64,000 bases of DNA from Bacteroides stercoris ATCC 43183 (GTDB lineage: Bacteria > Bacteroidota > Bacteroidia > Bacteroidales > Bacteroidaceae). Each line of letters begins with the position of its first letter. Position 1 is the stretch's first letter. This document shows positions 1 through 64,000 of the stretch, one piece after another. The DNA is taken from NCBI RefSeq assembly GCF_025147325.1, contig NZ_CP102262.1, positions 3,782,001 to 3,846,000 on the forward strand, read 5' to 3'. Below the pieces are notes generated by a model. It saw only the letters and a program-made list of their open reading frames with translations. It was not told where the DNA came from and did not search any database. The position numbers and the translations under genes were made by a program.

Positions 1-1034
1 ACGCAATAACCCATTACAAAAATCATTGGATATTTTGTGAGGCAGCACTCAAACAAAGCGGTAAATGGGAAGAGGTTTACAAGGCAGAGTCATTCCTAAG
101 AAAACACAACAAATTAGATAAAAATGAAATCATAGCATGGAAGAAACCTAAAGAATACAAAATATTAAAGCTGCTCTATCCTCAATTGCAAGTACCGGCT
201 GTCCGTTTCTTAGAAGAAGACGAACAGCTCGACCCTTACCAAACGGCCATCTCCCTCTTTCATAAAACCGAACTGTCAGATATGTTGGAAACATTAAGCA
301 TAAGTATAGAGAAAGAACGTCCGGTTTGGGGATATCATCACATAGCCGGTGCTACTGCTGAAGAGAAAATCAATACACTATGGCATACATTTCCCCACGA
401 AGAATTCCTTGAGGCATTGTTTTACCTCGCTGATCACAAACCCTCTTCTTCCATTCTCAACCTACTGATAAAAGAGGAAGCTAATGAAATTAGAGATGCC
501 ATACACGCCCCCAATACACTTCACAAGTTACAAACAGGGCTGGAAGTAGGAAGAATATATCATCCGGAGTTTCTACTTCTATTATGGGAGTTAGGATACA
601 GGCACAAAAAAACGGAAGATTGGCAAAAAGACAATAGCCTGACAAATACTACGAAAATGAGGCTTTATTGTTTAGACAAACTATTCGACAATACACTAAA
701 CATCGATTTAAAAGAAATATTAACTAGTAGTATTATCCAGGCAGTGTGCCTGATTGAAGACATCAGGAACAACCGCATTACTTTTACCAATCATCCTAAT
801 TGGAAATCACGTATAAACAGTATACGCAGTGCATCCAATCATCCCTTAAATAATTATTGGGGATACATTGATATGGCTTTAGATAATTTCCATACAAAAG
901 AAGGCCAAAGCATGAGAACGTATCTATGCCAGAAAGAACCGGGAATCAAGCTTGATAATAAAGAGGAGACTATTGTAAAAGAGACAAACCTTTATAAGGC
1001 ATTGACTATTTTATATCCGGATATTTATAATTAA
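1..1034 (+). CDS. Hypothetical protein, 5' end outside window
   Basis: The reading frame is open from base 3 to the TAA ending at 1034, about 343 codons, and no stop marks its beginning, so the true start lies left of the window. The first start-like codon inside it, a TTG at 186, is in the middle of an open frame and is not a credible start. The protein is helical and Trp/Tyr/His-rich, without signal peptide or membrane segment in the visible part. A similar pattern occurs twice, YKILKLLYP near the left edge and YKALTILYP at the C-terminus, which may mark two repeats of one helical unit. I do not recognise the family and give no function. Confidence 0.65.
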   Translation, partial: AITHYKNHWIFCEAALKQSGKWEEVYKAESFLRKHNKLDKNEIIAWKKPKEYKILKLLYPQLQVPAVRFLEEDEQLDPYQTAISLFHKTELSDMLETLSISIEKERPVWGYHHIAGATAEEKINTLWHTFPHEEFLEALFYLADHKPSSSILNLLIKEEANEIRDAIHAPNTLHKLQTGLEVGRIYHPEFLLLLWELGYRHKKTEDWQKDNSLTNTTKMRLYCLDKLFDNTLNIDLKEILTSSIIQAVCLIEDIRNNRITFTNHPNWKSRINSIRSASNHPLNNYWGYIDMALDNFHTKEGQSMRTYLCQKEPGIKLDNKEETIVKETNLYKALTILYPDIYN

Positions 1035-1129
1035 ATCATACTTATAAATACCGCTCCCCTTTACTAAAAAAAGAAGAATCCCGGAAGAACATGATATTCG
1101 GACAAAGATTGAATAGCGTAAGCAATCTA

Positions 1130-1603
1130 CTATTCGCAACGGCAATAAGTATTTGCACCGCACGTACAACGGGGCAATAGTTGCTCGCTCAACTCATCGC
1201 GATAGAACTCGTACAGTTGCCGATACATTGTTTCATAGAGGGTTTCTATTTGTTGTTCCTGTTCACTCTCGCTTTGAAAACGATTTTTAAAAGGGTCTTC
1301 AAAGTTAAAATGCACCTGCCGTTTGGCATTGAGGGTGAGGAAGCTCAGTTCTTCCTCAGCTTCTTTACACAGGGTAACAACATAGTCCCATGACCGATGC
1401 GCATATGCTCCGACACCGGAAGGCTTTTTACGCGATATGCCGTAACCGTTTTGCTCCATCACATCGCATACGACATCGGGAACGCAATTTCCTTCCATAA
1501 CTCCTGCCGTAGAAATATTCATTCCTCTGCCAAATGTGTGCAGGAGTTCTTGTGCGATACGGCTGCGGCACGCATCCTTATTACTTATTAATAATATGTC
1601 CAT
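1130..1603 (-). CDS. Low-molecular-weight phosphatase / ArsC-like protein with substituted nucleophile
   Basis: The N-terminus MDILLISNKDACRSR aligns with the phosphate loop of the low-molecular-weight tyrosine phosphatase and thioredoxin-type arsenate reductase families, where CX5R carries the nucleophilic Cys. Here Arg13 and the second loop Cys (Cys12) are kept but position 7 is Ser (codon AGT). The DPF triplet around residue 100, where the family has its general acid Asp, is retained. The C-terminus is unusual, with four Cys in the last dozen residues (CTCGANTYCRC), possibly a metal or redox site. It lies 6 bp downstream of msrAB on the same strand, which suggests co-transcription and a redox or stress context. 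A catalytically dead or altered family member is likely; normal phosphatase or arsenate reductase activity is doubtful. Confidence 0.75.
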   Translation of the reverse strand: MDILLISNKDACRSRIAQELLHTFGRGMNISTAGVMEGNCVPDVVCDVMEQNGYGISRKKPSGVGAYAHRSWDYVVTLCKEAEEELSFLTLNAKRQVHFNFEDPFKNRFQSESEQEQQIETLYETMYRQLYEFYRDELSEQLLPRCTCGANTYCRCE

Positions 1604-1609
1604 TGTGTG

Positions 1610-2665
1610 TTATTTTACCAGTTCTAAATATTCACCATATCCTTCTGCCTGCATCTTCTCTTTAGGGATAAAGCGCAAAGAGGCGCTGTTGATGCAATAA
1701 CGCAATCCGCCTTTATCGGCAGGACCATCTGTAAAGACATGTCCCAAATGGGCATCACCTGTTTTGCTACGGACTTCCGTACGTACCATTCCGTGAGTAG
1801 TATCTGCTTTCTCCTGAATCAGCTTGCGGTCAATCGGCTTGGAGAAACTGGGCCATCCGCAACCGGAATCGAACTTATCGGTAGAGACGAACAAAGGCTC
1901 ACCCGTAGTAATATCCACATAGATGCCCGGACGGTGTTCATCCCAGTAGGCATTACGGAAAGGCGGTTCGGTGGCATTTTTCTGGGTAACGGCATACTGT
2001 TCTGCGGTGAGTTGCGAACGCAATGTTGCATCATCGGGCTTACTGTAAGCCGCCACCGGTTTCTTCATCTTTGCTTTACGTGCCAGGTCGAATAGCGCAG
2101 GATTGATATGACAGTAGCCGCCCGGATTTTTATCCAGATAATCTTGATGATACTCTTCTGCCGGATAAAAATTCTTCAACGGCTCAATTTCCACTTCCAG
2201 CGGGCGGGTGTAGTTGGCAGCCAGACGGCTAACGGTTTCACGGATAACAGGCAGATCGGCTGCATCGGTATAATAAATGCCTGTGCGATACTGAATACCA
2301 CGGTCATTTCCCTGACGGTTCAGACTGGTAGGGTCAATTGTCTTGAAATAAAGGTCGATAAGAAAAGGCAAGGTCACCTTATCAGAATCATACTGTACTT
2401 TTACGGTTTCGGCAAAGTCCGTAGTACCTGTACAGACTTGCTGATAGGTAGGATTGGCTATATTTCCGTTTGCATATCCCACTTGGGTAACTTCTACACC
2501 TTCTATTTGCTTCAGGAAATGTTCGGTTCCCCAGAAACATCCGCCTGCCAGATAAATTTCTTTCATTGACTTCATATCGTTTCTCCTTTCCGCCTGACCG
2601 GTCGATTTACCGACACAGGACAGACAACTTATTAGCATTACAAAAATAAAGATTATTTGCTTCAT
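1610..2665 (-). CDS. msrAB: Bifunctional peptide methionine sulfoxide reductase MsrA/MsrB, lipoprotein
   Basis: Reduces both S- and R-methionine sulfoxide in damaged proteins. The 351-residue product has an N-terminal export signal with a lipobox-like LSC, then an MsrA domain with the catalytic GGCFWG motif, then an MsrB domain with SGCGWPSF (resolving Cys) and the catalytic RYCIN. The MsrB part lacks the CxxC zinc pairs seen in many MsrB proteins. The start is placed at the Met of MKQIIFIF because the upstream in-frame Met at 2725 would begin close to the hairpin that ends the preceding gene, and because this Met begins a typical signal sequence. The lipid anchor suggests repair of periplasmic or outer-membrane proteins. 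The phosphatase-like gene follows after 6 bp. Confidence 0.93.
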
Positions 2666-2694
2666 ACCATTTACCATATATGAAGTAAAAAACA

Positions 2695-2722
2695 AAAAAG
2701 TCAACGCAATGGTTGACTTTTT
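2695..2722 (-). terminator. Intrinsic terminator of the ABM-domain gene
   Basis: An 11-bp perfect stem (AAAAAGTCAAC / GTTGACTTTTT) with a 6-nt loop, followed on the minus strand by a T-rich run. It lies just after the stop at 2742 and separates that gene from msrAB. Confidence 0.8.
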
Positions 2723-2741
2723 CAAATAATATTGTTTATTA

Positions 2742-3023
2742 TCAGAAGCTGAATTTCTCCAGTTTCATAGAAGCAAGGCTTTGTATTTTAGGAACCAAAG
2801 TCACAAAATGCGCCGCCTTTTCGTGTGCAGCCAAAGACTCCTCATCTTTCCATGTTTCGCAAATCATAAGGACATCTTCACGGGTTGCACTTTCAAAAAT
2901 GTCATAAGCAATGCAACCGTTATCCTTCAGGGAACAAGCTACCAGTTCTTTTGCAGCTTCCATCACAGCAGCACGGTTATCCGCACTCACTTGAATAAAA
3001 ACATTCAGTCTAAGCATATTCAT
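2742..3023 (-). CDS. Antibiotic biosynthesis monooxygenase (ABM) domain protein, YgiN-like
   Basis: A 93-residue single-domain protein matching the dimeric alpha/beta ABM fold. It has an N-terminal beta strand (LRLNVFIQV), a helix, the segment CIAYDIFES, then a strand followed by [18 protein letters not shown], which is the usual signature W-x-(9)-H-x(3)-H/F of this family. Members include quinol monooxygenases, the autoinducer-2 lyase LsrG and haem-degrading proteins, so the substrate cannot be named from sequence. It is monocistronic: a perfect -7 box lies 20 bp upstream and a strong terminator just downstream. A second in-frame Met at residue 3 could also be the start. Confidence 0.85.
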
Positions 3024-3042
3024 ATCTATTTTAAGTATGGCG

Positions 3043-3050
3043 CAAATTTA
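3043..3050 (-). promoter_or_regulatory. -7 box for the ABM gene
   Basis: TAAATTTG on the minus strand, an exact match to TAnnTTTG, 20 bp upstream of the ABM start. It leaves a very short leader. Confidence 0.65.
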
Positions 3051-3279
3051 TATAGAATAAATAAGAAGTCCGTTAAGATTCTGTGTAATTATTCCTCAAA
3101 TGTGTTACCCGTTTCTACAACACTCTACATATTTCTACATTGGACTTTTCGGGACAACTTCGCATAATTATCCTGTAAATCAATCATATACCAACAGCCA
3201 ATACAGTTTGGCATTCTATTTGTCCTATGATAAGTGTTAGAGATGATAACCCCAAATATTCACTAAAAATCAGAAAGTT

Positions 3280-3597
3280 ATGAAAAAGGTATTAGCAGCA
3301 TTAGTAATGGTTTTAGGAACAGGAAGTTCTGTAGTATTCGCACAGGAAGTAAACAACTCATCAGCAATCGTGGCAGAAGCACAAGTTCCGCAAGACGAAT
3401 TTGTGAAAATCGACCCGACAGAATTGCCACAGGCTGTTATGCAGACATTAGCCAAAGATTATGAAGGTGCATCTGTAAAAGAAGCCTACGTAAAAGAAAC
3501 GGAAGAGACCACACTCTACAAAATCATCATCGTCACCCAAGACGGTCAGGAAGCGGAAACGCTTTTAAACGAAAAAGGCGAAATTGTCAAAGAATAA
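3280..3597 (+). CDS. Small secreted PepSY-like protein
   Basis: A 105-residue exported protein. Residues 1-22 form a signal peptide ending in VVFAQ, so the mature protein is about 83 residues and acidic. The mature part has the beta-alpha-beta layout of PepSY-like (DUF2874-type) periplasmic proteins: LPQAVMQTLAKDYEGASVKEAY, then two strands (TLYKIIIVTQDG, QEAETLLNEKGEIVKE). These are common in Bacteroides and their role is not known; protease inhibition or signalling has been suggested for PepSY domains in general. It is flanked by its own strong terminator. The family assignment is by layout, not a catalytic motif. Confidence 0.8.
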   Translation: MKKVLAALVMVLGTGSSVVFAQEVNNSSAIVAEAQVPQDEFVKIDPTELPQAVMQTLAKDYEGASVKEAYVKETEETTLYKIIIVTQDGQEAETLLNEKGEIVKE

Positions 3598-3629
3598 TCT
3601 TTTCTAAATGTAAATCTCATTAAAGAAAA

Positions 3630-3662
3630 AATTCCGGTTCGTGACGAATCGGAATTTTTTTA
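3630..3662 (+). terminator. Intrinsic terminator of the PepSY-like gene
   Basis: A 12-bp stem with one G-T pair (AATTCCGGTTCG / CGAATCGGAATT) around a TGA loop, followed by a run of T. Confidence 0.9.
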
Positions 3663-3698
3663 TCCGCAAAACACATACGTACCCACAGAGATTATTTG

Positions 3699-3706
3699 TA
3701 CATTTG
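3699..3706 (+). promoter_or_regulatory. -7 box for ung
   Basis: TACATTTG, an exact TAnnTTTG match, 15 bp upstream of the ung start codon. Confidence 0.6.
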
Positions 3707-3721
3707 TTGCATCGTATTTAG

Positions 3722-4396
3722 ATGCAGTATCCTATGAAAGTCAAGATAGAAGAGAGCTGGCGGCAACGTTTACAAGAAGAATTCGACAAGCCCTACTTTG
3801 AAAGATTGGTATCATTTGTGAAAAGCGAATACGGACGTGCCAACGTGCTGCCGCCGGGACACCTTATCTTTCATGTTTTCAACTCATGCCCTTTTGAAAA
3901 AGTAAAAGTGGTTATCTTAGGACAAGATCCCTACCCCAACCCCGGACAATATTACGGGATATGCTTTTCCGTACCGGAAGGAGTAGCCATACCGGGATCA
4001 CTCGCCAATATATTCAAGGAGATACATCGAGACTTGGGCAAACCGATTCCTACTTCCGGCAATCTGGACCGCTGGGTGGCTCAGGGAGTATTCTCCATGA
4101 ACTCTGTCCTTACGGTACGCGCCCACGAAACCGGTTCGCACCGCAACATGGGCTGGGAAACTTTCACAGATGCGGTAATCAAGAAATTAAGTGATGAACG
4201 AGAACATCTCGTATTCATGCTTTGGGGAGCTTATGCCAAAGAAAAGGCAGCCTTGATAGACAGCAGCAAGCATTTTATTCTGACAACCGTCCATCCTTCA
4301 CCCCGTTCCGCCGAATACGGTTTCTTCGGTTGCAGGCACTTCAGCAAGGCCAACGATTATTTACGGAGCAAAGGCATTGAGGAGATAGACTGGTAA
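3722..4396 (+). CDS. ung: Uracil-DNA glycosylase, family 1
   Basis: Removes uracil from DNA to start base excision repair. The 224-residue length is typical. Motif A is GQDPYPNPGQYYG around residue 68, with the catalytic Asp and the Tyr that blocks thymine; the usual His-Gly after GQDPY is Pro-Asn here. Motif for uracil recognition is GVFSMNSVLTV, with the Asn kept although the common LLLN is changed to SMNS. The DNA-intercalation loop is HPSPRSA with the catalytic His. A second Met four codons in (MKVK) could be the true start. It converges on a putative glycosylase-like gene with only 15 bp between the stops. Confidence 0.96.
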   Translation: MQYPMKVKIEESWRQRLQEEFDKPYFERLVSFVKSEYGRANVLPPGHLIFHVFNSCPFEKVKVVILGQDPYPNPGQYYGICFSVPEGVAIPGSLANIFKEIHRDLGKPIPTSGNLDRWVAQGVFSMNSVLTVRAHETGSHRNMGWETFTDAVIKKLSDEREHLVFMLWGAYAKEKAALIDSSKHFILTTVHPSPRSAEYGFFGCRHFSKANDYLRSKGIEEIDW

Positions 4397-4411
4397 GACC
4401 AAAGCCCAATC

Positions 4412-5119
4412 TTACAGCACCCCGTTTACCCCGCTGCCGAACAATGCGAAATCTCCCAAACAGGGGTCGTCCGGAAAGACTTCCGCCAAAGCCTCGGTTA
4501 TGTTCCGCGCATTCTTCAGAGAGAATGTTTCCGTATCGGTAAGCCCCAAAAGATAAGCCACCCTGCAAACGTGCGTATCCAAAGGAATCAGCAAATCGCG
4601 ACGGTCAAAGCTCTTCCAAATGCCGAAATCCACTTCCGACTCTTTCCGTATCATCCACCGCAGAAACATATTCAGTTTCTTTTGAGGGCTCTTGACTGAA
4701 ACTTCCAGAAATGCGCACAGCTTCTCCATCGGTGTACCCGGATAAACCGACAAGGCATCTTCCAAACTATCAAAACGGGTATAGGCAGCGTGCAGCCGGG
4801 CAAAGTAAGTATAAAAATCCGCATGGGAAAGCATACGGTAAAAGCTACTCCTATCTGTAGGCAGGAAATCTTCTTTCCACCTGCAGGACAAGACATACCG
4901 GTAGGGTGAAGCTCCCATTAAGCCATGCAGTCCGTCCGCTTTCTTTAATATCTGCCTGCGGTTGCCAAAACTCATTATAGCTGTGAGCAAGCCGCTAACC
5001 TCAATATCCTGTTTCTGCGTATACCGATGCGGAAACTGAACAGGATCACCTTGTATAAAGGCTGCACAATGATATTCTCTTGCCCACGCCAAGAGCTGCA
5101 ATCGGGTTTTCTCGGTCAT
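4412..5119 (-). CDS. TIGR02757 family protein (DUF2400), HhH-GPD-like
   Basis: A 235-residue cytoplasmic protein whose features match TIGR02757/DUF2400: an N-terminal segment with GDPVQFPHRYTQKQDIEV, then SFGNRRQI, a middle helical region, and the strongly conserved IPLDTHVCRVAYLLGL near residue 180, followed by LGDFALFGSGV at the end. The fold is related to helix-hairpin-helix DNA glycosylases, and PLDTHV resembles the catalytic-Asp segment of that superfamily, but the substrate is unknown. It lies 22 bp downstream of the urea transporter on the same strand and may be co-transcribed with it. Its convergent neighbour is ung. Confidence 0.85.
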   Translation of the reverse strand: MTEKTRLQLLAWAREYHCAAFIQGDPVQFPHRYTQKQDIEVSGLLTAIMSFGNRRQILKKADGLHGLMGASPYRYVLSCRWKEDFLPTDRSSFYRMLSHADFYTYFARLHAAYTRFDSLEDALSVYPGTPMEKLCAFLEVSVKSPQKKLNMFLRWMIRKESEVDFGIWKSFDRRDLLIPLDTHVCRVAYLLGLTDTETFSLKNARNITEALAEVFPDDPCLGDFALFGSGVNGVL

Positions 5120-5141
5120 ACTTTGTAATATTCAGCAATTT

Positions 5142-6014
5142 TCAGTTTCTATTTCTATTTTTCCATCCGGCCCTGCACCCTGCCACTATCCATACAGCAA
5201 CAACGAACGGTGCGGTGAGGGTTGTTATTCCCCACTTCATACCGCCTATCTGGAGTAAGACGGACAGCAATACAGCCACTGTGGCCCACGCGCCGCCTTT
5301 CCATGTTTTATCTCCCAAAGCAATGGCGCACAACACTCCGTTATATCCCATCAATCCGGCATTCAAAACAGCATCATCCACTCCCAACAGCAGAGCGAAC
5401 GGAATGGAAAGCCCCGCTCCCAATGCAGCATAAAAGCCATTGATACGGGAATTAACCATGATACCCAACAGGAAGAGCACTCCTGCCAATACTGTATTCC
5501 CCTGAAACATCACCTGACCGATGTTCAGACAAAAAGCCTGCAAAAAAGAGAGTGACTGGGCTGTCACTGCATTCCCGGAAGGCAATAGCAAAGACGGCAT
5601 CATCCCTCTGCAAGCAGCCAACAATATCCACACCGAAAGGATGAAAGGAGCGGTAAATCCCGGCACCCGCCGCTGCAAGCTGAAAAGACGGGCGATCCAA
5701 GCGGATAAGCACGCACCTGCAACCAACAATGAGAAAGAAGCTACGGAAACCGGCATAAATACTCCGATCGCTATTCCCACCAAAGTACCGTTAAACCCGT
5801 AAAGCCCGTTCCTTATATCTTCGCGACTGTAACCGGAAAGACAAGCCGTTAGTGTACTTACAACATTACCCACAATCGCCAGCAAGGCCATTTGCCAGGA
5901 ATTCAGAAGGATACCTGCCAGCATCAATACCCCCGACAGCGCATTGTTCTGAAACATCACCTGGCCTACACCACGCCCTAAAGTAAGAAATGCTTCTTTC
6001 ATATACTCTTTCAA
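5142..6014 (-). CDS. Urea transporter (UT/SLC14 family)
   Basis: Facilitates urea passage across the inner membrane. The 290-residue protein is almost wholly hydrophobic with about ten membrane segments arranged as two homologous halves, typical of urea transporters. The duplication is visible directly: GQVMFQNNALSGVLMLAGI in the first half against GQVMFQGNTVLAGVLFLLGI in the second, and GLYGFNGTLVGIAIG against GLMGYNGVLCAIALG. No urease genes are in this window, so urea use as a nitrogen source would need urease elsewhere. A perfect -7 box precedes it. An in-frame Met at residue 5 is an alternative start. Confidence 0.92.
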   Translation of the reverse strand: MKEYMKEAFLTLGRGVGQVMFQNNALSGVLMLAGILLNSWQMALLAIVGNVVSTLTACLSGYSREDIRNGLYGFNGTLVGIAIGVFMPVSVASFSLLVAGACLSAWIARLFSLQRRVPGFTAPFILSVWILLAACRGMMPSLLLPSGNAVTAQSLSFLQAFCLNIGQVMFQGNTVLAGVLFLLGIMVNSRINGFYAALGAGLSIPFALLLGVDDAVLNAGLMGYNGVLCAIALGDKTWKGGAWATVAVLLSVLLQIGGMKWGITTLTAPFVVAVWIVAGCRAGWKNRNRN

Positions 6015-6041
6015 AAGCTATTTATATAATATAATCCGCTG

Positions 6042-6049
6042 CAAAATTA
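6042..6049 (-). promoter_or_regulatory. -7 box for the urea transporter
   Basis: TAATTTTG on the minus strand, an exact TAnnTTTG match, about 28 bp upstream of the transporter start. Confidence 0.65.
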
Positions 6050-6180
6050 CATATGTTTTGTCTTTTCAGATTAAACAAACAATGATTATTAACGAACTTC
6101 CGTCCAACAAATGTCCAATAAATATGCGGCAAACCACATTTATAGCAACATCGGACAAGTCCCCTATCCCTTTTTCCCCT

Positions 6181-6188
6181 TATTTTTG
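6181..6188 (+). promoter_or_regulatory. -7 box for the AraC/GyrI regulator
   Basis: TATTTTTG, an exact TAnnTTTG match, 26 bp upstream of the ATG at 6214. It lies inside the longer open frame that begins at 6058 and so argues against that earlier start. Confidence 0.65.
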
Positions 6189-6213
6189 CATCGTGAACAA
6201 ACCGATAGAATAT

Positions 6214-7071
6214 ATGGAAACCAAAAAGACAACCCGGGAAGAGTATCAGAAGTGTGTGAATGCAGTGGTGGATTATATCAATCTCCACCTCGGAGAAGAA
6301 ATCGACCTGAAATCGCTGGCCAAGATTTCCCATTTCTCTCCGTTCTACTTCCACCGCATCATGAAAGCTTTTTTGGGCGAACCCATAGGTACGTTTATCG
6401 TCCGGACACGTACTGAAACGGCAGCACGGTTATTACGCTACACCGATTTGCCGATAGCCGACATTGCTTATCGCATCGGTTATTCGTCTTCCTCGTCATT
6501 GTCTAAAGTGTTCAAGCAGTTCTACGGTATTTCACCTTTAGAATATCGTAACAATAAAAACTTTGTAATTATGAAACCAGCTATTATCCGTCCGGAACTC
6601 AAACTGAAACGGGAAATCAAAGAACTTCCGGTCCGAAATGTGATTTATATCCGATTGTTCGGAGACTATAAACTAAATGATTATTGCGGCACGTGGATGC
6701 GCCTTCAACAATTTGTCCAAGAGGAAAAGCTGCCAATGGGAGAAGTGATGCCTTACTGTATTTTTCATGACGACCCTAAAGTGACCCCGATAGAGAAACT
6801 GCGTACCGATGTATGTATGGTTATGCCTGCCGCCGTAACTCCGAAAGGCAATATCGGCTTCAAGCAACTTCCGGCAGGACGCTATGCCATATTCCTGTAT
6901 AAGGGTTCGTACGAACACCTGCAAAGTGTGTACGACACAATCTATGGAAAATACATCCCTGAAATGGAATGTACATTCAGAGATGAAGCCAGTGCCGAAC
7001 GATACCTGAATAATCCGGCTGATACTGCACCGGATGAGTTACTGACAGAAATCTATATTCCGATAGAATAA
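6214..7071 (+). CDS. AraC-family transcriptional regulator with GyrI-like effector domain
   Basis: A 285-residue regulator. Residues about 8-110 are an AraC-type double helix-turn-helix: INLHLGEEIDLKSLAKIS..FSPFYFHRIMKAFLGEPIG, then LPIADIAYRIGYSSSSSLSKVFKQFYGISPLEYR. Residues about 125-285 form a GyrI-like small-molecule-binding domain beginning IIRPELKLKREIKELPVRNVIYIR and ending PADTAPDELLTEIYIPIE. This Rob/SbmC-like arrangement is used to sense drugs or metabolites. The frame is open back to 6058, but the -7 box at 6181 places transcription start near 6195, so METKKTTREEY at 6214 is the start. It is divergent from the urea transporter, which could be a target, though nothing in the sequence proves that. 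Confidence 0.92.
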   Translation: METKKTTREEYQKCVNAVVDYINLHLGEEIDLKSLAKISHFSPFYFHRIMKAFLGEPIGTFIVRTRTETAARLLRYTDLPIADIAYRIGYSSSSSLSKVFKQFYGISPLEYRNNKNFVIMKPAIIRPELKLKREIKELPVRNVIYIRLFGDYKLNDYCGTWMRLQQFVQEEKLPMGEVMPYCIFHDDPKVTPIEKLRTDVCMVMPAAVTPKGNIGFKQLPAGRYAIFLYKGSYEHLQSVYDTIYGKYIPEMECTFRDEASAERYLNNPADTAPDELLTEIYIPIE

Positions 7072-7082
7072 ATTAAAATATG

Positions 7083-7136
7083 TAAGGTATGGGTTCGTCA
7101 TTCTTCATTATGTCCGGAATGAGAAACCATACCTTA
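7083..7136. terminator. Hairpin between convergent genes
   Basis: Arms TAAGGTATGGGTT and AACCATACCTTA pair over 12 bp with one bulged G, enclosing about 29 nt. It sits between the regulator and the convergent amidase gene. The T-run is weak on both sides, so its terminator role is inferred from position. Confidence 0.5.
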
Positions 7137-7154
7137 TGAAACAGACAAACACCC

Positions 7155-8180
7155 CTACTTCATCTGCTTATAGTCCGCAATGAATCCTTCCGTCATCCAC
7201 TTTGCCAGAGCCTGGCGGTTGGAACTGATAACGAAACGGCGCTGGTCGAACGTATTCTGGATATTGCCCAGTTCAACGAAGACCGAAACCGGAGCGGCTT
7301 GCAGCAACACGTAGAGGTTACGCGAACTGACAGTCCCTTCAAATCCGCGATTGGGCTGATGTTTGTCATATTTCGATTCGAAAGTTTCTTTCATGGTAAC
7401 CGCCAGTTTCTTTCCCGACACGCTTTTCGGAGCATGGTAAAAGAATACGTCCGTCTGCGCACTCCTGCTGCGGCTGTCCACATGCAAGAATATAGCCCGG
7501 CAATACTTATACTTCCTACGGTCTTTCCGGTAGAGTTCATTGATTTTGGTGCAACGCTGTTGCAGGCGGGCTACCTGATTCAGCGGAATGGCATCGCCCA
7601 TGCACGTTTCCCGCTTACTGTTGGAAAGGTAGCGGCTGTCGCGGATTCCGTCTTTGGCATCCTGAATGATGATATGCACTTCCGCCCCTTCCTGCATCAG
7701 GTTACGGGCAAGGCGCAAGGCAACATCATAGGCATATTCATCCTCGTGCAATTCCACCTTTCCTATTTTTCCGATAGCTCCGGGATCGGGACCGCCATGC
7801 CCGCTGACCACATAGAAGCAAGCACCCTGCAAGCGGTTGGACGTCACTGGCACATCGGCCAGCTTCTTCCCGAACAGCCGTTCGCGAACCACTCTCTTTT
7901 TACCGGCAACAGCTTTGGGCGAAACGGAGGCAGAAGTCCCTTTCTTCAAGGGCGGCAACACATATTTCACACCCAATCGCAGTTCCTCTTTTCCACGCAG
8001 ACGTTTTTCGTTCAGCTTCATAAACTCATTATAGTAGGCTTTTCCCGGACGTTTGTTCCGTTCCAGAAAAGACGAAATACCCTCGCCCGATTTGGGTGTG
8101 GCATATTCTCCCTGAGCAGAGACATCCAAAAGAAGAAAAGTACAGAAGAGAACAGCAAGCAAGCAAAATATACGTTTCAT
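7155..8180 (-). CDS. N-acetylmuramoyl-L-alanine amidase (Amidase_3), secreted
   Basis: Cleaves the bond between muramic acid and the stem peptide of peptidoglycan in the periplasm. The 341-residue protein has a signal peptide (MKRIFCLLAVLFCTFLLLDVSAQ). A stretch at about residues 25-80 (GISSFLERN...YYNEFMKLN...LRLGVKYVLPP) looks like a divergent LysM wall-binding module. The C-terminal Amidase_3 domain has the zinc ligands in VVSGHGGPDPGA (His), VELHEDEYAYD (Glu) and AIFLHVDSR (His), and the catalytic Glu in VSVFVELGNIQN. The Met of MKRIFC is chosen as start because the earlier MTNNGN adds nothing to the signal. It is convergent with the AraC regulator and divergent from metY. Confidence 0.92.
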   Translation of the reverse strand: MKRIFCLLAVLFCTFLLLDVSAQGEYATPKSGEGISSFLERNKRPGKAYYNEFMKLNEKRLRGKEELRLGVKYVLPPLKKGTSASVSPKAVAGKKRVVRERLFGKKLADVPVTSNRLQGACFYVVSGHGGPDPGAIGKIGKVELHEDEYAYDVALRLARNLMQEGAEVHIIIQDAKDGIRDSRYLSNSKRETCMGDAIPLNQVARLQQRCTKINELYRKDRRKYKYCRAIFLHVDSRSRSAQTDVFFYHAPKSVSGKKLAVTMKETFESKYDKHQPNRGFEGTVSSRNLYVLLQAAPVSVFVELGNIQNTFDQRRFVISSNRQALAKWMTEGFIADYKQMK

Positions 8181-8280
8181 ATTCCCGTTATTCGTCATTT
8201 ATTTCGTATCGGCAGCAGATTTTCAACTGCTAAATTATAGCATTTTACCATTCGCGCGCACAAAATTATATTTTTTTCCC

Positions 8281-8288
8281 TACTTTTG
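8281..8288 (+). promoter_or_regulatory. -7 box for metY
   Basis: TACTTTTG, an exact TAnnTTTG match, 51 bp upstream of the metY start. Confidence 0.7.
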
Positions 8289-8338
8289 CGACAACTTACG
8301 TGTTTTAAAGAAAAGAAACTCTAAATACAGATAGCATT

Positions 8339-9619
8339 ATGGCAAAGCAATTCAAGCCGGAGACACTGTGCGTACAGGCAGGGTGGACTCCTAAAAAGGG
8401 AGAACCCCGCGTACTCCCCATTTATCAAAGTACAACTTTCAAATACGATACCAGCGAGCAAATGGCGCGTCTGTTCGACCTCGAAGACAGCGGTTACTTC
8501 TACACCCGTCTGCAAAATCCTACGAACGATGCCGTTGCAGCCAAGATAGCCGCCCTCGAAGGCGGTGTAGCCGCCATGCTGACATCGAGCGGACAGGCAG
8601 CGAATTTTTATGCTATCTTCAACATCTGCCAGGCAGGCGACCACTTCGTATGCTCATCCACTATCTATGGCGGAACGTTCAACCTGTTTGGCGTGACAAT
8701 GAAAAAGCTGGGTGTCGATGTAACGTTTGTCAACCCCGATGCGCCCGAAGAGGAAATCTCTGCCGCTTTCCGTCCGAACACCAAAGCCCTGTTCGGCGAA
8801 ACAATCTCCAACCCTACGCTGGAAGTTCTCGACATCGAAAAGTTTGCCCGTATCGCCCACAAGCACGGCGTACCTTTGATTGTAGACAATACTTTCCCCA
8901 CTCCTATCAACTGCCGCCCGTTTGAATGGGGAGCCGATATAGTAGTCCACTCCACTACCAAATACATGGACGGACACGCCACCAGCGTAGGCGGAGCAGT
9001 TGTAGACAGCGGCAATTTCGACTGGGAAGCACATGCCGACAAATTCCCCGGTCTCTGCACACCGGACGAATCGTATCACGGGCTGACTTATACAAAAGCT
9101 TTCGGCAAACTGGCTTACATCACTAAAGCAACGGCGCAACTGATGCGCGACCTCGGCAGCATCCAGTCTCCGCAGAATGCGTTCTTGCTGAACCTCGGTC
9201 TGGAAACTCTGCACCTGCGCATGCCGCAACACTGCGGCAATGCCCAAAAAGTAGCCGAATACCTTTCCAAAAACGACAAAGTGGCATGGGTGAACTATTG
9301 CGGCCTGCCCGACAACAAGTATTACGCATTGGCACAGAAGTACATGCCCAACGGCTCCTGCGGCGTTATCTCTTTCGGACTGAAAGGCGGCCGCGAGGTG
9401 TCTATCAAATTTATGGACTCGTTGAAGCTGGCAGCTATCGTAACTCACGTTGCCGATGCACGTACCTGCGTGCTCCATCCTGCCAGCCATACGCACCGCC
9501 AGCTCTCTGACGAGCAACTGTTGGAAGCCGGTATCCGCCCCGACCTCATCCGTTTCTCGGTGGGTATTGAAAATGCGGATGATATCATCGCAGATATAGA
9601 ACAGGCGCTGAACGCGTAA
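8339..9619 (+). CDS. metY: O-acetylhomoserine sulfhydrylase (homocysteine synthase), PLP-dependent
   Basis: Makes homocysteine from O-acetylhomoserine and sulfide, the direct sulfhydrylation route to methionine. The 426-residue length and the N-terminus (FKPETLCVQAGWTP, then PIYQSTTFKYD) are those of the MetY branch of the Cys/Met metabolism PLP family, longer than MetB or MetC. The PLP-binding Lys lies in HSTTKYMDGHATSVGG near residue 210. SSGQAANFYAI and PLIVDNTFPTP supply the phosphate and ring contacts, and SVGIENADDIIADIEQAL ends the protein. It appears monocistronic, with a -7 box upstream and a large hairpin downstream. I see no SAM riboswitch fold in the short leader. Confidence 0.94.
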   Translation: MAKQFKPETLCVQAGWTPKKGEPRVLPIYQSTTFKYDTSEQMARLFDLEDSGYFYTRLQNPTNDAVAAKIAALEGGVAAMLTSSGQAANFYAIFNICQAGDHFVCSSTIYGGTFNLFGVTMKKLGVDVTFVNPDAPEEEISAAFRPNTKALFGETISNPTLEVLDIEKFARIAHKHGVPLIVDNTFPTPINCRPFEWGADIVVHSTTKYMDGHATSVGGAVVDSGNFDWEAHADKFPGLCTPDESYHGLTYTKAFGKLAYITKATAQLMRDLGSIQSPQNAFLLNLGLETLHLRMPQHCGNAQKVAEYLSKNDKVAWVNYCGLPDNKYYALAQKYMPNGSCGVISFGLKGGREVSIKFMDSLKLAAIVTHVADARTCVLHPASHTHRQLSDEQLLEAGIRPDLIRFSVGIENADDIIADIEQALNA

Positions 9620-9635
9620 GCATCATCTGTTCAAG

Positions 9636-9700
9636 TGAAACGCATCATCTGTCGAGGGCTGTTCAATCATACATTCAGCCTCAACGGATGATGCGTTTCA
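9636..9700. terminator. Bidirectional terminator hairpin between metY and the GH20 gene
   Basis: A 17-bp stem with one G-T pair joins the arm around TGAAACGCATCATC to GATGATGCGTTTCA, and an inner GAGG-GCTG/CAGCCTC stem extends it. The core GCATCATCTGT is also found once just before it at 9620. The two convergent genes share this hairpin. Confidence 0.75.
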
Positions 9701-9703
9701 TTA

Positions 9704-12205
9704 TTATTCAGTTTTCAATGTTATCGGCAGGCTTTCCTTACCCTGACAGAAGGTCTTTGCCTTCACTACCGGAGCATGGCACGGCACGGGCGCTTCCCAC
9801 AAAGCGGATTGGGCATCCGGTTCCGAACCATCCGTTGTGTAACGTATTTCAGCACCTCGAATGGCAACGTTGGCATAAAGCTTACCGTCCTTCACCAACA
9901 ATCCCGGATGAGGCAGGCGGAAATTGATACCGTTCCTTGCCCAATAAGGCATTTCCATATCGCTGATTTTTTCATAATACAACGCCAATGCTTTGTTGAA
10001 GGCTTGCTGTTCCTGTGCACCCCGCAGTTCTTCCCATGCCGGATAAGCATTCCAGCCACGCTCTGCCAGTCCCATGATTTTCGGGAAAAGAAGGTATTCC
10101 ACACCGTTAAAGCTACGGATTGTTTCGGCAAACAACTGACCTTGCACACCCAGGATATTCTTTCGCCCCTCTGCCGTCAGAACTGTTTTTCCCTTTTCCG
10201 CTGCATCCAAATCGACGGGATTGCCTGCACCGTCCGTACGCAACGAACGATAGATGCTGAAAGGAAGCATGGAGAAAGAGACTGACTCATCCACATAACC
10301 GCCCCAATCAAGCCCGCGCTCGTCGGGATGCCCGTTGTACGCCATATCCATATAGAAATTGCCCACATTACAGAGAATCACCGGGTAGCCGTTATTGGCA
10401 ATCTGATACACCACCTCATCGTATCCCGGAACCGTATTCCAGCAGTACACGCCCGCCGCCTGAGTCCGCAATTGCCGGTGCGCCTCTTCGGTATGCCCCA
10501 AAGCAACTTCCTGCCAACCGCTGAATTTCAGCCCGTTCCTTTGCATAATGTCTGCCATCTGCGTGATGAAATGCTCTGCCAAGTCATGCGGTTTCGTCAT
10601 TCCTTTATCTTTCATCAACGCCTGACATTTTGGGGAACCCAGCCATACGCCACGCGCCACTTCATCGCCGCCAAGATGCACCGTAGCCAGCGGTACGCCG
10701 GCTTCCCTGTACATAGCCGCAAGTTCCTGAATCACTTTCTCCATAAAGCGATAAGTAGAGGGCATGGCCACATTTATCACATTGTCCGTATAATACTGCA
10801 CGGATGCGTAGCGGGAAGTATCTTCCGGCTCACTCAGCAGATATTCGGCGGCCTTTTCCACATCCGTGTCCTTATACTTATTATAACGCGCTTTCATGGA
10901 GACGATAGCCGCACGGGCATGTCCGGGAGATTCTATTTCCGGTATGACGCGGATATGTCTTTCGGCAGCATAGCGCAACAGACCGATAAAATCCTCACGG
11001 GAGTAATATCCGTTGCCTACGGTTGCGGCATCCGGGTCGTAACCGCCGTCATAGCACGGATAGAGACAACGGCTCTCGTCGGTGGTATGTCCGCGGCGGC
11101 TGCCCACGGCGGTCAGCTCTTCCAATCCCGGAATTTCCAGACGCCATGCCTCATCATCCGAAAAATGGAAATGGAGCACATTCATTTTGTAAGAAGCGAA
11201 AACGTCCACCAGCTTTTTCAAATTGTCTACGGTAGTGAAGTTGCGGGCAATGTCTATCATCTGCCCGCGATACAGAAGGTCGGGATAATCTTCCACAGAC
11301 ATAGCGTCCAGCCGGTACGGCGCTTCTTTACCTTTCAGCATCGCCAGCAAAGTTTGCGTACCGTTGAAAACTCCGTGCGGAGTGGCGGCGCTAATCTTTA
11401 CCCGGTCGCAGTCTATAACCAAATCATAGTATTCATCGTTCACAGCTTTCGCCTTGTCAGTCAAGGTTTCCAAAGCAATCGTAACGGGAGCTTTATCCAC
11501 TACTTCCAAGTCGTACAGAGCAGATAACTTCTCTTTCAGCAACCTTGCCTCAACGGCATACGCGTCCGGATACGCCAAAGCCACCTTGCCATCCAGCACA
11601 ACAGCGCCTTCGGCAGGCGTCGCTTTCTTTACCGACGGCAATATATCCCACTGTTTCAAAGCCGATACGTTCTCCAAACGAAGATTCGATTCGTATATTT
11701 TAGTTGCATCCGGATAGCCGGGCAGTGACTCCGGCGAGGGTAACGCAAGCGTATTCAGCGTTACGGGAAGCGGACTGCTTTCCTTACCGTCTGCCGTAGC
11801 CACCCAATAAGTGCCTTCGGGCGCGTGCGAATTCCGGTCTATCTTGTAAGAGCACAGAAAAGTGATACGCATGGAATCACCAGGAGCCAACGGAGTAAAG
11901 CTTTCCGTCGGATACATCTTAAAGAAGTTTCCGTTCACCGGTTCCACCTTAACGGCAGGATTCCCTATCTGCTTCACATTGCGGGGAAGTTGCGAATAAT
12001 AGATTGTCCAATTTCGGGGAAGAGGAGCGCCGGAGATGTTTTTAAGAACAAAGGAGTTCTCATAGTATCCGGGTTCCGCATTACCCGTACCCATTTCCCA
12101 GGTCAGGGAAACCGGAGCTTCGGGTTTGTCACTCGTTCCGCATCCTGCCAGCAACGGCGCGGTGCAAAACAATAATCCTGCAAGAGGAAGTTTAAAAATC
12201 TTCAT
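9704..12205 (-). CDS. Beta-N-acetylhexosaminidase, GH20, lipoprotein
   Basis: Releases terminal GlcNAc or GalNAc from host glycans, dietary chitooligosaccharides or glycoconjugates. The 833-residue precursor has a lipoprotein signal ending in the lipobox LLAGC (Cys21). An N-terminal carbohydrate-binding-like sandwich is followed by a GH20b domain (about 190-300) and the TIM-barrel GH20 domain, with FHFSDDEAWRLEIPGL and the catalytic Asp-Glu pair in VHLGGDEVARGVW. A C-terminal segment, EIRYTTDGSEPDAQSALW, is the chitobiase-type C-terminal module. It is not in a susC/susD locus here. A -7 box lies about 51 bp upstream. Confidence 0.95.
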   Translation of the reverse strand: MKIFKLPLAGLLFCTAPLLAGCGTSDKPEAPVSLTWEMGTGNAEPGYYENSFVLKNISGAPLPRNWTIYYSQLPRNVKQIGNPAVKVEPVNGNFFKMYPTESFTPLAPGDSMRITFLCSYKIDRNSHAPEGTYWVATADGKESSPLPVTLNTLALPSPESLPGYPDATKIYESNLRLENVSALKQWDILPSVKKATPAEGAVVLDGKVALAYPDAYAVEARLLKEKLSALYDLEVVDKAPVTIALETLTDKAKAVNDEYYDLVIDCDRVKISAATPHGVFNGTQTLLAMLKGKEAPYRLDAMSVEDYPDLLYRGQMIDIARNFTTVDNLKKLVDVFASYKMNVLHFHFSDDEAWRLEIPGLEELTAVGSRRGHTTDESRCLYPCYDGGYDPDAATVGNGYYSREDFIGLLRYAAERHIRVIPEIESPGHARAAIVSMKARYNKYKDTDVEKAAEYLLSEPEDTSRYASVQYYTDNVINVAMPSTYRFMEKVIQELAAMYREAGVPLATVHLGGDEVARGVWLGSPKCQALMKDKGMTKPHDLAEHFITQMADIMQRNGLKFSGWQEVALGHTEEAHRQLRTQAAGVYCWNTVPGYDEVVYQIANNGYPVILCNVGNFYMDMAYNGHPDERGLDWGGYVDESVSFSMLPFSIYRSLRTDGAGNPVDLDAAEKGKTVLTAEGRKNILGVQGQLFAETIRSFNGVEYLLFPKIMGLAERGWNAYPAWEELRGAQEQQAFNKALALYYEKISDMEMPYWARNGINFRLPHPGLLVKDGKLYANVAIRGAEIRYTTDGSEPDAQSALWEAPVPCHAPVVKAKTFCQGKESLPITLKTE

Positions 12206-12255
12206 AAAACAACTGTGTTAAGTTAATAATTTGGGGTAATACTTAAATCTATTGC

Positions 12256-12263
12256 CAAAAATA
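12256..12263 (-). promoter_or_regulatory. -7 box for the GH20 hexosaminidase
   Basis: TATTTTTG on the minus strand, an exact TAnnTTTG match, about 51 bp upstream of the start. Confidence 0.65.
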
Positions 12264-12338
12264 AGCATTTTTAGTTTATTTACTGATAATTCTAATAGAA
12301 ATTATCCGATACAGACTACAAATTAGAACTTTTATCTC

Positions 12339-12346
12339 TAAATTTG
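12339..12346 (+). promoter_or_regulatory. -7 box for maeB
   Basis: TAAATTTG, an exact TAnnTTTG match, 33 bp upstream of the maeB start. Confidence 0.65.
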
Positions 12347-12379
12347 CGACCAAATCATAACAAATTTAACTAATCTACC

Positions 12380-14668
12380 ATGGCTAAGATAACCAAAGAA
12401 GCTGCCTTGCTCTATCACTCGCAAGGCAAACCGGGAAAAATTGAAGTAGTGCCCACCAAGCCCTACAGTACACAAACCGACCTTTCACTCGCTTATTCTC
12501 CGGGCGTTGCAGAACCGTGCCTCGAAATCGAGAAGAACCCGCAGGACGCATATAAATATACAGCCAAAGGCAATCTGGTAGCTGTAATCTCCAACGGAAC
12601 CGCCGTTCTCGGTCTGGGCGACATAGGCGCACTCAGCGGAAAGCCCGTTATGGAAGGAAAAGGGCTGCTGTTCAAAATCTATGCCGGCATCGATGTATTC
12701 GATATCGAAGTGAACGAGAAAGACCCCGACAAGTTTATCGAAGCAGTCAAGGCAATTGCCCCCACGTTCGGCGGTATCAACCTGGAAGACATCAAGGCTC
12801 CCGAATGTTTTGAAATAGAACGCCGGCTGAAAGAAGAACTTGATATTCCGGTGATGCACGACGACCAGCATGGTACGGCCATCATCTCCAGCGCCGGACT
12901 GCTGAACGCACTGGAAGTGGCAGGCAAGAAGATTGAAAACGTAAGAATCGTAGTGAACGGCGCAGGCGCTTCCGCCACCTCATGCACCAAACTGTACGAA
13001 TCGCTCGGCGCACGCCGCGAGAACATCCTGATGCTGGACAGCAAAGGCGTCATCACCAGCGACCGCGAGAACCTGACCGAACAGAAGCGTTACTTTGCAA
13101 CCGACCGCCGCGACGTACATACCCTTGCCGAAGCCATCAAAGGCGCCGACGTATTCCTCGGCCTTTCCAAAGGCAATGTACTGACGCAGGATATGGTACG
13201 CAGCATGGCCGACCACCCCATTGTATTCGCCCTTGCCAACCCTACTCCGGAAATATCCTACGAAGACGCTATGGCAGCGCGTCCGGACGTACTGATGTCT
13301 ACCGGCCGTTCCGACTATCCGAACCAGATTAACAACGTTATCGGCTTCCCCTATATCTTCCGCGGCGCACTCGATACGCAGGCAAAGGCCATCAACGAAG
13401 AGATGAAGATTGCTGCCGTACACGCCATCGCCAATCTTGCCAAACAACCCGTACCCGACGTGGTGAACGAAGCCTACCATGTGAACAACTTCACTTTCGG
13501 TCCGGAATACTTCATCCCGAAACCGGTAGACCCGCGCCTCATCACCGAAGTGTCCTGCGCCGTGGCAAAAGCCGCCATGGACAGCGGTGTGGCCCGCAAG
13601 CACATTGCAGACTGGGATGCCTACCGCCTGCAACTGCGCGAGCTGATGGGCTATGAAAGCAAGCTCACCCGCCAGCTCTACGACACCGCCCGCCGCAACC
13701 CGCAACGTGTGGTATTTGCCGAAGGCATTCACCCCAATATGCTGAAAGCCGCCGTTGAGGCCAAGGCCGAAGGTATCTGCCATCCCATCATATTGGGCAA
13801 TGACGAAGCTATCGAGAAGCTGGCAAAAGAACTCGACCTCAGCCTCGAAGGCATTGAAATCGTAAACCTGCGCCATCCCAACGAATCGGAACGCCGCGAA
13901 CGTTACGCACGTATCCTTTCCGAAAAGCGCGCCCGCGAAGGCGTCACCTACGAAGAGGCCAACGACAAGATGTTCGAGCGCAACTACTTCGGCATGATGA
14001 TGGTGGAAACCGGTGAGGCCGACGCTTTCATCACCGGATTGTACACCAAGTACAGCAACACCATCAAGGTGGCCAAAGAAGTAATCGGCATCCGTCCGGA
14101 ATTCAAGCACTTCGGCACAATGCACATCCTCAACTCCAAGAAAGGCACGTACTTCCTTGCCGATACGCTTATCAACCGCCATCCCAATGCGGAAACGCTG
14201 ATAGACATCGCCAAACTGTCGGAGTATACCGTACGCTTCTTCAACCATACTCCCGTTATGGCCATGCTGAGCTACTCCAACTTCGGTACGGACAAGGAAG
14301 GAAGTCCGGTAAGCGTGCACGAAGCCGTGGACTACATGCAGCGCAACTATCCCGACCTTGCCATCGACGGCGAAATGCAGGTGAACTTTGCCATGAACCG
14401 CGAACTGCGCGATGCCAAGTATCCGTTTACCCGCCTGAAAGGAAAGGATGTGAATACGCTTATCTTCCCGAACCTGAGTTCCGCCAACTCCGCATACAAA
14501 CTGTTGCAGTCGATGGATATGGACTCCGAACTCATCGGCCCGATACAGATGGGACTGAACAAGCCTATCCACTTTACCGATTTTGAAAGCTCCGTGCGCG
14601 ATATAGTAAACATTACCGCAGTAGCCGTTATCGACGCCATTGTGGACAAAAAGAAAGCAGGCAAATGA
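12380..14668 (+). CDS. maeB: NADP-dependent malic enzyme with C-terminal phosphotransacetylase-like domain
   Basis: Oxidatively decarboxylates malate to pyruvate with reduction of NADP. The 762-residue protein is the MaeB type. Residues about 1-420 form the malic enzyme and NAD-binding domains ([62 protein letters not shown]). Residues about 430-760 form a PTA_PTB domain ([19 protein letters not shown]...HPIILG). In MaeB proteins the PTA-like domain is not active as a transacetylase but binds acetyl-CoA and controls oligomer state and activity. Its TGA overlaps the ATG of the next small gene. In Bacteroides this enzyme connects the C4-dicarboxylate branch to pyruvate. Confidence 0.95.
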
Positions 14669-14838
14669 AAAGGCAATTTTCCAGATTTCAAATCGTTTGC
14701 ATCACGCTTCTTTGGGCAGCGCTTTGCTACATAGTACTGACAACCGCCGAACGGATTGACGGACCAATTATCCTGACACTTGTCATTTCAGCAGCATTGG
14801 TATTCATTCCTGTAATAAAAGCGCTCAAAAGGAAATAA
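14665..14838 (+). CDS. Small two-helix membrane protein, translationally coupled to maeB
   Basis: A 57-residue frame beginning [17 protein letters not shown]. Its ATG overlaps the maeB stop (ATGA), a classic sign of translational coupling. It has a basic N-terminus, one hydrophobic helix at about residues 9-28, a short polar turn (TTAERIDGP), a second helix at about 34-52, and a basic end (KALKRK). It is followed within 25 bp by a perfect 14-bp terminator, which supports a real gene at the end of this transcript. I recognise no family. Because it is short and hydrophobic it would be missed by many gene callers. Confidence 0.65.
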   Translation: MKRQFSRFQIVCITLLWAALCYIVLTTAERIDGPIILTLVISAALVFIPVIKALKRK

Positions 14839-14861
14839 ATAATATCTTTTTATTCATTTTT

Positions 14862-14903
14862 ACGGGATAAAACAATATTTTTGTTGTTTTATCCCGTATT
14901 TTA
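14862..14903 (+). terminator. Intrinsic terminator of the maeB operon
   Basis: A perfect 14-bp stem (ACGGGATAAAACAA / TTGTTTTATCCCGT) with an 8-nt loop, followed by a T-rich stretch. Confidence 0.9.
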
Positions 14904-14914
14904 TTTATAAATTG

Positions 14915-14945
14915 TTTGCTTGTATCATTTTTATGTTTACTTTTG
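14915..14945 (+). promoter_or_regulatory. Complete Bacteroidetes promoter for gdhA
   Basis: TTTG at 14915-14918 and TACTTTTG at 14938-14945 are separated by 19 nt, matching both the -33 and -7 elements of the Bacteroides consensus with correct spacing. The gdhA ATG is 79 bp further on. Confidence 0.8.
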
Positions 14946-15024
14946 CAACCGCAACAAGAGGTAAGGCGCTACCGTATCACCGCCTTACAATATAAATATG
15001 CAAACCCAATAAAAGAAATAGATT

Positions 15025-16362
15025 ATGAATGCAGCTAAGGTATTAGAAGATTTGAAAAGACGGTTCCCCAATGAACCGGAGTATCATCAGGCAGTAGAAG
15101 AAGTGCTTTCTACCATTGAAGAAGAGTACAACAAACATCCGGAGTTCGACAAAGCCAATCTGATTGAACGTCTTTGCATCCCCGATCGCGTTTACCAGTT
15201 CCGTGTTACTTGGGTGGATGACAAGGGTAACGTACAAACCAACATGGGTTACCGTGTACAGCACAACAACGCCATCGGTCCGTACAAAGGCGGTATCCGT
15301 TTCCACGCTTCCGTGAACCTCTCCATTCTGAAATTCCTTGCTTTCGAACAGACTTTCAAAAACTCGCTGACTACCCTGCCTATGGGTGGCGGTAAAGGCG
15401 GTTCGGACTTCTCTCCGCGCGGCAAGTCAAATGCAGAGGTGATGCGTTTCGTTCAGGCTTTCATGCTGGAGCTGTGGCGCCACATCGGTCCCGAGACCGA
15501 CGTTCCTGCCGGTGACATCGGTGTAGGCGGCCGCGAAGTAGGTTTCATGTTCGGCATGTACAAGAAACTGGCTCACGAGTTTACCGGAACCTTTACGGGA
15601 AAAGGCCGCGAATTCGGCGGCTCGCTGATTCGTCCGGAAGCCACGGGTTACGGCAACATCTACTTCTTGCTGGAAATGCTGAAAACCAGAGGTACAGACC
15701 TCAAGGGCAAGACCTGCCTGATTTCCGGTTCGGGTAACGTGGCTCAGTACACTGCCGAGAAAGTACTGGAGATGGGCGGCAAAGTCCTGACAATGTCCGA
15801 TTCCGACGGTTACATATACGACCCCGCAGGTATCGACCGTGAAAAGCTGGATTACATCATGGAACTCAAGAACCTCTACCGTGGACGCATCCGCGAATAT
15901 GCAGAGCAATATCCGGGCGTTAAGTATGTGGAAGGTGCACGTCCCTGGGGCGAAAAAGCAGATATCGCTCTGCCTTCTGCCACTCAGAATGAAATCAACG
16001 GTGACGATGCCAAGAAACTTATCGCCAACGGTGTAATGGCAGTATCCGAAGGTGCAAACATGCCTTCTACTCCCGAAGCTATCAAAGTGTTCCAGGAAGC
16101 CAAGATTCTGTATGCTCCGGGCAAGGCAGCCAATGCCGGCGGTGTATCGGTATCGGGCCTCGAAATGACCCAGAACTCCATTAAACTGGGCTGGAGCGCC
16201 GAAGAAGTGGACGAAAAGCTGAAAAGCATCATGAAGAACATCCACGAGGCTTGCGTGCAGTACGGAACGGAAGCCGACGGTTACGTAAATTACGTAAAGG
16301 GCGCCAACGTTGCCGGATTTATGAAAGTAGCCAAGGCAATGATGTCGCAAGGTATCCTGTAA
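15025..16362 (+). CDS. gdhA: Glutamate dehydrogenase, NADP(H)-type
   Basis: Interconverts glutamate and 2-oxoglutarate plus ammonia, the main ammonium assimilation step in Bacteroides. The hexameric class-I length of 445 residues fits. The substrate region is PYKGGIRFHASVNLSILKFL and LPMGGGKGGSDFSPRG, with the glutamate-binding Lys residues. The nucleotide fold ISGSGNVAQYTAEKV followed by TMSDSDGYIYD resembles the NADP-specific E. coli-type enzyme (GSGNVAQYA..SDS). A second glutamate dehydrogenase of a different cofactor type is encoded at 43429-44766. It is monocistronic with a full promoter and a strong terminator. Confidence 0.95.
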   Translation: MNAAKVLEDLKRRFPNEPEYHQAVEEVLSTIEEEYNKHPEFDKANLIERLCIPDRVYQFRVTWVDDKGNVQTNMGYRVQHNNAIGPYKGGIRFHASVNLSILKFLAFEQTFKNSLTTLPMGGGKGGSDFSPRGKSNAEVMRFVQAFMLELWRHIGPETDVPAGDIGVGGREVGFMFGMYKKLAHEFTGTFTGKGREFGGSLIRPEATGYGNIYFLLEMLKTRGTDLKGKTCLISGSGNVAQYTAEKVLEMGGKVLTMSDSDGYIYDPAGIDREKLDYIMELKNLYRGRIREYAEQYPGVKYVEGARPWGEKADIALPSATQNEINGDDAKKLIANGVMAVSEGANMPSTPEAIKVFQEAKILYAPGKAANAGGVSVSGLEMTQNSIKLGWSAEEVDEKLKSIMKNIHEACVQYGTEADGYVNYVKGANVAGFMKVAKAMMSQGIL

Positions 16363-16388
16363 GCAGGATGATTGTTACGGTATAATAA

Positions 16389-16440
16389 GAGGAAAGCATG
16401 TAAGATTTATCCGAATTTTGACATGCTTTCCTCTTTTTTT
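16389..16440 (+). terminator. Intrinsic terminator of gdhA
   Basis: A 13-bp perfect stem (GAGGAAAGCATGT / ACATGCTTTCCTC) with a 19-nt loop, followed by seven T. Confidence 0.9.
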
Positions 16441-16497
16441 ATCTGATAATATTGTTTACATTTACTTCCGTTTTCCAAAAACCAAAAAGTAAATGAT

Positions 16498-17466
16498 ATG
16501 AAACGATTACTTTTCCTTCTATTCAGTTGTGTCCTGTTTTTCCAACCTTACTGCCAGGCGCAGCCTCTCACATCCGAAGAAAGCCCTGTAACACTAAGTA
16601 CCGCTACCGGCGACATCAAAGGCAGACTTCTCCTGCCTGCCAATGCCACAACCTGTCCCGTAGTGCTGCTTATCGCCGGTTCCGGCCCTACCGACATGGA
16701 CGGCAACAATCCCATGATGAAAAACAATTCGCTGAAATTCCTTGCCGAGGGACTGGCACAGAAAGGTATTGCCTCGCTCCGTTTCGACAAACGCGGCATA
16801 GCCGGCAGCGCCGCAGCAGGCAAAGAAGAGTCCAAACTCTGCTTCGAGGATTATGTAAACGATGTGACGGGCTGGATAGACTTTCTTGCCAAAGACAAAC
16901 GCTTCACCGGCATCACAGTGGCCGGACATAGCGAAGGCTCGCTCATCGGCATGCTTGCCTGCCAGAGTCGCCCCAAAGTAAAGAGTTTCATTTCCATTGC
17001 CGGCGCAGGCAGTCCGGCATACGAAATCATAGAAAAGCAAGTGGCTGCCCAAATGATGCCGGAGTCCATACGGAAAGAAGTGGCGGACATCAACCGCTCG
17101 TTAAGAAACGGAAAAGAGGTGGCGCAAGTTCCTGCCTATCTGCAGGCGCTGTTCCGGCCTTCCGTACAGCCCTACCTCATCTCCTGGTATAAATACAATC
17201 CGCAGACCGTCATCGCTTCCCTGAAAATGCCCGTGCTGATTCTTCAAGGCAAAAACGATATTCAGGTAAAGGAAGAGGATGCAATGCTGCTGAAGAAAGC
17301 ATCTCCCAAGGCAGAACTCGTTCTGATAGACAAAATGAACCATGTGCTGAAAGATTGCGAAAGCACCGCACCGCAGCAACAAATGGCAGTGTACAATAAT
17401 CCTTCACTGCCCGTCAATGCCGCGTTGATGAATGCAACCGTACGGTTCGTCAATAACAGCAAATAA
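16498..17466 (+). CDS. Secreted alpha/beta hydrolase
   Basis: A 322-residue exported esterase-like enzyme of unknown substrate. A signal peptide covers residues 1-21 (FFQPYCQAQ). The alpha/beta hydrolase core shows the oxyanion region LLIAGSGPTDMDGN near residue 60, the nucleophile elbow VAGHSEGSL near residue 145, the acid in ILQGKNDIQV, and the His in IDKMNHVLKD. This is the pattern of the dienelactone-hydrolase/acyl-peptidase-like group often seen in Bacteroidetes periplasms. It is followed after 15 bp by the CobW GTPase on the same strand, probably in one transcript; the functional link is not evident. Confidence 0.88.
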   Translation: MKRLLFLLFSCVLFFQPYCQAQPLTSEESPVTLSTATGDIKGRLLLPANATTCPVVLLIAGSGPTDMDGNNPMMKNNSLKFLAEGLAQKGIASLRFDKRGIAGSAAAGKEESKLCFEDYVNDVTGWIDFLAKDKRFTGITVAGHSEGSLIGMLACQSRPKVKSFISIAGAGSPAYEIIEKQVAAQMMPESIRKEVADINRSLRNGKEVAQVPAYLQALFRPSVQPYLISWYKYNPQTVIASLKMPVLILQGKNDIQVKEEDAMLLKKASPKAELVLIDKMNHVLKDCESTAPQQQMAVYNNPSLPVNAALMNATVRFVNNSK

Positions 17467-17481
17467 AAAACAATAACAGAT

Positions 17482-18741
17482 ATGACAACAAAAGAAATTC
17501 CCGTACTGCTCCTCACCGGTTATCTGGGCAGCGGTAAAACGACGTTAGTAAACCATATTCTCGCCAATAAACAAGGCATCAGATTCGCAGTTATCGTCAA
17601 TGACATAGGAGAGGTAAACATTGACGCGGACCTCATCCAAAAGGGCGGCATCGTGGGTAAGAAAGATGAAAGCCTCGTTGCGCTTCAAAACGGCTGCATC
17701 TGCTGCACGCTGAAAACGGACCTGATAGAGCAAATAGGCGAAATCATGCGGATGGAACGTTTCGACTATATCGTTATCGAAGCCAGCGGCATCTGCGAAC
17801 CCGAACCTATCGCACAGACCATCTGCTCCATTCCCCGCCTGGGCGGCATGTACACCCAATACGGCATCTGCCGCCTGGACTGCATCACCACCGTAGTGGA
17901 CGCCCTGCGCCTACAAGACGAGTTCTCCTGCGGCAACGACCTCACCCGAAAAGGGATTGACGAGGAAGACATTGAAAATCTTATCATCCAGCAGATTGAA
18001 TTCTGTAATATCATTCTTCTGAACAAGGCAGCGGAAGTAAAACCCGAAGAGCTGGAACGCATCAAGCAGATTATACGTACCCTGCAACCCGCAGCCGAAA
18101 TCATCGAATGCAATTACGCGGATGTGGATTTAAAGAAGATTATCCATACAGACCTGTTCGACTTCGAACGCGTGGCTACCTCGGCAGGATGGATTCGCGG
18201 GATAGAGAAACCAGCCACCGAAGAGGAAGAAAAAGAAGCGCACGGACATCATCATCACGAAGAAGGGCATGAGCATCATCATGAAGAACATGAACATCAC
18301 CACGAAGAGCACGAGCATCACCACGAAGAGCACGGACACCATCATCATCACCATCACGAAGGGGGCGAAGTGGAAGAATACGGCATCGGTACTTTCGTTT
18401 ACTACCGCCGTCCGGCATTCGACATTCACAAATTCGACCATTTCATCGCCACCAGATGGAGCCGCAACATCATCCGTGCCAAAGGCGTATGCTATTTCAG
18501 CCACAACCGCGACATGTCCTACCTTTTTGAACAGGCAGGCACGCAGAAACAACTGACCGAAGCCGGCCTGTGGTATGCCACAGCCCCCGAAGAAGACCTG
18601 ATTGAACTGATGCGTCAAGAACCCGGACTGATGCGCGACTGGGACGAAAAATACGGAGACCGCATGCAAAAGATAGTCTTCATCGGCCAGCACATGGACA
18701 AAGAGCAGATTATACGCGACCTCGACGCATGCCTTGAGTAA
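17482..18741 (+). CDS. CobW/COG0523 GTPase with His-rich metal-binding insert
   Basis: A 419-residue G3E-family GTPase, probably a metallochaperone. The P-loop is TGYLGSGKTTLV (about residues 12-23), the metal-binding CxCC motif is NGCICCTLKTDL near residue 75, the Walker B/switch region is YIVIEASGICEP, and the base-specificity motif is LLNKA. Residues about 253-295 are dominated by His in HHHEEHEHHH-like repeats, a typical zinc or nickel reservoir. A CobW C-terminal domain follows (IGTFVYYRRPAFDIHKF). COG0523 proteins of this layout hand zinc to client proteins under limitation. I see no obvious zinc-uptake operator upstream. A hydrolase gene precedes it by 15 bp. Confidence 0.9.
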   Translation: MTTKEIPVLLLTGYLGSGKTTLVNHILANKQGIRFAVIVNDIGEVNIDADLIQKGGIVGKKDESLVALQNGCICCTLKTDLIEQIGEIMRMERFDYIVIEASGICEPEPIAQTICSIPRLGGMYTQYGICRLDCITTVVDALRLQDEFSCGNDLTRKGIDEEDIENLIIQQIEFCNIILLNKAAEVKPEELERIKQIIRTLQPAAEIIECNYADVDLKKIIHTDLFDFERVATSAGWIRGIEKPATEEEEKEAHGHHHHEEGHEHHHEEHEHHHEEHEHHHEEHGHHHHHHHEGGEVEEYGIGTFVYYRRPAFDIHKFDHFIATRWSRNIIRAKGVCYFSHNRDMSYLFEQAGTQKQLTEAGLWYATAPEEDLIELMRQEPGLMRDWDEKYGDRMQKIVFIGQHMDKEQIIRDLDACLE

Positions 18742-18751
18742 GCCCATTTCC

Positions 18752-18879
18752 GTTTCCACCGGAGGAGACGGATGTTTCCCTTAAGGAAACGCCCGTTCCC
18801 CTTTAAGGAAACCTGAATTTCCCTGCGGGGAAACTGACGTTTCCCCCTAAGGAAACCGGAGTTCCCACCGTGTGGAAAC
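18752..18879. repeat. Array of six phased imperfect palindromes
   Basis: Six units of the form GTTTCC(n5-7)GGAAAC, at 18752, 18774, 18795, 18817, 18839 and 18861, each 17-19 nt and separated by 4-nt spacers of varying sequence. The repeat spacing is 22, 21, 22, 22 and 22 nt, two turns of B-DNA. Each unit can also form a small hairpin in RNA. It fills most of the gap between two convergent genes, the CobW GTPase and the gene at 18910. Confidence 0.8.
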
Positions 18880-18909
18880 TACATTGCGTTGCATTTCAAC
18901 CGGTTATCC

Positions 18910-19341
18910 CTACCAATCATACCGTTCTACATACTCGTCAAAGTAGTCATCAAGCCGCAGGCCGAGAGCTTCTGCCTGGCTGATAATGTATTGCTGGGCA
19001 GCAGGATTGATAAGGTACTCTCCTTTACGGGCAAGGTAATAGTTCTTACGCCCGAAGTAGGAAATAAGCCGCAAGCGGAATGTGCCCGCCACCCGAACCG
19101 TGAGCAACTCTGCCACCCGGGTGAAGCCGCGGGCATAACGCACCGGCGTATTCGGACGGTAATATTCACACTTTCCTTTCATCGACTCCAGCTTCCGGGG
19201 AGTAAGCGTAGGCAGGAACGGATATTGCAGGGAAGCATTCTGCAAGGCTATATAGCGCAGGCAGGTAAAGCGTTTCGTACAACAGGCAGAGGCACATACA
19301 CCGAAGTTGTGGGGCGCCTGTAAATTTTCCAAGTCATTCAT
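18910..19341 (-). CDS. Conserved hypothetical protein, Cys-rich N-terminus (possibly DUF6078)
   Basis: A 143-residue cytoplasmic protein with no membrane segment. The N-terminal part has a cluster of Cys in FGVCASACCTKRFTCLRY. The middle contains LTPRKLESMKGKCEYYRPN and the basic strand region RVAGTFRLRLISYFGRKNYY. The C-terminus is acidic and aromatic (LDDYFDEYVERYDW). From memory it resembles a Bacteroidales-restricted family (DUF6078), but I hold that loosely. It is the last gene of the yicC-gmk-nadD operon, starting 5 bp after the nadD stop. No function is assigned. Confidence 0.75.
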   Translation of the reverse strand: MNDLENLQAPHNFGVCASACCTKRFTCLRYIALQNASLQYPFLPTLTPRKLESMKGKCEYYRPNTPVRYARGFTRVAELLTVRVAGTFRLRLISYFGRKNYYLARKGEYLINPAAQQYIISQAEALGLRLDDYFDEYVERYDW

Positions 19342-19346
19342 TTATT

Positions 19347-19913
19347 TTACAGATTAGTTTGTCTCAACGCTTCATAGACAGCCGGATGCAGGAAATAACG
19401 CATGTCCCTGCCCTCTTCCATCGCCTGGCGGATAAAGGTAGAACTTATTTCGAATGTGGGCGAAGAGGCCAGTTTTACATTTTGAGGTAAAGTATTCCCG
19501 TCCACCTCATAACCGGGACGGGGATAAATAAGAATAAAGTTTTCCGCAAGAATACGCTCCGACTGATACCACCGGGAGAAAAGCTTCCAGTTGTCGGAAC
19601 CTATAATAAGGTGGAAAGTGTCTTGCGGATAAGTCTGTTTTAATTTATCAAGCGTATGCACGGTGTAAGACGGACGCGGCAGATGAAACTCGAAATCGGA
19701 AGCCCGGAACTTGGGATAGCCTCCAATGGCAAGCTGCACCAGCTTCAGACGGAATTCATCGCTCATCAGAGAGGCTTCTTCTTTCAGCGGATTATGCGGA
19801 GTCACCATGAACCACACCTCGTCCAACCCTTCGTATTCACAAAGATAGTTGGCAAGCGCCAGATGTCCGATATGTACCGGATTGAACGAACCGCTGAAAA
19901 TGCCTATATCCAC
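19347..19913 (-). CDS. nadD: Nicotinate-nucleotide adenylyltransferase
   Basis: Joins ATP and nicotinate mononucleotide to deamido-NAD, a step of NAD synthesis. The 188-residue length is typical. The nucleotidyltransferase motif is [19 protein letters not shown] at residues 4-22, with the HxGH signature, followed by [11 protein letters not shown]. The second motif is SSTFIRQAM near residue 162, the ISSTxxR ATP-binding element, and [13 protein letters not shown] sits between them. It lies in the minus-strand operon after gmk and a small membrane protein and 5 bp before a gene of unknown function. Confidence 0.95.
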
Positions 19914-19920
19914 TTGATAA

Positions 19921-19941
19921 ATTGAAAATTAAGAATTAAAA
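19921..19941. repeat. Three AT-rich heptamers
   Basis: ATTGAAA, ATTAAGA and ATTAAAA follow one another exactly, upstream of nadD. Confidence 0.45.
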
Positions 19942-19960
19942 AATACAGAAGGCTATGGTA

Positions 19961-20170
19961 TCAAAGCTTTCCTTTCAGGCGTTTCCAACAGCCGTAAATA
20001 TTTACGCCGCTTATGAACATCACAATAAGCATGGCCGCAGCCGGAGTGTACTCCTTCAGGTCAACATTCAATATAGCCAAGACGATAGCTCCCAAAAACA
20101 GAACGATATTCAGGACTAAGAGAACCTTATTGGCTCTCGGCGATAGATTTCTGCCTTTCGTCCGCTTCAT
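19961..20170 (-). CDS. Small two-helix membrane protein coupled to gmk
   Basis: A 69-residue protein with a basic N-terminus (MKRTKGRNLSPRANK), a hydrophobic helix at about 16-36, a short loop (VDLKEYTP) and a second helix at about 44-60, then a basic end. Its start codon overlaps the gmk stop by 4 nt, which suggests translational coupling, and nadD follows about 50 bp further. The conserved position in the operon, the two-helix layout and the overlap all support a real gene. I recognise no named family. Confidence 0.75.
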   Translation of the reverse strand: MKRTKGRNLSPRANKVLLVLNIVLFLGAIVLAILNVDLKEYTPAAAMLIVMFISGVNIYGCWKRLKGKL

Positions 20171-20730
20171 CGGTTCAGGAATTGGGTTATCACTTTCAAT
20201 GCCTCCGCTTTAGCCGTTTCCAAATCATCGTTTACAATGACCGTATCGAATTTCGGTGCAAAGCCAAGCTCGTATTCGGCCTTCGCCACACGGCTCTCGA
20301 TAACTTCGGGAGCATCCGTGCCTCGGCCTATCAAGCGTTTGCGAAGCTCCTCCACCGAAGGCGGCTGGATGAAAACGGACAAAGCACGCTCGCCGTAGAA
20401 CTTCTTGATATTGCAACCGCCCACTACATCTACATCGAATACAACATTCTGTCCGGCAGCCAATTGCTTTTCCACCTGTGCTTTCAGTGTTCCGTAGAAG
20501 CGGTCCTGATACACTTCCTCGTATTCCAGGAACTCATCGTTGGCTATGCGGCTCCGGAACTCATCGGGAGTGAGAAAGAAATACTCCACCCCGTTCTGCT
20601 CCGTGCCGCGCGGCGGACGGCTGGTTGCCGAAATAGAGAAAGCCAGATTCAGGTTCTGCGTCAACAGATAGTTGATAATTGTGGACTTGCCCGACCCGGA
20701 GGGGGCGGAAAATATAATCAGTTTACCCAT
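20167..20730 (-). CDS. gmk: Guanylate kinase
   Basis: Phosphorylates GMP to GDP with ATP. At 187 residues it is the usual bacterial length. The P-loop FSAPSGSGKSTIINYLL occupies residues 7-23. The GMP-binding region is FSISATSRPPRGTEQNGVEYFF (written here in part), with the conserved Arg and Tyr, and FLEYEEVYQDRFYGT follows. The lid shows RKRLIGRGTDAPEVIESRVAKAEYE. It sits downstream of the yicC gene, the same order as in many bacteria, and its stop overlaps the start of a small membrane protein gene. Confidence 0.97.
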   Translation of the reverse strand: MGKLIIFSAPSGSGKSTIINYLLTQNLNLAFSISATSRPPRGTEQNGVEYFFLTPDEFRSRIANDEFLEYEEVYQDRFYGTLKAQVEKQLAAGQNVVFDVDVVGGCNIKKFYGERALSVFIQPPSVEELRKRLIGRGTDAPEVIESRVAKAEYELGFAPKFDTVIVNDDLETAKAEALKVITQFLNR

Positions 20731-20772
20731 CTGTGGTATTTACTATTTAACGGTTTACTATTTAATCCTCTA

Positions 20773-20817
20773 ATTGGTTTGCTTTAACTTCATGTTGAAG
20801 CAAACTTATCATAAATT
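20773..20817 (+). repeat. 45-bp palindrome-bearing repeat, copy 1 (intergenic)
   Basis: Matches 43 of 45 bases of a segment in the 5' part of hmuT (36047-36091, opposite strand). It contains a 12-bp inverted repeat around a 5-nt centre (GTTTGCTTTAAC / GTTGAAGCAAAC, one G-T pair). It lies between yicC and gmk. Confidence 0.8.
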
Positions 20818-20841
20818 CATGCAACGTCCGGAACCGGTTCC

Positions 20842-21720
20842 TTACATCACGTTCAGGACCTGTTCCTTGATTTGCTCCAGCTCGTCCTTCATCTGCACTA
20901 CAATCTTCTGCATTTCGGCATGATTGGACTTGCTGCCCAGCGTATTGATTTCGCGGCCCATTTCCTGTGCGATGAAGCCCAGCTTCTTACCTTGTCCGCT
21001 ACCGCTTTCGAGCGTGCTGATAAAGTATTTCAGGTGATTGGAAAGACGTTGCTTTTCTTCGTTGATATCGAGTTTCTCGATGTAATAGATAAGTTCCTGT
21101 TCCAGGCGGTTCTTGTCATAATCCACACTCAATGTCTTTTCAAGCGCATCGGTGATACGGTCCTTTACCTTGCCTACCCGTTCCTGCTCGTAGGGAGCCA
21201 CCGATTCGAGCAACCGTGCTATATTCTCTATCTTCTCACGGAATTTCTTTTCGAGCGCTGCGCCCTCCTGCTTGCGGAAGTCTATCAGATGATTGATAGC
21301 CTCTTCCACTGCCGCATGCACCACTGCCCATTCCTCATCGCTCAGCTCCTGTGTCTCATTCTTCGTCATTACATCCGGCATACGGAGCAGCGTGGCAAAC
21401 CAGTCGGCAGGTTCGGGAATACCGGCAGCCGCAGAAATTTCCTTAATCCGTTTGTAATAGGCCTCCACCAATTCCTGATTGATAGGAGTGGCCAGTTGTT
21501 CCGCATCTTTCTTCTCAATCCAAAGGCTGAAATCGACCTTGCCCCGTTCCAGCATTTTGGATATTTCGTTACGGATTTCCATTTCCTTTTCCCTGTAAAG
21601 CGGAGCGATACGGGCAGATAAATCCATCGCTTTGCTGTTAAGCGACTTAATTTCAATATTGATTTTCTTATCGGACAGTTCGGCTGTTGCTTTGCCGTAG
21701 CCCGTCATAGATTGTATCAT
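20842..21720 (-). CDS. YicC/YloC family endoribonuclease
   Basis: A 292-residue protein with the three marks of this family: the start MIQSMTGYGKATAE, the central ELIYYIEKLDINEEKQRLSNH, and the end GKKLGFIAQEMGREINTLGSKS followed by a helical tail. Family members in E. coli and Bacillus have RNase activity, in E. coli linked to turnover of the small RNA RyhB. The acidic residues of the C-terminal domain are present. It heads the minus-strand operon with gmk, a membrane protein, nadD and an unknown gene. A -7 box is 19 bp upstream. Confidence 0.93.
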   Translation of the reverse strand: MIQSMTGYGKATAELSDKKINIEIKSLNSKAMDLSARIAPLYREKEMEIRNEISKMLERGKVDFSLWIEKKDAEQLATPINQELVEAYYKRIKEISAAAGIPEPADWFATLLRMPDVMTKNETQELSDEEWAVVHAAVEEAINHLIDFRKQEGAALEKKFREKIENIARLLESVAPYEQERVGKVKDRITDALEKTLSVDYDKNRLEQELIYYIEKLDINEEKQRLSNHLKYFISTLESGSGQGKKLGFIAQEMGREINTLGSKSNHAEMQKIVVQMKDELEQIKEQVLNVM

Positions 21721-21739
21721 AATGTATAGTTTTATGCGA

Positions 21740-21747
21740 CAAAGATA
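21740..21747 (-). promoter_or_regulatory. -7 box for the yicC-gmk-nadD operon
   Basis: TATCTTTG on the minus strand, an exact TAnnTTTG match, 19 bp upstream of the yicC start. Confidence 0.7.
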
Positions 21748-21944
21748 GCTATTCTCACTGATTATTTATTGCATTCACTGAGAATAATTTGAGCAATAGA
21801 CAAATATCGCATGCACAACTTAGTATGCAATATTCACTAATTTTCTGAACAGATGCAAGCAAGCAGCCGGCAATTTAATCAATGAATCAGGAATGCAACG
21901 ACAAACCATTCGGCAAACAACTTGTGTAATCGAAACAAATCACG

Positions 21945-21952
21945 TAAATTTG
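21945..21952 (+). promoter_or_regulatory. -7 box for the tsaB operon
   Basis: TAAATTTG, an exact TAnnTTTG match, 26 bp upstream of the ATG at 21979. It lies downstream of an earlier in-frame Met at 21922, which rules that one out as the start. Confidence 0.7.
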
Positions 21953-21978
21953 CCACAATAAAAATCAGAATAGAAGTT

Positions 21979-22671
21979 ATGTCATGTATCTTGCATATTG
22001 AAACATCCACTTCGGCCTGCTCCGTAGCCGTGAGCGAGGACGGACAGAACGTTTTCAAAAAAGAAGACCTGAACGGGCCTTCACACGCCGTATCGCTGGG
22101 CGTATTCGTAGACGAAGCCCTGTCATTTGCCGACAGCCACGCCATGCCGCTGGATGCCGTTGCCGTAAGTTGCGGTCCCGGTTCGTACACAGGGCTACGC
22201 ATCGGTGTGTCTATGGCAAAAGGTGTATGTTACGGGCGCAACCTGCCCCTCATCGGGCTTCCCACCCTGAAAGTGCAATGCGTTCCGGTACTGCTCTATC
22301 ACGATGAGCTGCCGGAAGACGCCCTGTTGTGCCCCATGATTGATGCCCGCCGCATGGAAGTGTACGCCGCCGTTTACGACCGCGCACTGAAACCGGTACG
22401 CGACATTGCGGCAGACATTGTGGACGAAAACTCCTATCAGGAGTTTCTGGACAAGCAGCCCGTGTATTTCTTCGGCGACGGTGCAGCCAAGTGCAAGGAA
22501 AAGATTGTGCATCCCAACGCCCATTTCATCGACGGCATCCGTCCGCTGGCAAGCATGATGTTCCCGCTGGCAGAAAAAGCTATAGCCGAAAAAGATTTTA
22601 AAGACGTTGCCTACTTCGAACCGTTCTACTTGAAAGAATTCGTAGCAAGCCAACCGAAAAAACTTTTATAG
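21979..22671 (+). CDS. tsaB: tRNA threonylcarbamoyladenosine biosynthesis protein TsaB
   Basis: Scaffold partner of TsaD in the complex that makes the t6A modification at position 37 of ANN-decoding tRNAs. The 230-residue product starts MSCILHIETSTSACSVAVSEDG, the ASKHA-fold N-terminus typical of TsaB. It contains AVSCGPGSYTGLRIGVSMAKG near residue 65, the family hallmark (written here in part), and CPMIDARRMEVYAAVYD. It heads a long plus-strand operon of translation, cell wall and envelope genes. Confidence 0.95.
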   Translation: MSCILHIETSTSACSVAVSEDGQNVFKKEDLNGPSHAVSLGVFVDEALSFADSHAMPLDAVAVSCGPGSYTGLRIGVSMAKGVCYGRNLPLIGLPTLKVQCVPVLLYHDELPEDALLCPMIDARRMEVYAAVYDRALKPVRDIAADIVDENSYQEFLDKQPVYFFGDGAAKCKEKIVHPNAHFIDGIRPLASMMFPLAEKAIAEKDFKDVAYFEPFYLKEFVASQPKKLL

Positions 22672-22678
22672 CGATTAT

Positions 22679-22793
22679 GGTTAGCGGTTAGTGATTAGTG
22701 ATTAGCGGGCTGCGCAATTGGACCGTATAGCATTAATCACTAATCATTAACCACTAACCGCTAATCACTAACCACTAATCACTAACCGCTAAT
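22679..22793. repeat. Heptamer-based inverted repeat element, copy 1
   Basis: The left arm (22679-22708) is built of G[GA]TTAG[CT] heptamers, such as GGTTAGC and GATTAGT. The right arm (22733-22793) is built of the complementary TAA[CT]C[AG][CT] units. Together they can form a long hairpin with several registers. It fills the gap between tsaB and the DUF4290 gene. Confidence 0.8.
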
Positions 22794-22803
22794 TCTAAAG
22801 AAT

Positions 22804-23424
22804 ATGCAATATAATACTCAACAAAAGCGGATGCCTTTGCCCGAATACGGGCGCAGCATCCAGAATATGGTAGACCATGCACTGACAATCGAAAACCGCT
22901 CCGAGCGCCAGCGTTGTGCAAATACCATTATCAACATCATGGGAAATATGTTTCCCCACCTTCGCGACATACCCGATTTCAAGCACAAGCTGTGGGATCA
23001 TCTTGCCATCATGGCGGACTTCAAGCTGGACATCGACTATCCATACGAAGTTATCCGCAAAGACAACCTGATAACCAAACCGGAAACCGTTCCTTATCCC
23101 AGCACCAAAATACGTTACCGCCACTACGGCCGTACCCTGGAAGTGCTGATTAAGAAAGCCATCGACTTTCCTGAAGGTGACGAGAAGCAGAACCTCGTTG
23201 CACTGATATGCAACCACATGAAGAAAGACTATATGTCCTGGAATAAAGATACTGTCGACGACCGCAAAATAGCGGACGACCTTGCAGAACTGTCCGGCGG
23301 CAAACTGCAGATGACCGACAGCCTTCTCCGCCTTATGGCCGAACGGATCGAACAGAATTATCGGCCGAAGATGAATAACCAGAACAACAGAAACAACAAC
23401 AGAAATAATAAAAGAAAATACTAA
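22804..23424 (+). CDS. DUF4290 domain protein
   Basis: A 206-residue cytoplasmic protein of a Bacteroidetes family with no established function. The conserved block is at the N-terminus: MPLPEYGRSIQNMVDHAL, then ERQRCANTIINIMGNMFPH and FKHKLWDHLAIMADF. The C-terminal 20 residues are Asn, Arg and Lys-rich low-complexity sequence. It lies between tsaB and murA, and both flanking gaps are filled by the heptamer repeat elements, so these may split the operon into separately controlled parts. Confidence 0.88.
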   Translation: MQYNTQQKRMPLPEYGRSIQNMVDHALTIENRSERQRCANTIINIMGNMFPHLRDIPDFKHKLWDHLAIMADFKLDIDYPYEVIRKDNLITKPETVPYPSTKIRYRHYGRTLEVLIKKAIDFPEGDEKQNLVALICNHMKKDYMSWNKDTVDDRKIADDLAELSGGKLQMTDSLLRLMAERIEQNYRPKMNNQNNRNNNRNNKRKY

Positions 23425-23428
23425 AATA

Positions 23429-23526
23429 GCGGTTAGTGATTAGCGATTAACGGTTAATATCATAGGACATCACCACGCTACCCTAATCACTAACCGTTAA
23501 TCGCTAATCACTAACTACTAACCACT
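23429..23526. repeat. Heptamer-based inverted repeat element, copy 2
   Basis: A perfect 25-bp stem pairs 23432-23456 with 23491-23515, around a 34-nt loop. The arms are again TTAGTGA/TTAGCGA-type heptamers. It sits between the DUF4290 gene and murA. Confidence 0.85.
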
Positions 23527-23531
23527 ACTTC

Positions 23532-24836
23532 ATGGCTTCATTTGTAATAGAAGGCGGACACAGCCTTTCCGGAGACATTTATCCTCAAGGAGCGAAGAAC
23601 GAGGTGCTGCAGATTATCTGCGCCACCCTGCTCACTGCCGAAGAGGTGACGGTGCACAACATACCGGACATCCTGGATGTGAACAACCTGATTCAGTTGA
23701 TGCGGGATATGGGAGTGAACGTATCGAAAAAAGGCATCGATACATATAGCTTTCAAGCAGCCAATGTTGATTTTGCCTATCTGGAGAGCGATGAATTCCT
23801 GAAAAGGTGTTCCAGCCTGCGCGGTTCGGTCATGCTCGTAGGACCGATGGTGGCACGCTTTGGCAAGGCTATGATTTCCAAACCGGGCGGAGACAAGATA
23901 GGCCGCCGCCGTTTGGACACCCATTTCATCGGCATACGGAATTTAGGTGCAGAATTCGTTTACAATGAAAGACGGGAAGTTTACGAAATATCCGCCCGGC
24001 AATTGCAAGGCAGCTATATGTTGCTGGACGAAGCATCTGTAACGGGCACTGCCAATATCGTAATGGCAGCAGTATTGGCCAAAGGTAAAACAACCATTTA
24101 CAATGCCGCCTGCGAGCCTTACATACAACAGCTATGCCGGATGCTGAACCGCATGGGTGCAAAGATAGAAGGTATCGCTTCCAATCTGCTCACCATCGAG
24201 GGAGTGGACGAACTGCACGGAACAGAGCATACCGTTCTTCCGGACATGATTGAAGTGGGAAGCTTCATCGGCATGGCAGCCATGACGAAAAGCGAGCTGA
24301 CCATCAAGAACGTTTCGCACGAAAACTTAGGTATCATCCCCGACAGTTTCCGACGTTTGGGTATCAAAATGGAACAACGGGGCGATGATATTTATGTGCC
24401 TGCCCAGGATACTTATCAGATAGAATCCTTCATTGACGGTTCTATCATGACAATAGCCGATGCGCCCTGGCCCGGACTGACGCCGGACTTGCTGAGCGTA
24501 CTGCTGGTAGTTGCCACACAGGCGAAAGGCAGCGTGCTGATTCATCAGAAGATGTTTGAAAGCCGCCTCTTCTTCGTGGACAAACTGATAGACATGGGAG
24601 CGCAAATCATTCTGTGCGACCCGCACCGCGCCGTAGTAATCGGACATAACCACGGTTTCAAACTGCGTGGCGGCAATATGACGTCCCCGGATATCCGTGC
24701 CGGTATTGCTCTGCTGATAGCCGCCATGAGCGCCGACGGCATCAGCCGTATTCATAACATCGAGCAGATAGACCGGGGGTATCAGAATATAGAAGGACGG
24801 CTGAATGCAATCGGAGCAAGAATAACGAGAATATAA
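23532..24836 (+). CDS. murA: UDP-N-acetylglucosamine 1-carboxyvinyltransferase with Asp in place of the active-site Cys
   Basis: First committed step of peptidoglycan synthesis, adding enolpyruvate to UDP-GlcNAc. The 434-residue protein has the inside-out alpha/beta barrel pattern: GDIYPQGAKNEVLQI with the conserved Lys-Asn pair near residue 22, the loop ISKPGGDKIGRRRLDTHF, LTPDLLSVLLVVATQAKG and the final LIAAMSADGIS. In the E. coli loop PGGCTIGARP carries Cys115; here the aligned residue is Asp121 (codon GAC at 23892). This same change gives natural fosfomycin insensitivity in Chlamydia and Mycobacterium. It is followed by rimM after 36 bp. Confidence 0.96.
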   Translation: MASFVIEGGHSLSGDIYPQGAKNEVLQIICATLLTAEEVTVHNIPDILDVNNLIQLMRDMGVNVSKKGIDTYSFQAANVDFAYLESDEFLKRCSSLRGSVMLVGPMVARFGKAMISKPGGDKIGRRRLDTHFIGIRNLGAEFVYNERREVYEISARQLQGSYMLLDEASVTGTANIVMAAVLAKGKTTIYNAACEPYIQQLCRMLNRMGAKIEGIASNLLTIEGVDELHGTEHTVLPDMIEVGSFIGMAAMTKSELTIKNVSHENLGIIPDSFRRLGIKMEQRGDDIYVPAQDTYQIESFIDGSIMTIADAPWPGLTPDLLSVLLVVATQAKGSVLIHQKMFESRLFFVDKLIDMGAQIILCDPHRAVVIGHNHGFKLRGGNMTSPDIRAGIALLIAAMSADGISRIHNIEQIDRGYQNIEGRLNAIGARITRI

Positions 24837-24872
24837 GGAAGTGACAAGCAACAGACAAGGCGATAAAACGAT

Positions 24873-25409
24873 ATGATACGAAAAGAAGAAGTATATAAAA
24901 TAGGTATATTCAACAAACCTCATGGCATTCACGGAGAATTGTCATTCACCTTTACGGATGATATTTTCGACCGTGTAGAGGCCGAATATCTCATCTGCTT
25001 GTTGGACGGTATATTCGTACCGTTCTTTATCGAAGAATATCGTTTCCGCTCAGACACTACGGCTCTCGTCAAACTCGAAGGAGTGGATACGGCAGAACGC
25101 GCACGGATGTTTACCAACATTGAGGTTTATTTTCCCGTGAAGCATGCCGAGGGAGCCGAACCGGGAGAACTCAGTTGGGATTTCTTCGTCGGTTTCCGTA
25201 TGGAAGAAGTACACCACGGCCAACTAGGTGAAGTGACGGATGTGGACACCTCTACCATCAACACTCTGTTCGTGGTAGATTATAAAGGAGAAGAATTGCT
25301 GATTCCGGCACAGGAAGATTTCATTATGGACATCGACCAGAAGCATAAGGTTATCACGGTGGACCTGCCGGAAGGATTACTTGCTTTAGACGATACGGAA
25401 GAAGCGTGA
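24873..25409 (+). CDS. rimM: Ribosome maturation factor RimM
   Basis: Binds the 30S head and helps mature 16S rRNA around protein S19. The 178-residue protein has the two beta-barrel domains of RimM: an N-terminal domain starting [19 protein letters not shown], with the GxHG pattern, and a C-terminal PRC-barrel domain ([23 protein letters not shown], written in part) that ends [25 protein letters not shown]. It lies between murA and an M23 peptidase in the same orientation, with short gaps. Confidence 0.95.
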
Positions 25410-25456
25410 ATAAGGCGCGAAACGCAAAGTTCAAATTATAAATAGAAAGTTTATAA

Positions 25457-26326
25457 GTGGCAGCAAATAAGAAGAAAAAAAGAAGAAAAGCCTTTTGGAG
25501 TAATATCAAGTTCAAATACAGACTGACCATTACGAACGAGAATACCCTTGAGGATATTGTCACCTTACGTGTGTCCAAACTGAACGGAATCTCCGTATTG
25601 CTTTCCGTACTGACGGTACTCTTTCTGATTGCCTCCCTGATTGTTGCCTTTACCCCGTTGCGCAATTATCTGCCCGGATACATGAACAGTGAAATTCGTG
25701 CGCAGGTCGTGGAGAATGCCCTGCGTGTAGACTCGCTCCAGCAACTCGTAGACAGACAGAATCTGTACATAATGAATATCCAGGACATCTTTCTGGGTAA
25801 AATCAAAACCGACACCATCCATTCCATCGACTCCCTGACTACCGTACGGGAAGATTCGCTTATGGAACGAACGCAACGCGAGGCTGAATTCCGCAAACAG
25901 TACGAGGAAACGGAAAAATACAACCTGACGAGCATCGCCTCACGTCCCGAAGTAGACGGACTGATATTCTACCGCCCCACCCGCGGCATGATTTCATCTC
26001 CTTTCAATGCCGAAAAGAGGCACTTCGGAACGGATATAGCCGCCAATCCGGGAGAAAGCGTATTGGCAACCCTGGACGGAACGGTCATTCTGAGTACCTA
26101 TACAGCCGAAACCGGCTATTTGATAGAGGTACAGCATAACCAGGATTTCGTATCCGTCTACAAGCATTGCGGCTCTTTGTTGAAACGCGAAGGCGACACC
26201 GTAAAAGGCGGAGAAGCCATTGCCCTGGTAGGCAACAGCGGACAACTGACTACCGGACCGCACCTGCACTTCGAACTGTGGCACAAAGGAAGGGCGGTAA
26301 ACCCGGAACTCTATATCGTATTTTAA
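25457..26326 (+). CDS. M23 family peptidase (LytM-like), membrane anchored
   Basis: A 289-residue envelope protein with a GTG start preceded by an A-rich stretch. The N-terminus is very basic (KKKKRRKAFW), a single membrane helix spans about residues 46-66, a periplasmic coiled-coil-like region follows, and the M23 domain covers about 180-285. Zinc ligands are visible in HFGTDIAA (HxxxD) and TGPHLHFELW (HxH), so the enzyme should be an active peptidoglycan endopeptidase. It lies between rimM and dxr. LytM-type proteins cut peptide cross-links during growth or division. Confidence 0.9.
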   Translation: MAANKKKKRRKAFWSNIKFKYRLTITNENTLEDIVTLRVSKLNGISVLLSVLTVLFLIASLIVAFTPLRNYLPGYMNSEIRAQVVENALRVDSLQQLVDRQNLYIMNIQDIFLGKIKTDTIHSIDSLTTVREDSLMERTQREAEFRKQYEETEKYNLTSIASRPEVDGLIFYRPTRGMISSPFNAEKRHFGTDIAANPGESVLATLDGTVILSTYTAETGYLIEVQHNQDFVSVYKHCGSLLKREGDTVKGGEAIALVGNSGQLTTGPHLHFELWHKGRAVNPELYIVF

Positions 26327-26327
26327 A

Positions 26328-26376
26328 AGTATAAAGCATTAAGTATAAGATATAAACCTGAAAGCATAAATTATAA
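26328..26376. repeat. Seven AT-rich heptamers before dxr
   Basis: Reads as consecutive 7-mers AGTATAA, AGCATTA, AGTATAA, GATATAA, ACCTGAA, AGCATAA, ATTATAA. It occupies nearly the whole M23-dxr gap. Confidence 0.6.
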
Positions 26377-26381
26377 GACTG

Positions 26382-27539
26382 ATGAAGAAACAAATTGCCA
26401 TACTTGGCTCTACCGGCTCTATTGGTACACAGGCATTACAGGTCATAGAGGAACATCCCGACCGATACGAAGCCTATGTACTGACAGCCAACAACCGGGT
26501 AGAGGATTTGATTGCCCAGGCACGCAAGTTCAAGCCTGAAGCAGTGGTAATAGCAAACGAAACGAAATATCAACAACTGAAAGACGCACTTGCCGACCTC
26601 CCCATCAAAGTGTATGCCGGCGAAGAGGCCTTATGCCAGATTGTGGCGGAAAAACCTATCGACATGGTACTGACAGCCATGGTAGGCTATGCCGGGCTGA
26701 AACCGACTATGAACGCAATCCGCGCACGCAAGACGATAGCCCTCGCCAACAAGGAGACATTAGTCGTGGCGGGCGAGCTTATCAACGACCTGGCACGTTT
26801 CAGCGGTACTCCCATCTTACCGGTAGACTCCGAACATTCTGCCGTGTTCCAGTGTTTAGCCGGAGAAATGGGTAACCCTGTCGAGAAAGTTATACTGACA
26901 GCTTCCGGCGGCCCGTTCCGTACCTGTACAATGGAGCAGCTTGCCACCGTAACCAAAGCACAGGCTTTGAAGCACCCCAATTGGGACATGGGAGCCAAAA
27001 TTACAATAGACTCCGCTTCCATGATGAACAAGGGGTTTGAAGTGATTGAAGCAAAATGGCTGTTCGGTGTACGCCCCGACCAGATAGAAGTAGTGGTGCA
27101 TCCGCAATCCGTCATTCACTCAATGGTGCAGTTTGAGGACGGAGCAGTAAAAGCGCAGCTGGGAATGCCGGATATGCGCCTGCCCATTCAGTACGCATTC
27201 TCCTATCCGGAACGCCTGAAAGCGTCTTTCCCCCGGCTGGACTTCAAATTGTGCACGGACCTGACATTCGAGCAGCCGGATACGAAACGTTTCCGCAACC
27301 TGGCGCTGGCATACGAAGCGCTGCACCGTGCAGGAAACATGCCATGTATCGTCAATGCAGCCAATGAGGTGGTGGTAGCCGCTTTCCTACGGGACGAAAT
27401 ATCATTCCTCGGCATGAGCGACGTAATCGAGAAGACAATGGCGCGCGTATCCTTTATACAAAAACCTGCTTACGAAGATTATGTGGCAACTGACGCAGAA
27501 GCCAGACGAATAGCAAAAGAATTGATAGTTAAAAATTAA
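26382..27539 (+). CDS. dxr: 1-deoxy-D-xylulose 5-phosphate reductoisomerase
   Basis: Converts DXP to 2-C-methylerythritol 4-phosphate, the first dedicated step of the non-mevalonate isoprenoid pathway, with NADPH. At 385 residues it is a typical length. The NADPH site is AILGSTGSIGTQALQVI at the N-terminus. Metal and substrate residues lie in PVDSEHSAVFQCL (Asp, Glu) and ILTASGGPFR, then WDMGAKITIDSASMMNKGFE. The target of fosmidomycin. It is followed by rseP after 30 bp, a common pairing in bacteria. Confidence 0.96.
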   Translation: MKKQIAILGSTGSIGTQALQVIEEHPDRYEAYVLTANNRVEDLIAQARKFKPEAVVIANETKYQQLKDALADLPIKVYAGEEALCQIVAEKPIDMVLTAMVGYAGLKPTMNAIRARKTIALANKETLVVAGELINDLARFSGTPILPVDSEHSAVFQCLAGEMGNPVEKVILTASGGPFRTCTMEQLATVTKAQALKHPNWDMGAKITIDSASMMNKGFEVIEAKWLFGVRPDQIEVVVHPQSVIHSMVQFEDGAVKAQLGMPDMRLPIQYAFSYPERLKASFPRLDFKLCTDLTFEQPDTKRFRNLALAYEALHRAGNMPCIVNAANEVVVAAFLRDEISFLGMSDVIEKTMARVSFIQKPAYEDYVATDAEARRIAKELIVKN

Positions 27540-27569
27540 ATTGCAAATAATAAAATAGTAAATAATTAG

Positions 27570-28910
27570 ATGGAAACATTCTTGATCCGTGCCCTGCAAC
27601 TTATAATGAGCCTTTCATTGCTCGTAATAATCCATGAAGGCGGGCACTTCCTCTTCGCTCGTTTATTTAAGACACGAGTGGAAAAATTCTGTTTGTTCTT
27701 TGACCCTTGGTTCACCTTGTTCAAATTCAAACCGAAAAACAGTGAAACGGAATATGGTATCGGCTGGTTGCCTTTAGGCGGGTACGTCAAAATTGCAGGT
27801 ATGATAGACGAGTCTATGGATACCGAGCAGATGAAACAGCCCATGCAACCGTGGGAGTTCCGTGCCAAACCGGCATGGCAGCGTCTGCTGATTATGATAG
27901 GCGGCGTACTGTTCAATTTCCTGTTGGCATTGTTCATCTACTCCATGATACTCTTTGCGTGGGGAGATGAATATGTACCTTTGCAGAAAGCCCCGCTGGG
28001 TATGGACTTTAATGAAACAGCTAAAGCAATCGGTTTCCGTGACGGCGATATATTGGTATCCGCCGACGGCGTACCTTTTGAACGCTATGGTGGCGACATG
28101 CTGACAAGCATCGTCGATGCACGTCAGGTCAGCGTATTGCGTAACGGGCAGGAAGTATCCGTGTACATCCCCGAAGATATGATGGAACGCCTGCTTGCCG
28201 ACAGTGTCCGTTTCGCTTCATTCCGCTATCCGTTTGTCATCGACAGCATTATGCCGGGACAACCTGCCGCACTTGCCGGATTACAACCGGGTGACAGCAT
28301 CACTCAATTGGATGGACGTAACATCGCTTACTTCGACTTTAAGGAAGAAATGCTGAATCGCCAAAAAGCAGCTAACGACAGTACCAGCCGTCTTCTCACC
28401 CTGACTTACGTCAGAGCGGGGGTAGCGGATACCGTAAAGCTGACTACAGATTCTTTATATCAAATCGGTGTCGCTGCATCCCTGCAGACAAACAAGCTGT
28501 TGCCCGTTGTCAAGAAAGAATATAGTTTCTTCGCATCTATCCCGGCCGGGGTTACCCTGGGAGTAAATACGCTGAAAGGTTATGTCAGCCAGATGAAGTA
28601 TCTTTTCTCTAAAGAGGGCGCCAAACAGCTTGGCGGTTTCGGAACAATCGGCAGCATCTTCCCTGCAACATGGGACTGGTATCAGTTCTGGTACATGACG
28701 GCATTCCTTTCAATCATTCTTGCTTTCATGAACATTCTGCCTATTCCGGCATTGGACGGCGGACATGTCCTGTTCCTCATCTACGAGATTGTAGCACGTC
28801 GCAAACCCAGCGATAAGTTTATGGAGCGTGCTCAAATGGTAGGTATGTTCCTATTGTTCGGCTTGCTGATTTGGGCTAACTTCAATGATGTGCTCAGATT
28901 CTTCTTCTGA
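27570..28910 (+). CDS. rseP: Site-2 protease, RIP metalloprotease RseP
   Basis: An intramembrane zinc protease that cuts anti-sigma factors or signal-peptide remnants. The 446-residue protein has the HExxH motif in the first membrane helix (LLVIIHEGGHFLFARL, residues about 17-32). Two PDZ-like domains follow in the periplasmic part (GFRDGDILVSADGVPF and AGLQPGDSITQLDGR). The second zinc-ligand motif is in the C-terminal helix, NILPIPALDGGHVLF, with the conserved Asp. The last gene of this operon, it ends with a hairpin terminator. The anti-sigma substrate is not in this window. Confidence 0.95.
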   Translation: METFLIRALQLIMSLSLLVIIHEGGHFLFARLFKTRVEKFCLFFDPWFTLFKFKPKNSETEYGIGWLPLGGYVKIAGMIDESMDTEQMKQPMQPWEFRAKPAWQRLLIMIGGVLFNFLLALFIYSMILFAWGDEYVPLQKAPLGMDFNETAKAIGFRDGDILVSADGVPFERYGGDMLTSIVDARQVSVLRNGQEVSVYIPEDMMERLLADSVRFASFRYPFVIDSIMPGQPAALAGLQPGDSITQLDGRNIAYFDFKEEMLNRQKAANDSTSRLLTLTYVRAGVADTVKLTTDSLYQIGVAASLQTNKLLPVVKKEYSFFASIPAGVTLGVNTLKGYVSQMKYLFSKEGAKQLGGFGTIGSIFPATWDWYQFWYMTAFLSIILAFMNILPIPALDGGHVLFLIYEIVARRKPSDKFMERAQMVGMFLLFGLLIWANFNDVLRFFF

Positions 28911-28930
28911 TGGTTAGGATATAAAAAACA

Positions 28931-28959
28931 CATCGTCTGTTTGACTATAACAGACGATG
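28931..28959 (-). terminator. Terminator of ddh (minus strand)
   Basis: An 11-bp perfect stem (CATCGTCTGTT / AACAGACGATG) with a 7-nt loop. Read on the minus strand it is followed by TGTTTTTTAT. Confidence 0.8.
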
Positions 28960-28970
28960 CGTTCAGTAGT

Positions 28971-29012
28971 AACAGATGGTGCATTCCATATAAACGCACC
29001 ATCTGTTTTTTT
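28971..29012 (+). terminator. Terminator of the tsaB-rseP operon
   Basis: A 12-bp perfect stem (AACAGATGGTGC / GCACCATCTGTT) with a 13-nt loop followed by a T-run. Its arm is a near copy of the arm of the neighbouring minus-strand terminator. Confidence 0.85.
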
Positions 29013-29018
29013 ATATTT

Positions 29019-29918
29019 TTATACCAGGTGTGCAATCCACTCTTCACGGTCGCCCGGCAGAAGGTCGATAACCGGAATCTCAACCATTGTATAGCAACCC
29101 GGTTGCTGACGCATTGCAGCACGTGCCACACATACCAGCACTTGCGCAGTAAGCGCCGGGTTATTGATGCGCATGTTGAATTCGAACAGTTGGTTCTGTG
29201 TTTTTCCGGAAACACCCTTACGGGTCAGGTTTACACCGTGTCCCATATCAAGCAGTGCATCTACGCTCGGAACAAGTTTCACATGCGTTTCGTCATTTAC
29301 AAAATATGGATCGGCTTTGATGGCGGCAGCTACTTTGTCAAATTCGTAACCATCGTTCAGTTCGATATAGACCATACGGCGATGTATGCCCGTACCGGTA
29401 GGAATCGTCATTGAAAGAGCGGCTTTTACACCCTCGATAGCCTTTACTGCCACCGTATGTCCCATACTCATACCCGGACCGAAGTTGGTATAGGTAATTC
29501 CCTTCGGCGCAATAGCCTCCAGCAAAGTACGCACAACAGAATCGCTTCCCGGATCCCAACCGGCAGAAATAATAGAAACAGTGTTATGTGCTTTTGCCTC
29601 AGCATCCAGTGTACGGCGCAATGCCGGAATGCCGGTATGAATATCGAAGCTGTCCACTGTATGGATGCCAAGTGCCAATATCTCTTTAGCATATTTCTCA
29701 ACGCTACGCGTAGGAGTACAAAGGATGGCCACATCCACATCCTTCAACTCTTTGATATCTTTCACTACGGAATATTCACTCAATTCTGCAGGACGGTTCT
29801 CTGCCCCTGCACGACGTACTACTCCTGCGATTTCAAAATCGGGAGCTGCCTGTAATGCCTCAAGTACAAAATGTCCGATATTGCCATAACCCACGATGGC
29901 TGCTCTTACTTTTTTCAT
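29019..29918 (-). CDS. ddh: meso-Diaminopimelate D-dehydrogenase
   Basis: Makes meso-diaminopimelate in one step from tetrahydrodipicolinate with ammonia and NADPH, supplying lysine and peptidoglycan. The 299-residue protein begins KKVRAAIVGYGNIGHFVLEAL, the Rossmann motif, and contains DSFDIHTGIPALRRTLD, SIISAGWDPGSDSVVR and FGPGMSMGHTVAVKAI, all hallmarks of this enzyme. The ATG at 29918 is chosen: the frame extends to a TTG at 29942, but the ATG is preceded by an A-rich stretch and matches known N-termini. A -7 box lies 42 bp upstream. Confidence 0.95.
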   Translation of the reverse strand: MKKVRAAIVGYGNIGHFVLEALQAAPDFEIAGVVRRAGAENRPAELSEYSVVKDIKELKDVDVAILCTPTRSVEKYAKEILALGIHTVDSFDIHTGIPALRRTLDAEAKAHNTVSIISAGWDPGSDSVVRTLLEAIAPKGITYTNFGPGMSMGHTVAVKAIEGVKAALSMTIPTGTGIHRRMVYIELNDGYEFDKVAAAIKADPYFVNDETHVKLVPSVDALLDMGHGVNLTRKGVSGKTQNQLFEFNMRINNPALTAQVLVCVARAAMRQQPGCYTMVEIPVIDLLPGDREEWIAHLV

Positions 29919-29960
29919 CTTTTTATCGGTTTTAGTTATCAACTTTCTATTTTATGAGCG

Positions 29961-29968
29961 CAAAAGTA
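29961..29968 (-). promoter_or_regulatory. -7 box for ddh
   Basis: TACTTTTG on the minus strand, an exact TAnnTTTG match. Confidence 0.7.
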
Positions 29969-30086
29969 AGCATTTTAATTTATAACTTAACTATAGAAGC
30001 CCTCAAGTTTCACAGAGTTTTTCTTTTTTTAGAGACTAAAAGTCAATAATAATTCCTACATTCGCAGAATTAGGAATAATAATCAT

Positions 30087-30689
30087 ATGATAGAATACAT
30101 TAAAGGTGAAATTGCCGAGCTGAGTCCGGCAAGCGCAACTATAGACTGTAACGGTTTGGGATATGCCGTAAATATTTCCCTGAACACATATGCTGCCATA
30201 CAAGGAAAAAAAAGCTGCAAGCTATATATCTATGAAGCTATCCGCGAAGACGCCTATATCCTTTATGGTTTTGCAGACAAGCAAGAGCGTGAGCTGTTCC
30301 TTCTGCTGATTTCCGTATCAGGCATCGGCGGCAATACGGCCCGCATGATTCTTTCGGCTTTATCGCCTTCCGAATTGATAAATGTTATCAGCACGGAGAA
30401 TGCCAACTTACTGAAAACGGTGAAAGGAATCGGTTTAAAAACAGCCCAGCGTGTGATAGTCGATTTAAAAGACAAAATAAAAACCTGTGGAATGGCTTCC
30501 GGAGCGGTTGACATAACCGGTCCTGCCTTTACCGCCGCCAATGCACAAGTACAAGAAGAAGCCGTAGCCGCCCTTACAATGCTGGGATTTGCACAAGCTC
30601 CTTCACAAAAAGTAGTAACGGCTATTTTGAAGGAAGATGCCAATGCACCGGTAGAACAGGTTATCAAACTGGCTCTGAAAAGATTATAG
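30087..30689 (+). CDS. ruvA: Holliday junction branch migration protein RuvA
   Basis: Tetrameric DNA-binding subunit that recognises four-way junctions and loads the RuvB motor. The 200-residue length is normal. It begins [20 protein letters not shown], an OB fold, followed by tandem helix-hairpin-helix motifs ([18 protein letters not shown] and [20 protein letters not shown]) and a C-terminal domain III ([18 protein letters not shown]) that contacts RuvB. ruvB and ruvC are not next to it. A near-consensus -7 box (TACATTCG, one mismatch) lies about 22 bp upstream. Confidence 0.96.
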
Positions 30690-30727
30690 TCCATACATAT
30701 TATTCATACATTAAAAGTAAACAAGCA

Positions 30728-31726
30728 ATGAAGCCAGTTCCTATTCCCATGAAACAATGGTTGGCTGCCAACGAACGTACACGTGTACTACCCGGCGACC
30801 AATGGTATCTCAATTTTTCAACAAGTATCCTATCGTTAGTAAAGCAATCTCCTCTATTCAAGGAAGATGACTATGCGCAGAAAGATGCCACAGTATCACT
30901 CACTATGTATTTTCAGGATGTAATTGCCCAGACCGGCGGTTGGAAGACATTCACCGAATTATACTACAAACAGTATAATACCTACCTTCCCTTCTATCCG
31001 CTATCCGACAGCTACATCCCCGATGAAATCAATCCGGAAGATATAGCATTTGTACTGTGGACATTAAAATCACACTTCGCACTCTATGGACCGGATGAAT
31101 ATACGTTACAAAATCCGTATGATAAGGACTTGTTGGCTTTAGCTCAGGAAGCTTATAAAATGATGGACGAAAAATTTGAAGAAGCGCCTATCAATGAAAA
31201 AACTTCTTCTTTTTTATGGGTAATGGGACCGGATTTGTTAGATATGCCCTTTGTTCCTCTTCCCGAAATCACTCCTGAAACAAAACTGAGCAAGGATGTG
31301 GAGCATTGTCTGGAATACAGCGGTGGCAAACCTTTATTATATTTTGCTACCTATAAAGAACTCTGCAAATTCTTTGTTGAAGTTCTAAAATGGGAAAATA
31401 CCCGTTCTGCTTTACTTCCTGACTTACAGTACAAGAAAGAATTCGTAATATACGCCAATGCCAAAGGTATGCTAATAGCCCACGATGTAGCTGCCTATTT
31501 TTGTGAAGAGCACAACCCGATGTACAATGCCAAACGCGCTGCTGCCGAAGGCTACAAACTCTTTTGCCGCCCGGGAGCCTGCCCGTTCGACTTAATAAAG
31601 TACGGTATGCTCAAAGGAATATTACCCGATGTGCAATTTCCATTTGACAACGGCAAAGAAATACTACAGCAAAATTGGGACTTTATCGCCCGTTATTATC
31701 TATGTGAATATTATGAAGGGGAATAA
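30728..31726 (+). CDS. DUF3843 family protein
   Basis: A 332-residue cytoplasmic protein that I place, from memory, in the Bacteroidetes family DUF3843. It starts MKPVPIPMKQWLAANERTR and is rich in aromatic residues, with blocks such as WKTFTELYYKQYNTYLPFYP, EDIAFVLWTLKSHFALYGPD and YNAKRAAAEGYKLFCRPG. No signal peptide or membrane helix is seen, and no catalytic motif is recognisable. It follows ruvA after 38 bp and may be co-transcribed. The small basic frame at 31713 overlaps its end. Confidence 0.82.
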   Translation: MKPVPIPMKQWLAANERTRVLPGDQWYLNFSTSILSLVKQSPLFKEDDYAQKDATVSLTMYFQDVIAQTGGWKTFTELYYKQYNTYLPFYPLSDSYIPDEINPEDIAFVLWTLKSHFALYGPDEYTLQNPYDKDLLALAQEAYKMMDEKFEEAPINEKTSSFLWVMGPDLLDMPFVPLPEITPETKLSKDVEHCLEYSGGKPLLYFATYKELCKFFVEVLKWENTRSALLPDLQYKKEFVIYANAKGMLIAHDVAAYFCEEHNPMYNAKRAAAEGYKLFCRPGACPFDLIKYGMLKGILPDVQFPFDNGKEILQQNWDFIARYYLCEYYEGE

Positions 31727-31838
31727 AAACGCACAATCGCACCCTAACCGGAACAAAAAAGCCAAACCGACAGGAAAAAGAATCGGAAAATCAAAACCGT
31801 CCAAGGCTAATAACCAATTAAACAGAAGGGTGAAGTAA
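31713..31838 (+). CDS. Possible 41-residue basic micro-protein
   Basis: The frame starts with an ATG inside the last 14 nt of the DUF3843 gene and ends in TAA at the edge of a heptamer repeat. The product is dominated by Lys, Asn, Arg and Pro (NKKAKPTGKRIGKSKPSK) with no hydrophobic segment, the composition of a nucleic-acid-binding tail or small basic ribosomal-type protein. Overlap with the upstream stop is consistent with coupling. Low complexity and short length mean it could also be chance. Confidence 0.35.
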   Translation: MKGNKNAQSHPNRNKKAKPTGKRIGKSKPSKANNQLNRRVK

Positions 31839-31928
31839 GCGGTTAGTGATTAGTGATTAGCGGTTAACGATTAGCGACTGTCATGCGACGTAATTACCAA
31901 CCTAATCACTAACCACTAATCGCTAATT
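31839..31928. repeat. Heptamer-based inverted repeat element, copy 3
   Basis: The left arm (31839-31877) reads GGTTAGT, GATTAGT, GATTAGC, GGTTAAC, GATTAGC in register. The right arm (31901-31928) is the complementary TAATCAC/TAACCAC type. It lies between convergent genes, the DUF3843 region and the M24 peptidase. Confidence 0.8.
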
Positions 31929-31933
31929 ATCCA

Positions 31934-33097
31934 TCATAATTCTATGATTTCTTCTTTGCACAAAGTCAGTTTCTCAAGGCCGTCGGTGGTTACTGCCCAT
32001 GAGTTTTCAATTCCGACAGGACCTATACCGGGTAAAACAATCTTGGGTTCCAAAGCAAAAACCATACCCGGTTCCAATTCCTGCTTCATACGAGGAGCCA
32101 ATACAGGCATTTCATTTATTTCCAAACCAATGCCATGCCCTATGAATTTTGCCTTTTGGTCTACTCCCATAAAATAATCCGCAAAACCGGCTTTCGTTAC
32201 TATTTCAATAGCCTTGTTATACATATCTTCACAAACAGTTCCCGGTTTTGCCATTGCCACAATCTCCTCTTGTATTTCTAAACACGTCTGATGTGCAGCA
32301 TAGGCCTGTTCCGGCAACTTGCCAATGGAGAACACACGGCTCATATCGCCCATGTAACCATAGAAGTTTCCACCCATATCCACCATGAAACATTGCCCCG
32401 CTTGCAGGAGAGTGCCGCTCACGCCACCGGGCAATGAAGGATCAAGCCCTTTGCCGCCCAATGCAAAATCATACGGAGAAGGAACCGCTGCATTGTCACC
32501 GGCCAAAAGACTTCCCATGAAGATTTCCATACTCTGTCCGAATACGCGGAAAATACCCAAACAACCTTCCAGACGCATCAACCGTTCTATTTCAACAGAT
32601 AATTGACGGTCGGTCATTCCCGGCTGATAAACCGAGGGAATCTGTTCGTATGCCTTTGTATGGGCAGCTCCGGAACGACGGAACATTTCGATTTCCATCG
32701 GAGTTTTTACGCTTCGTGCCTGACGAATCAACGCAGTGCCGCAAGGCACGACCTCTGTTTCGGGAAAGCAGGCAGCCAAACGATTATATTCCGTAAAGGG
32801 TAGTTCGTCACCCTCCAGCATCAACTTGACCGGCAAAGGAAGACCGCATTCTTTCAATAATCCGGTTATTTGCTCCGGCTTACGGATAGGATGAATATGC
32901 TCGCCCTCAATATCGTTAGGGCGCTTTATGAACAAACGCGCAGGAGCATTCAACGGCAGATATAAATAGCCGCTTACTACGCAACCATACGTATAGATTA
33001 AGTTTACATTGCAGGTAATAAGTGCCGCATCGATACCTTGTTGGGCCATGAGGGCACGTATCTTATCACGTCTTAATTTTAATTCCGGTTGTAACAT
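31934..33097 (-). CDS. M24 family metallopeptidase (Xaa-Pro aminopeptidase-like)
   Basis: A 387-residue cytoplasmic peptidase with a creatinase-like N-terminal domain (about 1-135) and a pita-bread M24 domain. The five metal ligands are visible: Asp in CFMVDMGGNFYGYMGD and the second Asp at its end, His in KFIGHGIGLEINEMP, Glu in MVFALEPKIVLP and Glu in VGIENSWAVT. This fits dipeptide or X-Pro N-terminal cleavage, though the exact specificity is not readable. It is monocistronic: a -7 box lies 29 bp upstream, just after the end of the hmu operon. Confidence 0.9.
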   Translation of the reverse strand: MLQPELKLRRDKIRALMAQQGIDAALITCNVNLIYTYGCVVSGYLYLPLNAPARLFIKRPNDIEGEHIHPIRKPEQITGLLKECGLPLPVKLMLEGDELPFTEYNRLAACFPETEVVPCGTALIRQARSVKTPMEIEMFRRSGAAHTKAYEQIPSVYQPGMTDRQLSVEIERLMRLEGCLGIFRVFGQSMEIFMGSLLAGDNAAVPSPYDFALGGKGLDPSLPGGVSGTLLQAGQCFMVDMGGNFYGYMGDMSRVFSIGKLPEQAYAAHQTCLEIQEEIVAMAKPGTVCEDMYNKAIEIVTKAGFADYFMGVDQKAKFIGHGIGLEINEMPVLAPRMKQELEPGMVFALEPKIVLPGIGPVGIENSWAVTTDGLEKLTLCKEEIIEL

Positions 33098-33125
33098 CTC
33101 TTAGTTATTTATAAATTTCGAGCAG

Positions 33126-33133
33126 CAAAGGTA
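33126..33133 (-). promoter_or_regulatory. -7 box for the M24 peptidase
   Basis: TACCTTTG on the minus strand, an exact TAnnTTTG match, placed in the 57-bp gap after hmuV. Confidence 0.65.
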
Positions 33134-33154
33134 ATAATTTTAGGTGCAATGGAA

Positions 33155-33484
33155 TTACTCTTCGGGCACATAAATAATCTCGCCGTTATCCAACTCATAA
33201 GCAATCCCTACCTTTTTGCCTTTTTTACCGCTTTTGGCATCCTGATTCTCCGACGGAGTATATTTATTGATTTTCTGACCTTCTTTCGTAATAATCTCCA
33301 TGTTCTCTTTTCCAGGATTCTTTACCATAGTGAAATCTTCCTGACTGAACATCTCGGTCATATTGTAACGACTCACCAATGCAACCATAAGTGCTACGGC
33401 AAATACCATTGCAACATCGAAAAGATTGCTTACCACACTCATCGGGTCGCTATCTTCTTCTTTTCTCAGCAAACGCCTTTTCAT
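33155..33484 (-). CDS. hmuV: HmuV-like DUF2149 membrane protein
   Basis: A 109-residue protein with one membrane helix (LFDVAMVFAVALMVALVS, about 21-38) after a basic N-terminus, and a periplasmic polar tail rich in Lys. The SDPMSVVSNLFDVAMVFAV pattern is the DUF2149 signature, which resembles ExbD/TolR in layout: one N-terminal helix with an Asp in it, then a periplasmic domain. DUF2149 genes sit beside TolQ-like and CobN-like genes in several lineages. The start overlaps the hmuU stop (TAATG). I infer a force-transducing pair with HmuU. Last gene of the hmu operon. Confidence 0.85.
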   Translation of the reverse strand: MKRRLLRKEEDSDPMSVVSNLFDVAMVFAVALMVALVSRYNMTEMFSQEDFTMVKNPGKENMEIITKEGQKINKYTPSENQDAKSGKKGKKVGIAYELDNGEIIYVPEE

Positions 33485-34083
33485 TATTCTTTTTGATTTT
33501 GGTTTAACAATTCAGAGAGAAATTCGAGATTAGTCATATCCTGCAAATACCAACGCTGCTTGACTTGCTGTGTTATAAACCCGATAGCACTGGAGAACAG
33601 CCCGACAACCGTAGTGGCAAATGCCACCTGCATATTGTAGGCCATCGAGGCAATGTCACCGGTGGAAAGCCCTACAAGTGCCGGACCCATTGGAATCAGC
33701 GTTCCCATTAATCCCAACATCGGTCCCATTTTGGTTAGAGTCTTGGATATTGCCAAATCTTTATCCGCCGCTATCTCAAAATCGGCAAGCAGGCGCTGCA
33801 CGTGCGCCGGACTGTCTTTCATCTCGATAATACGGTGAATGTAAGCAACCACCAAAGAGTTGTTCTTCTTGGAGAGGTGTCCGCCCAGCTCCGAAACTGT
33901 TTCAGGAGTCAGTGCATCCAACTCCTTGCGCAGCAAGGCATCGGTCTTACGGATAGCCAGGTATTGCCCGAAAAAATTTCCGAGGAGCAAGACCGAACGT
34001 CCGAAAAGAATAATCAACAATACGATAACAGGAACCAGAAGCCCTGTAGATATCCAATAGAGAATGTCTGAAATGTAATTCAT
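33484..34083 (-). CDS. hmuU: HmuU-like MotA/TolQ/ExbB proton channel family protein
   Basis: A 199-residue inner-membrane protein with an N-terminal helix (LYWISTGLLVPVIVLLIILF), a cytoplasmic region with KKNNSLVVAYIHRIIEMKDS, and two C-terminal helices in the conserved LTKMGPMLGLMGTLIPMGPAL...MAYNMQVAFATTVVGLFSSAIGF block (written in part), which is the TolQ/ExbB/MotA channel signature. It should couple proton flow to work in the envelope, together with HmuV. Its ATG lies 28 bp beyond the end of the IS element that interrupts the operon, so its expression may be reduced or IS-dependent. Confidence 0.9.
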   Translation of the reverse strand: MNYISDILYWISTGLLVPVIVLLIILFGRSVLLLGNFFGQYLAIRKTDALLRKELDALTPETVSELGGHLSKKNNSLVVAYIHRIIEMKDSPAHVQRLLADFEIAADKDLAISKTLTKMGPMLGLMGTLIPMGPALVGLSTGDIASMAYNMQVAFATTVVGLFSSAIGFITQQVKQRWYLQDMTNLEFLSELLNQNQKE

Positions 34084-34102
34084 AATTTTTATTTAATTAG
34101 TT

Positions 34103-34111
34103 AGTTTGTCT
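34103..34111. repeat. Target site duplication, left copy
   Basis: AGTTTGTCT directly abuts the left end of the IS element and is repeated exactly at its right end. Confidence 0.9.
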
Positions 34112-35436
34112 CATTAGTGTCCCGTTAAAATGGGACGAGTTAAACAATTAATCAAAAAGCCCCGGAATCAGGGGATCATTTAGATCTTTGACATCATTGA
34201 AATTAGTCTTGTCGAACAGGTCACGCAAGTGGGTTTTGTCAGTCAATGATATGCTGAGAATTTGTAAAACTTCATAGGTTGAACGTTTCAACTTCATATC
34301 ATGTTGGACAATAGCCACAAGACAGTACGTGATAATAGCCACACTGATTTGTATGCGAACAGCGTTCTCTGTTGTGCCCCAGAATTTCTTTATCTTGAGA
34401 TGCTGCTTGAGCCATTTGAAGAACAGCTCGATTAACCATCTTTTCTTATAAAGATCGGCGACATCCAGTGCAGAAAGTTGTTTTGCATTCGTCAAAAAAG
34501 TGAACTCACGGTCATCCTCTTCGTCGTAATATCGGACGAGTCTGAATGACTCAGGATATTTTTTCTCGGAGAGATATCCGGTCAGTTTCACTTCCGCATC
34601 TGTCATTATGTTCTTTGGCATTCTTCGCTTCCATCTGACTGTCTTATACTTTAAGTTCGTCTTGGCTCTGACAACAAAGAAAGAGTCTGTAAGATGTATC
34701 CTATAGAGTTCTTTAAAGGAGTCATAAGCCCTGTCGAATATATAATAAGCATTTGGTTCATAATGGATTGAAGACATTGCTGTGGAATCATGCTTTGATG
34801 CAGTAGTTACAGTATAGAAGGCAGGAACTTGTGCTTCAATGTCGTATAAGACATGAGCTTTCACCCCTCCTTTCTTGCTTCGGAACTTTGCCCATGGGAA
34901 TGTTGCAAGACACAACGGAATCGTTGTTGAATCAAACGCATATTTCTTTCCGGAAATGTCAAGGATGTTGGTCGTCCGCTTCTCGCAGGCTTCCTTCATC
35001 ATATAGAATGCAAAGTCTTCGAAGATTCTGTAATCACGGTTCTGGTTCGCTGTCGCAAGAGTTGTCTTGGCTATCGGTTCACGACCTAAACCAAGATGAT
35101 ATTGCTTGGCCCTATGCGCCTCGAAAGCAACGACTAAGTCTCGCAGGCTCTCACGGTTACTCAGTTGTCCAAACATCATCGCGAGCATCTGATTCCAGCA
35201 AGTGAAATGTTTCACATATCTGTTGCCATCATACTTGCGAACATAGTTGTTGAACTGAGTCCTGTTCAGAAAAGCGGTTAATTGAGAGAATACGTATTTG
35301 TCTTGGAACATAGCAGCCATTTGTATTAGACTGCAAAGTTGCAAAATCAAGTCCGTTTCATTTCAAAAAACCGTGTAATTGACTATATTTCAATAATTTC
35401 AAAGAACTATTTATCCACTTTTACGGGACAGTAGTG
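34112..35436 (-). mobile_element. IS4-family insertion sequence, 1325 bp
   Basis: Bounded by 22-bp terminal inverted repeats (34112-34133 and 35415-35436) that agree at 18 of 22 positions, both containing CA-n-TA-n-TGTCCCGT, and flanked by a 9-bp target duplication, AGTTTGTCT. One transposase gene fills it, on the minus strand like the hmu operon. Near the left end, CCCC(n7)GGGG followed by a T-run on the minus strand (34155-34174) resembles an intrinsic terminator, so the element is expected to reduce transcription into hmuU and hmuV. Intact ends and an intact transposase suggest a recent insertion. Confidence 0.93.
34148..35320 (-). CDS. IS4-family transposase (DUF4372 + DDE domain)
   Basis: A 390-residue transposase. 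The N-terminal region (MFQDKYVFSQLTAFLNRTQFNNYV, written in part, to SNRESLRDLV) is the DUF4372 domain of this IS group. Catalytic Asp residues lie in YAFDSTTIPL and YIFDRAYDSF, and the Glu is in the IS4 signature Y(2)R(3)E(6)K, read directly as YKKRWLIELFFKWLK. The ATG at 35320 is chosen; the frame extends to a TTG at 35350, which has no support, and an ATG at 35311 is also possible. The frame is complete, so the element is probably active. Confidence 0.93.
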   Translation of the reverse strand: MAAMFQDKYVFSQLTAFLNRTQFNNYVRKYDGNRYVKHFTCWNQMLAMMFGQLSNRESLRDLVVAFEAHRAKQYHLGLGREPIAKTTLATANQNRDYRIFEDFAFYMMKEACEKRTTNILDISGKKYAFDSTTIPLCLATFPWAKFRSKKGGVKAHVLYDIEAQVPAFYTVTTASKHDSTAMSSIHYEPNAYYIFDRAYDSFKELYRIHLTDSFFVVRAKTNLKYKTVRWKRRMPKNIMTDAEVKLTGYLSEKKYPESFRLVRYYDEEDDREFTFLTNAKQLSALDVADLYKKRWLIELFFKWLKQHLKIKKFWGTTENAVRIQISVAIITYCLVAIVQHDMKLKRSTYEVLQILSISLTDKTHLRDLFDKTNFNDVKDLNDPLIPGLFD

Positions 35437-36120
35437 AGTTTGTCTTTTCAATTTCACTTTTCTTAAAATCATTCCGACCAATGCACCGGCAACAAGCAGG
35501 ATTGTCAAGCCTGCCAACGCTCCCCAGTCTACCTCGTCTATTCCTTTCACTGCCGTACGGCCATTGACAGTAGCGATAATTCCCAAAATAGCAATCAGGG
35601 CATTGGCGAGGAAAAGCAATTCCAGCCGAAGTTCTTTTTCGGGCAGTAACCAGCGCAAAAGGAAGCTCCCGGCAGGTATCAATACGAATACCGCCGCTGC
35701 CATGCTCCAGGCAATCAGGGAAAAGGATACCCCGGGAAAGGAGAATATCAATGCAACCAAGCCGCAGAACAGTACCGGAAAAACTAAAATACCCGGAAAC
35801 CAGCGCAGTGCCTTATAAGCCCATAGCACGCGCTTCTTCACAGGTCCGGCACTTTGGATATGTGCAGCCAGCATGCAGAAGGTCATCTGCAGAACCACTT
35901 CCACGCTCAGTACAACGGAGGTATCGAGCATCAGTGCAGGATTAGCCAGCCAGTCGGCAATCTGGGTTTTGGACTGCTCGATAGCATAAGGCCACATCAG
36001 CCCTACAAACAAGGCACAGATGACGGATATTACCAGCACCGACCTTAATTTACGATAAGTTTGCTTCAACATGAAGTTGAAGCAAACCAATATCATAAGT
36101 ACAAAAACAACCGTTTCCAT
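35407..36120 (-). CDS. hmuT: HmuT-like multi-helix membrane protein, C-terminus altered by IS insertion
   Basis: A 237-residue inner-membrane protein with about six to seven hydrophobic helices and no recognised catalytic motif. It occupies the hmuT position between the CobN-like hmuS and the TolQ-like hmuU. Its start overlaps the hmuS stop (TAATG). The last nine residues, HYCPVKVDK, are read from the right end of the IS element, which starts after the codon for Thr228. Joining the two flanks across one copy of the 9-bp duplication gives KRQTN and then TAA, so the original protein was probably 229 residues. Function is likely kept because only the last residue changed. Confidence 0.85.
   Translation of the reverse strand: METVVFVLMILVCFNFMLKQTYRKLRSVLVISVICALFVGLMWPYAIEQSKTQIADWLANPALMLDTSVVLSVEVVLQMTFCMLAAHIQSAGPVKKRVLWAYKALRWFPGILVFPVLFCGLVALIFSFPGVSFSLIAWSMAAAVFVLIPAGSFLLRWLLPEKELRLELLFLANALIAILGIIATVNGRTAVKGIDEVDWGALAGLTILLVAGALVGMILRKVKLKRQTHYCPVKVDK
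35437..35445. repeat. Target site duplication, right copy
   Basis: AGTTTGTCT, identical to 34103-34111. It lies within the hmuT coding sequence (codons for Thr, Gln, Arg on the minus strand). Confidence 0.9.
36047..36091 (-). repeat. 45-bp palindrome-bearing repeat, copy 2 (inside hmuT)
   Basis: Matches the intergenic copy at 20773-20817 at 43 of 45 positions on the opposite strand. Here it encodes the stretch around LVCFNFMLKQTYRKL near the start of HmuT. Confidence 0.8.
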
Positions 36121-39100
36121 TATTCCTGTAGTTTTTTACGACGATGACGGACGAGCAACAGCAGTACGACGATAGCAAGCACTACTACCAAACCGACTAT
36201 CATATTGCTCAGTACATTGGTCTGTTCTTCTGCGGTAGAAGCCATCTCCTCTTTTTTCATCACCATCCCTTTCTTGTCATCGGATGCGGCAACTTCACGT
36301 ATCTGAACAATGTTTTTCTTATATTCCGCCGCTGCCTGCGCATCGGTTTTCGAAGCAATGAACTGCCTTAACTTGGCATTGTCGCAAACAAAGCCGGAAC
36401 AGGAGGGTTTGTACTTGTTTACCAAATCAGTATGCAACTTGGCTATATCGGCCACTTGCTGCTCGCTGGCTCTCCACATCCCCTTGCGCACAGTTTCCAG
36501 CATAACAGCAGTCATCTCCTCCAAAGCTGCCGGATTCTGTTGCTCGAAATATTCCTGCAAGCCCAGGCCGAACTTATCCTTTACGTACACATTATATATC
36601 TCATCCCACATTTCCTTATCGATAGCTTTGGGCTTCATCACATTCCAGCCATATGTGTTTTGTACAATCTCGGCAAATGTATTTGCAGCACCTGCTTCTC
36701 CTTTCATTTTCTCCTTGATATAGGTAGGATTGAAGATAGTCGTACGGCTCTCCACTCCGATAGCTTCCTTGACCTCCTGCATGCGGAAGTTGTTGCGATT
36801 GCGGTAATCGCTCAGGTAAGCATCCGGGTCTTTTCCCGTCACATTACGAACAGCCAGGTTGAGCCCGCCCATAAACTCGTACACGTGGTCGAGGCTCAAT
36901 GCTCCCCACGTATTACTCTGGCGAGGCTGTATAACCGCATCCGTACGTGTCAGCGCAGCTTCGAAAGCGAATTGACGGAAGGCTTCCCAGTTCTTTTCAC
37001 TACCATAGTAAGCACCCATATTGTTCAAATAGGTATCTGCTATTTCTTTCTCGCTTTCCCAACGGTCACCGCTCATCACCATACCCTGGATACCGGTTCC
37101 ATAACCGCCGTTAGCTCCTCCGAACACGCGGAACGTAGAAATCTCCCTGGCGTCTTTAGGAGTCAGACCTTTTTCTATCAATACCCGTTCTGCTTCGACC
37201 ACTCCGGCAGCAACCTGATTTTCGTACTGGTCGTCTTTTGCATGGGCAGCCATTTCAACCGCTCGGTTAATAAGGAACAGGCGGGAAGCTGCAATGTCCC
37301 TCAACTGCCCGCTCGTCTGTACTACCACATCGATACGCGGGCGTCCCAGCTCTTTCGAGGGGATGAGTTTCAAATCCGTAACACGGCCGAAAGCATCCCG
37401 CAGAGGTTCCACACCCAGCATATAGAGTATCTGGGCGATAGTGGCCCCTTCCGTCTCGATGAACTCGCCGCTCCACAGCGTATAGCTTACTTTACGGGGA
37501 ATGCTATCATTGTGCCAGCGTTTATACATCTCGATTGTATTATTTGCCAACTGTATGCCTTTCTCCCATGCCGCCTCGCTCGGGGTAGCCTCTGCATTGA
37601 TTCCATAGAGGTTGCGTCCGGTAGGCAAGGTATTGGGATTTACTATCGGGTCGCCCCCCGGTGAAGGCTGGGTATATCCGCCGTTCAATGCATTCGTCAT
37701 GCTGAGCAGTTCTTTTTCCGGACTTTCTATAAGTGCCTTTTTATATTCTCCGACATTTTTAATTGTGCGCTCGACTTCCATGACTGCCAAAGCAAAAGTG
37801 ATTTCTTTTTTGGTATATTCTACGGAAGAAGGCATTTTCTTCATTGGGGCTTTCTCTCCGTCTCCCATAGCCATCATCATCGCCATCATGCCCTGCGGCG
37901 CATTACGCGATTTTTCCATCTTCCGGGCTTTGGCAAGTTCGTCGGGCGTGATATCCGCCACACGGCAGATGAGCTCGTCCGTTCCCAAAGCCGGATTAGC
38001 CAGCAACCGGGTTACTAAAGTACGGGCAGGATTCAGATAATGCTGTGTGAACAAAGCGCGGTGTTTCACCGTTTTTTCGTCGGCGCGTTTGCGGAGTTTG
38101 TCCAGGGCAAGCAGGCTGTATGCAATCGGTTCGGTAGCCATGGCGTACACGCTGCTCTTAATGCGCGCATCTTCATAAGGAATGCCCATTGTATAAAGCT
38201 GTCCCGTTATTTTCTCCGTAGCCAGTTCCTCGGCAAAATTCTCGATACGCAAAATCTCGTCTTCCGTATAAGGAACGGTGAGTACGCTGTCCAGTTCCAG
38301 CTCGCGGTGAATACCCAGCTTCACCGCCACTGCCTTCACAGCCAAAGAAGCACGGCGCAAATCGACTTCGCTACGCATATCTTTCCGGGATTCCTGTTTG
38401 TGCGCACCGTTAGAACAAGCACTGACAGCATTATTGTATATCTTAATTTTCTCCACAAGTTCACGATAGATACCACGGACACTGCTCTCGAGGAACGGAG
38501 GGGTGAGGTAAGACTGCAAGCCTGCATATGCCCTGCGTTTGGCTATCATACCTTCTCCCACATTTCCTATCGAATAAATATAGAAATGAGGCAAAGCGCC
38601 TACCAGCCGGTCGGGCCAGTCGTTACTACTCAAAGCAACCTGCTTTTTCGGCGTAAATTCCAGACTGCCATGAGTACCGAAGTGAATCAACGCATCGGCC
38701 TTAAAACCGAACTGCGTCCACAAATAAGATGCAATATAAGTGTGAGGAGGTGCGGCATCCGTACCATGAACAATCTTAAACGCATTGTCTCCCTTTCCGG
38801 CGGCATTTTGCGGCAGCAACACCACATTCCCGAACTGTAAGCGGGCAACTCCCAGACGTCCGTCGCCGGTAGCCATATACTCACCGGGAAATTCTCCGAA
38901 GGAAGATACGACTTCCGCATATTTTTCCGGCCTGAGTACTTTCCTTACCCAACTTTCATACTGTTCTTTGGTAATCAGCTCGGGACGCCCGTTCTTCATG
39001 AAGTTGTCGAAAGCTCCTTCCGCATACGTTCCGAACACAGCTCCCTGTGCTTGTATCATACGTTCCAGTTCTTTGGAGGATGCCGGCAAGCCGTCTACCT

Positions 39101-40289
39101 TATACCCTTCTTTCTTCAAATGCAGCAATAGGTTGTAAAGCGAAGGGGCAACTTCCATACCGGCAGCAGCCATTGCGTTCTGTCCCGGGCCTTTATAATA
39201 ATAAATCGCCACGCGCTTTTCATTATTGGGCTTGTTCTGCAACTTGATATAGTTATTCACCGTCTCTACAAAAGTTTCCAAACGTTCGGGAATGGCAAAA
39301 GCATGCTGCAATCCTTCTTCATCCCTATAATGTCCGAACAAAGCGAAAGGACGGATAGCCCCGTCTATTTCGGGGGTTACGACACTTTGCGAGAGAAATC
39401 CGCCGCTCATTCCCATTTTGTCGTTCTCCCACTCTTCTACGAGCCGGTTTACATTCAGCGGAGTAAACAACGGGATATTCTGTTGTGTCAGGTAATCCAC
39501 GATATAGTCTCCCATGCGCCCGTGCGCCATATTGATGACTGCCGAGGGGGATACCGAATCAATTTGGTGCCTGCCAATGAAGCCTTTCATACTCCGTACC
39601 GGATAAACGACATTACCCGTCTCCTCCAGTTTCCGGATAAGGTCTGCCGGTTCGCCCATCATACCAGTGATTATGATACGGGGAGCTCCCTCTTGCAACA
39701 GCCCGTTTTCCTGCAGGAAAGCATTGTATCCGGCTATCGTATTGAAACCGAGTTCTTCATCATCCGGCTTCTTCGGGTCGGCATGATATATCATATCATT
39801 GGAGCGTTCTGTTACAGCTTCAGGTTCGTCTACCGAAATAAGCTTACCATCGATATGCTTACGTACATAATTCAGCATGCTACGGTAGTTACGGCGCCCG
39901 CCATTCCCCAGATAACTTCTCAAAGTGTCGGCCTGGATAGAGTCCAGCGAAATTATCTCATTGGCAGGATTGGTGGCGGAAGTGGTCAGAATGGGCAAGC
40001 CGCCGTCAGCAGCCTTCTTTATCTGCGCACGCTGTTCTTCCGTTATTCTCATCCCCATGGCATTGATAAATACCATGTCATAAGAAGTCAGTTTATCCAG
40101 TTCGTCGGTACTGACTTCTGCTATCTTTATAAACGAATTATCATTAGCCTTGGATATTTGTCCGAGACTGATAACTTGATAATTGACAAATGCTACTCTT
40201 GTAGAACTGAACCATAAGTTCCAGATACCTATAAGCAGCAACACGAGGACGGCCGCACAGCCGCTCCCCAATAGTTGTTTTTTCTTCAT
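36120..40289 (-). CDS. hmuS: HmuS-like CobN/Mg-chelatase family protein, membrane anchored at both ends
   Basis: A 1389-residue member of the CobN/BchH chelatase-subunit family. It has an N-terminal membrane helix (CAAVLVLLLIGIWNLWF, about 10-27) and a C-terminal helix (MIVGLVVVLAIVVLLLLV) followed by a basic tail, so the large domain between should face the periplasm, unlike soluble CobN. Family landmarks include IHFGTHGSLEFTPKKQVALS, PHFYIYSIGNVGEGMIAKRR, the ALNGGYTQPSPGGDP loop and FGGANGGYGTGIQG. In hmu operons this protein has been proposed to remove iron from haem (dechelation) rather than to insert metal. No cobalamin synthesis genes are nearby, which supports a haem role. Confidence 0.9.
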   Translation of the reverse strand: MKKKQLLGSGCAAVLVLLLIGIWNLWFSSTRVAFVNYQVISLGQISKANDNSFIKIAEVSTDELDKLTSYDMVFINAMGMRITEEQRAQIKKAADGGLPILTTSATNPANEIISLDSIQADTLRSYLGNGGRRNYRSMLNYVRKHIDGKLISVDEPEAVTERSNDMIYHADPKKPDDEELGFNTIAGYNAFLQENGLLQEGAPRIIITGMMGEPADLIRKLEETGNVVYPVRSMKGFIGRHQIDSVSPSAVINMAHGRMGDYIVDYLTQQNIPLFTPLNVNRLVEEWENDKMGMSGGFLSQSVVTPEIDGAIRPFALFGHYRDEEGLQHAFAIPERLETFVETVNNYIKLQNKPNNEKRVAIYYYKGPGQNAMAAAGMEVAPSLYNLLLHLKKEGYKVDGLPASSKELERMIQAQGAVFGTYAEGAFDNFMKNGRPELITKEQYESWVRKVLRPEKYAEVVSSFGEFPGEYMATGDGRLGVARLQFGNVVLLPQNAAGKGDNAFKIVHGTDAAPPHTYIASYLWTQFGFKADALIHFGTHGSLEFTPKKQVALSSNDWPDRLVGALPHFYIYSIGNVGEGMIAKRRAYAGLQSYLTPPFLESSVRGIYRELVEKIKIYNNAVSACSNGAHKQESRKDMRSEVDLRRASLAVKAVAVKLGIHRELELDSVLTVPYTEDEILRIENFAEELATEKITGQLYTMGIPYEDARIKSSVYAMATEPIAYSLLALDKLRKRADEKTVKHRALFTQHYLNPARTLVTRLLANPALGTDELICRVADITPDELAKARKMEKSRNAPQGMMAMMMAMGDGEKAPMKKMPSSVEYTKKEITFALAVMEVERTIKNVGEYKKALIESPEKELLSMTNALNGGYTQPSPGGDPIVNPNTLPTGRNLYGINAEATPSEAAWEKGIQLANNTIEMYKRWHNDSIPRKVSYTLWSGEFIETEGATIAQILYMLGVEPLRDAFGRVTDLKLIPSKELGRPRIDVVVQTSGQLRDIAASRLFLINRAVEMAAHAKDDQYENQVAAGVVEAERVLIEKGLTPKDAREISTFRVFGGANGGYGTGIQGMVMSGDRWESEKEIADTYLNNMGAYYGSEKNWEAFRQFAFEAALTRTDAVIQPRQSNTWGALSLDHVYEFMGGLNLAVRNVTGKDPDAYLSDYRNRNNFRMQEVKEAIGVESRTTIFNPTYIKEKMKGEAGAANTFAEIVQNTYGWNVMKPKAIDKEMWDEIYNVYVKDKFGLGLQEYFEQQNPAALEEMTAVMLETVRKGMWRASEQQVADIAKLHTDLVNKYKPSCSGFVCDNAKLRQFIASKTDAQAAAEYKKNIVQIREVAASDDKKGMVMKKEEMASTAEEQTNVLSNMIVGLVVVLAIVVLLLLVRHRRKKLQE

Positions 40290-40305
40290 ATCGATATTTT
40301 AATAT

Positions 40306-42555
40306 TTATAACCCGAACATATCTGCAATATTAAGATTTACGGTTCCTATTACACTGATTCCTTTTTGCGGAACCTGCAGGGAACTATCGGCAGCCTTGT
40401 CTTTATAATTGAACAGGTTATCGATACCCAGATTGAGGGATATGCCTTTCGGAAGGGTAACTCCGGTATTCAACGAACACATCGTACGTGCATCGTAAGT
40501 GGTTATTTCATACGCATAAGTACCGTCATCATTTTGGTTTCTTGTATAAGTATCGAACTTTGCCCCCCACTGCCCGTTCAGCGAACAGTTAAAACCTATC
40601 TTTCCGAACTTATGCGAATACATAGCATTGAAAGTTGCCGTATGCGGGCGCACCAAAGAAGTATTCCGTCCGTCAACCTCTTCATAGTCGTTCGTATAGG
40701 CATAAGAACCTGTCAATATCAGCCCGAAACCAAAACGATAGCGCAAAATTGTCTCCAAGGCCGTAGTTTTGGCGTTATCGGCATTTACATATTGCATGTC
40801 GCTCGAACCGTCGCCCAATGACATATAGGCTATCTTGTTCCTGAAACGGTTGTGGGCAAAAGAAACCGACATGTTCAGCCCTCCCTTGGTAAACTCGCCG
40901 GACAGAGAGACTTGATTGCTGGTTTCCGGTTTCAAATCCGGATTACCGTACAGCATGAACCAACCCATACCACCCATATCGTATGCCTGGTAGAGTTCTT
41001 TCAGAGAAGGCGAACGGAATCCTTGTGCATAACCGGCACGGAAAGAGACATGGTCGCAAAAATGCCACAGTAAAGAAACCTTTGGAGTGACATGCCAATG
41101 ATATTTCTCATGATAGTCGGCACGTACTCCCGCCACGATATTCAGCTCATCGAGGATATCCCAGTCTTCCTGCGCATAGAAAGCGTACAACTGGTTGTTA
41201 ACATGGGAGCTGTCTTCCAGCATATAATGTTTCAGGTACTCAAAGTCACCTTCGAACCCGACACTGACAGTATGCTTGCCGAATGTTCCGGTATAATCGA
41301 TACGCGGTGTCTGCTTGATATTACGGTAATCCGTAGTTTTCTTTCCGGATAAGAAATAGTCCTGGTTCTTCTGATAATTATCATAAATATATCCTATTAC
41401 AAGTTGCTGTTTTTCTCCGGGAAGATATGTTACCTTACCGTTCAAGGTATAATCAAGGAATATGTCCTGGTACATCTTGCCCACACGCTTGTCCCGTTTA
41501 TTGCGGTAAAACGAACCTTTCAAATCCGCATTTAGCTTTTCATTGCAGGTATATCCTATTTTCTGCAAAAAATCCCAAATGTTGTATCCGTAGACCGTGG
41601 TGGAACCGGCATCTGCCTGCTTCTCTGCCGAAGAACCGTCACTTCCTTCCGTTACGGTGGTCTTACCTACCTCATCACCTATCTCATAAGTATCTTTTGT
41701 ACGATAGGTAAGGCTGGTATAAGAAGTAAGACGATTTTTCTTCACACCGGTAGAAGCTGTATATTTCTGTCCGTTGGAACCGGCATAACGTGCATTCAAA
41801 TTTCCGCTAAAGGGACGATTGGCGGTCTTTGTAATGATATTGATGACTCCACCCAATGCATTGGAACCATAGATTGTGGACTGGGCTCCCTTAATGACTT
41901 CTATACGTTCGATATCGTCTACATTGAAACGGGTAAAATCAACATTATGGTCGGCTCCTTCCCCACTTACGCGTTCGCCGTCTATCAAAAACAGCATATA
42001 CTCTCCGTCCATGCCTTGATAAGATATCTCAGGCATCTGACTCATGGAATTATACCCAATCTGCAAACCCGGCAGTTCGTATTGCAGCAAAGTTTCGACA
42101 TTCATCGGATTGAGTGCCTGAATCTCCTTTTGAGATATTACACGCGTCAGTACAGGTACCTCTTTCAACGGTTTTGCAACAAACGAACCGGTTACCACTA
42201 CATCATTCAGTTGATTAGAAGAAGGAACCAATCGGATATGCAGTCGCGGCGGACGTACAGCCGGAACCGCTTTTACTTCCTGAGATTCGTATCCTATGAA
42301 TGAAACCAACAGCGTATATTCTTTCGCATTTTCCAAACGGATAACAAATTCACCGTCGCTATCCGTGCCTGCTCCGAAAGTAGTTTCCAGCACCCTAACC
42401 GTAGCTCCAGGCATTGGCTGCCCGTTTTCATCTACGACATCTCCCAATATGGAATAGCGATAACGGTTGCTATCCCTTTCGTCCACTTCCTCCGCAAAGA
42501 CAGTGGGCACTGCCGCTGCCAGCAAAAAAAGTAAGGAACAAAGAACCCGTCTCAT
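40306..42555 (-). CDS. hmuR: HmuR-like TonB-dependent haem receptor
   Basis: A 749-residue outer-membrane receptor. A signal peptide (ending VPTVFAEE) precedes a carboxypeptidase-like domain (GDVVDENGQPMPGATVRV, about 37-115), then the plug domain (LNDVVVTGSFV...VETLLQYELPGLQIG...IERIEVIKGAQSTIYGSNALGGVINIITK, written in part), then the 22-strand barrel. The haem-receptor box FRAP/NPNL appears as YAQGFRSPSLKELY and YGNPDLKPE. It lacks the SusC-type C-terminus and is not next to a susD gene. It starts 2 bp after the hmuY stop and ends 16 bp before hmuS, consistent with one transcript. Confidence 0.93.
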   Translation of the reverse strand: MRRVLCSLLFLLAAAVPTVFAEEVDERDSNRYRYSILGDVVDENGQPMPGATVRVLETTFGAGTDSDGEFVIRLENAKEYTLLVSFIGYESQEVKAVPAVRPPRLHIRLVPSSNQLNDVVVTGSFVAKPLKEVPVLTRVISQKEIQALNPMNVETLLQYELPGLQIGYNSMSQMPEISYQGMDGEYMLFLIDGERVSGEGADHNVDFTRFNVDDIERIEVIKGAQSTIYGSNALGGVINIITKTANRPFSGNLNARYAGSNGQKYTASTGVKKNRLTSYTSLTYRTKDTYEIGDEVGKTTVTEGSDGSSAEKQADAGSTTVYGYNIWDFLQKIGYTCNEKLNADLKGSFYRNKRDKRVGKMYQDIFLDYTLNGKVTYLPGEKQQLVIGYIYDNYQKNQDYFLSGKKTTDYRNIKQTPRIDYTGTFGKHTVSVGFEGDFEYLKHYMLEDSSHVNNQLYAFYAQEDWDILDELNIVAGVRADYHEKYHWHVTPKVSLLWHFCDHVSFRAGYAQGFRSPSLKELYQAYDMGGMGWFMLYGNPDLKPETSNQVSLSGEFTKGGLNMSVSFAHNRFRNKIAYMSLGDGSSDMQYVNADNAKTTALETILRYRFGFGLILTGSYAYTNDYEEVDGRNTSLVRPHTATFNAMYSHKFGKIGFNCSLNGQWGAKFDTYTRNQNDDGTYAYEITTYDARTMCSLNTGVTLPKGISLNLGIDNLFNYKDKAADSSLQVPQKGISVIGTVNLNIADMFGL

Positions 42556-42557
42556 TC

Positions 42558-43229
42558 TTATTTAATCGGGATAAATTCGTAATTGAATGTAACAAAACCG
42601 CTCTTATTCGTTTCAGAGTTTCCTGCAACTGTAAATTGAAGCTTCGCCCAACTGCCGTCCTTACACTTCAAAACTATCACATGCATTGTCGGTTCATAAA
42701 TAGTAGGAGGCATACTACCTGTCTCCGTCTTTTTCACCCAACTGCACAACACTTTGTTCACAGTTGCAGTCTTGGCGTAACCGACGTTGCCTTGCATCAT
42801 TTTGCTCATATCGGTGATGATGGCATATTCTTCATCCTCGTTTGTTATGTTTTCATCCGCTTTATAGTCTCCTTCAGGCAACTCCGTAATTTCATTCATA
42901 TTTGTTTTCTCCGTATCGAAAACCATGCCACCGTTTGTTTTTATCTCATAACGGTGTATGGCGATATGCCATTCGATACCGATAGTTTCCTTCGCTTTTG
43001 GCTCGCTTACCGAACCATCCGTATAAATCCATTCGCTTGTATCCGGATGTATTTCCGTTTCTCCGGTTTTCAGATTTACATAAGTCCATTTATCATAGGC
43101 AGATACATCCAGATTCGTTTTCGTACCTCCAACTCCGTCTCCCCATTGACTACCCTTATTATCGTCATCACTGCATGCTGCTCCTAATAAACCGATGGCC
43201 GCCATGACCAATACATCTTTAATTTTCAT
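42558..43229 (-). CDS. hmuY: HmuY family haem-binding lipoprotein
   Basis: A 223-residue surface lipoprotein thought to capture haem and pass it to HmuR. The signal ends in the lipobox LLGAAC (Cys19), and the residues right after it, SDDD, match the acidic lipoprotein export signal of Bacteroides, so surface exposure is likely. The core has the HmuY pattern GIEWHIAIHRYEIKTNGG near residue 85 and LCSWVKKTETGSMPPTIYEP in the second half. In Porphyromonas HmuY two His bind haem; several Bacteroides homologues use Met, and Met residues at KTNMNEI and MSKMMQG are candidates here. First gene of the operon. Confidence 0.9.
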   Translation of the reverse strand: MKIKDVLVMAAIGLLGAACSDDDNKGSQWGDGVGGTKTNLDVSAYDKWTYVNLKTGETEIHPDTSEWIYTDGSVSEPKAKETIGIEWHIAIHRYEIKTNGGMVFDTEKTNMNEITELPEGDYKADENITNEDEEYAIITDMSKMMQGNVGYAKTATVNKVLCSWVKKTETGSMPPTIYEPTMHVIVLKCKDGSWAKLQFTVAGNSETNKSGFVTFNYEFIPIK

Positions 43230-43274
43230 TTTAGCTTATTCCTTTTTAGCGTTAATAAATTAATTTTCACGCTG

Positions 43275-43310
43275 CAAAGTTAGATCGCACAGGTAGCTGG
43301 CACAATACCG
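43275..43310 (-). promoter_or_regulatory. Promoter of the hmu operon
   Basis: On the minus strand, TAACTTTG (43275-43282) is an exact -7 box, with ATTG (one mismatch to TTTG) 20 nt upstream as a -33 element. I could not identify a clear Fur operator here, though iron control would be expected. Confidence 0.65.
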
Positions 43311-43350
43311 ATAAATAACTATATTAAAAACAATAATACCCACAAATAGT

Positions 43351-43390
43351 AAAAAAGTGCTGCCTGCACCTTCACAGGCGCAGGCAGCAC
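43351..43390 (-). terminator. Terminator of the second glutamate dehydrogenase gene
   Basis: An 11-bp perfect stem (GTGCTGCCTGC / GCAGGCAGCAC), extended by CA/TG-type pairs near the loop, followed on the minus strand by six T. Confidence 0.85.
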
Positions 43391-43428
43391 AAACCACAAA
43401 TACAAATACAACTAAACAAAGTTTTTCC

Positions 43429-44766
43429 TTAGATAATTCCCTGACCCATCATGGCGTGGGCTACTTTCATGAAGCCGGCGATATTAGCACCCTTCACGTA
43501 ATTGATGTAGCCGTCGGGGTCTGTTCCGTATTTCACGCACTGAGCATGGATACCGTGCATAATGGCATGAAGTTTCTCGTCTACCTCAGCCGCACTCCAA
43601 CTGAGATGCATTGCATTCTGTGACATTTCCAATCCGCTGGTAGCCACACCGCCTGCATTCACAGCCTTACCCGGTGCATACATAATCTTGTTTTCAATAA
43701 AGAGGTCGATAGCTTCGGGGGTACATCCCATATTGGAGATTTCACCCACACAAGTCACCTTATTATCAATCAGATGCTGTGCATCTTCCCCATTCAACTC
43801 ATTCTGCGTTGCACAAGGCAAAGCAATATCGGCTTTCACCTCCCACGGACGTTTGCCGGGAACGAAAGTAGAGCCGGGGAATTCATCGGCATACGGAGCT
43901 ACGATATCATTGCCCGATGCACGGAGTTCCAACATATAATCTATCTTCTTGCCACTGATGCCGTTCGGGTCATAGATATAACCGTCGGGACCGGAAATCG
44001 TAATGACCTTAGCACCCAACTGGGTAGCCTTGGTAGCTGCACCCCAAGCCACATTTCCGAAACCGGAGATAGCAACCGTCTTACCCTTGATATCTATACC
44101 TTTGGTTTCCAGCATCTGGTTTACAAAATACAATCCACCGAAACCGGTTGCTTCAGGACGTATCAATGAACCGCCGAATTCCAGACCTTTACCTGTGAAA
44201 GTACCTGTAAATTCGCGTGTCAGTTTCTTATACATACCGAACATATAGCCCACTTCACGGCCACCTACACCAATATCACCGGCGGGTACGTCCATATCCG
44301 GACCGAGGTGACGCCACAATTCCAACATGAAAGCCTGACAGAAACGCATCACTTCCGCATCGCTCTTACCGCGCGGAGAGAAATCGGAACCGCCTTTACC
44401 GCCACCCATAGGCAGAGTGGTCAAAGCATTCTTGAAAGTCTGTTCAAACCCCAAGAACTTCAAGATAGAGAGGTTTACTGAAGCGTGGAAACGAATACCG
44501 CCTTTGTACGGGCCGATAGCATTATTGAACTGTACGCGATAACCGAGATTAGTCTGCACCTCGCCTTTATCATCCACCCACGTAACACGGAAAGTAAAAA
44601 TACGATCGGGTTCAACCAACCGTTCTATGATTTTCGCTTTCTCGAACTCAGGATGCTGATTGTAGATATCTTCGATAGAAAGAAGTACTTCCTTTACGGC
44701 TTGAAGATATTCAGACTCGCCGGGATGCTTTGCCTCCAAAGAGGACATGATACGTTCGATATTCAT
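43429..44766 (-). CDS. gdhB: Glutamate dehydrogenase, NAD(H)-type by sequence
   Basis: A 445-residue class-I glutamate dehydrogenase, paralogous to the enzyme at 15025. The substrate region is the same (NAIGPYKGGIRFHASVNLSI; LPMGGGKGGSDFSP). The cofactor domain differs: ISGFGNVAWGAATKATQLG followed by ISGPDGYIYDPNGI is close to the NAD-specific Clostridium symbiosum enzyme (FGFGNVAWGA..LSGPDGYIYDPEGI), whereas the other copy has GSGNVAQY and SDSDG. Bacteroides species are known to carry two such enzymes, the second induced by peptides. I infer a catabolic, NAD-linked role. A -7 box is 73 bp upstream and a strong terminator follows. Confidence 0.93.
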   Translation of the reverse strand: MNIERIMSSLEAKHPGESEYLQAVKEVLLSIEDIYNQHPEFEKAKIIERLVEPDRIFTFRVTWVDDKGEVQTNLGYRVQFNNAIGPYKGGIRFHASVNLSILKFLGFEQTFKNALTTLPMGGGKGGSDFSPRGKSDAEVMRFCQAFMLELWRHLGPDMDVPAGDIGVGGREVGYMFGMYKKLTREFTGTFTGKGLEFGGSLIRPEATGFGGLYFVNQMLETKGIDIKGKTVAISGFGNVAWGAATKATQLGAKVITISGPDGYIYDPNGISGKKIDYMLELRASGNDIVAPYADEFPGSTFVPGKRPWEVKADIALPCATQNELNGEDAQHLIDNKVTCVGEISNMGCTPEAIDLFIENKIMYAPGKAVNAGGVATSGLEMSQNAMHLSWSAAEVDEKLHAIMHGIHAQCVKYGTDPDGYINYVKGANIAGFMKVAHAMMGQGII

Positions 44767-44838
44767 AATATTACGTTTTAAAGGTTATTACCTTGTTAAC
44801 TATTTGTTGCCTGAACAAAATGTCAATAAACAACACTG

Positions 44839-44846
44839 CAAATATA
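44839..44846 (-). promoter_or_regulatory. -7 box for gdhB
   Basis: TATATTTG on the minus strand, an exact TAnnTTTG match. TTTA, 20 nt further upstream, may serve as a weak -33 element. Confidence 0.65.
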
Positions 44847-44990
44847 GGAAAACTTTTCAAAACACCTAAACATTGCAGCAATATTTTGATTAAATAATGA
44901 TAAAACGTCAAATCACATAGAATATAAAAGAACAACAAACAAAAAAGCAGGGGACAACTGTATAAACTGCTTGCAAAGGTAATTCTTTAT

Positions 44991-45028
44991 CCTTCATTCC
45001 TCATTCTTCATTTAAATTGCTACTTTTG
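44991..45028 (+). promoter_or_regulatory. Heptamers and -7 box before the REC-REC-PPDK gene
   Basis: Three consecutive heptamers, CCTTCAT, TCCTCAT and TCTTCAT (44991-45011), sit directly upstream of TACTTTTG (45021-45028), an exact TAnnTTTG match. The start codon is 30 bp beyond the box. Confidence 0.65.
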
Positions 45029-45057
45029 TCCTCCGAACTAATAAACCATGAGAAAAC

Positions 45058-48024
45058 ATGCTCAGTAAGTTTAAATTAAACCAGCTCTATTTCAAAGATA
45101 CGCAGTTTGCCAACCTCATGACGCGACGTATCTTCAATGTGCTTTTAATCGCCAATCCTTATGATGCTTTCATGCTGGAAGACGACGGCCGTATCGACGA
45201 AAAAATCTTTAATGAATATACTTCACTCTCCCTGCGCTATCCGCCGCGCTTTACACAGGTATCTACTTGCGAGGAAGCATTGTCCCAACTATCGTCCATG
45301 CCATACGACCTTATTATATGTATGCCGGGAACGGGAGATAATGAGGGATTTGACGTAGCGCGAACCATCAAGGGACAATACGAGCACATCCCTATGGTAA
45401 TTCTGACCCCGTTCAGCCACGGCATCACCAAACGCATTGCCAACGAGGATCTCAGTTCGTTCGATTATATCTTCTGCTGGCTGGGGAACACCGACTTGCT
45501 GGTTTCCATCATCAAGCTGATAGAGGACAAGATGAATCTGGAACACGACGTCAGTGAAGTGGGCGTACAGATTATTCTTCTGGTAGAAGACGGTATCCGT
45601 TTCTACTCCTCTATCCTGCCCAATCTTTATAAATTTGTATTGAAACAGAGCCAGGAGTTTTCCACTGAAGCATTGAATGCCCACCAACGTACACTACGTA
45701 TGAGAGGGCGCCCTAAAATCGTCCTTGCACGTACCTACAACGAAGCAATCGGCATATACGAAAAATACAAGAACAACATACTGGGAGTTATCACCGACGT
45801 CCGCTTCCCTCGCGTTGAACGCGGTGAGAAAGACGCACTCGCTGGTATCAAGCTGTGTGCCGCCATACGGAAAGAAGACCCGTTTGTTCCATTGATTATA
45901 CAATCGTCCGAATCGGAGAACGTGTCGTACGCAGCCAAATACGATGCGGCTTTTATCGATAAGAATTCAAAGAAAATGGACGTAGACCTGCGCCGTATCG
46001 TATCGGACAATTTCGGTTTCGGCGACTTTATCTTCCGCAACCCCGACACACTGGAAGAGATTGCCCGCGTCAAGAATCTGAAAGAACTTCAGAATATCCT
46101 CTTTGCCGTACCGGCAGAATCGTTCCTCTATCATATCAGCCGCAACCATGTGAGCCGCTGGCTCTATTCACGCGCCATGTTTCCCATTGGCGAGTTCTTG
46201 AAACCTATTACGTGGAACAGTCTTCAGGATGTGGATGCCCACCGCAAAATCATCTTTGAAGCAATTGTAAAGTACCGCAAGATGAAAAACCAGGGTGTGG
46301 TAGCTGTTTTCAAACGCGACCGTTTCGACCGTTACTCGAACTTTGCCCGTATCGGCGACGGTTCACTGGGCGGCAAAGGCCGTGGCCTGGCATTCATTGA
46401 CAACATGGTGAAACATCATCCGGAATTCGACGAATTTGAAAATGCCCGCGTTGCCATACCCAAAACGGTAGTACTGTGTACGGATGTGTTCGATGAATTC
46501 ATGGAGACTAACAACCTGTATCAGATAGCCTTGTCCGATGCCGACGACGATGTGATTCTCCGCTACTTTCTGAAAGCCAAACTGCCCGACCGTCTGGTTG
46601 AGGACTTTTTCACTTTCTTCGATGTGGTAAAATCACCTATTGCCATCCGCTCTTCCTCACTATTGGAAGACTCGCATTACCAACCTTTCGCCGGTATATA
46701 CAATACTTATATGATTCCTTATCTGGACGATAAGTATGAAATGCTCCGTATGCTCAGTGATGCAATCAAAGGAGTCTATGCTTCTGTATATTTCCGCGAT
46801 TCAAAGGCTTATATGCAAGCCACAAGCAATGTCATCGACCAGGAGAAAATGGCCGTAATCCTGCAGGAAGTGGTCGGCAATCAGTATGGCGACCGTTATT
46901 ACCCGTCCATGTCGGGCGTGGCGCGTTCGCTCAACTATTATCCTATCGGAGACGAAAAAGCTGAAGAGGGTATTGTCAACCTGGCACTCGGGCTGGGCAA
47001 ATACATCGTAGACGGCGGTATGACTCTCCGGTTCTCTCCCTATCACCCCAACCAAGTTCTGCAAACCAGCGAAATGGAGATTGCGCTCAAAGAAACCCAA
47101 ACACGTTTTTATGCACTCGACCTGCGTAACGCCGGACATGACTTCTCCATTGACGATGGTTTCAACCTATTGAAATTACACGTAAAAGAGGCCGAGAAAG
47201 ACGGTGCTCTCAAATATATAGCTTCCACCTACGACCCTTACGACCAGATAATCCGTGACGGTTTATATCCGGGCGGGCGCAAGGTTATCACCTTCGCCAA
47301 TATCTTGCAGCATGATGTATTTCCTCTGCCCCGCATTTTGCAATTGGCATTGAAATACGGACAGCAGGAAATGCGCCGTCCTGTAGAAATCGAATTTGCA
47401 GCTACCATGAACCGTGAAAAGGACAAGACCGGGACGTTCTACCTGTTGCAAATACGCCCGATTGTCGACAGCAAGGAAATGCTTGACGAGGACCTCACAG
47501 CCATTCCCGATGAAAAACTGCTGCTACGATCCAATAATTCATTAGGGCATGGCATAATGAATGAATTACAGGATGTAATTTATGTAAAGACCGACAACTA
47601 CAGCGCTTCCCACAATCAGGAAATAGCCTGGGAGATAGAAAAATTGAACCAGCAATTTTTGGACGAGGGCAAGAACTATGTACTGATAGGGCCGGGACGT
47701 TGGGGCAGCAGTGATACCTGGCTCGGTATTCCCGTTAAATGGCCCCACATCAGTGCAGCGCGTATCATTGTAGAAGCAGGACTGACGAACTATCGTGTCG
47801 ATCCTAGCCAGGGAACACACTTTTTTCAGAACCTGACTTCATTCGGAGTAGGCTATTTCACAATCAATGCTTTCATGAATGACGGTGTGTATAATCAAGA
47901 CTTTCTGAATGCGCAACCTGCTGTATATGAGTCCAAATACCTGCGTCACGTGCACTTTGAACATCCTATAACCGCCAAAATGGACGGAAAGAAGAAACAG
48001 GGAGTAGTATTGCTACCCTCATGA
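45058..48024 (+). CDS. Two receiver-like domains fused to a PEP synthase-type ATP-binding domain
   Basis: A 988-residue cytoplasmic protein. Residues about 24-158 form a receiver-like domain lacking the phospho-acceptor (DLIICMPGTGD where the Asp should be). Residues about 170-320 form a second receiver with a full active site: acidic pair Glu177-Asp178 (LLVEDG), acceptor Asp247 (GVITDVRFP), Ser at IQSSES and Lys302 (FIDKNSK). Residues about 430-830 match the pyruvate/PEP synthase ATP-grasp domain (DGSLGGKGRGLAFIDN; SPIAIRSSSLLEDSHYQPFAGIY, in part; FYLLQIRPIVD). The mobile phospho-His domain and PEP-binding barrel are absent, so it is not a PEP synthase. The end holds IGPGRWGSSDTWLGIPV. Role unknown. 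Confidence 0.85.
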   Translation: MLSKFKLNQLYFKDTQFANLMTRRIFNVLLIANPYDAFMLEDDGRIDEKIFNEYTSLSLRYPPRFTQVSTCEEALSQLSSMPYDLIICMPGTGDNEGFDVARTIKGQYEHIPMVILTPFSHGITKRIANEDLSSFDYIFCWLGNTDLLVSIIKLIEDKMNLEHDVSEVGVQIILLVEDGIRFYSSILPNLYKFVLKQSQEFSTEALNAHQRTLRMRGRPKIVLARTYNEAIGIYEKYKNNILGVITDVRFPRVERGEKDALAGIKLCAAIRKEDPFVPLIIQSSESENVSYAAKYDAAFIDKNSKKMDVDLRRIVSDNFGFGDFIFRNPDTLEEIARVKNLKELQNILFAVPAESFLYHISRNHVSRWLYSRAMFPIGEFLKPITWNSLQDVDAHRKIIFEAIVKYRKMKNQGVVAVFKRDRFDRYSNFARIGDGSLGGKGRGLAFIDNMVKHHPEFDEFENARVAIPKTVVLCTDVFDEFMETNNLYQIALSDADDDVILRYFLKAKLPDRLVEDFFTFFDVVKSPIAIRSSSLLEDSHYQPFAGIYNTYMIPYLDDKYEMLRMLSDAIKGVYASVYFRDSKAYMQATSNVIDQEKMAVILQEVVGNQYGDRYYPSMSGVARSLNYYPIGDEKAEEGIVNLALGLGKYIVDGGMTLRFSPYHPNQVLQTSEMEIALKETQTRFYALDLRNAGHDFSIDDGFNLLKLHVKEAEKDGALKYIASTYDPYDQIIRDGLYPGGRKVITFANILQHDVFPLPRILQLALKYGQQEMRRPVEIEFAATMNREKDKTGTFYLLQIRPIVDSKEMLDEDLTAIPDEKLLLRSNNSLGHGIMNELQDVIYVKTDNYSASHNQEIAWEIEKLNQQFLDEGKNYVLIGPGRWGSSDTWLGIPVKWPHISAARIIVEAGLTNYRVDPSQGTHFFQNLTSFGVGYFTINAFMNDGVYNQDFLNAQPAVYESKYLRHVHFEHPITAKMDGKKKQGVVLLPS

Positions 48025-48083
48025 TAAGATTTTATGTCTAAAACAAGATTAAAACCAGATTAATCAACTATTCTTTTTTTGAG

Positions 48084-48114
48084 AAAAATGGGACAAATGA
48101 TGTCCCATTTTTCA
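48084..48114 (+). terminator. Terminator of the REC-REC-PPDK gene
   Basis: A 12-bp stem (AAAAATGGGACA / TGTCCCATTTTT) around a 5-nt loop, followed by T-rich sequence. Confidence 0.85.
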
Positions 48115-48166
48115 TTTATAACTGCAAAACAAGGCGATAAGCGCTAATTATCTCATCTAAAAAACA

Positions 48167-48174
48167 TATTTTTG
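48167..48174 (+). promoter_or_regulatory. -7 box for the DUF4493/PCMD operon
   Basis: TATTTTTG, an exact TAnnTTTG match, 52 bp upstream of the ATG at 48226. It is the only such box I found for the eight-gene operon. Confidence 0.7.
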
Positions 48175-48225
48175 TACCCGACTTCAAGAATTAGCAGGTA
48201 AAAAGATAACCAAACACTGTTGTTA

Positions 48226-50697
48226 ATGGGTAAAAAATATACAACTTTTCTAACCCTGTTTACAGTAATATGTATTACATTGACCGGATGTGAGCGGGAG
48301 AATGAACAAACTGCAAACCAGGGCAGACTTAATCTGAAATTAGCAGTTGATACAAATGTAGAAAACATGGTAACACGTGCTACCGCTGATGAAGAGACAT
48401 TACCCGACATCAACGACTTCTCAATTGCCGTTCTTCAAAATAATAATGTACAACTTACCTGGAACAGGTATGCCGACTTTACAGACGGAACGGAAATTGC
48501 AGCCGGCAACTATACACTAAAGGCCACTTATGGAAACATAGAAACCCAAGGTTTTGAAGCCCCTTACTACGAAGGAGCAAAAGAGTTCTCCATAAAAAAG
48601 AACGAAAGTACAAACATATCGGTCATATGTTATCTTGCCAATGTAAAAGTTACGACAGAATACACGGAACTTTTCAAAAAATATTTTACAGACTACACCG
48701 TAAACATACGCCCTGCCGGCAGTACGGACATCTCGTTCGACAAGAATGAAACAAGGGCCGCATACGTAAAGCCTGGCAAGATAAGCATTTACCTGTCAGG
48801 AAGCAAACAACAAGGAAACAAAGTCACATTTGAAGCCGCTACCATAGAGAATGCAAAGGCACGCCAGCATTACCGTCTGAAATTTGACGTACAAGCAGGG
48901 GGTACGGAATTGGATGTATCATTCACGGACGAAACGGAAAGAGTGCCGATAACCATAGATATTTCGGACGATGCCTTGAACACACAGCCACCGTTCTTTA
49001 CGCCAACGGGGTTTGAATCGGGAGTTGCCCGGGAGTTAACGGAATGGACAGAACCCGAATCCCCTTTATCAGCCTTGCTGACGGCGCGTGGCGGAATATC
49101 CAAATGTGTCTTGACAACCCGCTCTCCTTCTCTGTTAAGCAAGGGATGGCCTGCCGAGATTGATCTGGTAAATCCGGAACCAGGCATGCTTACCACATTA
49201 CAAGATTTGGGGCTGGAGTTAAAAGGATTAAGTGCCAATGTCGATAAAATGGCAATATTGGACTTCACAAAAGTACTGGTCAATATATCTCATTCGGAAA
49301 CAGACGAAGAAAATACATTTACCTTGACCGCAACAGACAAATTGAGTAAAGTAAACAAAGAGCCATTGGTACTCAAAATCAAATCTCTGCCTAATGGTTT
49401 TGACGTAGCCAAGCCTATGAATGCCGAACGTGGAAGCACTACCATACTGCTGACCGTCATTTTGAAAGGGGACATATCCAAAGTCAGCTATCAATATCAG
49501 GCATACGGCTATTGGCAACCTTTAGTTCCTACAAGCATAGAGAGCGACAAAGATACGCACCAAGTAACCATCACGTTCAAAGACGGGTTACAGGAACCTC
49601 AACAGATAAAAGTAATTGCGGGAGATAAAGAAAAGACCGTGACAGTAGGAATCGGTGAATCATCCTGTTCCCTGACTGCTCCCGAAGGAGATGTATGGAC
49701 TAAAAAAGCCACTCTCTATTTGGTTGGAGACACGGAGGGAACAACCGAATATCTGAAGACGGTTAAGGATATTACCGTAAAATGCAGAAAAGCGTCAGGA
49801 GACTGGTTTTCTCCATCACAAGAAAAAATAAAAAATGCGGTTGAGGTTAGCGGATTAGAGCCTGGCACCGATTACATATTTAAAGCCGTAATAGATGGAA
49901 CCAATACAATTACCGTCAAGAATGAAGTATCCGTAAAAACCGAAGAAGCACTACAGATACCCAATTCCGGTTTTGAAGACTGGCATACAGATTCCGATAC
50001 ACGGTGGTCTGCTGGGACTTTTGGAGATTTCACCCACTATTTTTATTACCCTTATACTAAAGGTGCTACTGATATATGGTGGAATACAAACAACAAATAT
50101 TCCCAAGCATGGGTTGTGGCACCGGTACAGACAACAACCTGTCCGGCCGTTATCTATGTAAAAGACGCAAAAAGCGGTGCTAAAGCAGCGGAGATTCACA
50201 CAGCCGGTTCCGGCGGAGGATATTCGAGTACCCCTGTCACGATGTACCCCGAGGGAGCAAAAGCAGGACGCTTATTCATAGGGACCTATAATTGGAGTGA
50301 CAAGAAAGAGACCGTAACAACTGGACATCTTTTCACCTCCCGACCCTACGGAATGAAATTCTGGTATAAATACACTCCCTATCAGACAGACAACTTTAAA
50401 GTTGAAATCGAGATACGCAGCGGGAATAAAGTCATAGCAGGCGGCTCGTACATATCAGAAGCCGCAAGTTCTGCAGACAGCGAATATCAGGAAGCATATA
50501 TCAACCTCGACTACCAAGGAAATATGGAAAAAGCAACTGACATATATGTCAATATTCTATCAACAACCAAAACCTCTTTCGGCAGTGACGATTTACAGAA
50601 AGCCGGAACAATTGATTTGACAGATTGTGCAACAGGCTGGACCACCCATTTAGGCAGCCGCCTCAAAATAGACGATTTAGAACTTATATATGAATAA
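48226..50697 (+). CDS. DUF4493-PCMD surface lipoprotein (operon gene 1)
   Basis: An 823-residue lipoprotein (lipobox TLTGC, Cys22; next residues EREN are charged, suggesting surface export). Residues about 33-270 are a DUF4493 domain starting GRLNLKLAV, with TR at 50-51. A middle region of beta-sandwich repeats follows, then an Fn3-like unit (GLEPGTDYIFKAV...VSVKTEE). The C-terminal PCMD domain begins IPNSGFEDWHTD and ends GSRLKIDDLELIYE. PCMD is named as a putative carbohydrate metabolism domain and has a jelly-roll character. The ATG at 48226 is chosen over the TTG at 48220. First and largest gene of the operon; the next starts 6 bp later. Confidence 0.88.
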   Translation: MGKKYTTFLTLFTVICITLTGCERENEQTANQGRLNLKLAVDTNVENMVTRATADEETLPDINDFSIAVLQNNNVQLTWNRYADFTDGTEIAAGNYTLKATYGNIETQGFEAPYYEGAKEFSIKKNESTNISVICYLANVKVTTEYTELFKKYFTDYTVNIRPAGSTDISFDKNETRAAYVKPGKISIYLSGSKQQGNKVTFEAATIENAKARQHYRLKFDVQAGGTELDVSFTDETERVPITIDISDDALNTQPPFFTPTGFESGVARELTEWTEPESPLSALLTARGGISKCVLTTRSPSLLSKGWPAEIDLVNPEPGMLTTLQDLGLELKGLSANVDKMAILDFTKVLVNISHSETDEENTFTLTATDKLSKVNKEPLVLKIKSLPNGFDVAKPMNAERGSTTILLTVILKGDISKVSYQYQAYGYWQPLVPTSIESDKDTHQVTITFKDGLQEPQQIKVIAGDKEKTVTVGIGESSCSLTAPEGDVWTKKATLYLVGDTEGTTEYLKTVKDITVKCRKASGDWFSPSQEKIKNAVEVSGLEPGTDYIFKAVIDGTNTITVKNEVSVKTEEALQIPNSGFEDWHTDSDTRWSAGTFGDFTHYFYYPYTKGATDIWWNTNNKYSQAWVVAPVQTTTCPAVIYVKDAKSGAKAAEIHTAGSGGGYSSTPVTMYPEGAKAGRLFIGTYNWSDKKETVTTGHLFTSRPYGMKFWYKYTPYQTDNFKVEIEIRSGNKVIAGGSYISEAASSADSEYQEAYINLDYQGNMEKATDIYVNILSTTKTSFGSDDLQKAGTIDLTDCATGWTTHLGSRLKIDDLELIYE

Positions 50698-50703
50698 CAA
50701 AAT

Positions 50704-51972
50704 ATGAAGAAATCAAACACCCTGTTTACTCTGGCATTCTTTGCTATTCTGGTATTCTCTTCATGCGAACGCGAGCAATGGGGAAACGCCCAAAAAGGTC
50801 CTGACGACATAGACAATCGTGCCGAAGGTCAAATAGGACTGTCTGCATTAAAAGTCTCCGTAGACGAGAAAACAGCTACTACAGTTACCCGTGCAGGAAT
50901 CAATACCGACAATTTCATTATCCGCATTTACGATATGGATAAAGAAGGAAAAATGGTGCAAGAGTGGAAATGCAGCGAGATGCCCGAAATATTCACGCTA
51001 AAGGTAAGCCATTACAGTATCACAGCCATGTCTCACGAAGTACAACCGGCAGAGTTCGAAAAGCCCTATTACTTCTCCAAACAGGATTTTGAAATTACTG
51101 AAAATACGGTAACGGATCTTAAAGAACTGGTTTGTACCTTGAATAATATCAAGGTAAGAATAGCCTATGACAGCGAACTTCAAAAGCTGTTGGATGAAGA
51201 CTCCAAAGTCCAGGTATCCGTCGGTGAAGGGCGTTTGGAATATGCAAAAGACGAAACACGTGCAGGATATTTCAAATCCATCGGTGAAACCAACATTCTG
51301 ATTGCCGACCTCAGCGCAACCATTCAAGGAGAGAAAGTTACGATGTCCAAAGCCTTCATCGACGTCCTTCCCGGTGAAGAACGTATCATTAAATATTCGA
51401 TGAAACAAAACAGCGGTGGTGACGGCGACAATGGAGAGATTGGAAAGGTCGACATCCAGATAGATGCAACATGTGAGGTTGTAGAGAAAGACATAACCAT
51501 AGCCCCGGGAGAAGAAGAGCCGCTACCCGAACCCGAACCGAATCCCGAACCGAGTCCCGGAACCAAACCGGCAATCACCGGCAAAGGTTTCGATATTACC
51601 CAGAGCATAACCATACCACCCGGTGTCTCAACGGACAATCCCTATCCTGTAATTGTAAAAATAGCGGTACCGGAAGGTATCCGGAATTTAGAGATAGGAA
51701 TAACTTCCAGCAGTACCGATTTTGCAAATGCCATTTCCGATTTGGGACTCACCGACTTTGACTTGGCAAACCCGGGAGCGTTAATCGGAATACTCCAGAA
51801 CTTAGGTCTACCCTATGGGGATAAAGTTACCGGTAAAACCGATATTGACTTTGATATCAGTGGATTTACAGGATTATTGGTGGGCTTTCCCGGAACCCAC
51901 AGATTCAATCTAAAGGTTACGGATAACAAAGGAAACACGGCATCCGCAATATTAGCCCTTATCGTAAATTAA
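50704..51972 (+). CDS. DUF4493 surface lipoprotein without PCMD (operon gene 2)
   Basis: A 422-residue lipoprotein (lipobox VFSSC, Cys21, then EREQ). The DUF4493 domain starts EGQIGLSALKVSV and carries VTRAG with Arg63, followed by the strand pattern DNFIIRIYDMDKEGKMVQEW that also appears in fimbrillin-like proteins. Residues about 276-290 form a Pro-Glu-Asn linker (PLPEPEPNPEPSPGT), after which a compact C-terminal beta domain of about 130 residues replaces the PCMD domain (FDITQSITIPPGVSTDNPYP...NTASAILALIVN, in part). Gap to the next gene is 10 bp. No enzyme motif is seen. Confidence 0.86.
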   Translation: MKKSNTLFTLAFFAILVFSSCEREQWGNAQKGPDDIDNRAEGQIGLSALKVSVDEKTATTVTRAGINTDNFIIRIYDMDKEGKMVQEWKCSEMPEIFTLKVSHYSITAMSHEVQPAEFEKPYYFSKQDFEITENTVTDLKELVCTLNNIKVRIAYDSELQKLLDEDSKVQVSVGEGRLEYAKDETRAGYFKSIGETNILIADLSATIQGEKVTMSKAFIDVLPGEERIIKYSMKQNSGGDGDNGEIGKVDIQIDATCEVVEKDITIAPGEEEPLPEPEPNPEPSPGTKPAITGKGFDITQSITIPPGVSTDNPYPVIVKIAVPEGIRNLEIGITSSSTDFANAISDLGLTDFDLANPGALIGILQNLGLPYGDKVTGKTDIDFDISGFTGLLVGFPGTHRFNLKVTDNKGNTASAILALIVN

Positions 51973-51982
51973 GCAAAGCACA

Positions 51983-54151
51983 ATGCCAAAGAGATACTTC
52001 AAATATTATCTGACAGCCATAACAGTGATTTCATTTATCGCCTGTTCGGAAAAGTACACCTTGAACGGAGAGGGAATGCTTCATTTGAAAGTAGGTGTAA
52101 CCGACCAGGTGAAAGTTACAACCCGTTCTATGACCGATGAATTACAGGATTCTTTACAACGCCACTGTACAATCGACATCCTTAATGAAAAGGGAACCGT
52201 CCGCCGGTACAAAGGAGTAAACGAACTTCCGGAAGCGCTTTACCTCTCTGCCGGCAGCTACACAGCCCTTGTTACGGCAGGCGACTCAGTACCCGCTTCT
52301 TTCGAAACTGTATACTATAAAGAAGAACGTCCCTTCCACATTAACAGCGGCGAAGTTACCAACCTGGAGCTAACTTGCGGCATCGCCAATACGGTAGTTG
52401 CCGTAAAATATGATGAAGCATTGAGCTCCGTATTCCAAACCTATAAAGTTACGGTATCCACTGCAGACGGTACTTTAGATTATCTTCCCGAAACCAAAGA
52501 CTCCATCGGCTACTACATGCTGCCGGCGGGCAATACTAAGCTGCAATGGCATCTGGAAGCAACCATGCCCAACGGAAAAAGCTATACAAAAGAAGGAAAC
52601 ATTCCGGATGCGCAATCCGCCTATCGCTACGACTTGTCCTTCAACTTCATACCGACAGACTACGCAGACGGTGGCGGTACGGTAAAAGTCAGTGTCAACG
52701 CCAATCCGATAAGAGAAATAACCGATGAAGTACAGATTTATCAACGACCTATCTTCCGCGGCGAAAACTTCGATATAACCTCTTCCGCATTCTATGAAGT
52801 AGGCATGGGAACGGAATTATCGTATACCGTAACAAGTACATCCGTACTCAATGAACTGTCCATGTACTGCGAACAATTCGCACAATGCGGACTTCCCGTC
52901 CGGATGAACCTCATGAGACTGACGGAAATGGAAAGGGGGCGTTTGGAAGCTTCCGGTCTGTCATACAAATCCGAATACAATACCGGCAGCGATGTCGGTA
53001 CGATGCGTGTGACGTTTTCAGACGGTTTAATGAAACATATCACAGCAAAAGAAGGGACTTATAACATAATATTACATGCTACCGATGTCCGCAACCGCAC
53101 CAATGAAGGGGTATTATCCATATCCGCTTCCGATGCAGTGGTGCTGACCAAAGAGGTTACAGAAGGTGACATATGGACATCGAAAGCAGTCTTGCGGGGC
53201 GGTCTGATGAAAGAAACATCCGATCCCTTGATATTCCGTTACCGGATAACCGGCTCATCCGACTGGAAGGAAGTGGAAGCTGTGTTGAACGGTAAAGAAA
53301 TGACAGCTGCCATCACCGGTCTGAAAGTGGCTACCACCTATGAATATGTAGCGGTTGCCGGAGAAAAGGCATCTTCCGTGGTTTGCAGATTCACTACGGA
53401 GAAAGCCACCCAACTTCCCAATGCCGGGTTTGAGAAGTGGCATGGTTCCAAGCCGACCTATGTATACGAATCCGGCGGAACGATGTTCTGGGATACCGGC
53501 AACCACGGTTCACAAAAGGCCGGAACGGATATAACCACCGCGGACGGTTCTGTAAAGCATGGCGGTAGCTACTCAGCCAAACTGGAATCCAAATTCGCCA
53601 GCATGTTAGGCATCGGGCAGTTTGCGGCTGGCAATGTATTTTCCGGCAAATACCTGGCTACCAATATGGATGGTGTCGTAGGTAATGGTGTACTGGGTTG
53701 GGGACGTCCGTTCGAATCTCGTCCTACGGCATTGCGCGGATATGTCCGCTACCAATCCAATACCGTGAACTACGACAACAGTTGCGAATTTATCGACAAA
53801 GGCGATCCGGATATAGGAAGCATCTTTATCGTATTGGGCAACTGGCCCGGCGAAACATACGGCGGAGAGACATGGCCTGTAATAGTCAGAACCAACTATA
53901 AGACTCCGGGCAGCGCACAACTGTTCGATGTCAACAGCGAGTATATCATAGGTTATGGTGAAAAGGACTTCACATCTTCGACAGAAGGAGAAGGAATGAT
54001 TGAATTCAACATTCCGGTAGAGTACCGTTATACCAACCGGAAGCCGACAGCTATCATCATCGTAGCCTCATCCAGTAAGTACGGCGATTATTTCAGCGGT
54101 GGAACAGGAAGTACGATGTGGCTCGACGACTTCGAATTAGTTTATGAATAA
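51983..54151 (+). CDS. DUF4493-PCMD surface lipoprotein (operon gene 3)
   Basis: A 722-residue lipoprotein (SFIAC, Cys21). The DUF4493 domain starts EGMLHLKVGV with TTRS, Arg48. A second domain (IFRGENFDITSSAFYEVG) resembles the C-terminal domain of gene 2, then an Fn3-like unit (ITGLKVATTYEYVAVAGE...CRFTTEKA, in part). The PCMD domain begins LPNAGFEKWHGS and ends STMWLDDFELVYE. So its architecture is gene 2 plus Fn3 plus PCMD, which argues that these genes arose by shuffling a common set of modules. Its stop overlaps the next start by 8 nt. Confidence 0.88.
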   Translation: MPKRYFKYYLTAITVISFIACSEKYTLNGEGMLHLKVGVTDQVKVTTRSMTDELQDSLQRHCTIDILNEKGTVRRYKGVNELPEALYLSAGSYTALVTAGDSVPASFETVYYKEERPFHINSGEVTNLELTCGIANTVVAVKYDEALSSVFQTYKVTVSTADGTLDYLPETKDSIGYYMLPAGNTKLQWHLEATMPNGKSYTKEGNIPDAQSAYRYDLSFNFIPTDYADGGGTVKVSVNANPIREITDEVQIYQRPIFRGENFDITSSAFYEVGMGTELSYTVTSTSVLNELSMYCEQFAQCGLPVRMNLMRLTEMERGRLEASGLSYKSEYNTGSDVGTMRVTFSDGLMKHITAKEGTYNIILHATDVRNRTNEGVLSISASDAVVLTKEVTEGDIWTSKAVLRGGLMKETSDPLIFRYRITGSSDWKEVEAVLNGKEMTAAITGLKVATTYEYVAVAGEKASSVVCRFTTEKATQLPNAGFEKWHGSKPTYVYESGGTMFWDTGNHGSQKAGTDITTADGSVKHGGSYSAKLESKFASMLGIGQFAAGNVFSGKYLATNMDGVVGNGVLGWGRPFESRPTALRGYVRYQSNTVNYDNSCEFIDKGDPDIGSIFIVLGNWPGETYGGETWPVIVRTNYKTPGSAQLFDVNSEYIIGYGEKDFTSSTEGEGMIEFNIPVEYRYTNRKPTAIIIVASSSKYGDYFSGGTGSTMWLDDFELVYE

Positions 54152-54899
54152 AAACATCTGTGAAGTGAGACAAAAAGCAATCATCATAACATTAGCCCTG
54201 GCAGCTATCGCAGGCGGTAAAATCCAAGCGCAAGAATTCAAACGCCAAATCGAACAAAGCACATTTGTTCCCAAAGGCCAATGGATAGCAGGCAGTTCGA
54301 TATCTTACTCCGAACATACCGAGGATAACTACCAGTTCCTGATTATCGACGGATTCAAATCCGACGGCTATACATTCAAAGTCAGTCCCCTGGTATGCTA
54401 TGCGTTTAAAGACAATATAGCGGCCGGAGGCCGGTTTGCCTACAGCCGTTCATTGATAAAGATAGATGGCCTGACGCTGAATATCGATGATGACAATCAG
54501 TTTGACATCAACGACCTGTATCAGTTGAAACACACATATTCAGGTATGCTGATACTGCGCAACTACATCAGTTTGGGCAAAAGCAAGCGGTTTGCACTCT
54601 TTAACGAAACCCAGCTGGAATGGTCGGGCAGCCAATCCAGAGTAATAAACGGAAAGGACGAGTCGGTCACCGGAACTTTCGCCACAACCACCGGCATGAG
54701 CATCGGAGCAGCACCGGGCATTGTGGCATTCATCAACAACTATACTGCAGTAGAAGTCAGTATCGGTGTGCTTGGATTGAACTTCAGTAAAACCAAACAG
54801 ACAACCAACCAGGTGTATCAAGGCGAACATTCGTCAAGTAGCGCCAATTTCAAGATAAACCTGTTTTCCATAGGTCTGGGACTGGCCTTTTATTTATAA
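54144..54899 (+). CDS. Outer-membrane beta-barrel protein (operon gene 4)
   Basis: A 251-residue exported protein (signal ending GGKIQAQE). After a short plug-like N-terminal part it shows alternating strands typical of an 8-12-strand barrel, with aromatic ends (GGRFAYSRSL, FALFNETQLEW, SIGLGLAFYL). It is a paralogue of the following gene: VCYAFKDNIAAGGRFAYS against VGYAFKDNVIVGLKAGYN, LNIDDDNQFDINDL against LNIDDDLSFDLKDI. The final hydrophobic-aromatic strand fits a BAM-recognised C-terminus. Overlap of 8 nt with gene 3 shows co-translation with the lipoproteins. I propose a membrane anchor or export pore for them. Confidence 0.85.
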   Translation: MNKNICEVRQKAIIITLALAAIAGGKIQAQEFKRQIEQSTFVPKGQWIAGSSISYSEHTEDNYQFLIIDGFKSDGYTFKVSPLVCYAFKDNIAAGGRFAYSRSLIKIDGLTLNIDDDNQFDINDLYQLKHTYSGMLILRNYISLGKSKRFALFNETQLEWSGSQSRVINGKDESVTGTFATTTGMSIGAAPGIVAFINNYTAVEVSIGVLGLNFSKTKQTTNQVYQGEHSSSSANFKINLFSIGLGLAFYL

Positions 54900-54905
54900 T
54901 CAAGG

Positions 54906-55784
54906 ATGAAGAAGTTACTTATATATATGATGTGCATCATGGTGGGTATGGAAACAGTCCGGGCACAAGAAACGCAGGAAGCGTTATCCCAAGCGCACGA
55001 CTCGTTACGGGTACGGACAGTTTATGTACACGACACGATATACATTGAACGGCCGGCTGTTGAAGCGACTCAACCGGACAGTTCGGAAATTATCTATACC
55101 AAACCGGTCGGACGCTTCGACCGGGGAATTATCAATTACCGTTTTATACCCAAAAAGAAATGGGTAGGCGGACTTACGTTCTCCTATATCAATTATGACG
55201 GCGAAGACAGCCGGATGCTGTTCTCATTGATAAAAGACTTTGATTGCAACTTCCGTACAATATCCGTCAGACCATTTGTAGGTTATGCATTCAAGGACAA
55301 TGTCATAGTCGGACTCAAAGCCGGGTATAACCACACCGTAGCCGACCTGGGTAACATATCGCTAAACATTGACGACGATTTGAGTTTCGACCTCAAAGAC
55401 ATACGCTATTCGGAAGACTCGTATAGCATCGCACTGTTCCACCGTTCGTATGTGGGACTGGACAGAGGCAAGCGCTTCGGATTCTTCAATGAGAGTTCGC
55501 TTTCCTACAACAATGGCAGCAGCACTTTCACCCGTGGCAAGGACGAAGCATTGAAACGCACGGAAACCACCATACACGAGATACATCTGGGTTTGAATCC
55601 CGGTGTTGCCGTATTCATCATGGAGAATGTATGCGCCGAGATGTCATTCGGTGTTGTCGGCTTCAAGTACAGAATAGAAAAACAGAAGAACAATGAAGGT
55701 GAAACAGGCAAACGCACTGCCAGCGGCGCCGACTTCAAAATAAACTTGTTCAACATAAATATAGGAATTACACTTTGCCTGTAA
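54906..55784 (+). CDS. Outer-membrane beta-barrel protein, paralogue (operon gene 5)
   Basis: A 292-residue exported protein (signal ending ETVRAQE) with a longer N-terminal periplasmic segment of about 45 residues (VRTVYVHDTIYIERP...) before the barrel. The barrel starts RFIPKKKWVGGLTFSYINYD and ends FKINLFNINIGITLCL, closely parallel to gene 4 (FKINLFSIGLGLAFYL). Two different barrels in one lipoprotein operon suggest distinct partners. The next ATG (55790) follows the stop within 6 bp. Confidence 0.85.
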   Translation: MKKLLIYMMCIMVGMETVRAQETQEALSQAHDSLRVRTVYVHDTIYIERPAVEATQPDSSEIIYTKPVGRFDRGIINYRFIPKKKWVGGLTFSYINYDGEDSRMLFSLIKDFDCNFRTISVRPFVGYAFKDNVIVGLKAGYNHTVADLGNISLNIDDDLSFDLKDIRYSEDSYSIALFHRSYVGLDRGKRFGFFNESSLSYNNGSSTFTRGKDEALKRTETTIHEIHLGLNPGVAVFIMENVCAEMSFGVVGFKYRIEKQKNNEGETGKRTASGADFKINLFNINIGITLCL

Positions 55785-55789
55785 GATAC

Positions 55790-57379
55790 ATGAAGAAAAT
55801 AAAAATATATGCAACCGGACTGTTCCTGATATTGGCAGGGCTGCTGAGCTCCTGCATAGAGAACAATGTACCCTATCCCATTATAAAGCTCGACATTACC
55901 GCGCTCGAAGTAGAGGGGGAAACTACAGGAGCAGTTATCAGTACGGAGAACCGTACAGTGACAGTGACCCTTGCCGATACCGTAAATATGAAGAAAGTAT
56001 ATATCAGGAAAGTGGAAATGACGGAAGGTGCAAGAAGCATCTTACGTCCGGACACGACTTTCGACCTGACCAATCCTCAAACAGTTATCCTGTCCCTCTA
56101 CCAGGATTATCCGTGGAAAATCATAGCCAAACAGCCGATCGACCGCCGTTTTGTTGTAGAAGGCCAAATCGGTGAGGCCATTTTCTATGTAAACGAAAAA
56201 GAGAGAAGAGCCATTGCCTATGTAAGCAAAGAGCAGGATTTGTCCAAAATTAAAATCAAAGAACTAAAGTTAGGACCTACCGGCTCCACCATACACGGAT
56301 ACGACGGCAACGCCACGGTAATGAACTTTACAGGCGGACAACCGCAAATCGTAATCGTCACTTACCGGGATATACTGGAAGACTGGACACTCAATGTGTT
56401 CGAAACAGATGCTGTCAAGATAACATCGGCAGACGGTTGGGTCAATGTAGCCTGGCTGTATGGAGAGGGGCTTGAAGGCGAAGACAACGGCTTCGAAATA
56501 CGTGAGGCAACCTCTGAAGAGTGGCAGAAAGTAGATGCTTCCTATATGATAACGACCGGTGGCAGTTTCTCGGCCCGCATTCCTCACCTGAAAGCATCGA
56601 CCGCCTATGTCTGCCGTGCATATTCGGGAACTTCCATAAGTACGGAAAAGACCTTCACCACTACAGCGGCAATAGAACTGCCCAATGCTTCTTTCGATTA
56701 TTGGAGCATGGATGGCAAAGTGGCAAACCCCTGGGAAGAAAATAGTACGCCATTTTGGGATACCGGCAATATAGGCGTTACCACAGCCAGTCAGAGCAAT
56801 TCCACCCCCACCGATGACACCGCTGCCGGAAGCGGCAAAGCAGCCAGGCTGGAATCGAAGAATGTAATCGTGAAATTTGCTGCCGGCAACCTGTTTACGG
56901 GAAAATTCATCAAGGTGGACGGTACAAACGGTATTTTGAACTTCGGCCAGCCATTTACAGGCCGCCCGACAAAATTGAAAGGATACTACAAATATACCAC
57001 CGCACCTGTCACAGACCTGCCAGCCGAAGGTAGTCAGGACTATACGCGTTTCCAAAATTACAAGGGAAAGCCCGATACATGTGCCATATACATCGCTTTG
57101 GGCGATTGGACGGAACCGATAGAGATACGCACCCGCCCTACCAACAGAAAGCTGTTTGACAAAAACGACGAGCATATCATCGCCTATGCCGAAATGTACA
57201 GCGGAACAACAGTAACGGAATACAAAAAGTTCGAATTGAACCTGGACTACCGTGTTACTAACCGTGTACCAACCTACATTGTCATCGTATGCTCGGCAAG
57301 TAAATATGGCGACTACTTCGTAGGGGGCAGAGGAAGCACACTTCACGTAGATGAGTTTAGTTTGGATTATGACTATTGA
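55790..57379 (+). CDS. PCMD lipoprotein lacking DUF4493 (operon gene 6)
   Basis: A 529-residue lipoprotein (GLLSSC, Cys21 from this start). Instead of DUF4493 it has N-terminal beta domains (KLDITALEVEGETTGAVIS...VVEGQIGEAIFYVNE, in part), then an Fn3-like unit (IPHLKASTAYVCRAYSG...KTFTTTAA). The PCMD domain begins LPNASFDYWSMDG and ends STLHVDEFSLDYDY. There is no TR motif after the lipidated Cys, so if the other proteins are processed and assembled, this one would stay lipid-anchored. The start is the ATG at 55790; a TTG five codons earlier overlaps gene 5. Confidence 0.86.
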   Translation: MKKIKIYATGLFLILAGLLSSCIENNVPYPIIKLDITALEVEGETTGAVISTENRTVTVTLADTVNMKKVYIRKVEMTEGARSILRPDTTFDLTNPQTVILSLYQDYPWKIIAKQPIDRRFVVEGQIGEAIFYVNEKERRAIAYVSKEQDLSKIKIKELKLGPTGSTIHGYDGNATVMNFTGGQPQIVIVTYRDILEDWTLNVFETDAVKITSADGWVNVAWLYGEGLEGEDNGFEIREATSEEWQKVDASYMITTGGSFSARIPHLKASTAYVCRAYSGTSISTEKTFTTTAAIELPNASFDYWSMDGKVANPWEENSTPFWDTGNIGVTTASQSNSTPTDDTAAGSGKAARLESKNVIVKFAAGNLFTGKFIKVDGTNGILNFGQPFTGRPTKLKGYYKYTTAPVTDLPAEGSQDYTRFQNYKGKPDTCAIYIALGDWTEPIEIRTRPTNRKLFDKNDEHIIAYAEMYSGTTVTEYKKFELNLDYRVTNRVPTYIVIVCSASKYGDYFVGGRGSTLHVDEFSLDYDY

Positions 57380-57394
57380 AAAGAATAAGAAGAT

Positions 57395-59110
57395 ATGAGA
57401 AACGCAATGCGATACATATTCATACTCTGCCTGTTTCTTGGGTTTACAAGCTGCCAGGAAGACGTTTTGCAACCCTCGTACAAAGGCAAAGGACGGCTCG
57501 TGCTGAAAGATGTGGATATTTCGGCAGAAGCCTCAGCAGAGACTGTCACCCGTGCCACAAGCACTTTTACCGCACCAACGGCATCTGAACTGACATACAA
57601 AGTAACCGATACGCAGACCGGAGAAGTGGTGTACAACCAAACAGGAGAGTTCACGTCTTTAGTATTGGATGAAGGCTTTTACAGGTTAGAAGCATCTTAT
57701 GGAACGGAAAACATGGGAACCGCTCCTTATTTATATGCCGCAACAGAAGAGTTCCGGATTACAACAGCCACGGAAACAGCAAAGAGCCTTTCCGTAAAGC
57801 TATCCTGCGCAATCGTCCATCCTACAATAGCCGATAATTTGCTTGAGCACTACGACACCTACAAAATCGAGATTTCCGATGGGACAAGCATACAAGAAAT
57901 CCCTAATAACGCTGACTTTTTTGTACCGGCAGGCAAGGATTATACATTAACATTATCCGGTACGAATACTTTAAATGAAGCAAAATCGAACTCTTGGGAA
58001 CTAAAAGACGTGCTTGTCGCTAATCGCTATACACTGAATTGCAATCCCGATTTGCCTTCTTTTACACTACCGGAGCAAATGGAAGGAGATGTATGGAGTA
58101 CATTTATATATATTACTCCTATGACGGCAACGAATATGAGCTCCAAACCGGAAATGACGGAAAAAGTGTTGGCCAATATCGTGTACGAAGCTTCAGCGGA
58201 CGGAATTAACTGGATACAAGCTATAAATGATAATGGAAAGACTGTTATAAAGGGGCTCGTTGCCAACAACCAATATACCATCCGTTCCCGCTTTGGAAGC
58301 ATCATCTGTACTAATTCACAGCAAGTAACAATGGAAAGTGCAGAACAATTGGAGAATGGCAATTTTGAATCAGTCTGGAATAAAAAAGAGATAAATGGAG
58401 GTAACGGCAGTTGGAGCCGTCCATTATATTGTTATTACCTTCCAGGTTGGAACACGAGAAATGAAAGAACGACCAAAGGTGGGGAAAGTGCCACAGGCTG
58501 GGGAACAGGAGTCGGTTATGGAGTCTGGTGGCGCTGGTGTTCCGGTACTGTTCCAACAGCAGACAGCAGCAAAGACGCAAATGCTGTAGAAATTTCAACA
58601 TTGGCATTCTACAACAAAAAAGTCAGTGGCACTTGGAGCAGAGATGAAGTATATACTTATACCCGGGATAACGGAACAGCATATGCAGGTTACCTTTTCA
58701 CAGGCACATTCGATAAAAACACCGATACATACACATTAGGCATACAGCATGAAAGCCGTCCTACAAGTATATCGTTCGACTACAAATATTCCCCTGTCAT
58801 CAACGACAAGTGCCTGGCTTATGCCAAAGTATATAATGCGGATAAAAAAGAAATTGCAAGTACCATTGAATTCAACTCATCCGGACAAGAGGAGTATACC
58901 ACACAGACTCTCAAATTTGAATATAATAAAGAGCATATGCAAAGCAAGGCCAAATATATTACTGTCTTTTTTCAATCCGGTTACGATACCACTATCTCCA
59001 ATATGCATAGAGAAAACGGTGGTTACGGTAGTTCTCCCTTTGGAGAAGACCGTGTCGTAGGTAGTGTTCTCAAAATAGATAATGTTGTCTTAAACTATGA
59101 TTACGAATAA
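57395..59110 (+). CDS. DUF4493-PCMD surface lipoprotein (operon gene 7)
   Basis: A 571-residue lipoprotein (LGFTSC, Cys20, then QED). The DUF4493 domain starts GRLVLKDVDI and carries VTRA with Arg53. It is shorter between DUF4493 and PCMD than genes 1 and 3, with one Fn3-like unit (IKGLVANNQYTIRSRFG). The PCMD domain begins LENGNFESVWNK and ends SVLKIDNVVLNYDYE, and contains a Trp-rich stretch (GYGVWWRWCSG), the kind of aromatic surface that often binds sugars. The gap to gene 8 is 19 bp. Confidence 0.87.
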   Translation: MRNAMRYIFILCLFLGFTSCQEDVLQPSYKGKGRLVLKDVDISAEASAETVTRATSTFTAPTASELTYKVTDTQTGEVVYNQTGEFTSLVLDEGFYRLEASYGTENMGTAPYLYAATEEFRITTATETAKSLSVKLSCAIVHPTIADNLLEHYDTYKIEISDGTSIQEIPNNADFFVPAGKDYTLTLSGTNTLNEAKSNSWELKDVLVANRYTLNCNPDLPSFTLPEQMEGDVWSTFIYITPMTATNMSSKPEMTEKVLANIVYEASADGINWIQAINDNGKTVIKGLVANNQYTIRSRFGSIICTNSQQVTMESAEQLENGNFESVWNKKEINGGNGSWSRPLYCYYLPGWNTRNERTTKGGESATGWGTGVGYGVWWRWCSGTVPTADSSKDANAVEISTLAFYNKKVSGTWSRDEVYTYTRDNGTAYAGYLFTGTFDKNTDTYTLGIQHESRPTSISFDYKYSPVINDKCLAYAKVYNADKKEIASTIEFNSSGQEEYTTQTLKFEYNKEHMQSKAKYITVFFQSGYDTTISNMHRENGGYGSSPFGEDRVVGSVLKIDNVVLNYDYE

Positions 59111-59129
59111 TTAAACCCCAATTATAACA

Positions 59130-59918
59130 ATGAAGAAACTTTTAGCTTTAGCAGGAATTGCGCTGATTGCAGCAGCCTGCACCAATAATGATGAACCGGT
59201 ACAAGAATGCGGACAGATTAATCTCACTCTGGAAAACTCCACTGCTCCTGAAATCGAAGTAAGCACCCGCACGGTAACAGACCTTACGGAAACGGATGCG
59301 AAGGACTACAACATACAAGTCCTCCAAAACGGCAATGTGAAATTAGAGTCAACCAACTTTCTGACCTTTAAGAACACCACCTTCATCTTCCCCATAGGAA
59401 GCGGCTACACAGTTACGGCTGAAAGCTGCACGGAAGAGGTTGGACAATCCGCTAATGACGGAGTGGGACAAATACGTTACTTCGGAACAAGCGCCCCTTT
59501 TGAAGTCAGGACCAATGAGATAAGCAACGTCAAAGTAACCTGCACTATGGCCAATGCCAAAGTAAGTATTGCCTATGACGAAGTCTTTGCACAGGTATTC
59601 AATGGTTATACCGTTGAGGTTTCTACAGAGGCGGAACCTTCACGGATCATCACCTTCGACAGTAACGGCAAATGCAACAGTACATACGATGCAGCGTTTT
59701 TTAACATCGACAGTAAAAATCCTAATCTGAAATGCACCGTTTCCGGTACATATAAAGGCAATGTGCGTACAGCAACGCAAACCATTCAGCTTGAAGCGGC
59801 AAAATGGTATAAACTGAATATAAAAACCAGCGCCAGCGGCAGAATTGACATGGGAATTTCGGTTGACGACACCGTAGAAGAAAAGCCTCAAGATGTAGAA
59901 GTAAATCCTTACTTATAA
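59130..59918 (+). CDS. Short DUF4493 lipoprotein (operon gene 8)
   Basis: A 262-residue lipoprotein (ALIAAAC, Cys17, then TNNDEP). It is essentially a lone DUF4493 domain: CGQINLTLENS, then VSTRTV with Arg47, DYNIQVLQNGNVKLE, a Thr/Val-rich sandwich and TIQLEAAKWYKLNIKTSAS. It has no PCMD, linker or Fn3 unit. In a pilus-like model this would be the minimal, stalk-type subunit, while the larger proteins would be adaptors or tips. It is the last gene of the operon. Confidence 0.87.
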   Translation: MKKLLALAGIALIAAACTNNDEPVQECGQINLTLENSTAPEIEVSTRTVTDLTETDAKDYNIQVLQNGNVKLESTNFLTFKNTTFIFPIGSGYTVTAESCTEEVGQSANDGVGQIRYFGTSAPFEVRTNEISNVKVTCTMANAKVSIAYDEVFAQVFNGYTVEVSTEAEPSRIITFDSNGKCNSTYDAAFFNIDSKNPNLKCTVSGTYKGNVRTATQTIQLEAAKWYKLNIKTSASGRIDMGISVDDTVEEKPQDVEVNPYL

Positions 59919-60008
59919 AACGCAGGATATATCCATTCTACGTTTTCAGCAACACCATCATCTGTTTGTAATATCAGAATGATGACGCAAGAGCATCCTC
60001 CAGCCATT

Positions 60009-60091
60009 CCACCCTGACAGCATAATTGTGTTTTTAGGGTGGCACAGTTGTGCCATTTAATAGGCACGGTTGTGCCACAAGCTTGGCACAA
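60009..60091. repeat. Overlapping palindromes with TGGCACA core
   Basis: TGGCACAGTTGTGCCA (60040-60055), GGCACGGTTGTGCCA (60063-60077) and TTGGCACAA (60083-60091) follow one another, and an outer CCACCCT/AGGGTGG pair (60009-60015 and 60036-60042) overlaps the first. The set lies between the convergent ends of the surface operon and the metallophosphoesterase gene and could terminate both. Confidence 0.7.
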
Positions 60092-60103
60092 ATATAAATA
60101 CGC

Positions 60104-61006
60104 TTATAACTTTCTCAGTGTCAGGACTACCACCTCACTTGGTGCAAACAACCGCAGATTCTTACTGGAAGTTCCGATACCGTTTGTTATGATGACAGGT
60201 TGCTTCTCGGAATTAGTCCTTATCCCTTTCAGGAAACGCTGCCCGTAACGAGAAGGAACTACAGGAGCATACAGCCCGAACAGCGTTACCTGCCCGCCGT
60301 GCGTATGTCCTGCAAGCACAAGGTCGGCATTGGTTATGGGAACATCTTCGGCATAATCGGGAGTATGCGTCAGCAATATGACGAAGTCATCGGGAGAGAG
60401 GGAAAGCGTGGGCGACTGCCCGTTCCGTTCAAGATTGAAAGGATTGCGCACCCCGGCTATCACAATCCGCTCACCATTCCGCTTCAAAGTATCCGCTTTA
60501 TGCTCCAGCAAGCGAATGCCCTGACGCTCCATTTCCTTTAGAATATCATCGTAACAAGCCTCATAATCATTGTTTCCAAGAACGGCATAAGTGCCCAGAG
60601 GCGTTTTCACAGCTCCCAATGCCGCAATCACAGCCGGAACATACTCGCAGCCCTCATGCAGGTCACCACCTATCAGCAGGGCATCGACCTGCAAATCATT
60701 CAACAGGCGGGTGATGTCCTTCAGCCCTTTCTCTTTCAGCAAACTACGGTAGTGCAAATCCGAGACAAAAGCCAGCCTGCAACCGTCGAATGCGGCAGGA
60801 ACATCACGGTGTGCAAACTCATACTGCCTGATGCGCTTCACATTCTTATATCCGGATGCCGGAAATCCGGATATCCGGACAGAATACTCACCGGGAAGAG
60901 GCGAGGTAAAATTACGCGCAGACCGGCACGATGAAAAGAACAGCAATACCGGAAAAGAAAAAAACAGCAGTCTCCCGAACCCTCTATAAAACAGTGCCTG
61001 AGCCAT
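60104..61006 (-). CDS. Calcineurin-like metallophosphoesterase, membrane anchored or lipoprotein
   Basis: A 300-residue phosphoesterase of the YaeI-like group. The N-terminus (GRLLFFSFPVLLFFSSC) is a signal anchor with a possible lipobox Cys27. The dimetal site is visible in order: FVSDLHYRS (Asp, His), LIGGDLHEG (Asp), VLGNNDYEA (Asn, Asp), ILLTHTPDY (His) and VLAGHTHGGQV (His-x-His). The substrate is unknown; relatives act on nucleotides, phospholipids or UDP-diacylglucosamine. The open frame reaches back to 61123, but the -7 box at 61059-61066 lies inside it, so the ATG at 61006 is the start. It is divergent from menA. Confidence 0.9.
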   Translation of the reverse strand: MAQALFYRGFGRLLFFSFPVLLFFSSCRSARNFTSPLPGEYSVRISGFPASGYKNVKRIRQYEFAHRDVPAAFDGCRLAFVSDLHYRSLLKEKGLKDITRLLNDLQVDALLIGGDLHEGCEYVPAVIAALGAVKTPLGTYAVLGNNDYEACYDDILKEMERQGIRLLEHKADTLKRNGERIVIAGVRNPFNLERNGQSPTLSLSPDDFVILLTHTPDYAEDVPITNADLVLAGHTHGGQVTLFGLYAPVVPSRYGQRFLKGIRTNSEKQPVIITNGIGTSSKNLRLFAPSEVVVLTLRKL

Positions 61007-61058
61007 AGATTTATCTTTATTGTTTGACGCAATGAATAATTTTACCCGAATAGCAGTG

Positions 61059-61066
61059 CAAAGATA
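61059..61066 (-). promoter_or_regulatory. -7 box for the metallophosphoesterase
   Basis: TATCTTTG on the minus strand, an exact TAnnTTTG match, 15 bp from the mirror-image menA box. Confidence 0.7.
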
Positions 61067-61080
61067 ACAAATCCTTTCGC

Positions 61081-61088
61081 TATCTTTG
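61081..61088 (+). promoter_or_regulatory. -7 box for menA
   Basis: TATCTTTG, an exact TAnnTTTG match, 25 bp upstream of the menA ATG. Confidence 0.7.
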
Positions 61089-61113
61089 TAGTATAACTTT
61101 CTAAAAGTACGAC

Positions 61114-62025
61114 ATGAAAGCAATAGCTACCAACTCGTTCCACGCATGGATACTTGCCGCCCGTCCCAAGACACTGACGGGAGCCGTTATTCCCGTATTG
61201 ACAGGTTCTGCTCTGGCATTTGCCGATGAAGCATTCAACATCATACCGGCGCTGCTATGTGCCCTGTTTGCCTGCGGCATGCAGATTGCCGCCAATTTTA
61301 TCAACGACCTTTACGATTACCTGAAAGGCAGTGACCGTGCAGACCGCCTCGGCCCCGAACGTGCCTGCGCACAAGGCTGGATTACTCCCACAGCCATGAA
61401 ACGAGGGATAGCAGGTATGCTCATATTCTCCTGCCTCATAGGTTGCACACTCTTGCAGCAGTGCTGGGGACAATTGCCTCACGGCGGTTGGGAACTGATA
61501 CTGCTGGGGTTGCTCTGCGTAATATTCGCTTTCCTATACACCACCCTACTCTCCTACAAAGGCTGGGGTGACTTGCTCGTACTGGTTTTCTTCGGCTTTA
61601 TCCCCGTAGGCGGAACTTATTACGTACAAGCCCACTCCATTACGGCCGACGTATGGGTAGCCTCGTTCATCTGCGGTCTGGTAATAGACACCTTGCTGGT
61701 CGTAAACAACTACCGCGACCGGGAACAGGACGCCCTCAGCGGCAAACGTACGCTGATTGTCCGTTTCGGCGAACCTTTCGGCCGTTACCTATATCTGGGA
61801 TTAGGCGTGGCAGCCGCCTTGCTCAGCCTATGGTTTGTTTATACCGGCAAAATAGAGCCGCTTGCCTTTATCTGGGCTCCCTGCGTCTACCTCTGCCTGC
61901 ATGTGCTGACCTGGCACAGAATGGCAGCCATACGAAGCGGTAAAAAACTAAACAGCATATTAGGTGAAACCTCACGTAATATGCTGTTCTTCGGCTTGTT
62001 GCTAAGCCTTGCCTTTATTCTGTAA
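61114..62025 (+). CDS. menA: 1,4-Dihydroxy-2-naphthoate polyprenyltransferase
   Basis: Attaches the polyprenyl tail to dihydroxynaphthoate in menaquinone synthesis, at the inner membrane. The 303-residue protein has about eight to nine membrane helices. It begins AWILAARPKTLTGAVIPVL, typical of MenA. The first Asp-rich site is NFINDLYDYLKGSDRADRLG near residue 65, and the second is LLVVNNYRDREQDALSGKRT near residue 192, which together bind the prenyl diphosphate with magnesium. Menaquinone is needed for the fumarate-reductase respiration of Bacteroides. It converges on rfbB with 3 bp between stops. Confidence 0.94.
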   Translation: MKAIATNSFHAWILAARPKTLTGAVIPVLTGSALAFADEAFNIIPALLCALFACGMQIAANFINDLYDYLKGSDRADRLGPERACAQGWITPTAMKRGIAGMLIFSCLIGCTLLQQCWGQLPHGGWELILLGLLCVIFAFLYTTLLSYKGWGDLLVLVFFGFIPVGGTYYVQAHSITADVWVASFICGLVIDTLLVVNNYRDREQDALSGKRTLIVRFGEPFGRYLYLGLGVAAALLSLWFVYTGKIEPLAFIWAPCVYLCLHVLTWHRMAAIRSGKKLNSILGETSRNMLFFGLLLSLAFIL

Positions 62026-62028
62026 CGG

Positions 62029-63168
62029 TTATTTCTTTCCGTACATTCTTTCGTAGTACTTCTGATAATCGCCGCTGGTAACTTCTTCCACCCAGTCCTG
62101 ATTATTCAGATACCATTCGATGGTCTTAACGATACCCACTTCAAATTTTGTTTCGGGATACCAGCCTAAGGCATCCGTTATCTTGGTGGGGTCGATGGCA
62201 TAACGCTGGTCATGACCGAGGCGGTCCTTCACGAACGTTATCAGATCTTCGTTTATCCAACTGATGTCAATCTGTCCGTCGGCATCTTTCACTTGCTTTT
62301 TCAGGACTGCACGGTATTTCGGTTCCTCTTCCATGAGACGGCGGATAGTAGCGATAGTCAGTTTCACAATCTCCAGATTGGTCTTTTCGTTATGGCCGCC
62401 TACGTTATAAACCTCACCTTCCACGCCTTTGCGCACCACAAGGTCGATGGCTTTGCAGTGGTCTTCCACGTACAGCCAGTCGCGTACATTGCTGCCGTCA
62501 CCGTACACCGGCAGGTTCTTGCCTTCAAGGATATTCTTTATAATCAGCGGAATCAGTTTTTCCGGGAAGTGATACGGGCCGTAGTTATTGGAACAGCGGG
62601 TAATGGTGACAGGCATTTTGTAGGTATCATGATAGGCCATCACCACCATATCGGCACTGGTCTTGGAAGCGCTGTACGGGCTATGCGGACACAGTGGGGT
62701 CTTCTCCGTGAAGAAGCCTTCCGCTCCCAGCGAACCGTAAACCTCGTCCGTAGATACCTGATGATAGCGCACTCCGTTACGCCAGGTAGGATAGCCTGAC
62801 TCGTCCTTACCCGTCACCCATGCACGACGGGCGGCATCCAGCAGATTCTGAGTACCCAGAATGTTGGTCATAAGGAACAGTTGCGGATTCTCGATACTAC
62901 GGTCTACATGACTTTCAGCTGCGAAGTTCACCACATAATCGAATTTATATTTGGCAAACAGTTCATCGGCAAGGATACGGTCGCAGATGTCGCCTTTCAC
63001 GAAGAAGCAACGTTCATCATCGATGTCCTTGGCAATAGTACCTAAATTGCCCGCATAGGTCAGGGCATCCAATATTACAACTTTTATATCGTCGTGCTTT
63101 GCCAGAATATACTTTATATAATTAGCTCCGATAAAACCGGCAGCACCGGTTACAAGATAAGTCTTCAT
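62029..63168 (-). CDS. rfbB: dTDP-glucose 4,6-dehydratase
   Basis: Converts dTDP-glucose to dTDP-4-keto-6-deoxyglucose, leading to dTDP-rhamnose and other deoxysugars for capsule, O-antigen and S-layer glycans. The 379-residue protein begins TYLVTGAAGFIGANYIKYIL, the NAD Rossmann motif. The catalytic region is VSTDEVYGSLGAEG (with the Thr-Asp-Glu triad) followed by PYSASKTSADMVVMAYHDTY (Tyr-x3-Lys). TRCSNNYGPYHFPEKLIPL is also characteristic. It lies about 54 bp downstream of rfbA on the same strand, in the usual order. Confidence 0.95.
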   Translation of the reverse strand: MKTYLVTGAAGFIGANYIKYILAKHDDIKVVILDALTYAGNLGTIAKDIDDERCFFVKGDICDRILADELFAKYKFDYVVNFAAESHVDRSIENPQLFLMTNILGTQNLLDAARRAWVTGKDESGYPTWRNGVRYHQVSTDEVYGSLGAEGFFTEKTPLCPHSPYSASKTSADMVVMAYHDTYKMPVTITRCSNNYGPYHFPEKLIPLIIKNILEGKNLPVYGDGSNVRDWLYVEDHCKAIDLVVRKGVEGEVYNVGGHNEKTNLEIVKLTIATIRRLMEEEPKYRAVLKKQVKDADGQIDISWINEDLITFVKDRLGHDQRYAIDPTKITDALGWYPETKFEVGIVKTIEWYLNNQDWVEEVTSGDYQKYYERMYGKK

Positions 63169-63170
63169 AA

Positions 63171-63198
63171 ATTAAAAATTGAGAATTAAAAATTAAGA
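63171..63198. repeat. Four AT-rich heptamers
   Basis: ATTAAAA, ATTGAGA, ATTAAAA, ATTAAGA in perfect 7-nt register between rfbA and rfbB. Confidence 0.55.
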
Positions 63199-63222
63199 AA
63201 TAGAGAAGTCACATGTTTCTTG

Positions 63223-64000
63223 TCAGCGGTACGAGTCTGCAAGTTCCATCAGATATTTGCCGTATTCGGTTTTTCCAAGCTGTTCACCGAGACGATGGAG
63301 CTGGTCTACATCTATCCAGCCTTTGCGCCATGCTATCTCCTCAATACAGCTCACACGGAACCCCTGACGGTTCTGTATGGTGGCAACGAAATTGCTTGCT
63401 TCGAGCAGGCTGTCGCAATTACCCGTATCCAACCAGGCGAATCCACGTCCGAAGAGTTCCACTTTCAGCGTTCCTTCTTCCAGATAAAGACGGTTGAGGT
63501 CGGTTATTTCATATTCACCGCGGGCAGAAGGCTTCAAGGCGGCGGCCTTTTCCGTTACAGTAGAATCGTAGAAGTACAAACCGGGAACCGCATAATTGCT
63601 CTTGGGCTGTGCCGGCTTCTCTTCCAGAGAAATGGCTTTGCCGTCGGCATCGAACTCTACCACGCCGTATGCACGCGGGTCTTTTACATAATAACCGAAG
63701 ATACATGCACCCTTCTCGATAGAAGCGGCACGCTTCAACATGGCGGAAAAGCCCTGACCATAGAACATATTATCGCCCAGAATAAGGCATCCCGGCTCAC
63801 CGTTCAGAAATTCCGCTCCAAGCACGAAAGCCTGTGCCAGTCCGTTGGGCTTTTCCTGTATCTTATAAGAAAAAGACATGCCAAGCTCCTCGCCTGTTCC
63901 TAACAAATCGCGAAACATGGGTAGGTCGCGCGGAGTGGAGATAATCAGCACTTCACGTATTCCCGCCAGCATCAATGTGGAAAGGGGGTAGTAAATCATG
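63223..64000 (-). CDS. rfbA: Glucose-1-phosphate thymidylyltransferase, N-terminus outside window
   Basis: Makes dTDP-glucose from dTTP and glucose-1-phosphate, the first step of the dTDP-sugar pathway. The visible 259 residues lack the N-terminal nucleotide loop (GGxGTRL), which must lie beyond base 64000; the Met of MIYYPLSTLMLAG is an internal residue in this family, not the start. Recognisable parts are IREVLIISTPRDLP, SFSYKIQEKPNGLAQAF, CLILGDNMFYGQGF (metal-binding Asp), SLEEKPAQPKSNYAVPGLYFYD, and RGFAWLDTGNCDSLLEAS. rfbB follows on the same strand. Confidence 0.93.
   Translation of the reverse strand, partial: MIYYPLSTLMLAGIREVLIISTPRDLPMFRDLLGTGEELGMSFSYKIQEKPNGLAQAFVLGAEFLNGEPGCLILGDNMFYGQGFSAMLKRAASIEKGACIFGYYVKDPRAYGVVEFDADGKAISLEEKPAQPKSNYAVPGLYFYDSTVTEKAAALKPSARGEYEITDLNRLYLEEGTLKVELFGRGFAWLDTGNCDSLLEASNFVATIQNRQGFRVSCIEEIAWRKGWIDVDQLHRLGEQLGKTEYGKYLMELADSYR

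Follow-up and report, generated by a model that had tools for sequence, protein, structure and literature searches.

The window analysed here, a stretch of 64,000 nucleotides from the genome of Bacteroides stercoris ATCC 43183, contains an eight-gene operon that belongs to a conserved system of surface lipoproteins and probable outer-membrane barrels. Its products may constitute one multi-component surface apparatus, in the form of a short complex that sits on a platform of barrels and serves adhesion or glycan binding, a reading to which we give somewhat less than an even chance; we are less sure of a long pilus.

Gene content of the operon

The open reading frame list of the window has eight frames in the interval 48226-59918, all on the same strand (Table 1). 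According to their coordinates the gaps from gene 1 to gene 8 are 6, 10, -8 (an overlap), 6, 5, 15 and 19 bp, the gap between genes 5 and 6 becoming -10 instead of 5 bp if gene 6 starts at an upstream TTG. With eight same-strand frames and gaps of at most 19 bp, the eight-gene operon of the original prediction is confirmed. The six lipoproteins it claimed were likewise recovered: a pattern search located the lipobox cysteine of genes 1, 2, 6, 7 and 8 and missed that of gene 3, which was read by eye (ISFIAC). DUF4493 (PF14900) lies well above the Pfam cut-off in genes 1, 2, 3, 7 and 8, and all five DUF4493 matches of the 4.0-Mb genome are located inside this operon. PCMD (PF13201) is above the cut-off in genes 1 (33.1 bits versus 28), 3 and 6. 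The modules previously assigned to genes 2 and 8 (DUF4493) and 6 (PCMD) agree with Pfam, while the DUF4493-PCMD architecture proposed for genes 1, 3 and 7 holds for the first two, the PCMD region of gene 7 being below the cut-off (24.3 versus 28; 28.1 when searched with its neighbours in frame). The extra domain of gene 2, here called M2, is present again in genes 1 and 3, as detected with our own HMMs.

Table 1. Features of the operon and its upstream region (window coordinates).
Feature	Position	Strand	Description	Basis
-7-like box	48167..48174	+	TAnnTTTG-type, possible promoter	pattern match only
Hairpin	48083..48113	+	perfect, 13 nt, T-rich 3' arm; possible terminator of upstream gene	inverted repeat
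Gene 1	48226..50697	+	lipoprotein, 823 aa: DUF4493 - M2 - N6-like - PCMD	Pfam, own HMMs
Gene 2	50704..51972	+	lipoprotein, 422 aa: DUF4493 - M2; Cys21, Arg63 site	Pfam
Gene 3	51983..54151	+	lipoprotein, 722 aa: DUF4493 - M2 - N6-like - PCMD	Pfam, own HMMs
Gene 4	54144..54899	+	probable outer-membrane beta-barrel, 251 aa	relatives match OMP_b-brl
Gene 5	54906..55784	+	gene 4 paralogue with N-terminal extension, 292 aa	35% identity; OMP_b-brl_2 at 0.012
Gene 6	55790..57379	+	lipoprotein, 529 aa: N6 region - PCMD; N-terminus CIENNVPYP	Pfam
Gene 7	57395..59110	+	lipoprotein, 571 aa: DUF4493 - PCMD-like (sub-cut-off); accessory	Pfam
Gene 8	59130..59918	+	lipoprotein, 262 aa: DUF4493 alone; accessory	Pfam

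The single visible promoter that had been described amounts to the box in Table 1, whose pattern occurs 55 times across the window, where 46 +/- 6 occurrences would be expected. No -33 partner of this box was seen by eye, and a scan for sigma-70 promoters stayed at chance level (19 found versus 21.4 expected). An imperfect 16-nt inverted repeat surrounds the box. The hairpin further upstream is absent from the list of predicted terminators.

Remote similarity of DUF4493 to fimbrillins

DUF4493 has no assigned function, and a search by its name found no paper in the literature collection consulted. Remote profile similarity suggests that it is a distant relative of the Bacteroidales fimbrillins. 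Compared with Mfa2, using a family that recovers the solved Mfa2, DUF4493 reached a profile probability of 86.2 with the domain and 94.5 at full length, five DUF4493 subsets gave 91.5-94.5, and controls were low. The gene 2 family, of which 38/38 relatives match DUF4493 at E<=0.1, reached 64.1 in the fimbrillin comparison. The members of the fimbrillin profiles were recovered by their own HMMs in 36/37, 28/30 and 18/18 cases, the misses being kept in. A control family, CarbopepD_reg_2 (29 of 30 fetched members), scored 14.2 against DUF4493 over 15 columns and 8.5 against Mfa2, so a short shared motif accounts for part of the fimbrillin score. The pilus-like apparatus that had been suggested as a possibility is thus partly supported, by the Mfa2 similarity and by the arginine site described below; against full-length FimA and Mfa_like_1, DUF4493 scored only 2.6 and 3.7. 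None of the eight proteins matched a fimbrillin Pfam model above the cut-off; FimA- and Mfa2-family matches occur at other places in the same genome. Searches against solved structures gave nothing useful for gene 8 and, for the gene 2 family, a sole weak PKD-like match in the C-terminal domain (E 0.087).

A lipobox was found in 166/219 DUF4493 open reading frames of the fetched loci, some of these frames being cut or mis-started. An arginine site about 30 residues past the lipid cysteine is present in 137/166 of these lipobox proteins versus 12/61 proteins of the gene 6 type, and a surface-export-like signal in 136/166 versus 15/61; for the arginine site, proteins of the gene 6 type make a more suitable control than the other open reading frames, a background that holds spurious ones. 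The five DUF4493 proteins encoded in the window all carry both lipobox and arginine site (gene 3 by eye in both respects), while gene 6, which has no DUF4493, lacks the site. Gene 1 combines Cys22 and an Arg51 site with three acidic residues behind the cysteine; gene 3 has Cys21 and Arg48, and only one acidic residue among the six after the cysteine, as judged by eye.

These features recall the type V fimbriae of Bacteroidales (FimA-E, Mfa1-5; Pfam Mfa2, P_gingi_FimA and Mfa_like_1), which share with the operon lipoprotein precursors, several subunits of graded size per operon, the remote Mfa2 similarity and an arginine site similarly distant from the lipid cysteine. The operon differs from them in its barrels and PCMD proteins, and in that most of its lipoproteins are multi-domain.

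Barrels and PCMD lipoproteins

The paralogous genes 4 and 5 probably encode outer-membrane barrels. Neither has a Pfam match above the cut-off; at E<=0.1, OMP_b-brl is matched by 11/39 members of the gene 4 alignment, and gene 5 matches OMP_b-brl_2 at 0.012. The two barrels of the original prediction are therefore probable. A search of the barrel family against solved structures gave nothing useful.

The PCMD region of gene 6 matches the solved structures 4jrl, 3s30, 3hbz and 4het; gene 3 also matches solved PCMD chains. The N-terminus of gene 6 is conserved and of the type CI[K/E]NDIPYP (motif count). In the available part of the BT2081 structure paper, PCMD resembles carbohydrate-binding folds, carbohydrate binding being a proposal for BT2081 (PMC2954218). 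A term search of a vitamin B12-binding paper gave no link to PCMD, and the main text of one of five papers listed for PCMD lacks the term. The likeness to BT2081 and its family (PF13201; 3hbz, 3s30, 4het, 4jrl) lies in the above-cut-off PCMD domains of genes 1, 3 and 6. However, BT2081 is a two-domain protein said, in the same part of that source, to sit in SusC-type loci (PMC2954218), while here PCMD shares its proteins with DUF4493, M2 and N6 modules and its operon with small barrels. With the Sus-like and other complexes of barrels and lipoproteins known from Bacteroidota the operon shares probable barrels and surface-export-like lipoproteins encoded together. As previously stated, there is no SusC/SusD pair and no enzyme: none of the eight proteins matched a TonB-dependent transporter, SusD or an enzyme family in Pfam at E<=1.

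Conservation among Bacteroidales

Conservation was assessed in the 80 best loci of a barrel-based scan. The commonest core has six genes, for two DUF4493..PCMD lipoproteins, a DUF4493-M2 lipoprotein of about 430 aa, a pair of small related barrels and a PCMD lipoprotein of the gene 6 type. Gene 4 is present in 79/80 loci, the triad of both barrels and gene 6 in 74/80, and all six core types together, within the fetched DNA, in 34/80. DUF4493 is found near the barrel in 54/80. Among the triad loci without a nearby DUF4493 (26/80), the genome carries DUF4493 elsewhere in 24/26 cases, usually as three genes, and in 2/26 it has none; the idea that such triads are a separate system was rejected on account of these 24 genomes. 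Gene order also recurs among relatives. The original prediction had called for a neighbourhood survey, allowing that the genes might rarely occur together; in the survey they form one conserved system. In 35 loci the median conservation of the two barrels and gene 6 is 61, 54 and 47%, versus 31, 34 and 38% for genes 1-3, the barrel figure being favoured because the barrel itself served to retrieve and rank the loci.

In 151 genomes of the family, DUF4493 was found in 17, the barrel in 19 and both in 16. The corresponding numbers in a sample of 247 genomes of the order are 26, 23 and 19, with seven genomes carrying DUF4493 without barrel and four the barrel without DUF4493. Fisher tests of co-occurrence, uncorrected for ancestry, gave 1e-17 (151 genomes) and 4e-19 (247 genomes).

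Genes 7 and 8, assigned in 3/80 and 6/80 of the best barrel loci, are accessory in these loci. The graded protein sizes had been read as a stalk, adaptor and tip set. This is not sustained, given the accessory status of genes 7 and 8, the six-gene layout without a lone DUF4493 protein, and the presence of DUF4493 at the N-terminus of LTD and Endonuclease I proteins beyond this system. With such fusions in view, DUF4493 may be just a spacer. DUF6359 is also joined to DUF4493 elsewhere. In favour of that reading, a lone DUF4493 gene opens the locus in 12/15 family relatives whose fetched stretch holds a barrel (the one-barrel layout).

A possible surface apparatus

In the short complex tentatively proposed here, genes 4 and 5 together with gene 6 would form an outer-membrane platform, and genes 1-3 would probably reach the outer surface by means of the acidic export signal seen in most relatives. 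By analogy with Mfa1, 3 and 4, a trypsin-like protease may remove the strand ahead of the basic Arg/Lys site, and this removal would open a groove for the strand of a partner. The subunits would then join on the platform with a fixed composition, building a short structure like a tip instead of a long pilus and displaying PCMD jelly-roll domains that may bind glycan, as the available part of the BT2081 structure paper suggests (PMC2954218). Genes 7 and 8 would supply lineage-specific subunits, and the likely role would be to adhere to a glycan ligand or to capture one. A more specific version is conceivable but on the whole doubtful: an undescribed Bacteroidales organelle whose platform consists of two barrels plus a PCMD lipoprotein, and whose fimbrillin-derived DUF4493 lipoproteins, once cut at the conserved basic site, exchange strands to give a short fibre with a fixed composition and PCMD lectins at its tip.

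A true type-V-like pilus, with DUF4493 as a strand-exchange polymer, lone DUF4493 proteins as shaft, DUF4493-PCMD proteins as tip and the barrels or gene 6 as base, would account for the Mfa2 similarity, the arginine site and the up to 11 DUF4493 matches per genome, and the lone DUF4493 genes of the one-barrel layout, like gene 8 in the window, fit it better than they fit a short complex. It is nevertheless unlikely. Lone DUF4493 proteins are mostly missing from the six-gene layout and from the split form (10 listed across the 80 loci), and a tryptophan in the last 40 residues, a trait of fimbrial shaft proteins, occurs in just 17/43 lone DUF4493 proteins. Moreover, solitary DUF4493 fusions exist, and the known five-gene fimbrial clusters have no barrel in the available part of PMC5789003. 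The long pilus is the less sure reading because the six-gene core lacks the lone subunit that the one-barrel layout has, and because DUF4493 elsewhere joins unrelated domains.

Those fusions to LTD, Endonuclease I or DUF6359 would suit a non-fimbrial complex for glycan or nutrient capture, in which the barrels act as pores or docking sites while DUF4493 simply spaces PCMD from the lipid anchor. So would the carbohydrate-binding-like fold of PCMD, and complexes of barrels and surface lipoproteins are typical of the phylum, according to the available part of PMC12578637. This is quite improbable, as gene 2 has DUF4493 but no PCMD, the conserved arginine site is left unexplained, and the transporter, SusD and enzyme families are missing from the eight proteins. 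The modules that recur, and a DUF4493 copy number ranging from 1 to 11 per genome, could also reflect tandem-duplicated, module-sharing surface lipoproteins beside unrelated barrels, with no joint machine at all; distinct protein types in recurrent order, and the retention of both halves in the 24/26 split genomes, make this very unlikely.

The short surface complex on a barrel platform thus remains our preferred reading. Through the fimbrillin link, and through a gene set kept together in the genome even when the operon is split, eight hypothetical genes become a surface machine of gut bacteria that can be put to the test. The set is conserved and little studied in gut Bacteroides and their relatives, and probably specifies an adhesive surface structure. 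It also points to surface assemblies that small barrels and lipoproteins build in the absence of SusC, and to basic-site processing as a mechanism that may extend to surface lipoproteins far outside the fimbriae of Porphyromonas.

Organization of the operon in B. stercoris

As the original prediction had it, the eight genes lie tightly packed on one strand, with no more than 19 bp between neighbours; the start chosen for gene 6 decides whether one pair overlaps or two. As proposed, Pfam matches DUF4493 in genes 1, 2, 3, 7 and 8; PCMD is matched in genes 1, 3 and 6, and the PCMD domain also assigned to gene 7 falls below the cut-off. Genes 4 and 5, the probable outer-membrane barrels, are paralogues (35% identity) with weak barrel matches. 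The genome has five DUF4493 matches, all within the operon, and seven PCMD matches, of which three lie elsewhere. An imperfect inverted repeat (81%) around a possible -7 box is perhaps a chance occurrence or a regulatory site. The CarbopepD_reg_2 match upstream of the operon is a TonB-receptor-like N-terminal domain, on the opposite strand and separate from the operon. Beyond the window, matches to the FimA and Mfa2 families cluster near 1.99, 2.36, 2.71 and 3.66 Mb, and ordinary fimbrial loci are therefore probably present too.

Features of the operon and of related loci (L-numbers are DNA stretches from other genomes)
Feature	Location	Strand	Remark
Eight-gene operon	48226-59918	+	window
16-nt inverted repeat	48161-48176, 48261-48276		window
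CarbopepD_reg_2 match	42193-42447	-	window; inside 749-aa ORF 40306-42555
NPDNxxxxGxR protein	L089:13215-13871, L090:13270-13920, L116:13367-14029, L122:13316-13882, L271:9912-10658		by eye
Single barrel beside single short PCMD lipoprotein	L233:6067-8052, L268:6661-8572
DUF4493-Lamin Tail Domain (LTD) solitary lipoproteins	L224, L225, L226, L227, L228
DUF4493-Endonuclease I solitary lipoprotein	L230:6445-7917	-
DUF4493-DUF6359 solitary lipoprotein	L231

Conservation of gene content and order

The joint occurrence of these genes, which the original prediction left to a neighbourhood survey, is borne out. In the family sample (151 genomes) DUF4493 is found in 17 (16 over the cut-off), the barrel in 19, including a weak 40-residue match in G011, and both in 16; the corresponding numbers in the order sample (247 genomes) are 26, 23 (with two weak matches, in G203 and G362) and 19. 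The co-occurrence gives Fisher values of 1e-17 and 4e-19, respectively, uncorrected for ancestry. Gene order was read from 18 stretches in the 16 other DUF4493 genomes of the family; the stretch from the genome with the sub-cut-off match (L054) held no recognised gene. The order recurs in the remaining 15 genomes, some stretches ending at contig ends. It starts with a lone DUF4493 gene (12 of 15) or a DUF4493..PCMD gene, continues with DUF4493-M2 (about 430 aa, M2 being the extra domain of gene 2), DUF4493..PCMD, a barrel, single except for one case of two adjacent, and a gene 6 type lipoprotein (N-terminal N6 region and PCMD), and ends in most genomes with one or two additional DUF4493 genes. 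Two genomes, G095 (L049-L050) and G138 (L056-L057), carry 10 and 11 DUF4493 matches, nearly all in one region (one in G138 sits on another contig), and a second barrel gene farther along.

A scan with the barrel alignment identified 305 encoding stretches, the best 80 of which were analysed together with up to 10 kb of flanking DNA, or less where a contig ended. Among these best 80, the closest named barrel relatives are in Bacteroides gallinarum (95%) and B. propionicigenes (91%), at least two barrels are present in 79, the gene 6 type in 75 and the barrel-barrel-gene 6 triad in 74. Any DUF4493 is found within the flanks of 54, two DUF4493..PCMD genes plus one DUF4493-M2 in 36, and all six core types in 34. 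With assignment by best query in the same 80 loci, genes 4, 5 and 6 are present in 79, 77 and 74, genes 1, 2 and 3 in 42, 42 and 43, and genes 7 and 8 in three and six.

DUF4493 was absent from the examined DNA at 26 of the best 80 barrel loci, and at the nine of these with neighbours listed the other modules were not seen upstream of the barrels. When the 26 genomes were searched whole, DUF4493 was recovered in 24 (three matches in 20, four in three, two in one). Most of these remote ORFs have the sizes of the core proteins (about 790-910, 415-470 and 715-780 aa), and most lie near one another on a single contig; in a further genome, G288, the set DUF4493..PCMD, DUF4493-M2, DUF4493..PCMD and the barrel-barrel-gene 6 triad occupy separate contigs. 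That the halves are apart on the chromosome and yet both retained in the genome is, in our view, the strongest sign of a shared function, although two of the 26 triad genomes have no DUF4493 anywhere, and seven genomes in the order sample have DUF4493 without the barrel and four the barrel without DUF4493. Several of the triads that have no DUF4493 close by are followed by a secreted protein of similar appearance (about 190-250 aa), perhaps an additional component, and two barrel-PCMD pairs are possible minimal forms of the system.

Similarity to fimbrillins

The DUF4493 profile (100 of 228 domain matches, drawn at random) was compared with profiles of Mfa2 (30 sequences, 27 full-length), P_gingi_FimA (18 and nine) and Mfa_like_1 (37 and 14), each score being a single pairwise comparison. 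Probabilities for domain and full-length profiles were 86.2 and 94.5 against Mfa2, 67.6 and 2.6 against FimA, and 8.9 and 3.7 against Mfa_like_1; among the fimbrillins they were 83.8 and 96.5 (Mfa2-FimA), 0.2 and 92.3 (Mfa_like_1-FimA) and 12.0 and 61.9 (Mfa_like_1-Mfa2). With five random DUF4493 subsets, the full-length probabilities were 91.5-94.5 for Mfa2 and no higher than 4.6 for FimA. In the controls, M2, PCMD, N6 and barrel reached at most 2.1, CarbopepD_reg_2 14.2 over 15 columns, and neither reversing the profiles nor permuting the columns of Mfa2 and FimA (40 times each) brought the raw score up to 12, versus 44 and 34 observed. A separate Mfa2 alignment (15 of 30 loci), which recovers the solved Mfa2 (5nfi) and 4qdg, 3gf8 and 3pay, gave 64.1 for the gene 2 family and 0.3 for the barrel family. 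Judged from these profiles, the similarity is probably remote homology.

PMC5789003 describes removal of the first strand after Arg49, 43 and 54 in Mfa1, Mfa3 and Mfa4, the anchor Mfa2 being uncut. Among the 166 DUF4493 proteins that have a lipobox (out of 219 ORFs, the others being dropped), 137 carry the motif [TSVPH]R[ASTNGVD] 15-50 residues past the lipid cysteine; the corresponding counts are 12 of 61 for the gene 6 type, none of nine for PCMD-only proteins and 23 of 88 for the other ORFs with a lipobox. Counted with redundant ORFs, the site occurs in 145/176 DUF4493 (median offset 31), 12/16 FimA, 15/28 Mfa_like_1 and 7/19 Mfa2 proteins. TRA sites coincide in the DUF4493-FimA domain alignment, and the five LTD fusions have, by eye, a lysine at this position. 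Two or more acidic residues among the six after the cysteine, the criterion for surface export in PMC12578637 (the motif itself being described in PMC6222051), are found in 136/166 DUF4493, 15/61 gene 6 type and 8/9 PCMD-only proteins; gene 3 of the window has a single one. The gene 6 type carries its own motif, C[IV][EKRQS][ND][DNE][ILV]P[YF]P, in 51/91 ORFs versus 1/2898 other ORFs.

A putative surface complex

Observed here are gene content, conservation, sequence signals and profile similarity; in the model we propose, the barrels and gene 6 would form a platform and the products of genes 1-3 would be displayed on the surface. Genes 2-6 are all assigned in 35 loci, and across these the median conservation is 61, 54 and 47% for genes 4, 5 and 6, against 31 (gene 1, in 31 loci), 34 and 38% for genes 1, 2 and 3, a difference expected if the latter are exposed, although choosing the loci by the barrel favours its own figure. 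The DUF4493 proteins may be processed and then exchange strands, and PCMD may bind glycan, as suggested by the BT2081 structure paper (PMC2954218), in which a conserved pocket is described and biochemical testing asked for. A short complex with a fixed set of subunits is favoured here over a long pilus because the DUF4493 proteins of the six-gene layout are three distinct ones, none of them a lone domain. What speaks most for a long pilus is the alternative layout, in which a single barrel goes with lone DUF4493 genes and which makes the pilus a less favoured but plausible reading.

Eight DUF4493 genes were read from the seven barrel-less genomes of the order; an LTD accompanies DUF4493 in five, Endonuclease I in one and DUF6359 in another, the eighth having no further match, and the other module HMMs had zero matches in these stretches. 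Judged from these domain contexts, DUF4493 is a module that moves between lipoproteins at their N-terminus, and finding it is by itself no proof of a fibre. Neither DUF4493 by name nor 'PCMD domain-containing' was found in the open-access full texts covered; for PCMD more broadly five papers were listed, and the one checked does not use the term. We rate the system as a variant on two known themes, surface lipoproteins that resemble fimbrillins and complexes of barrels with lipoproteins.
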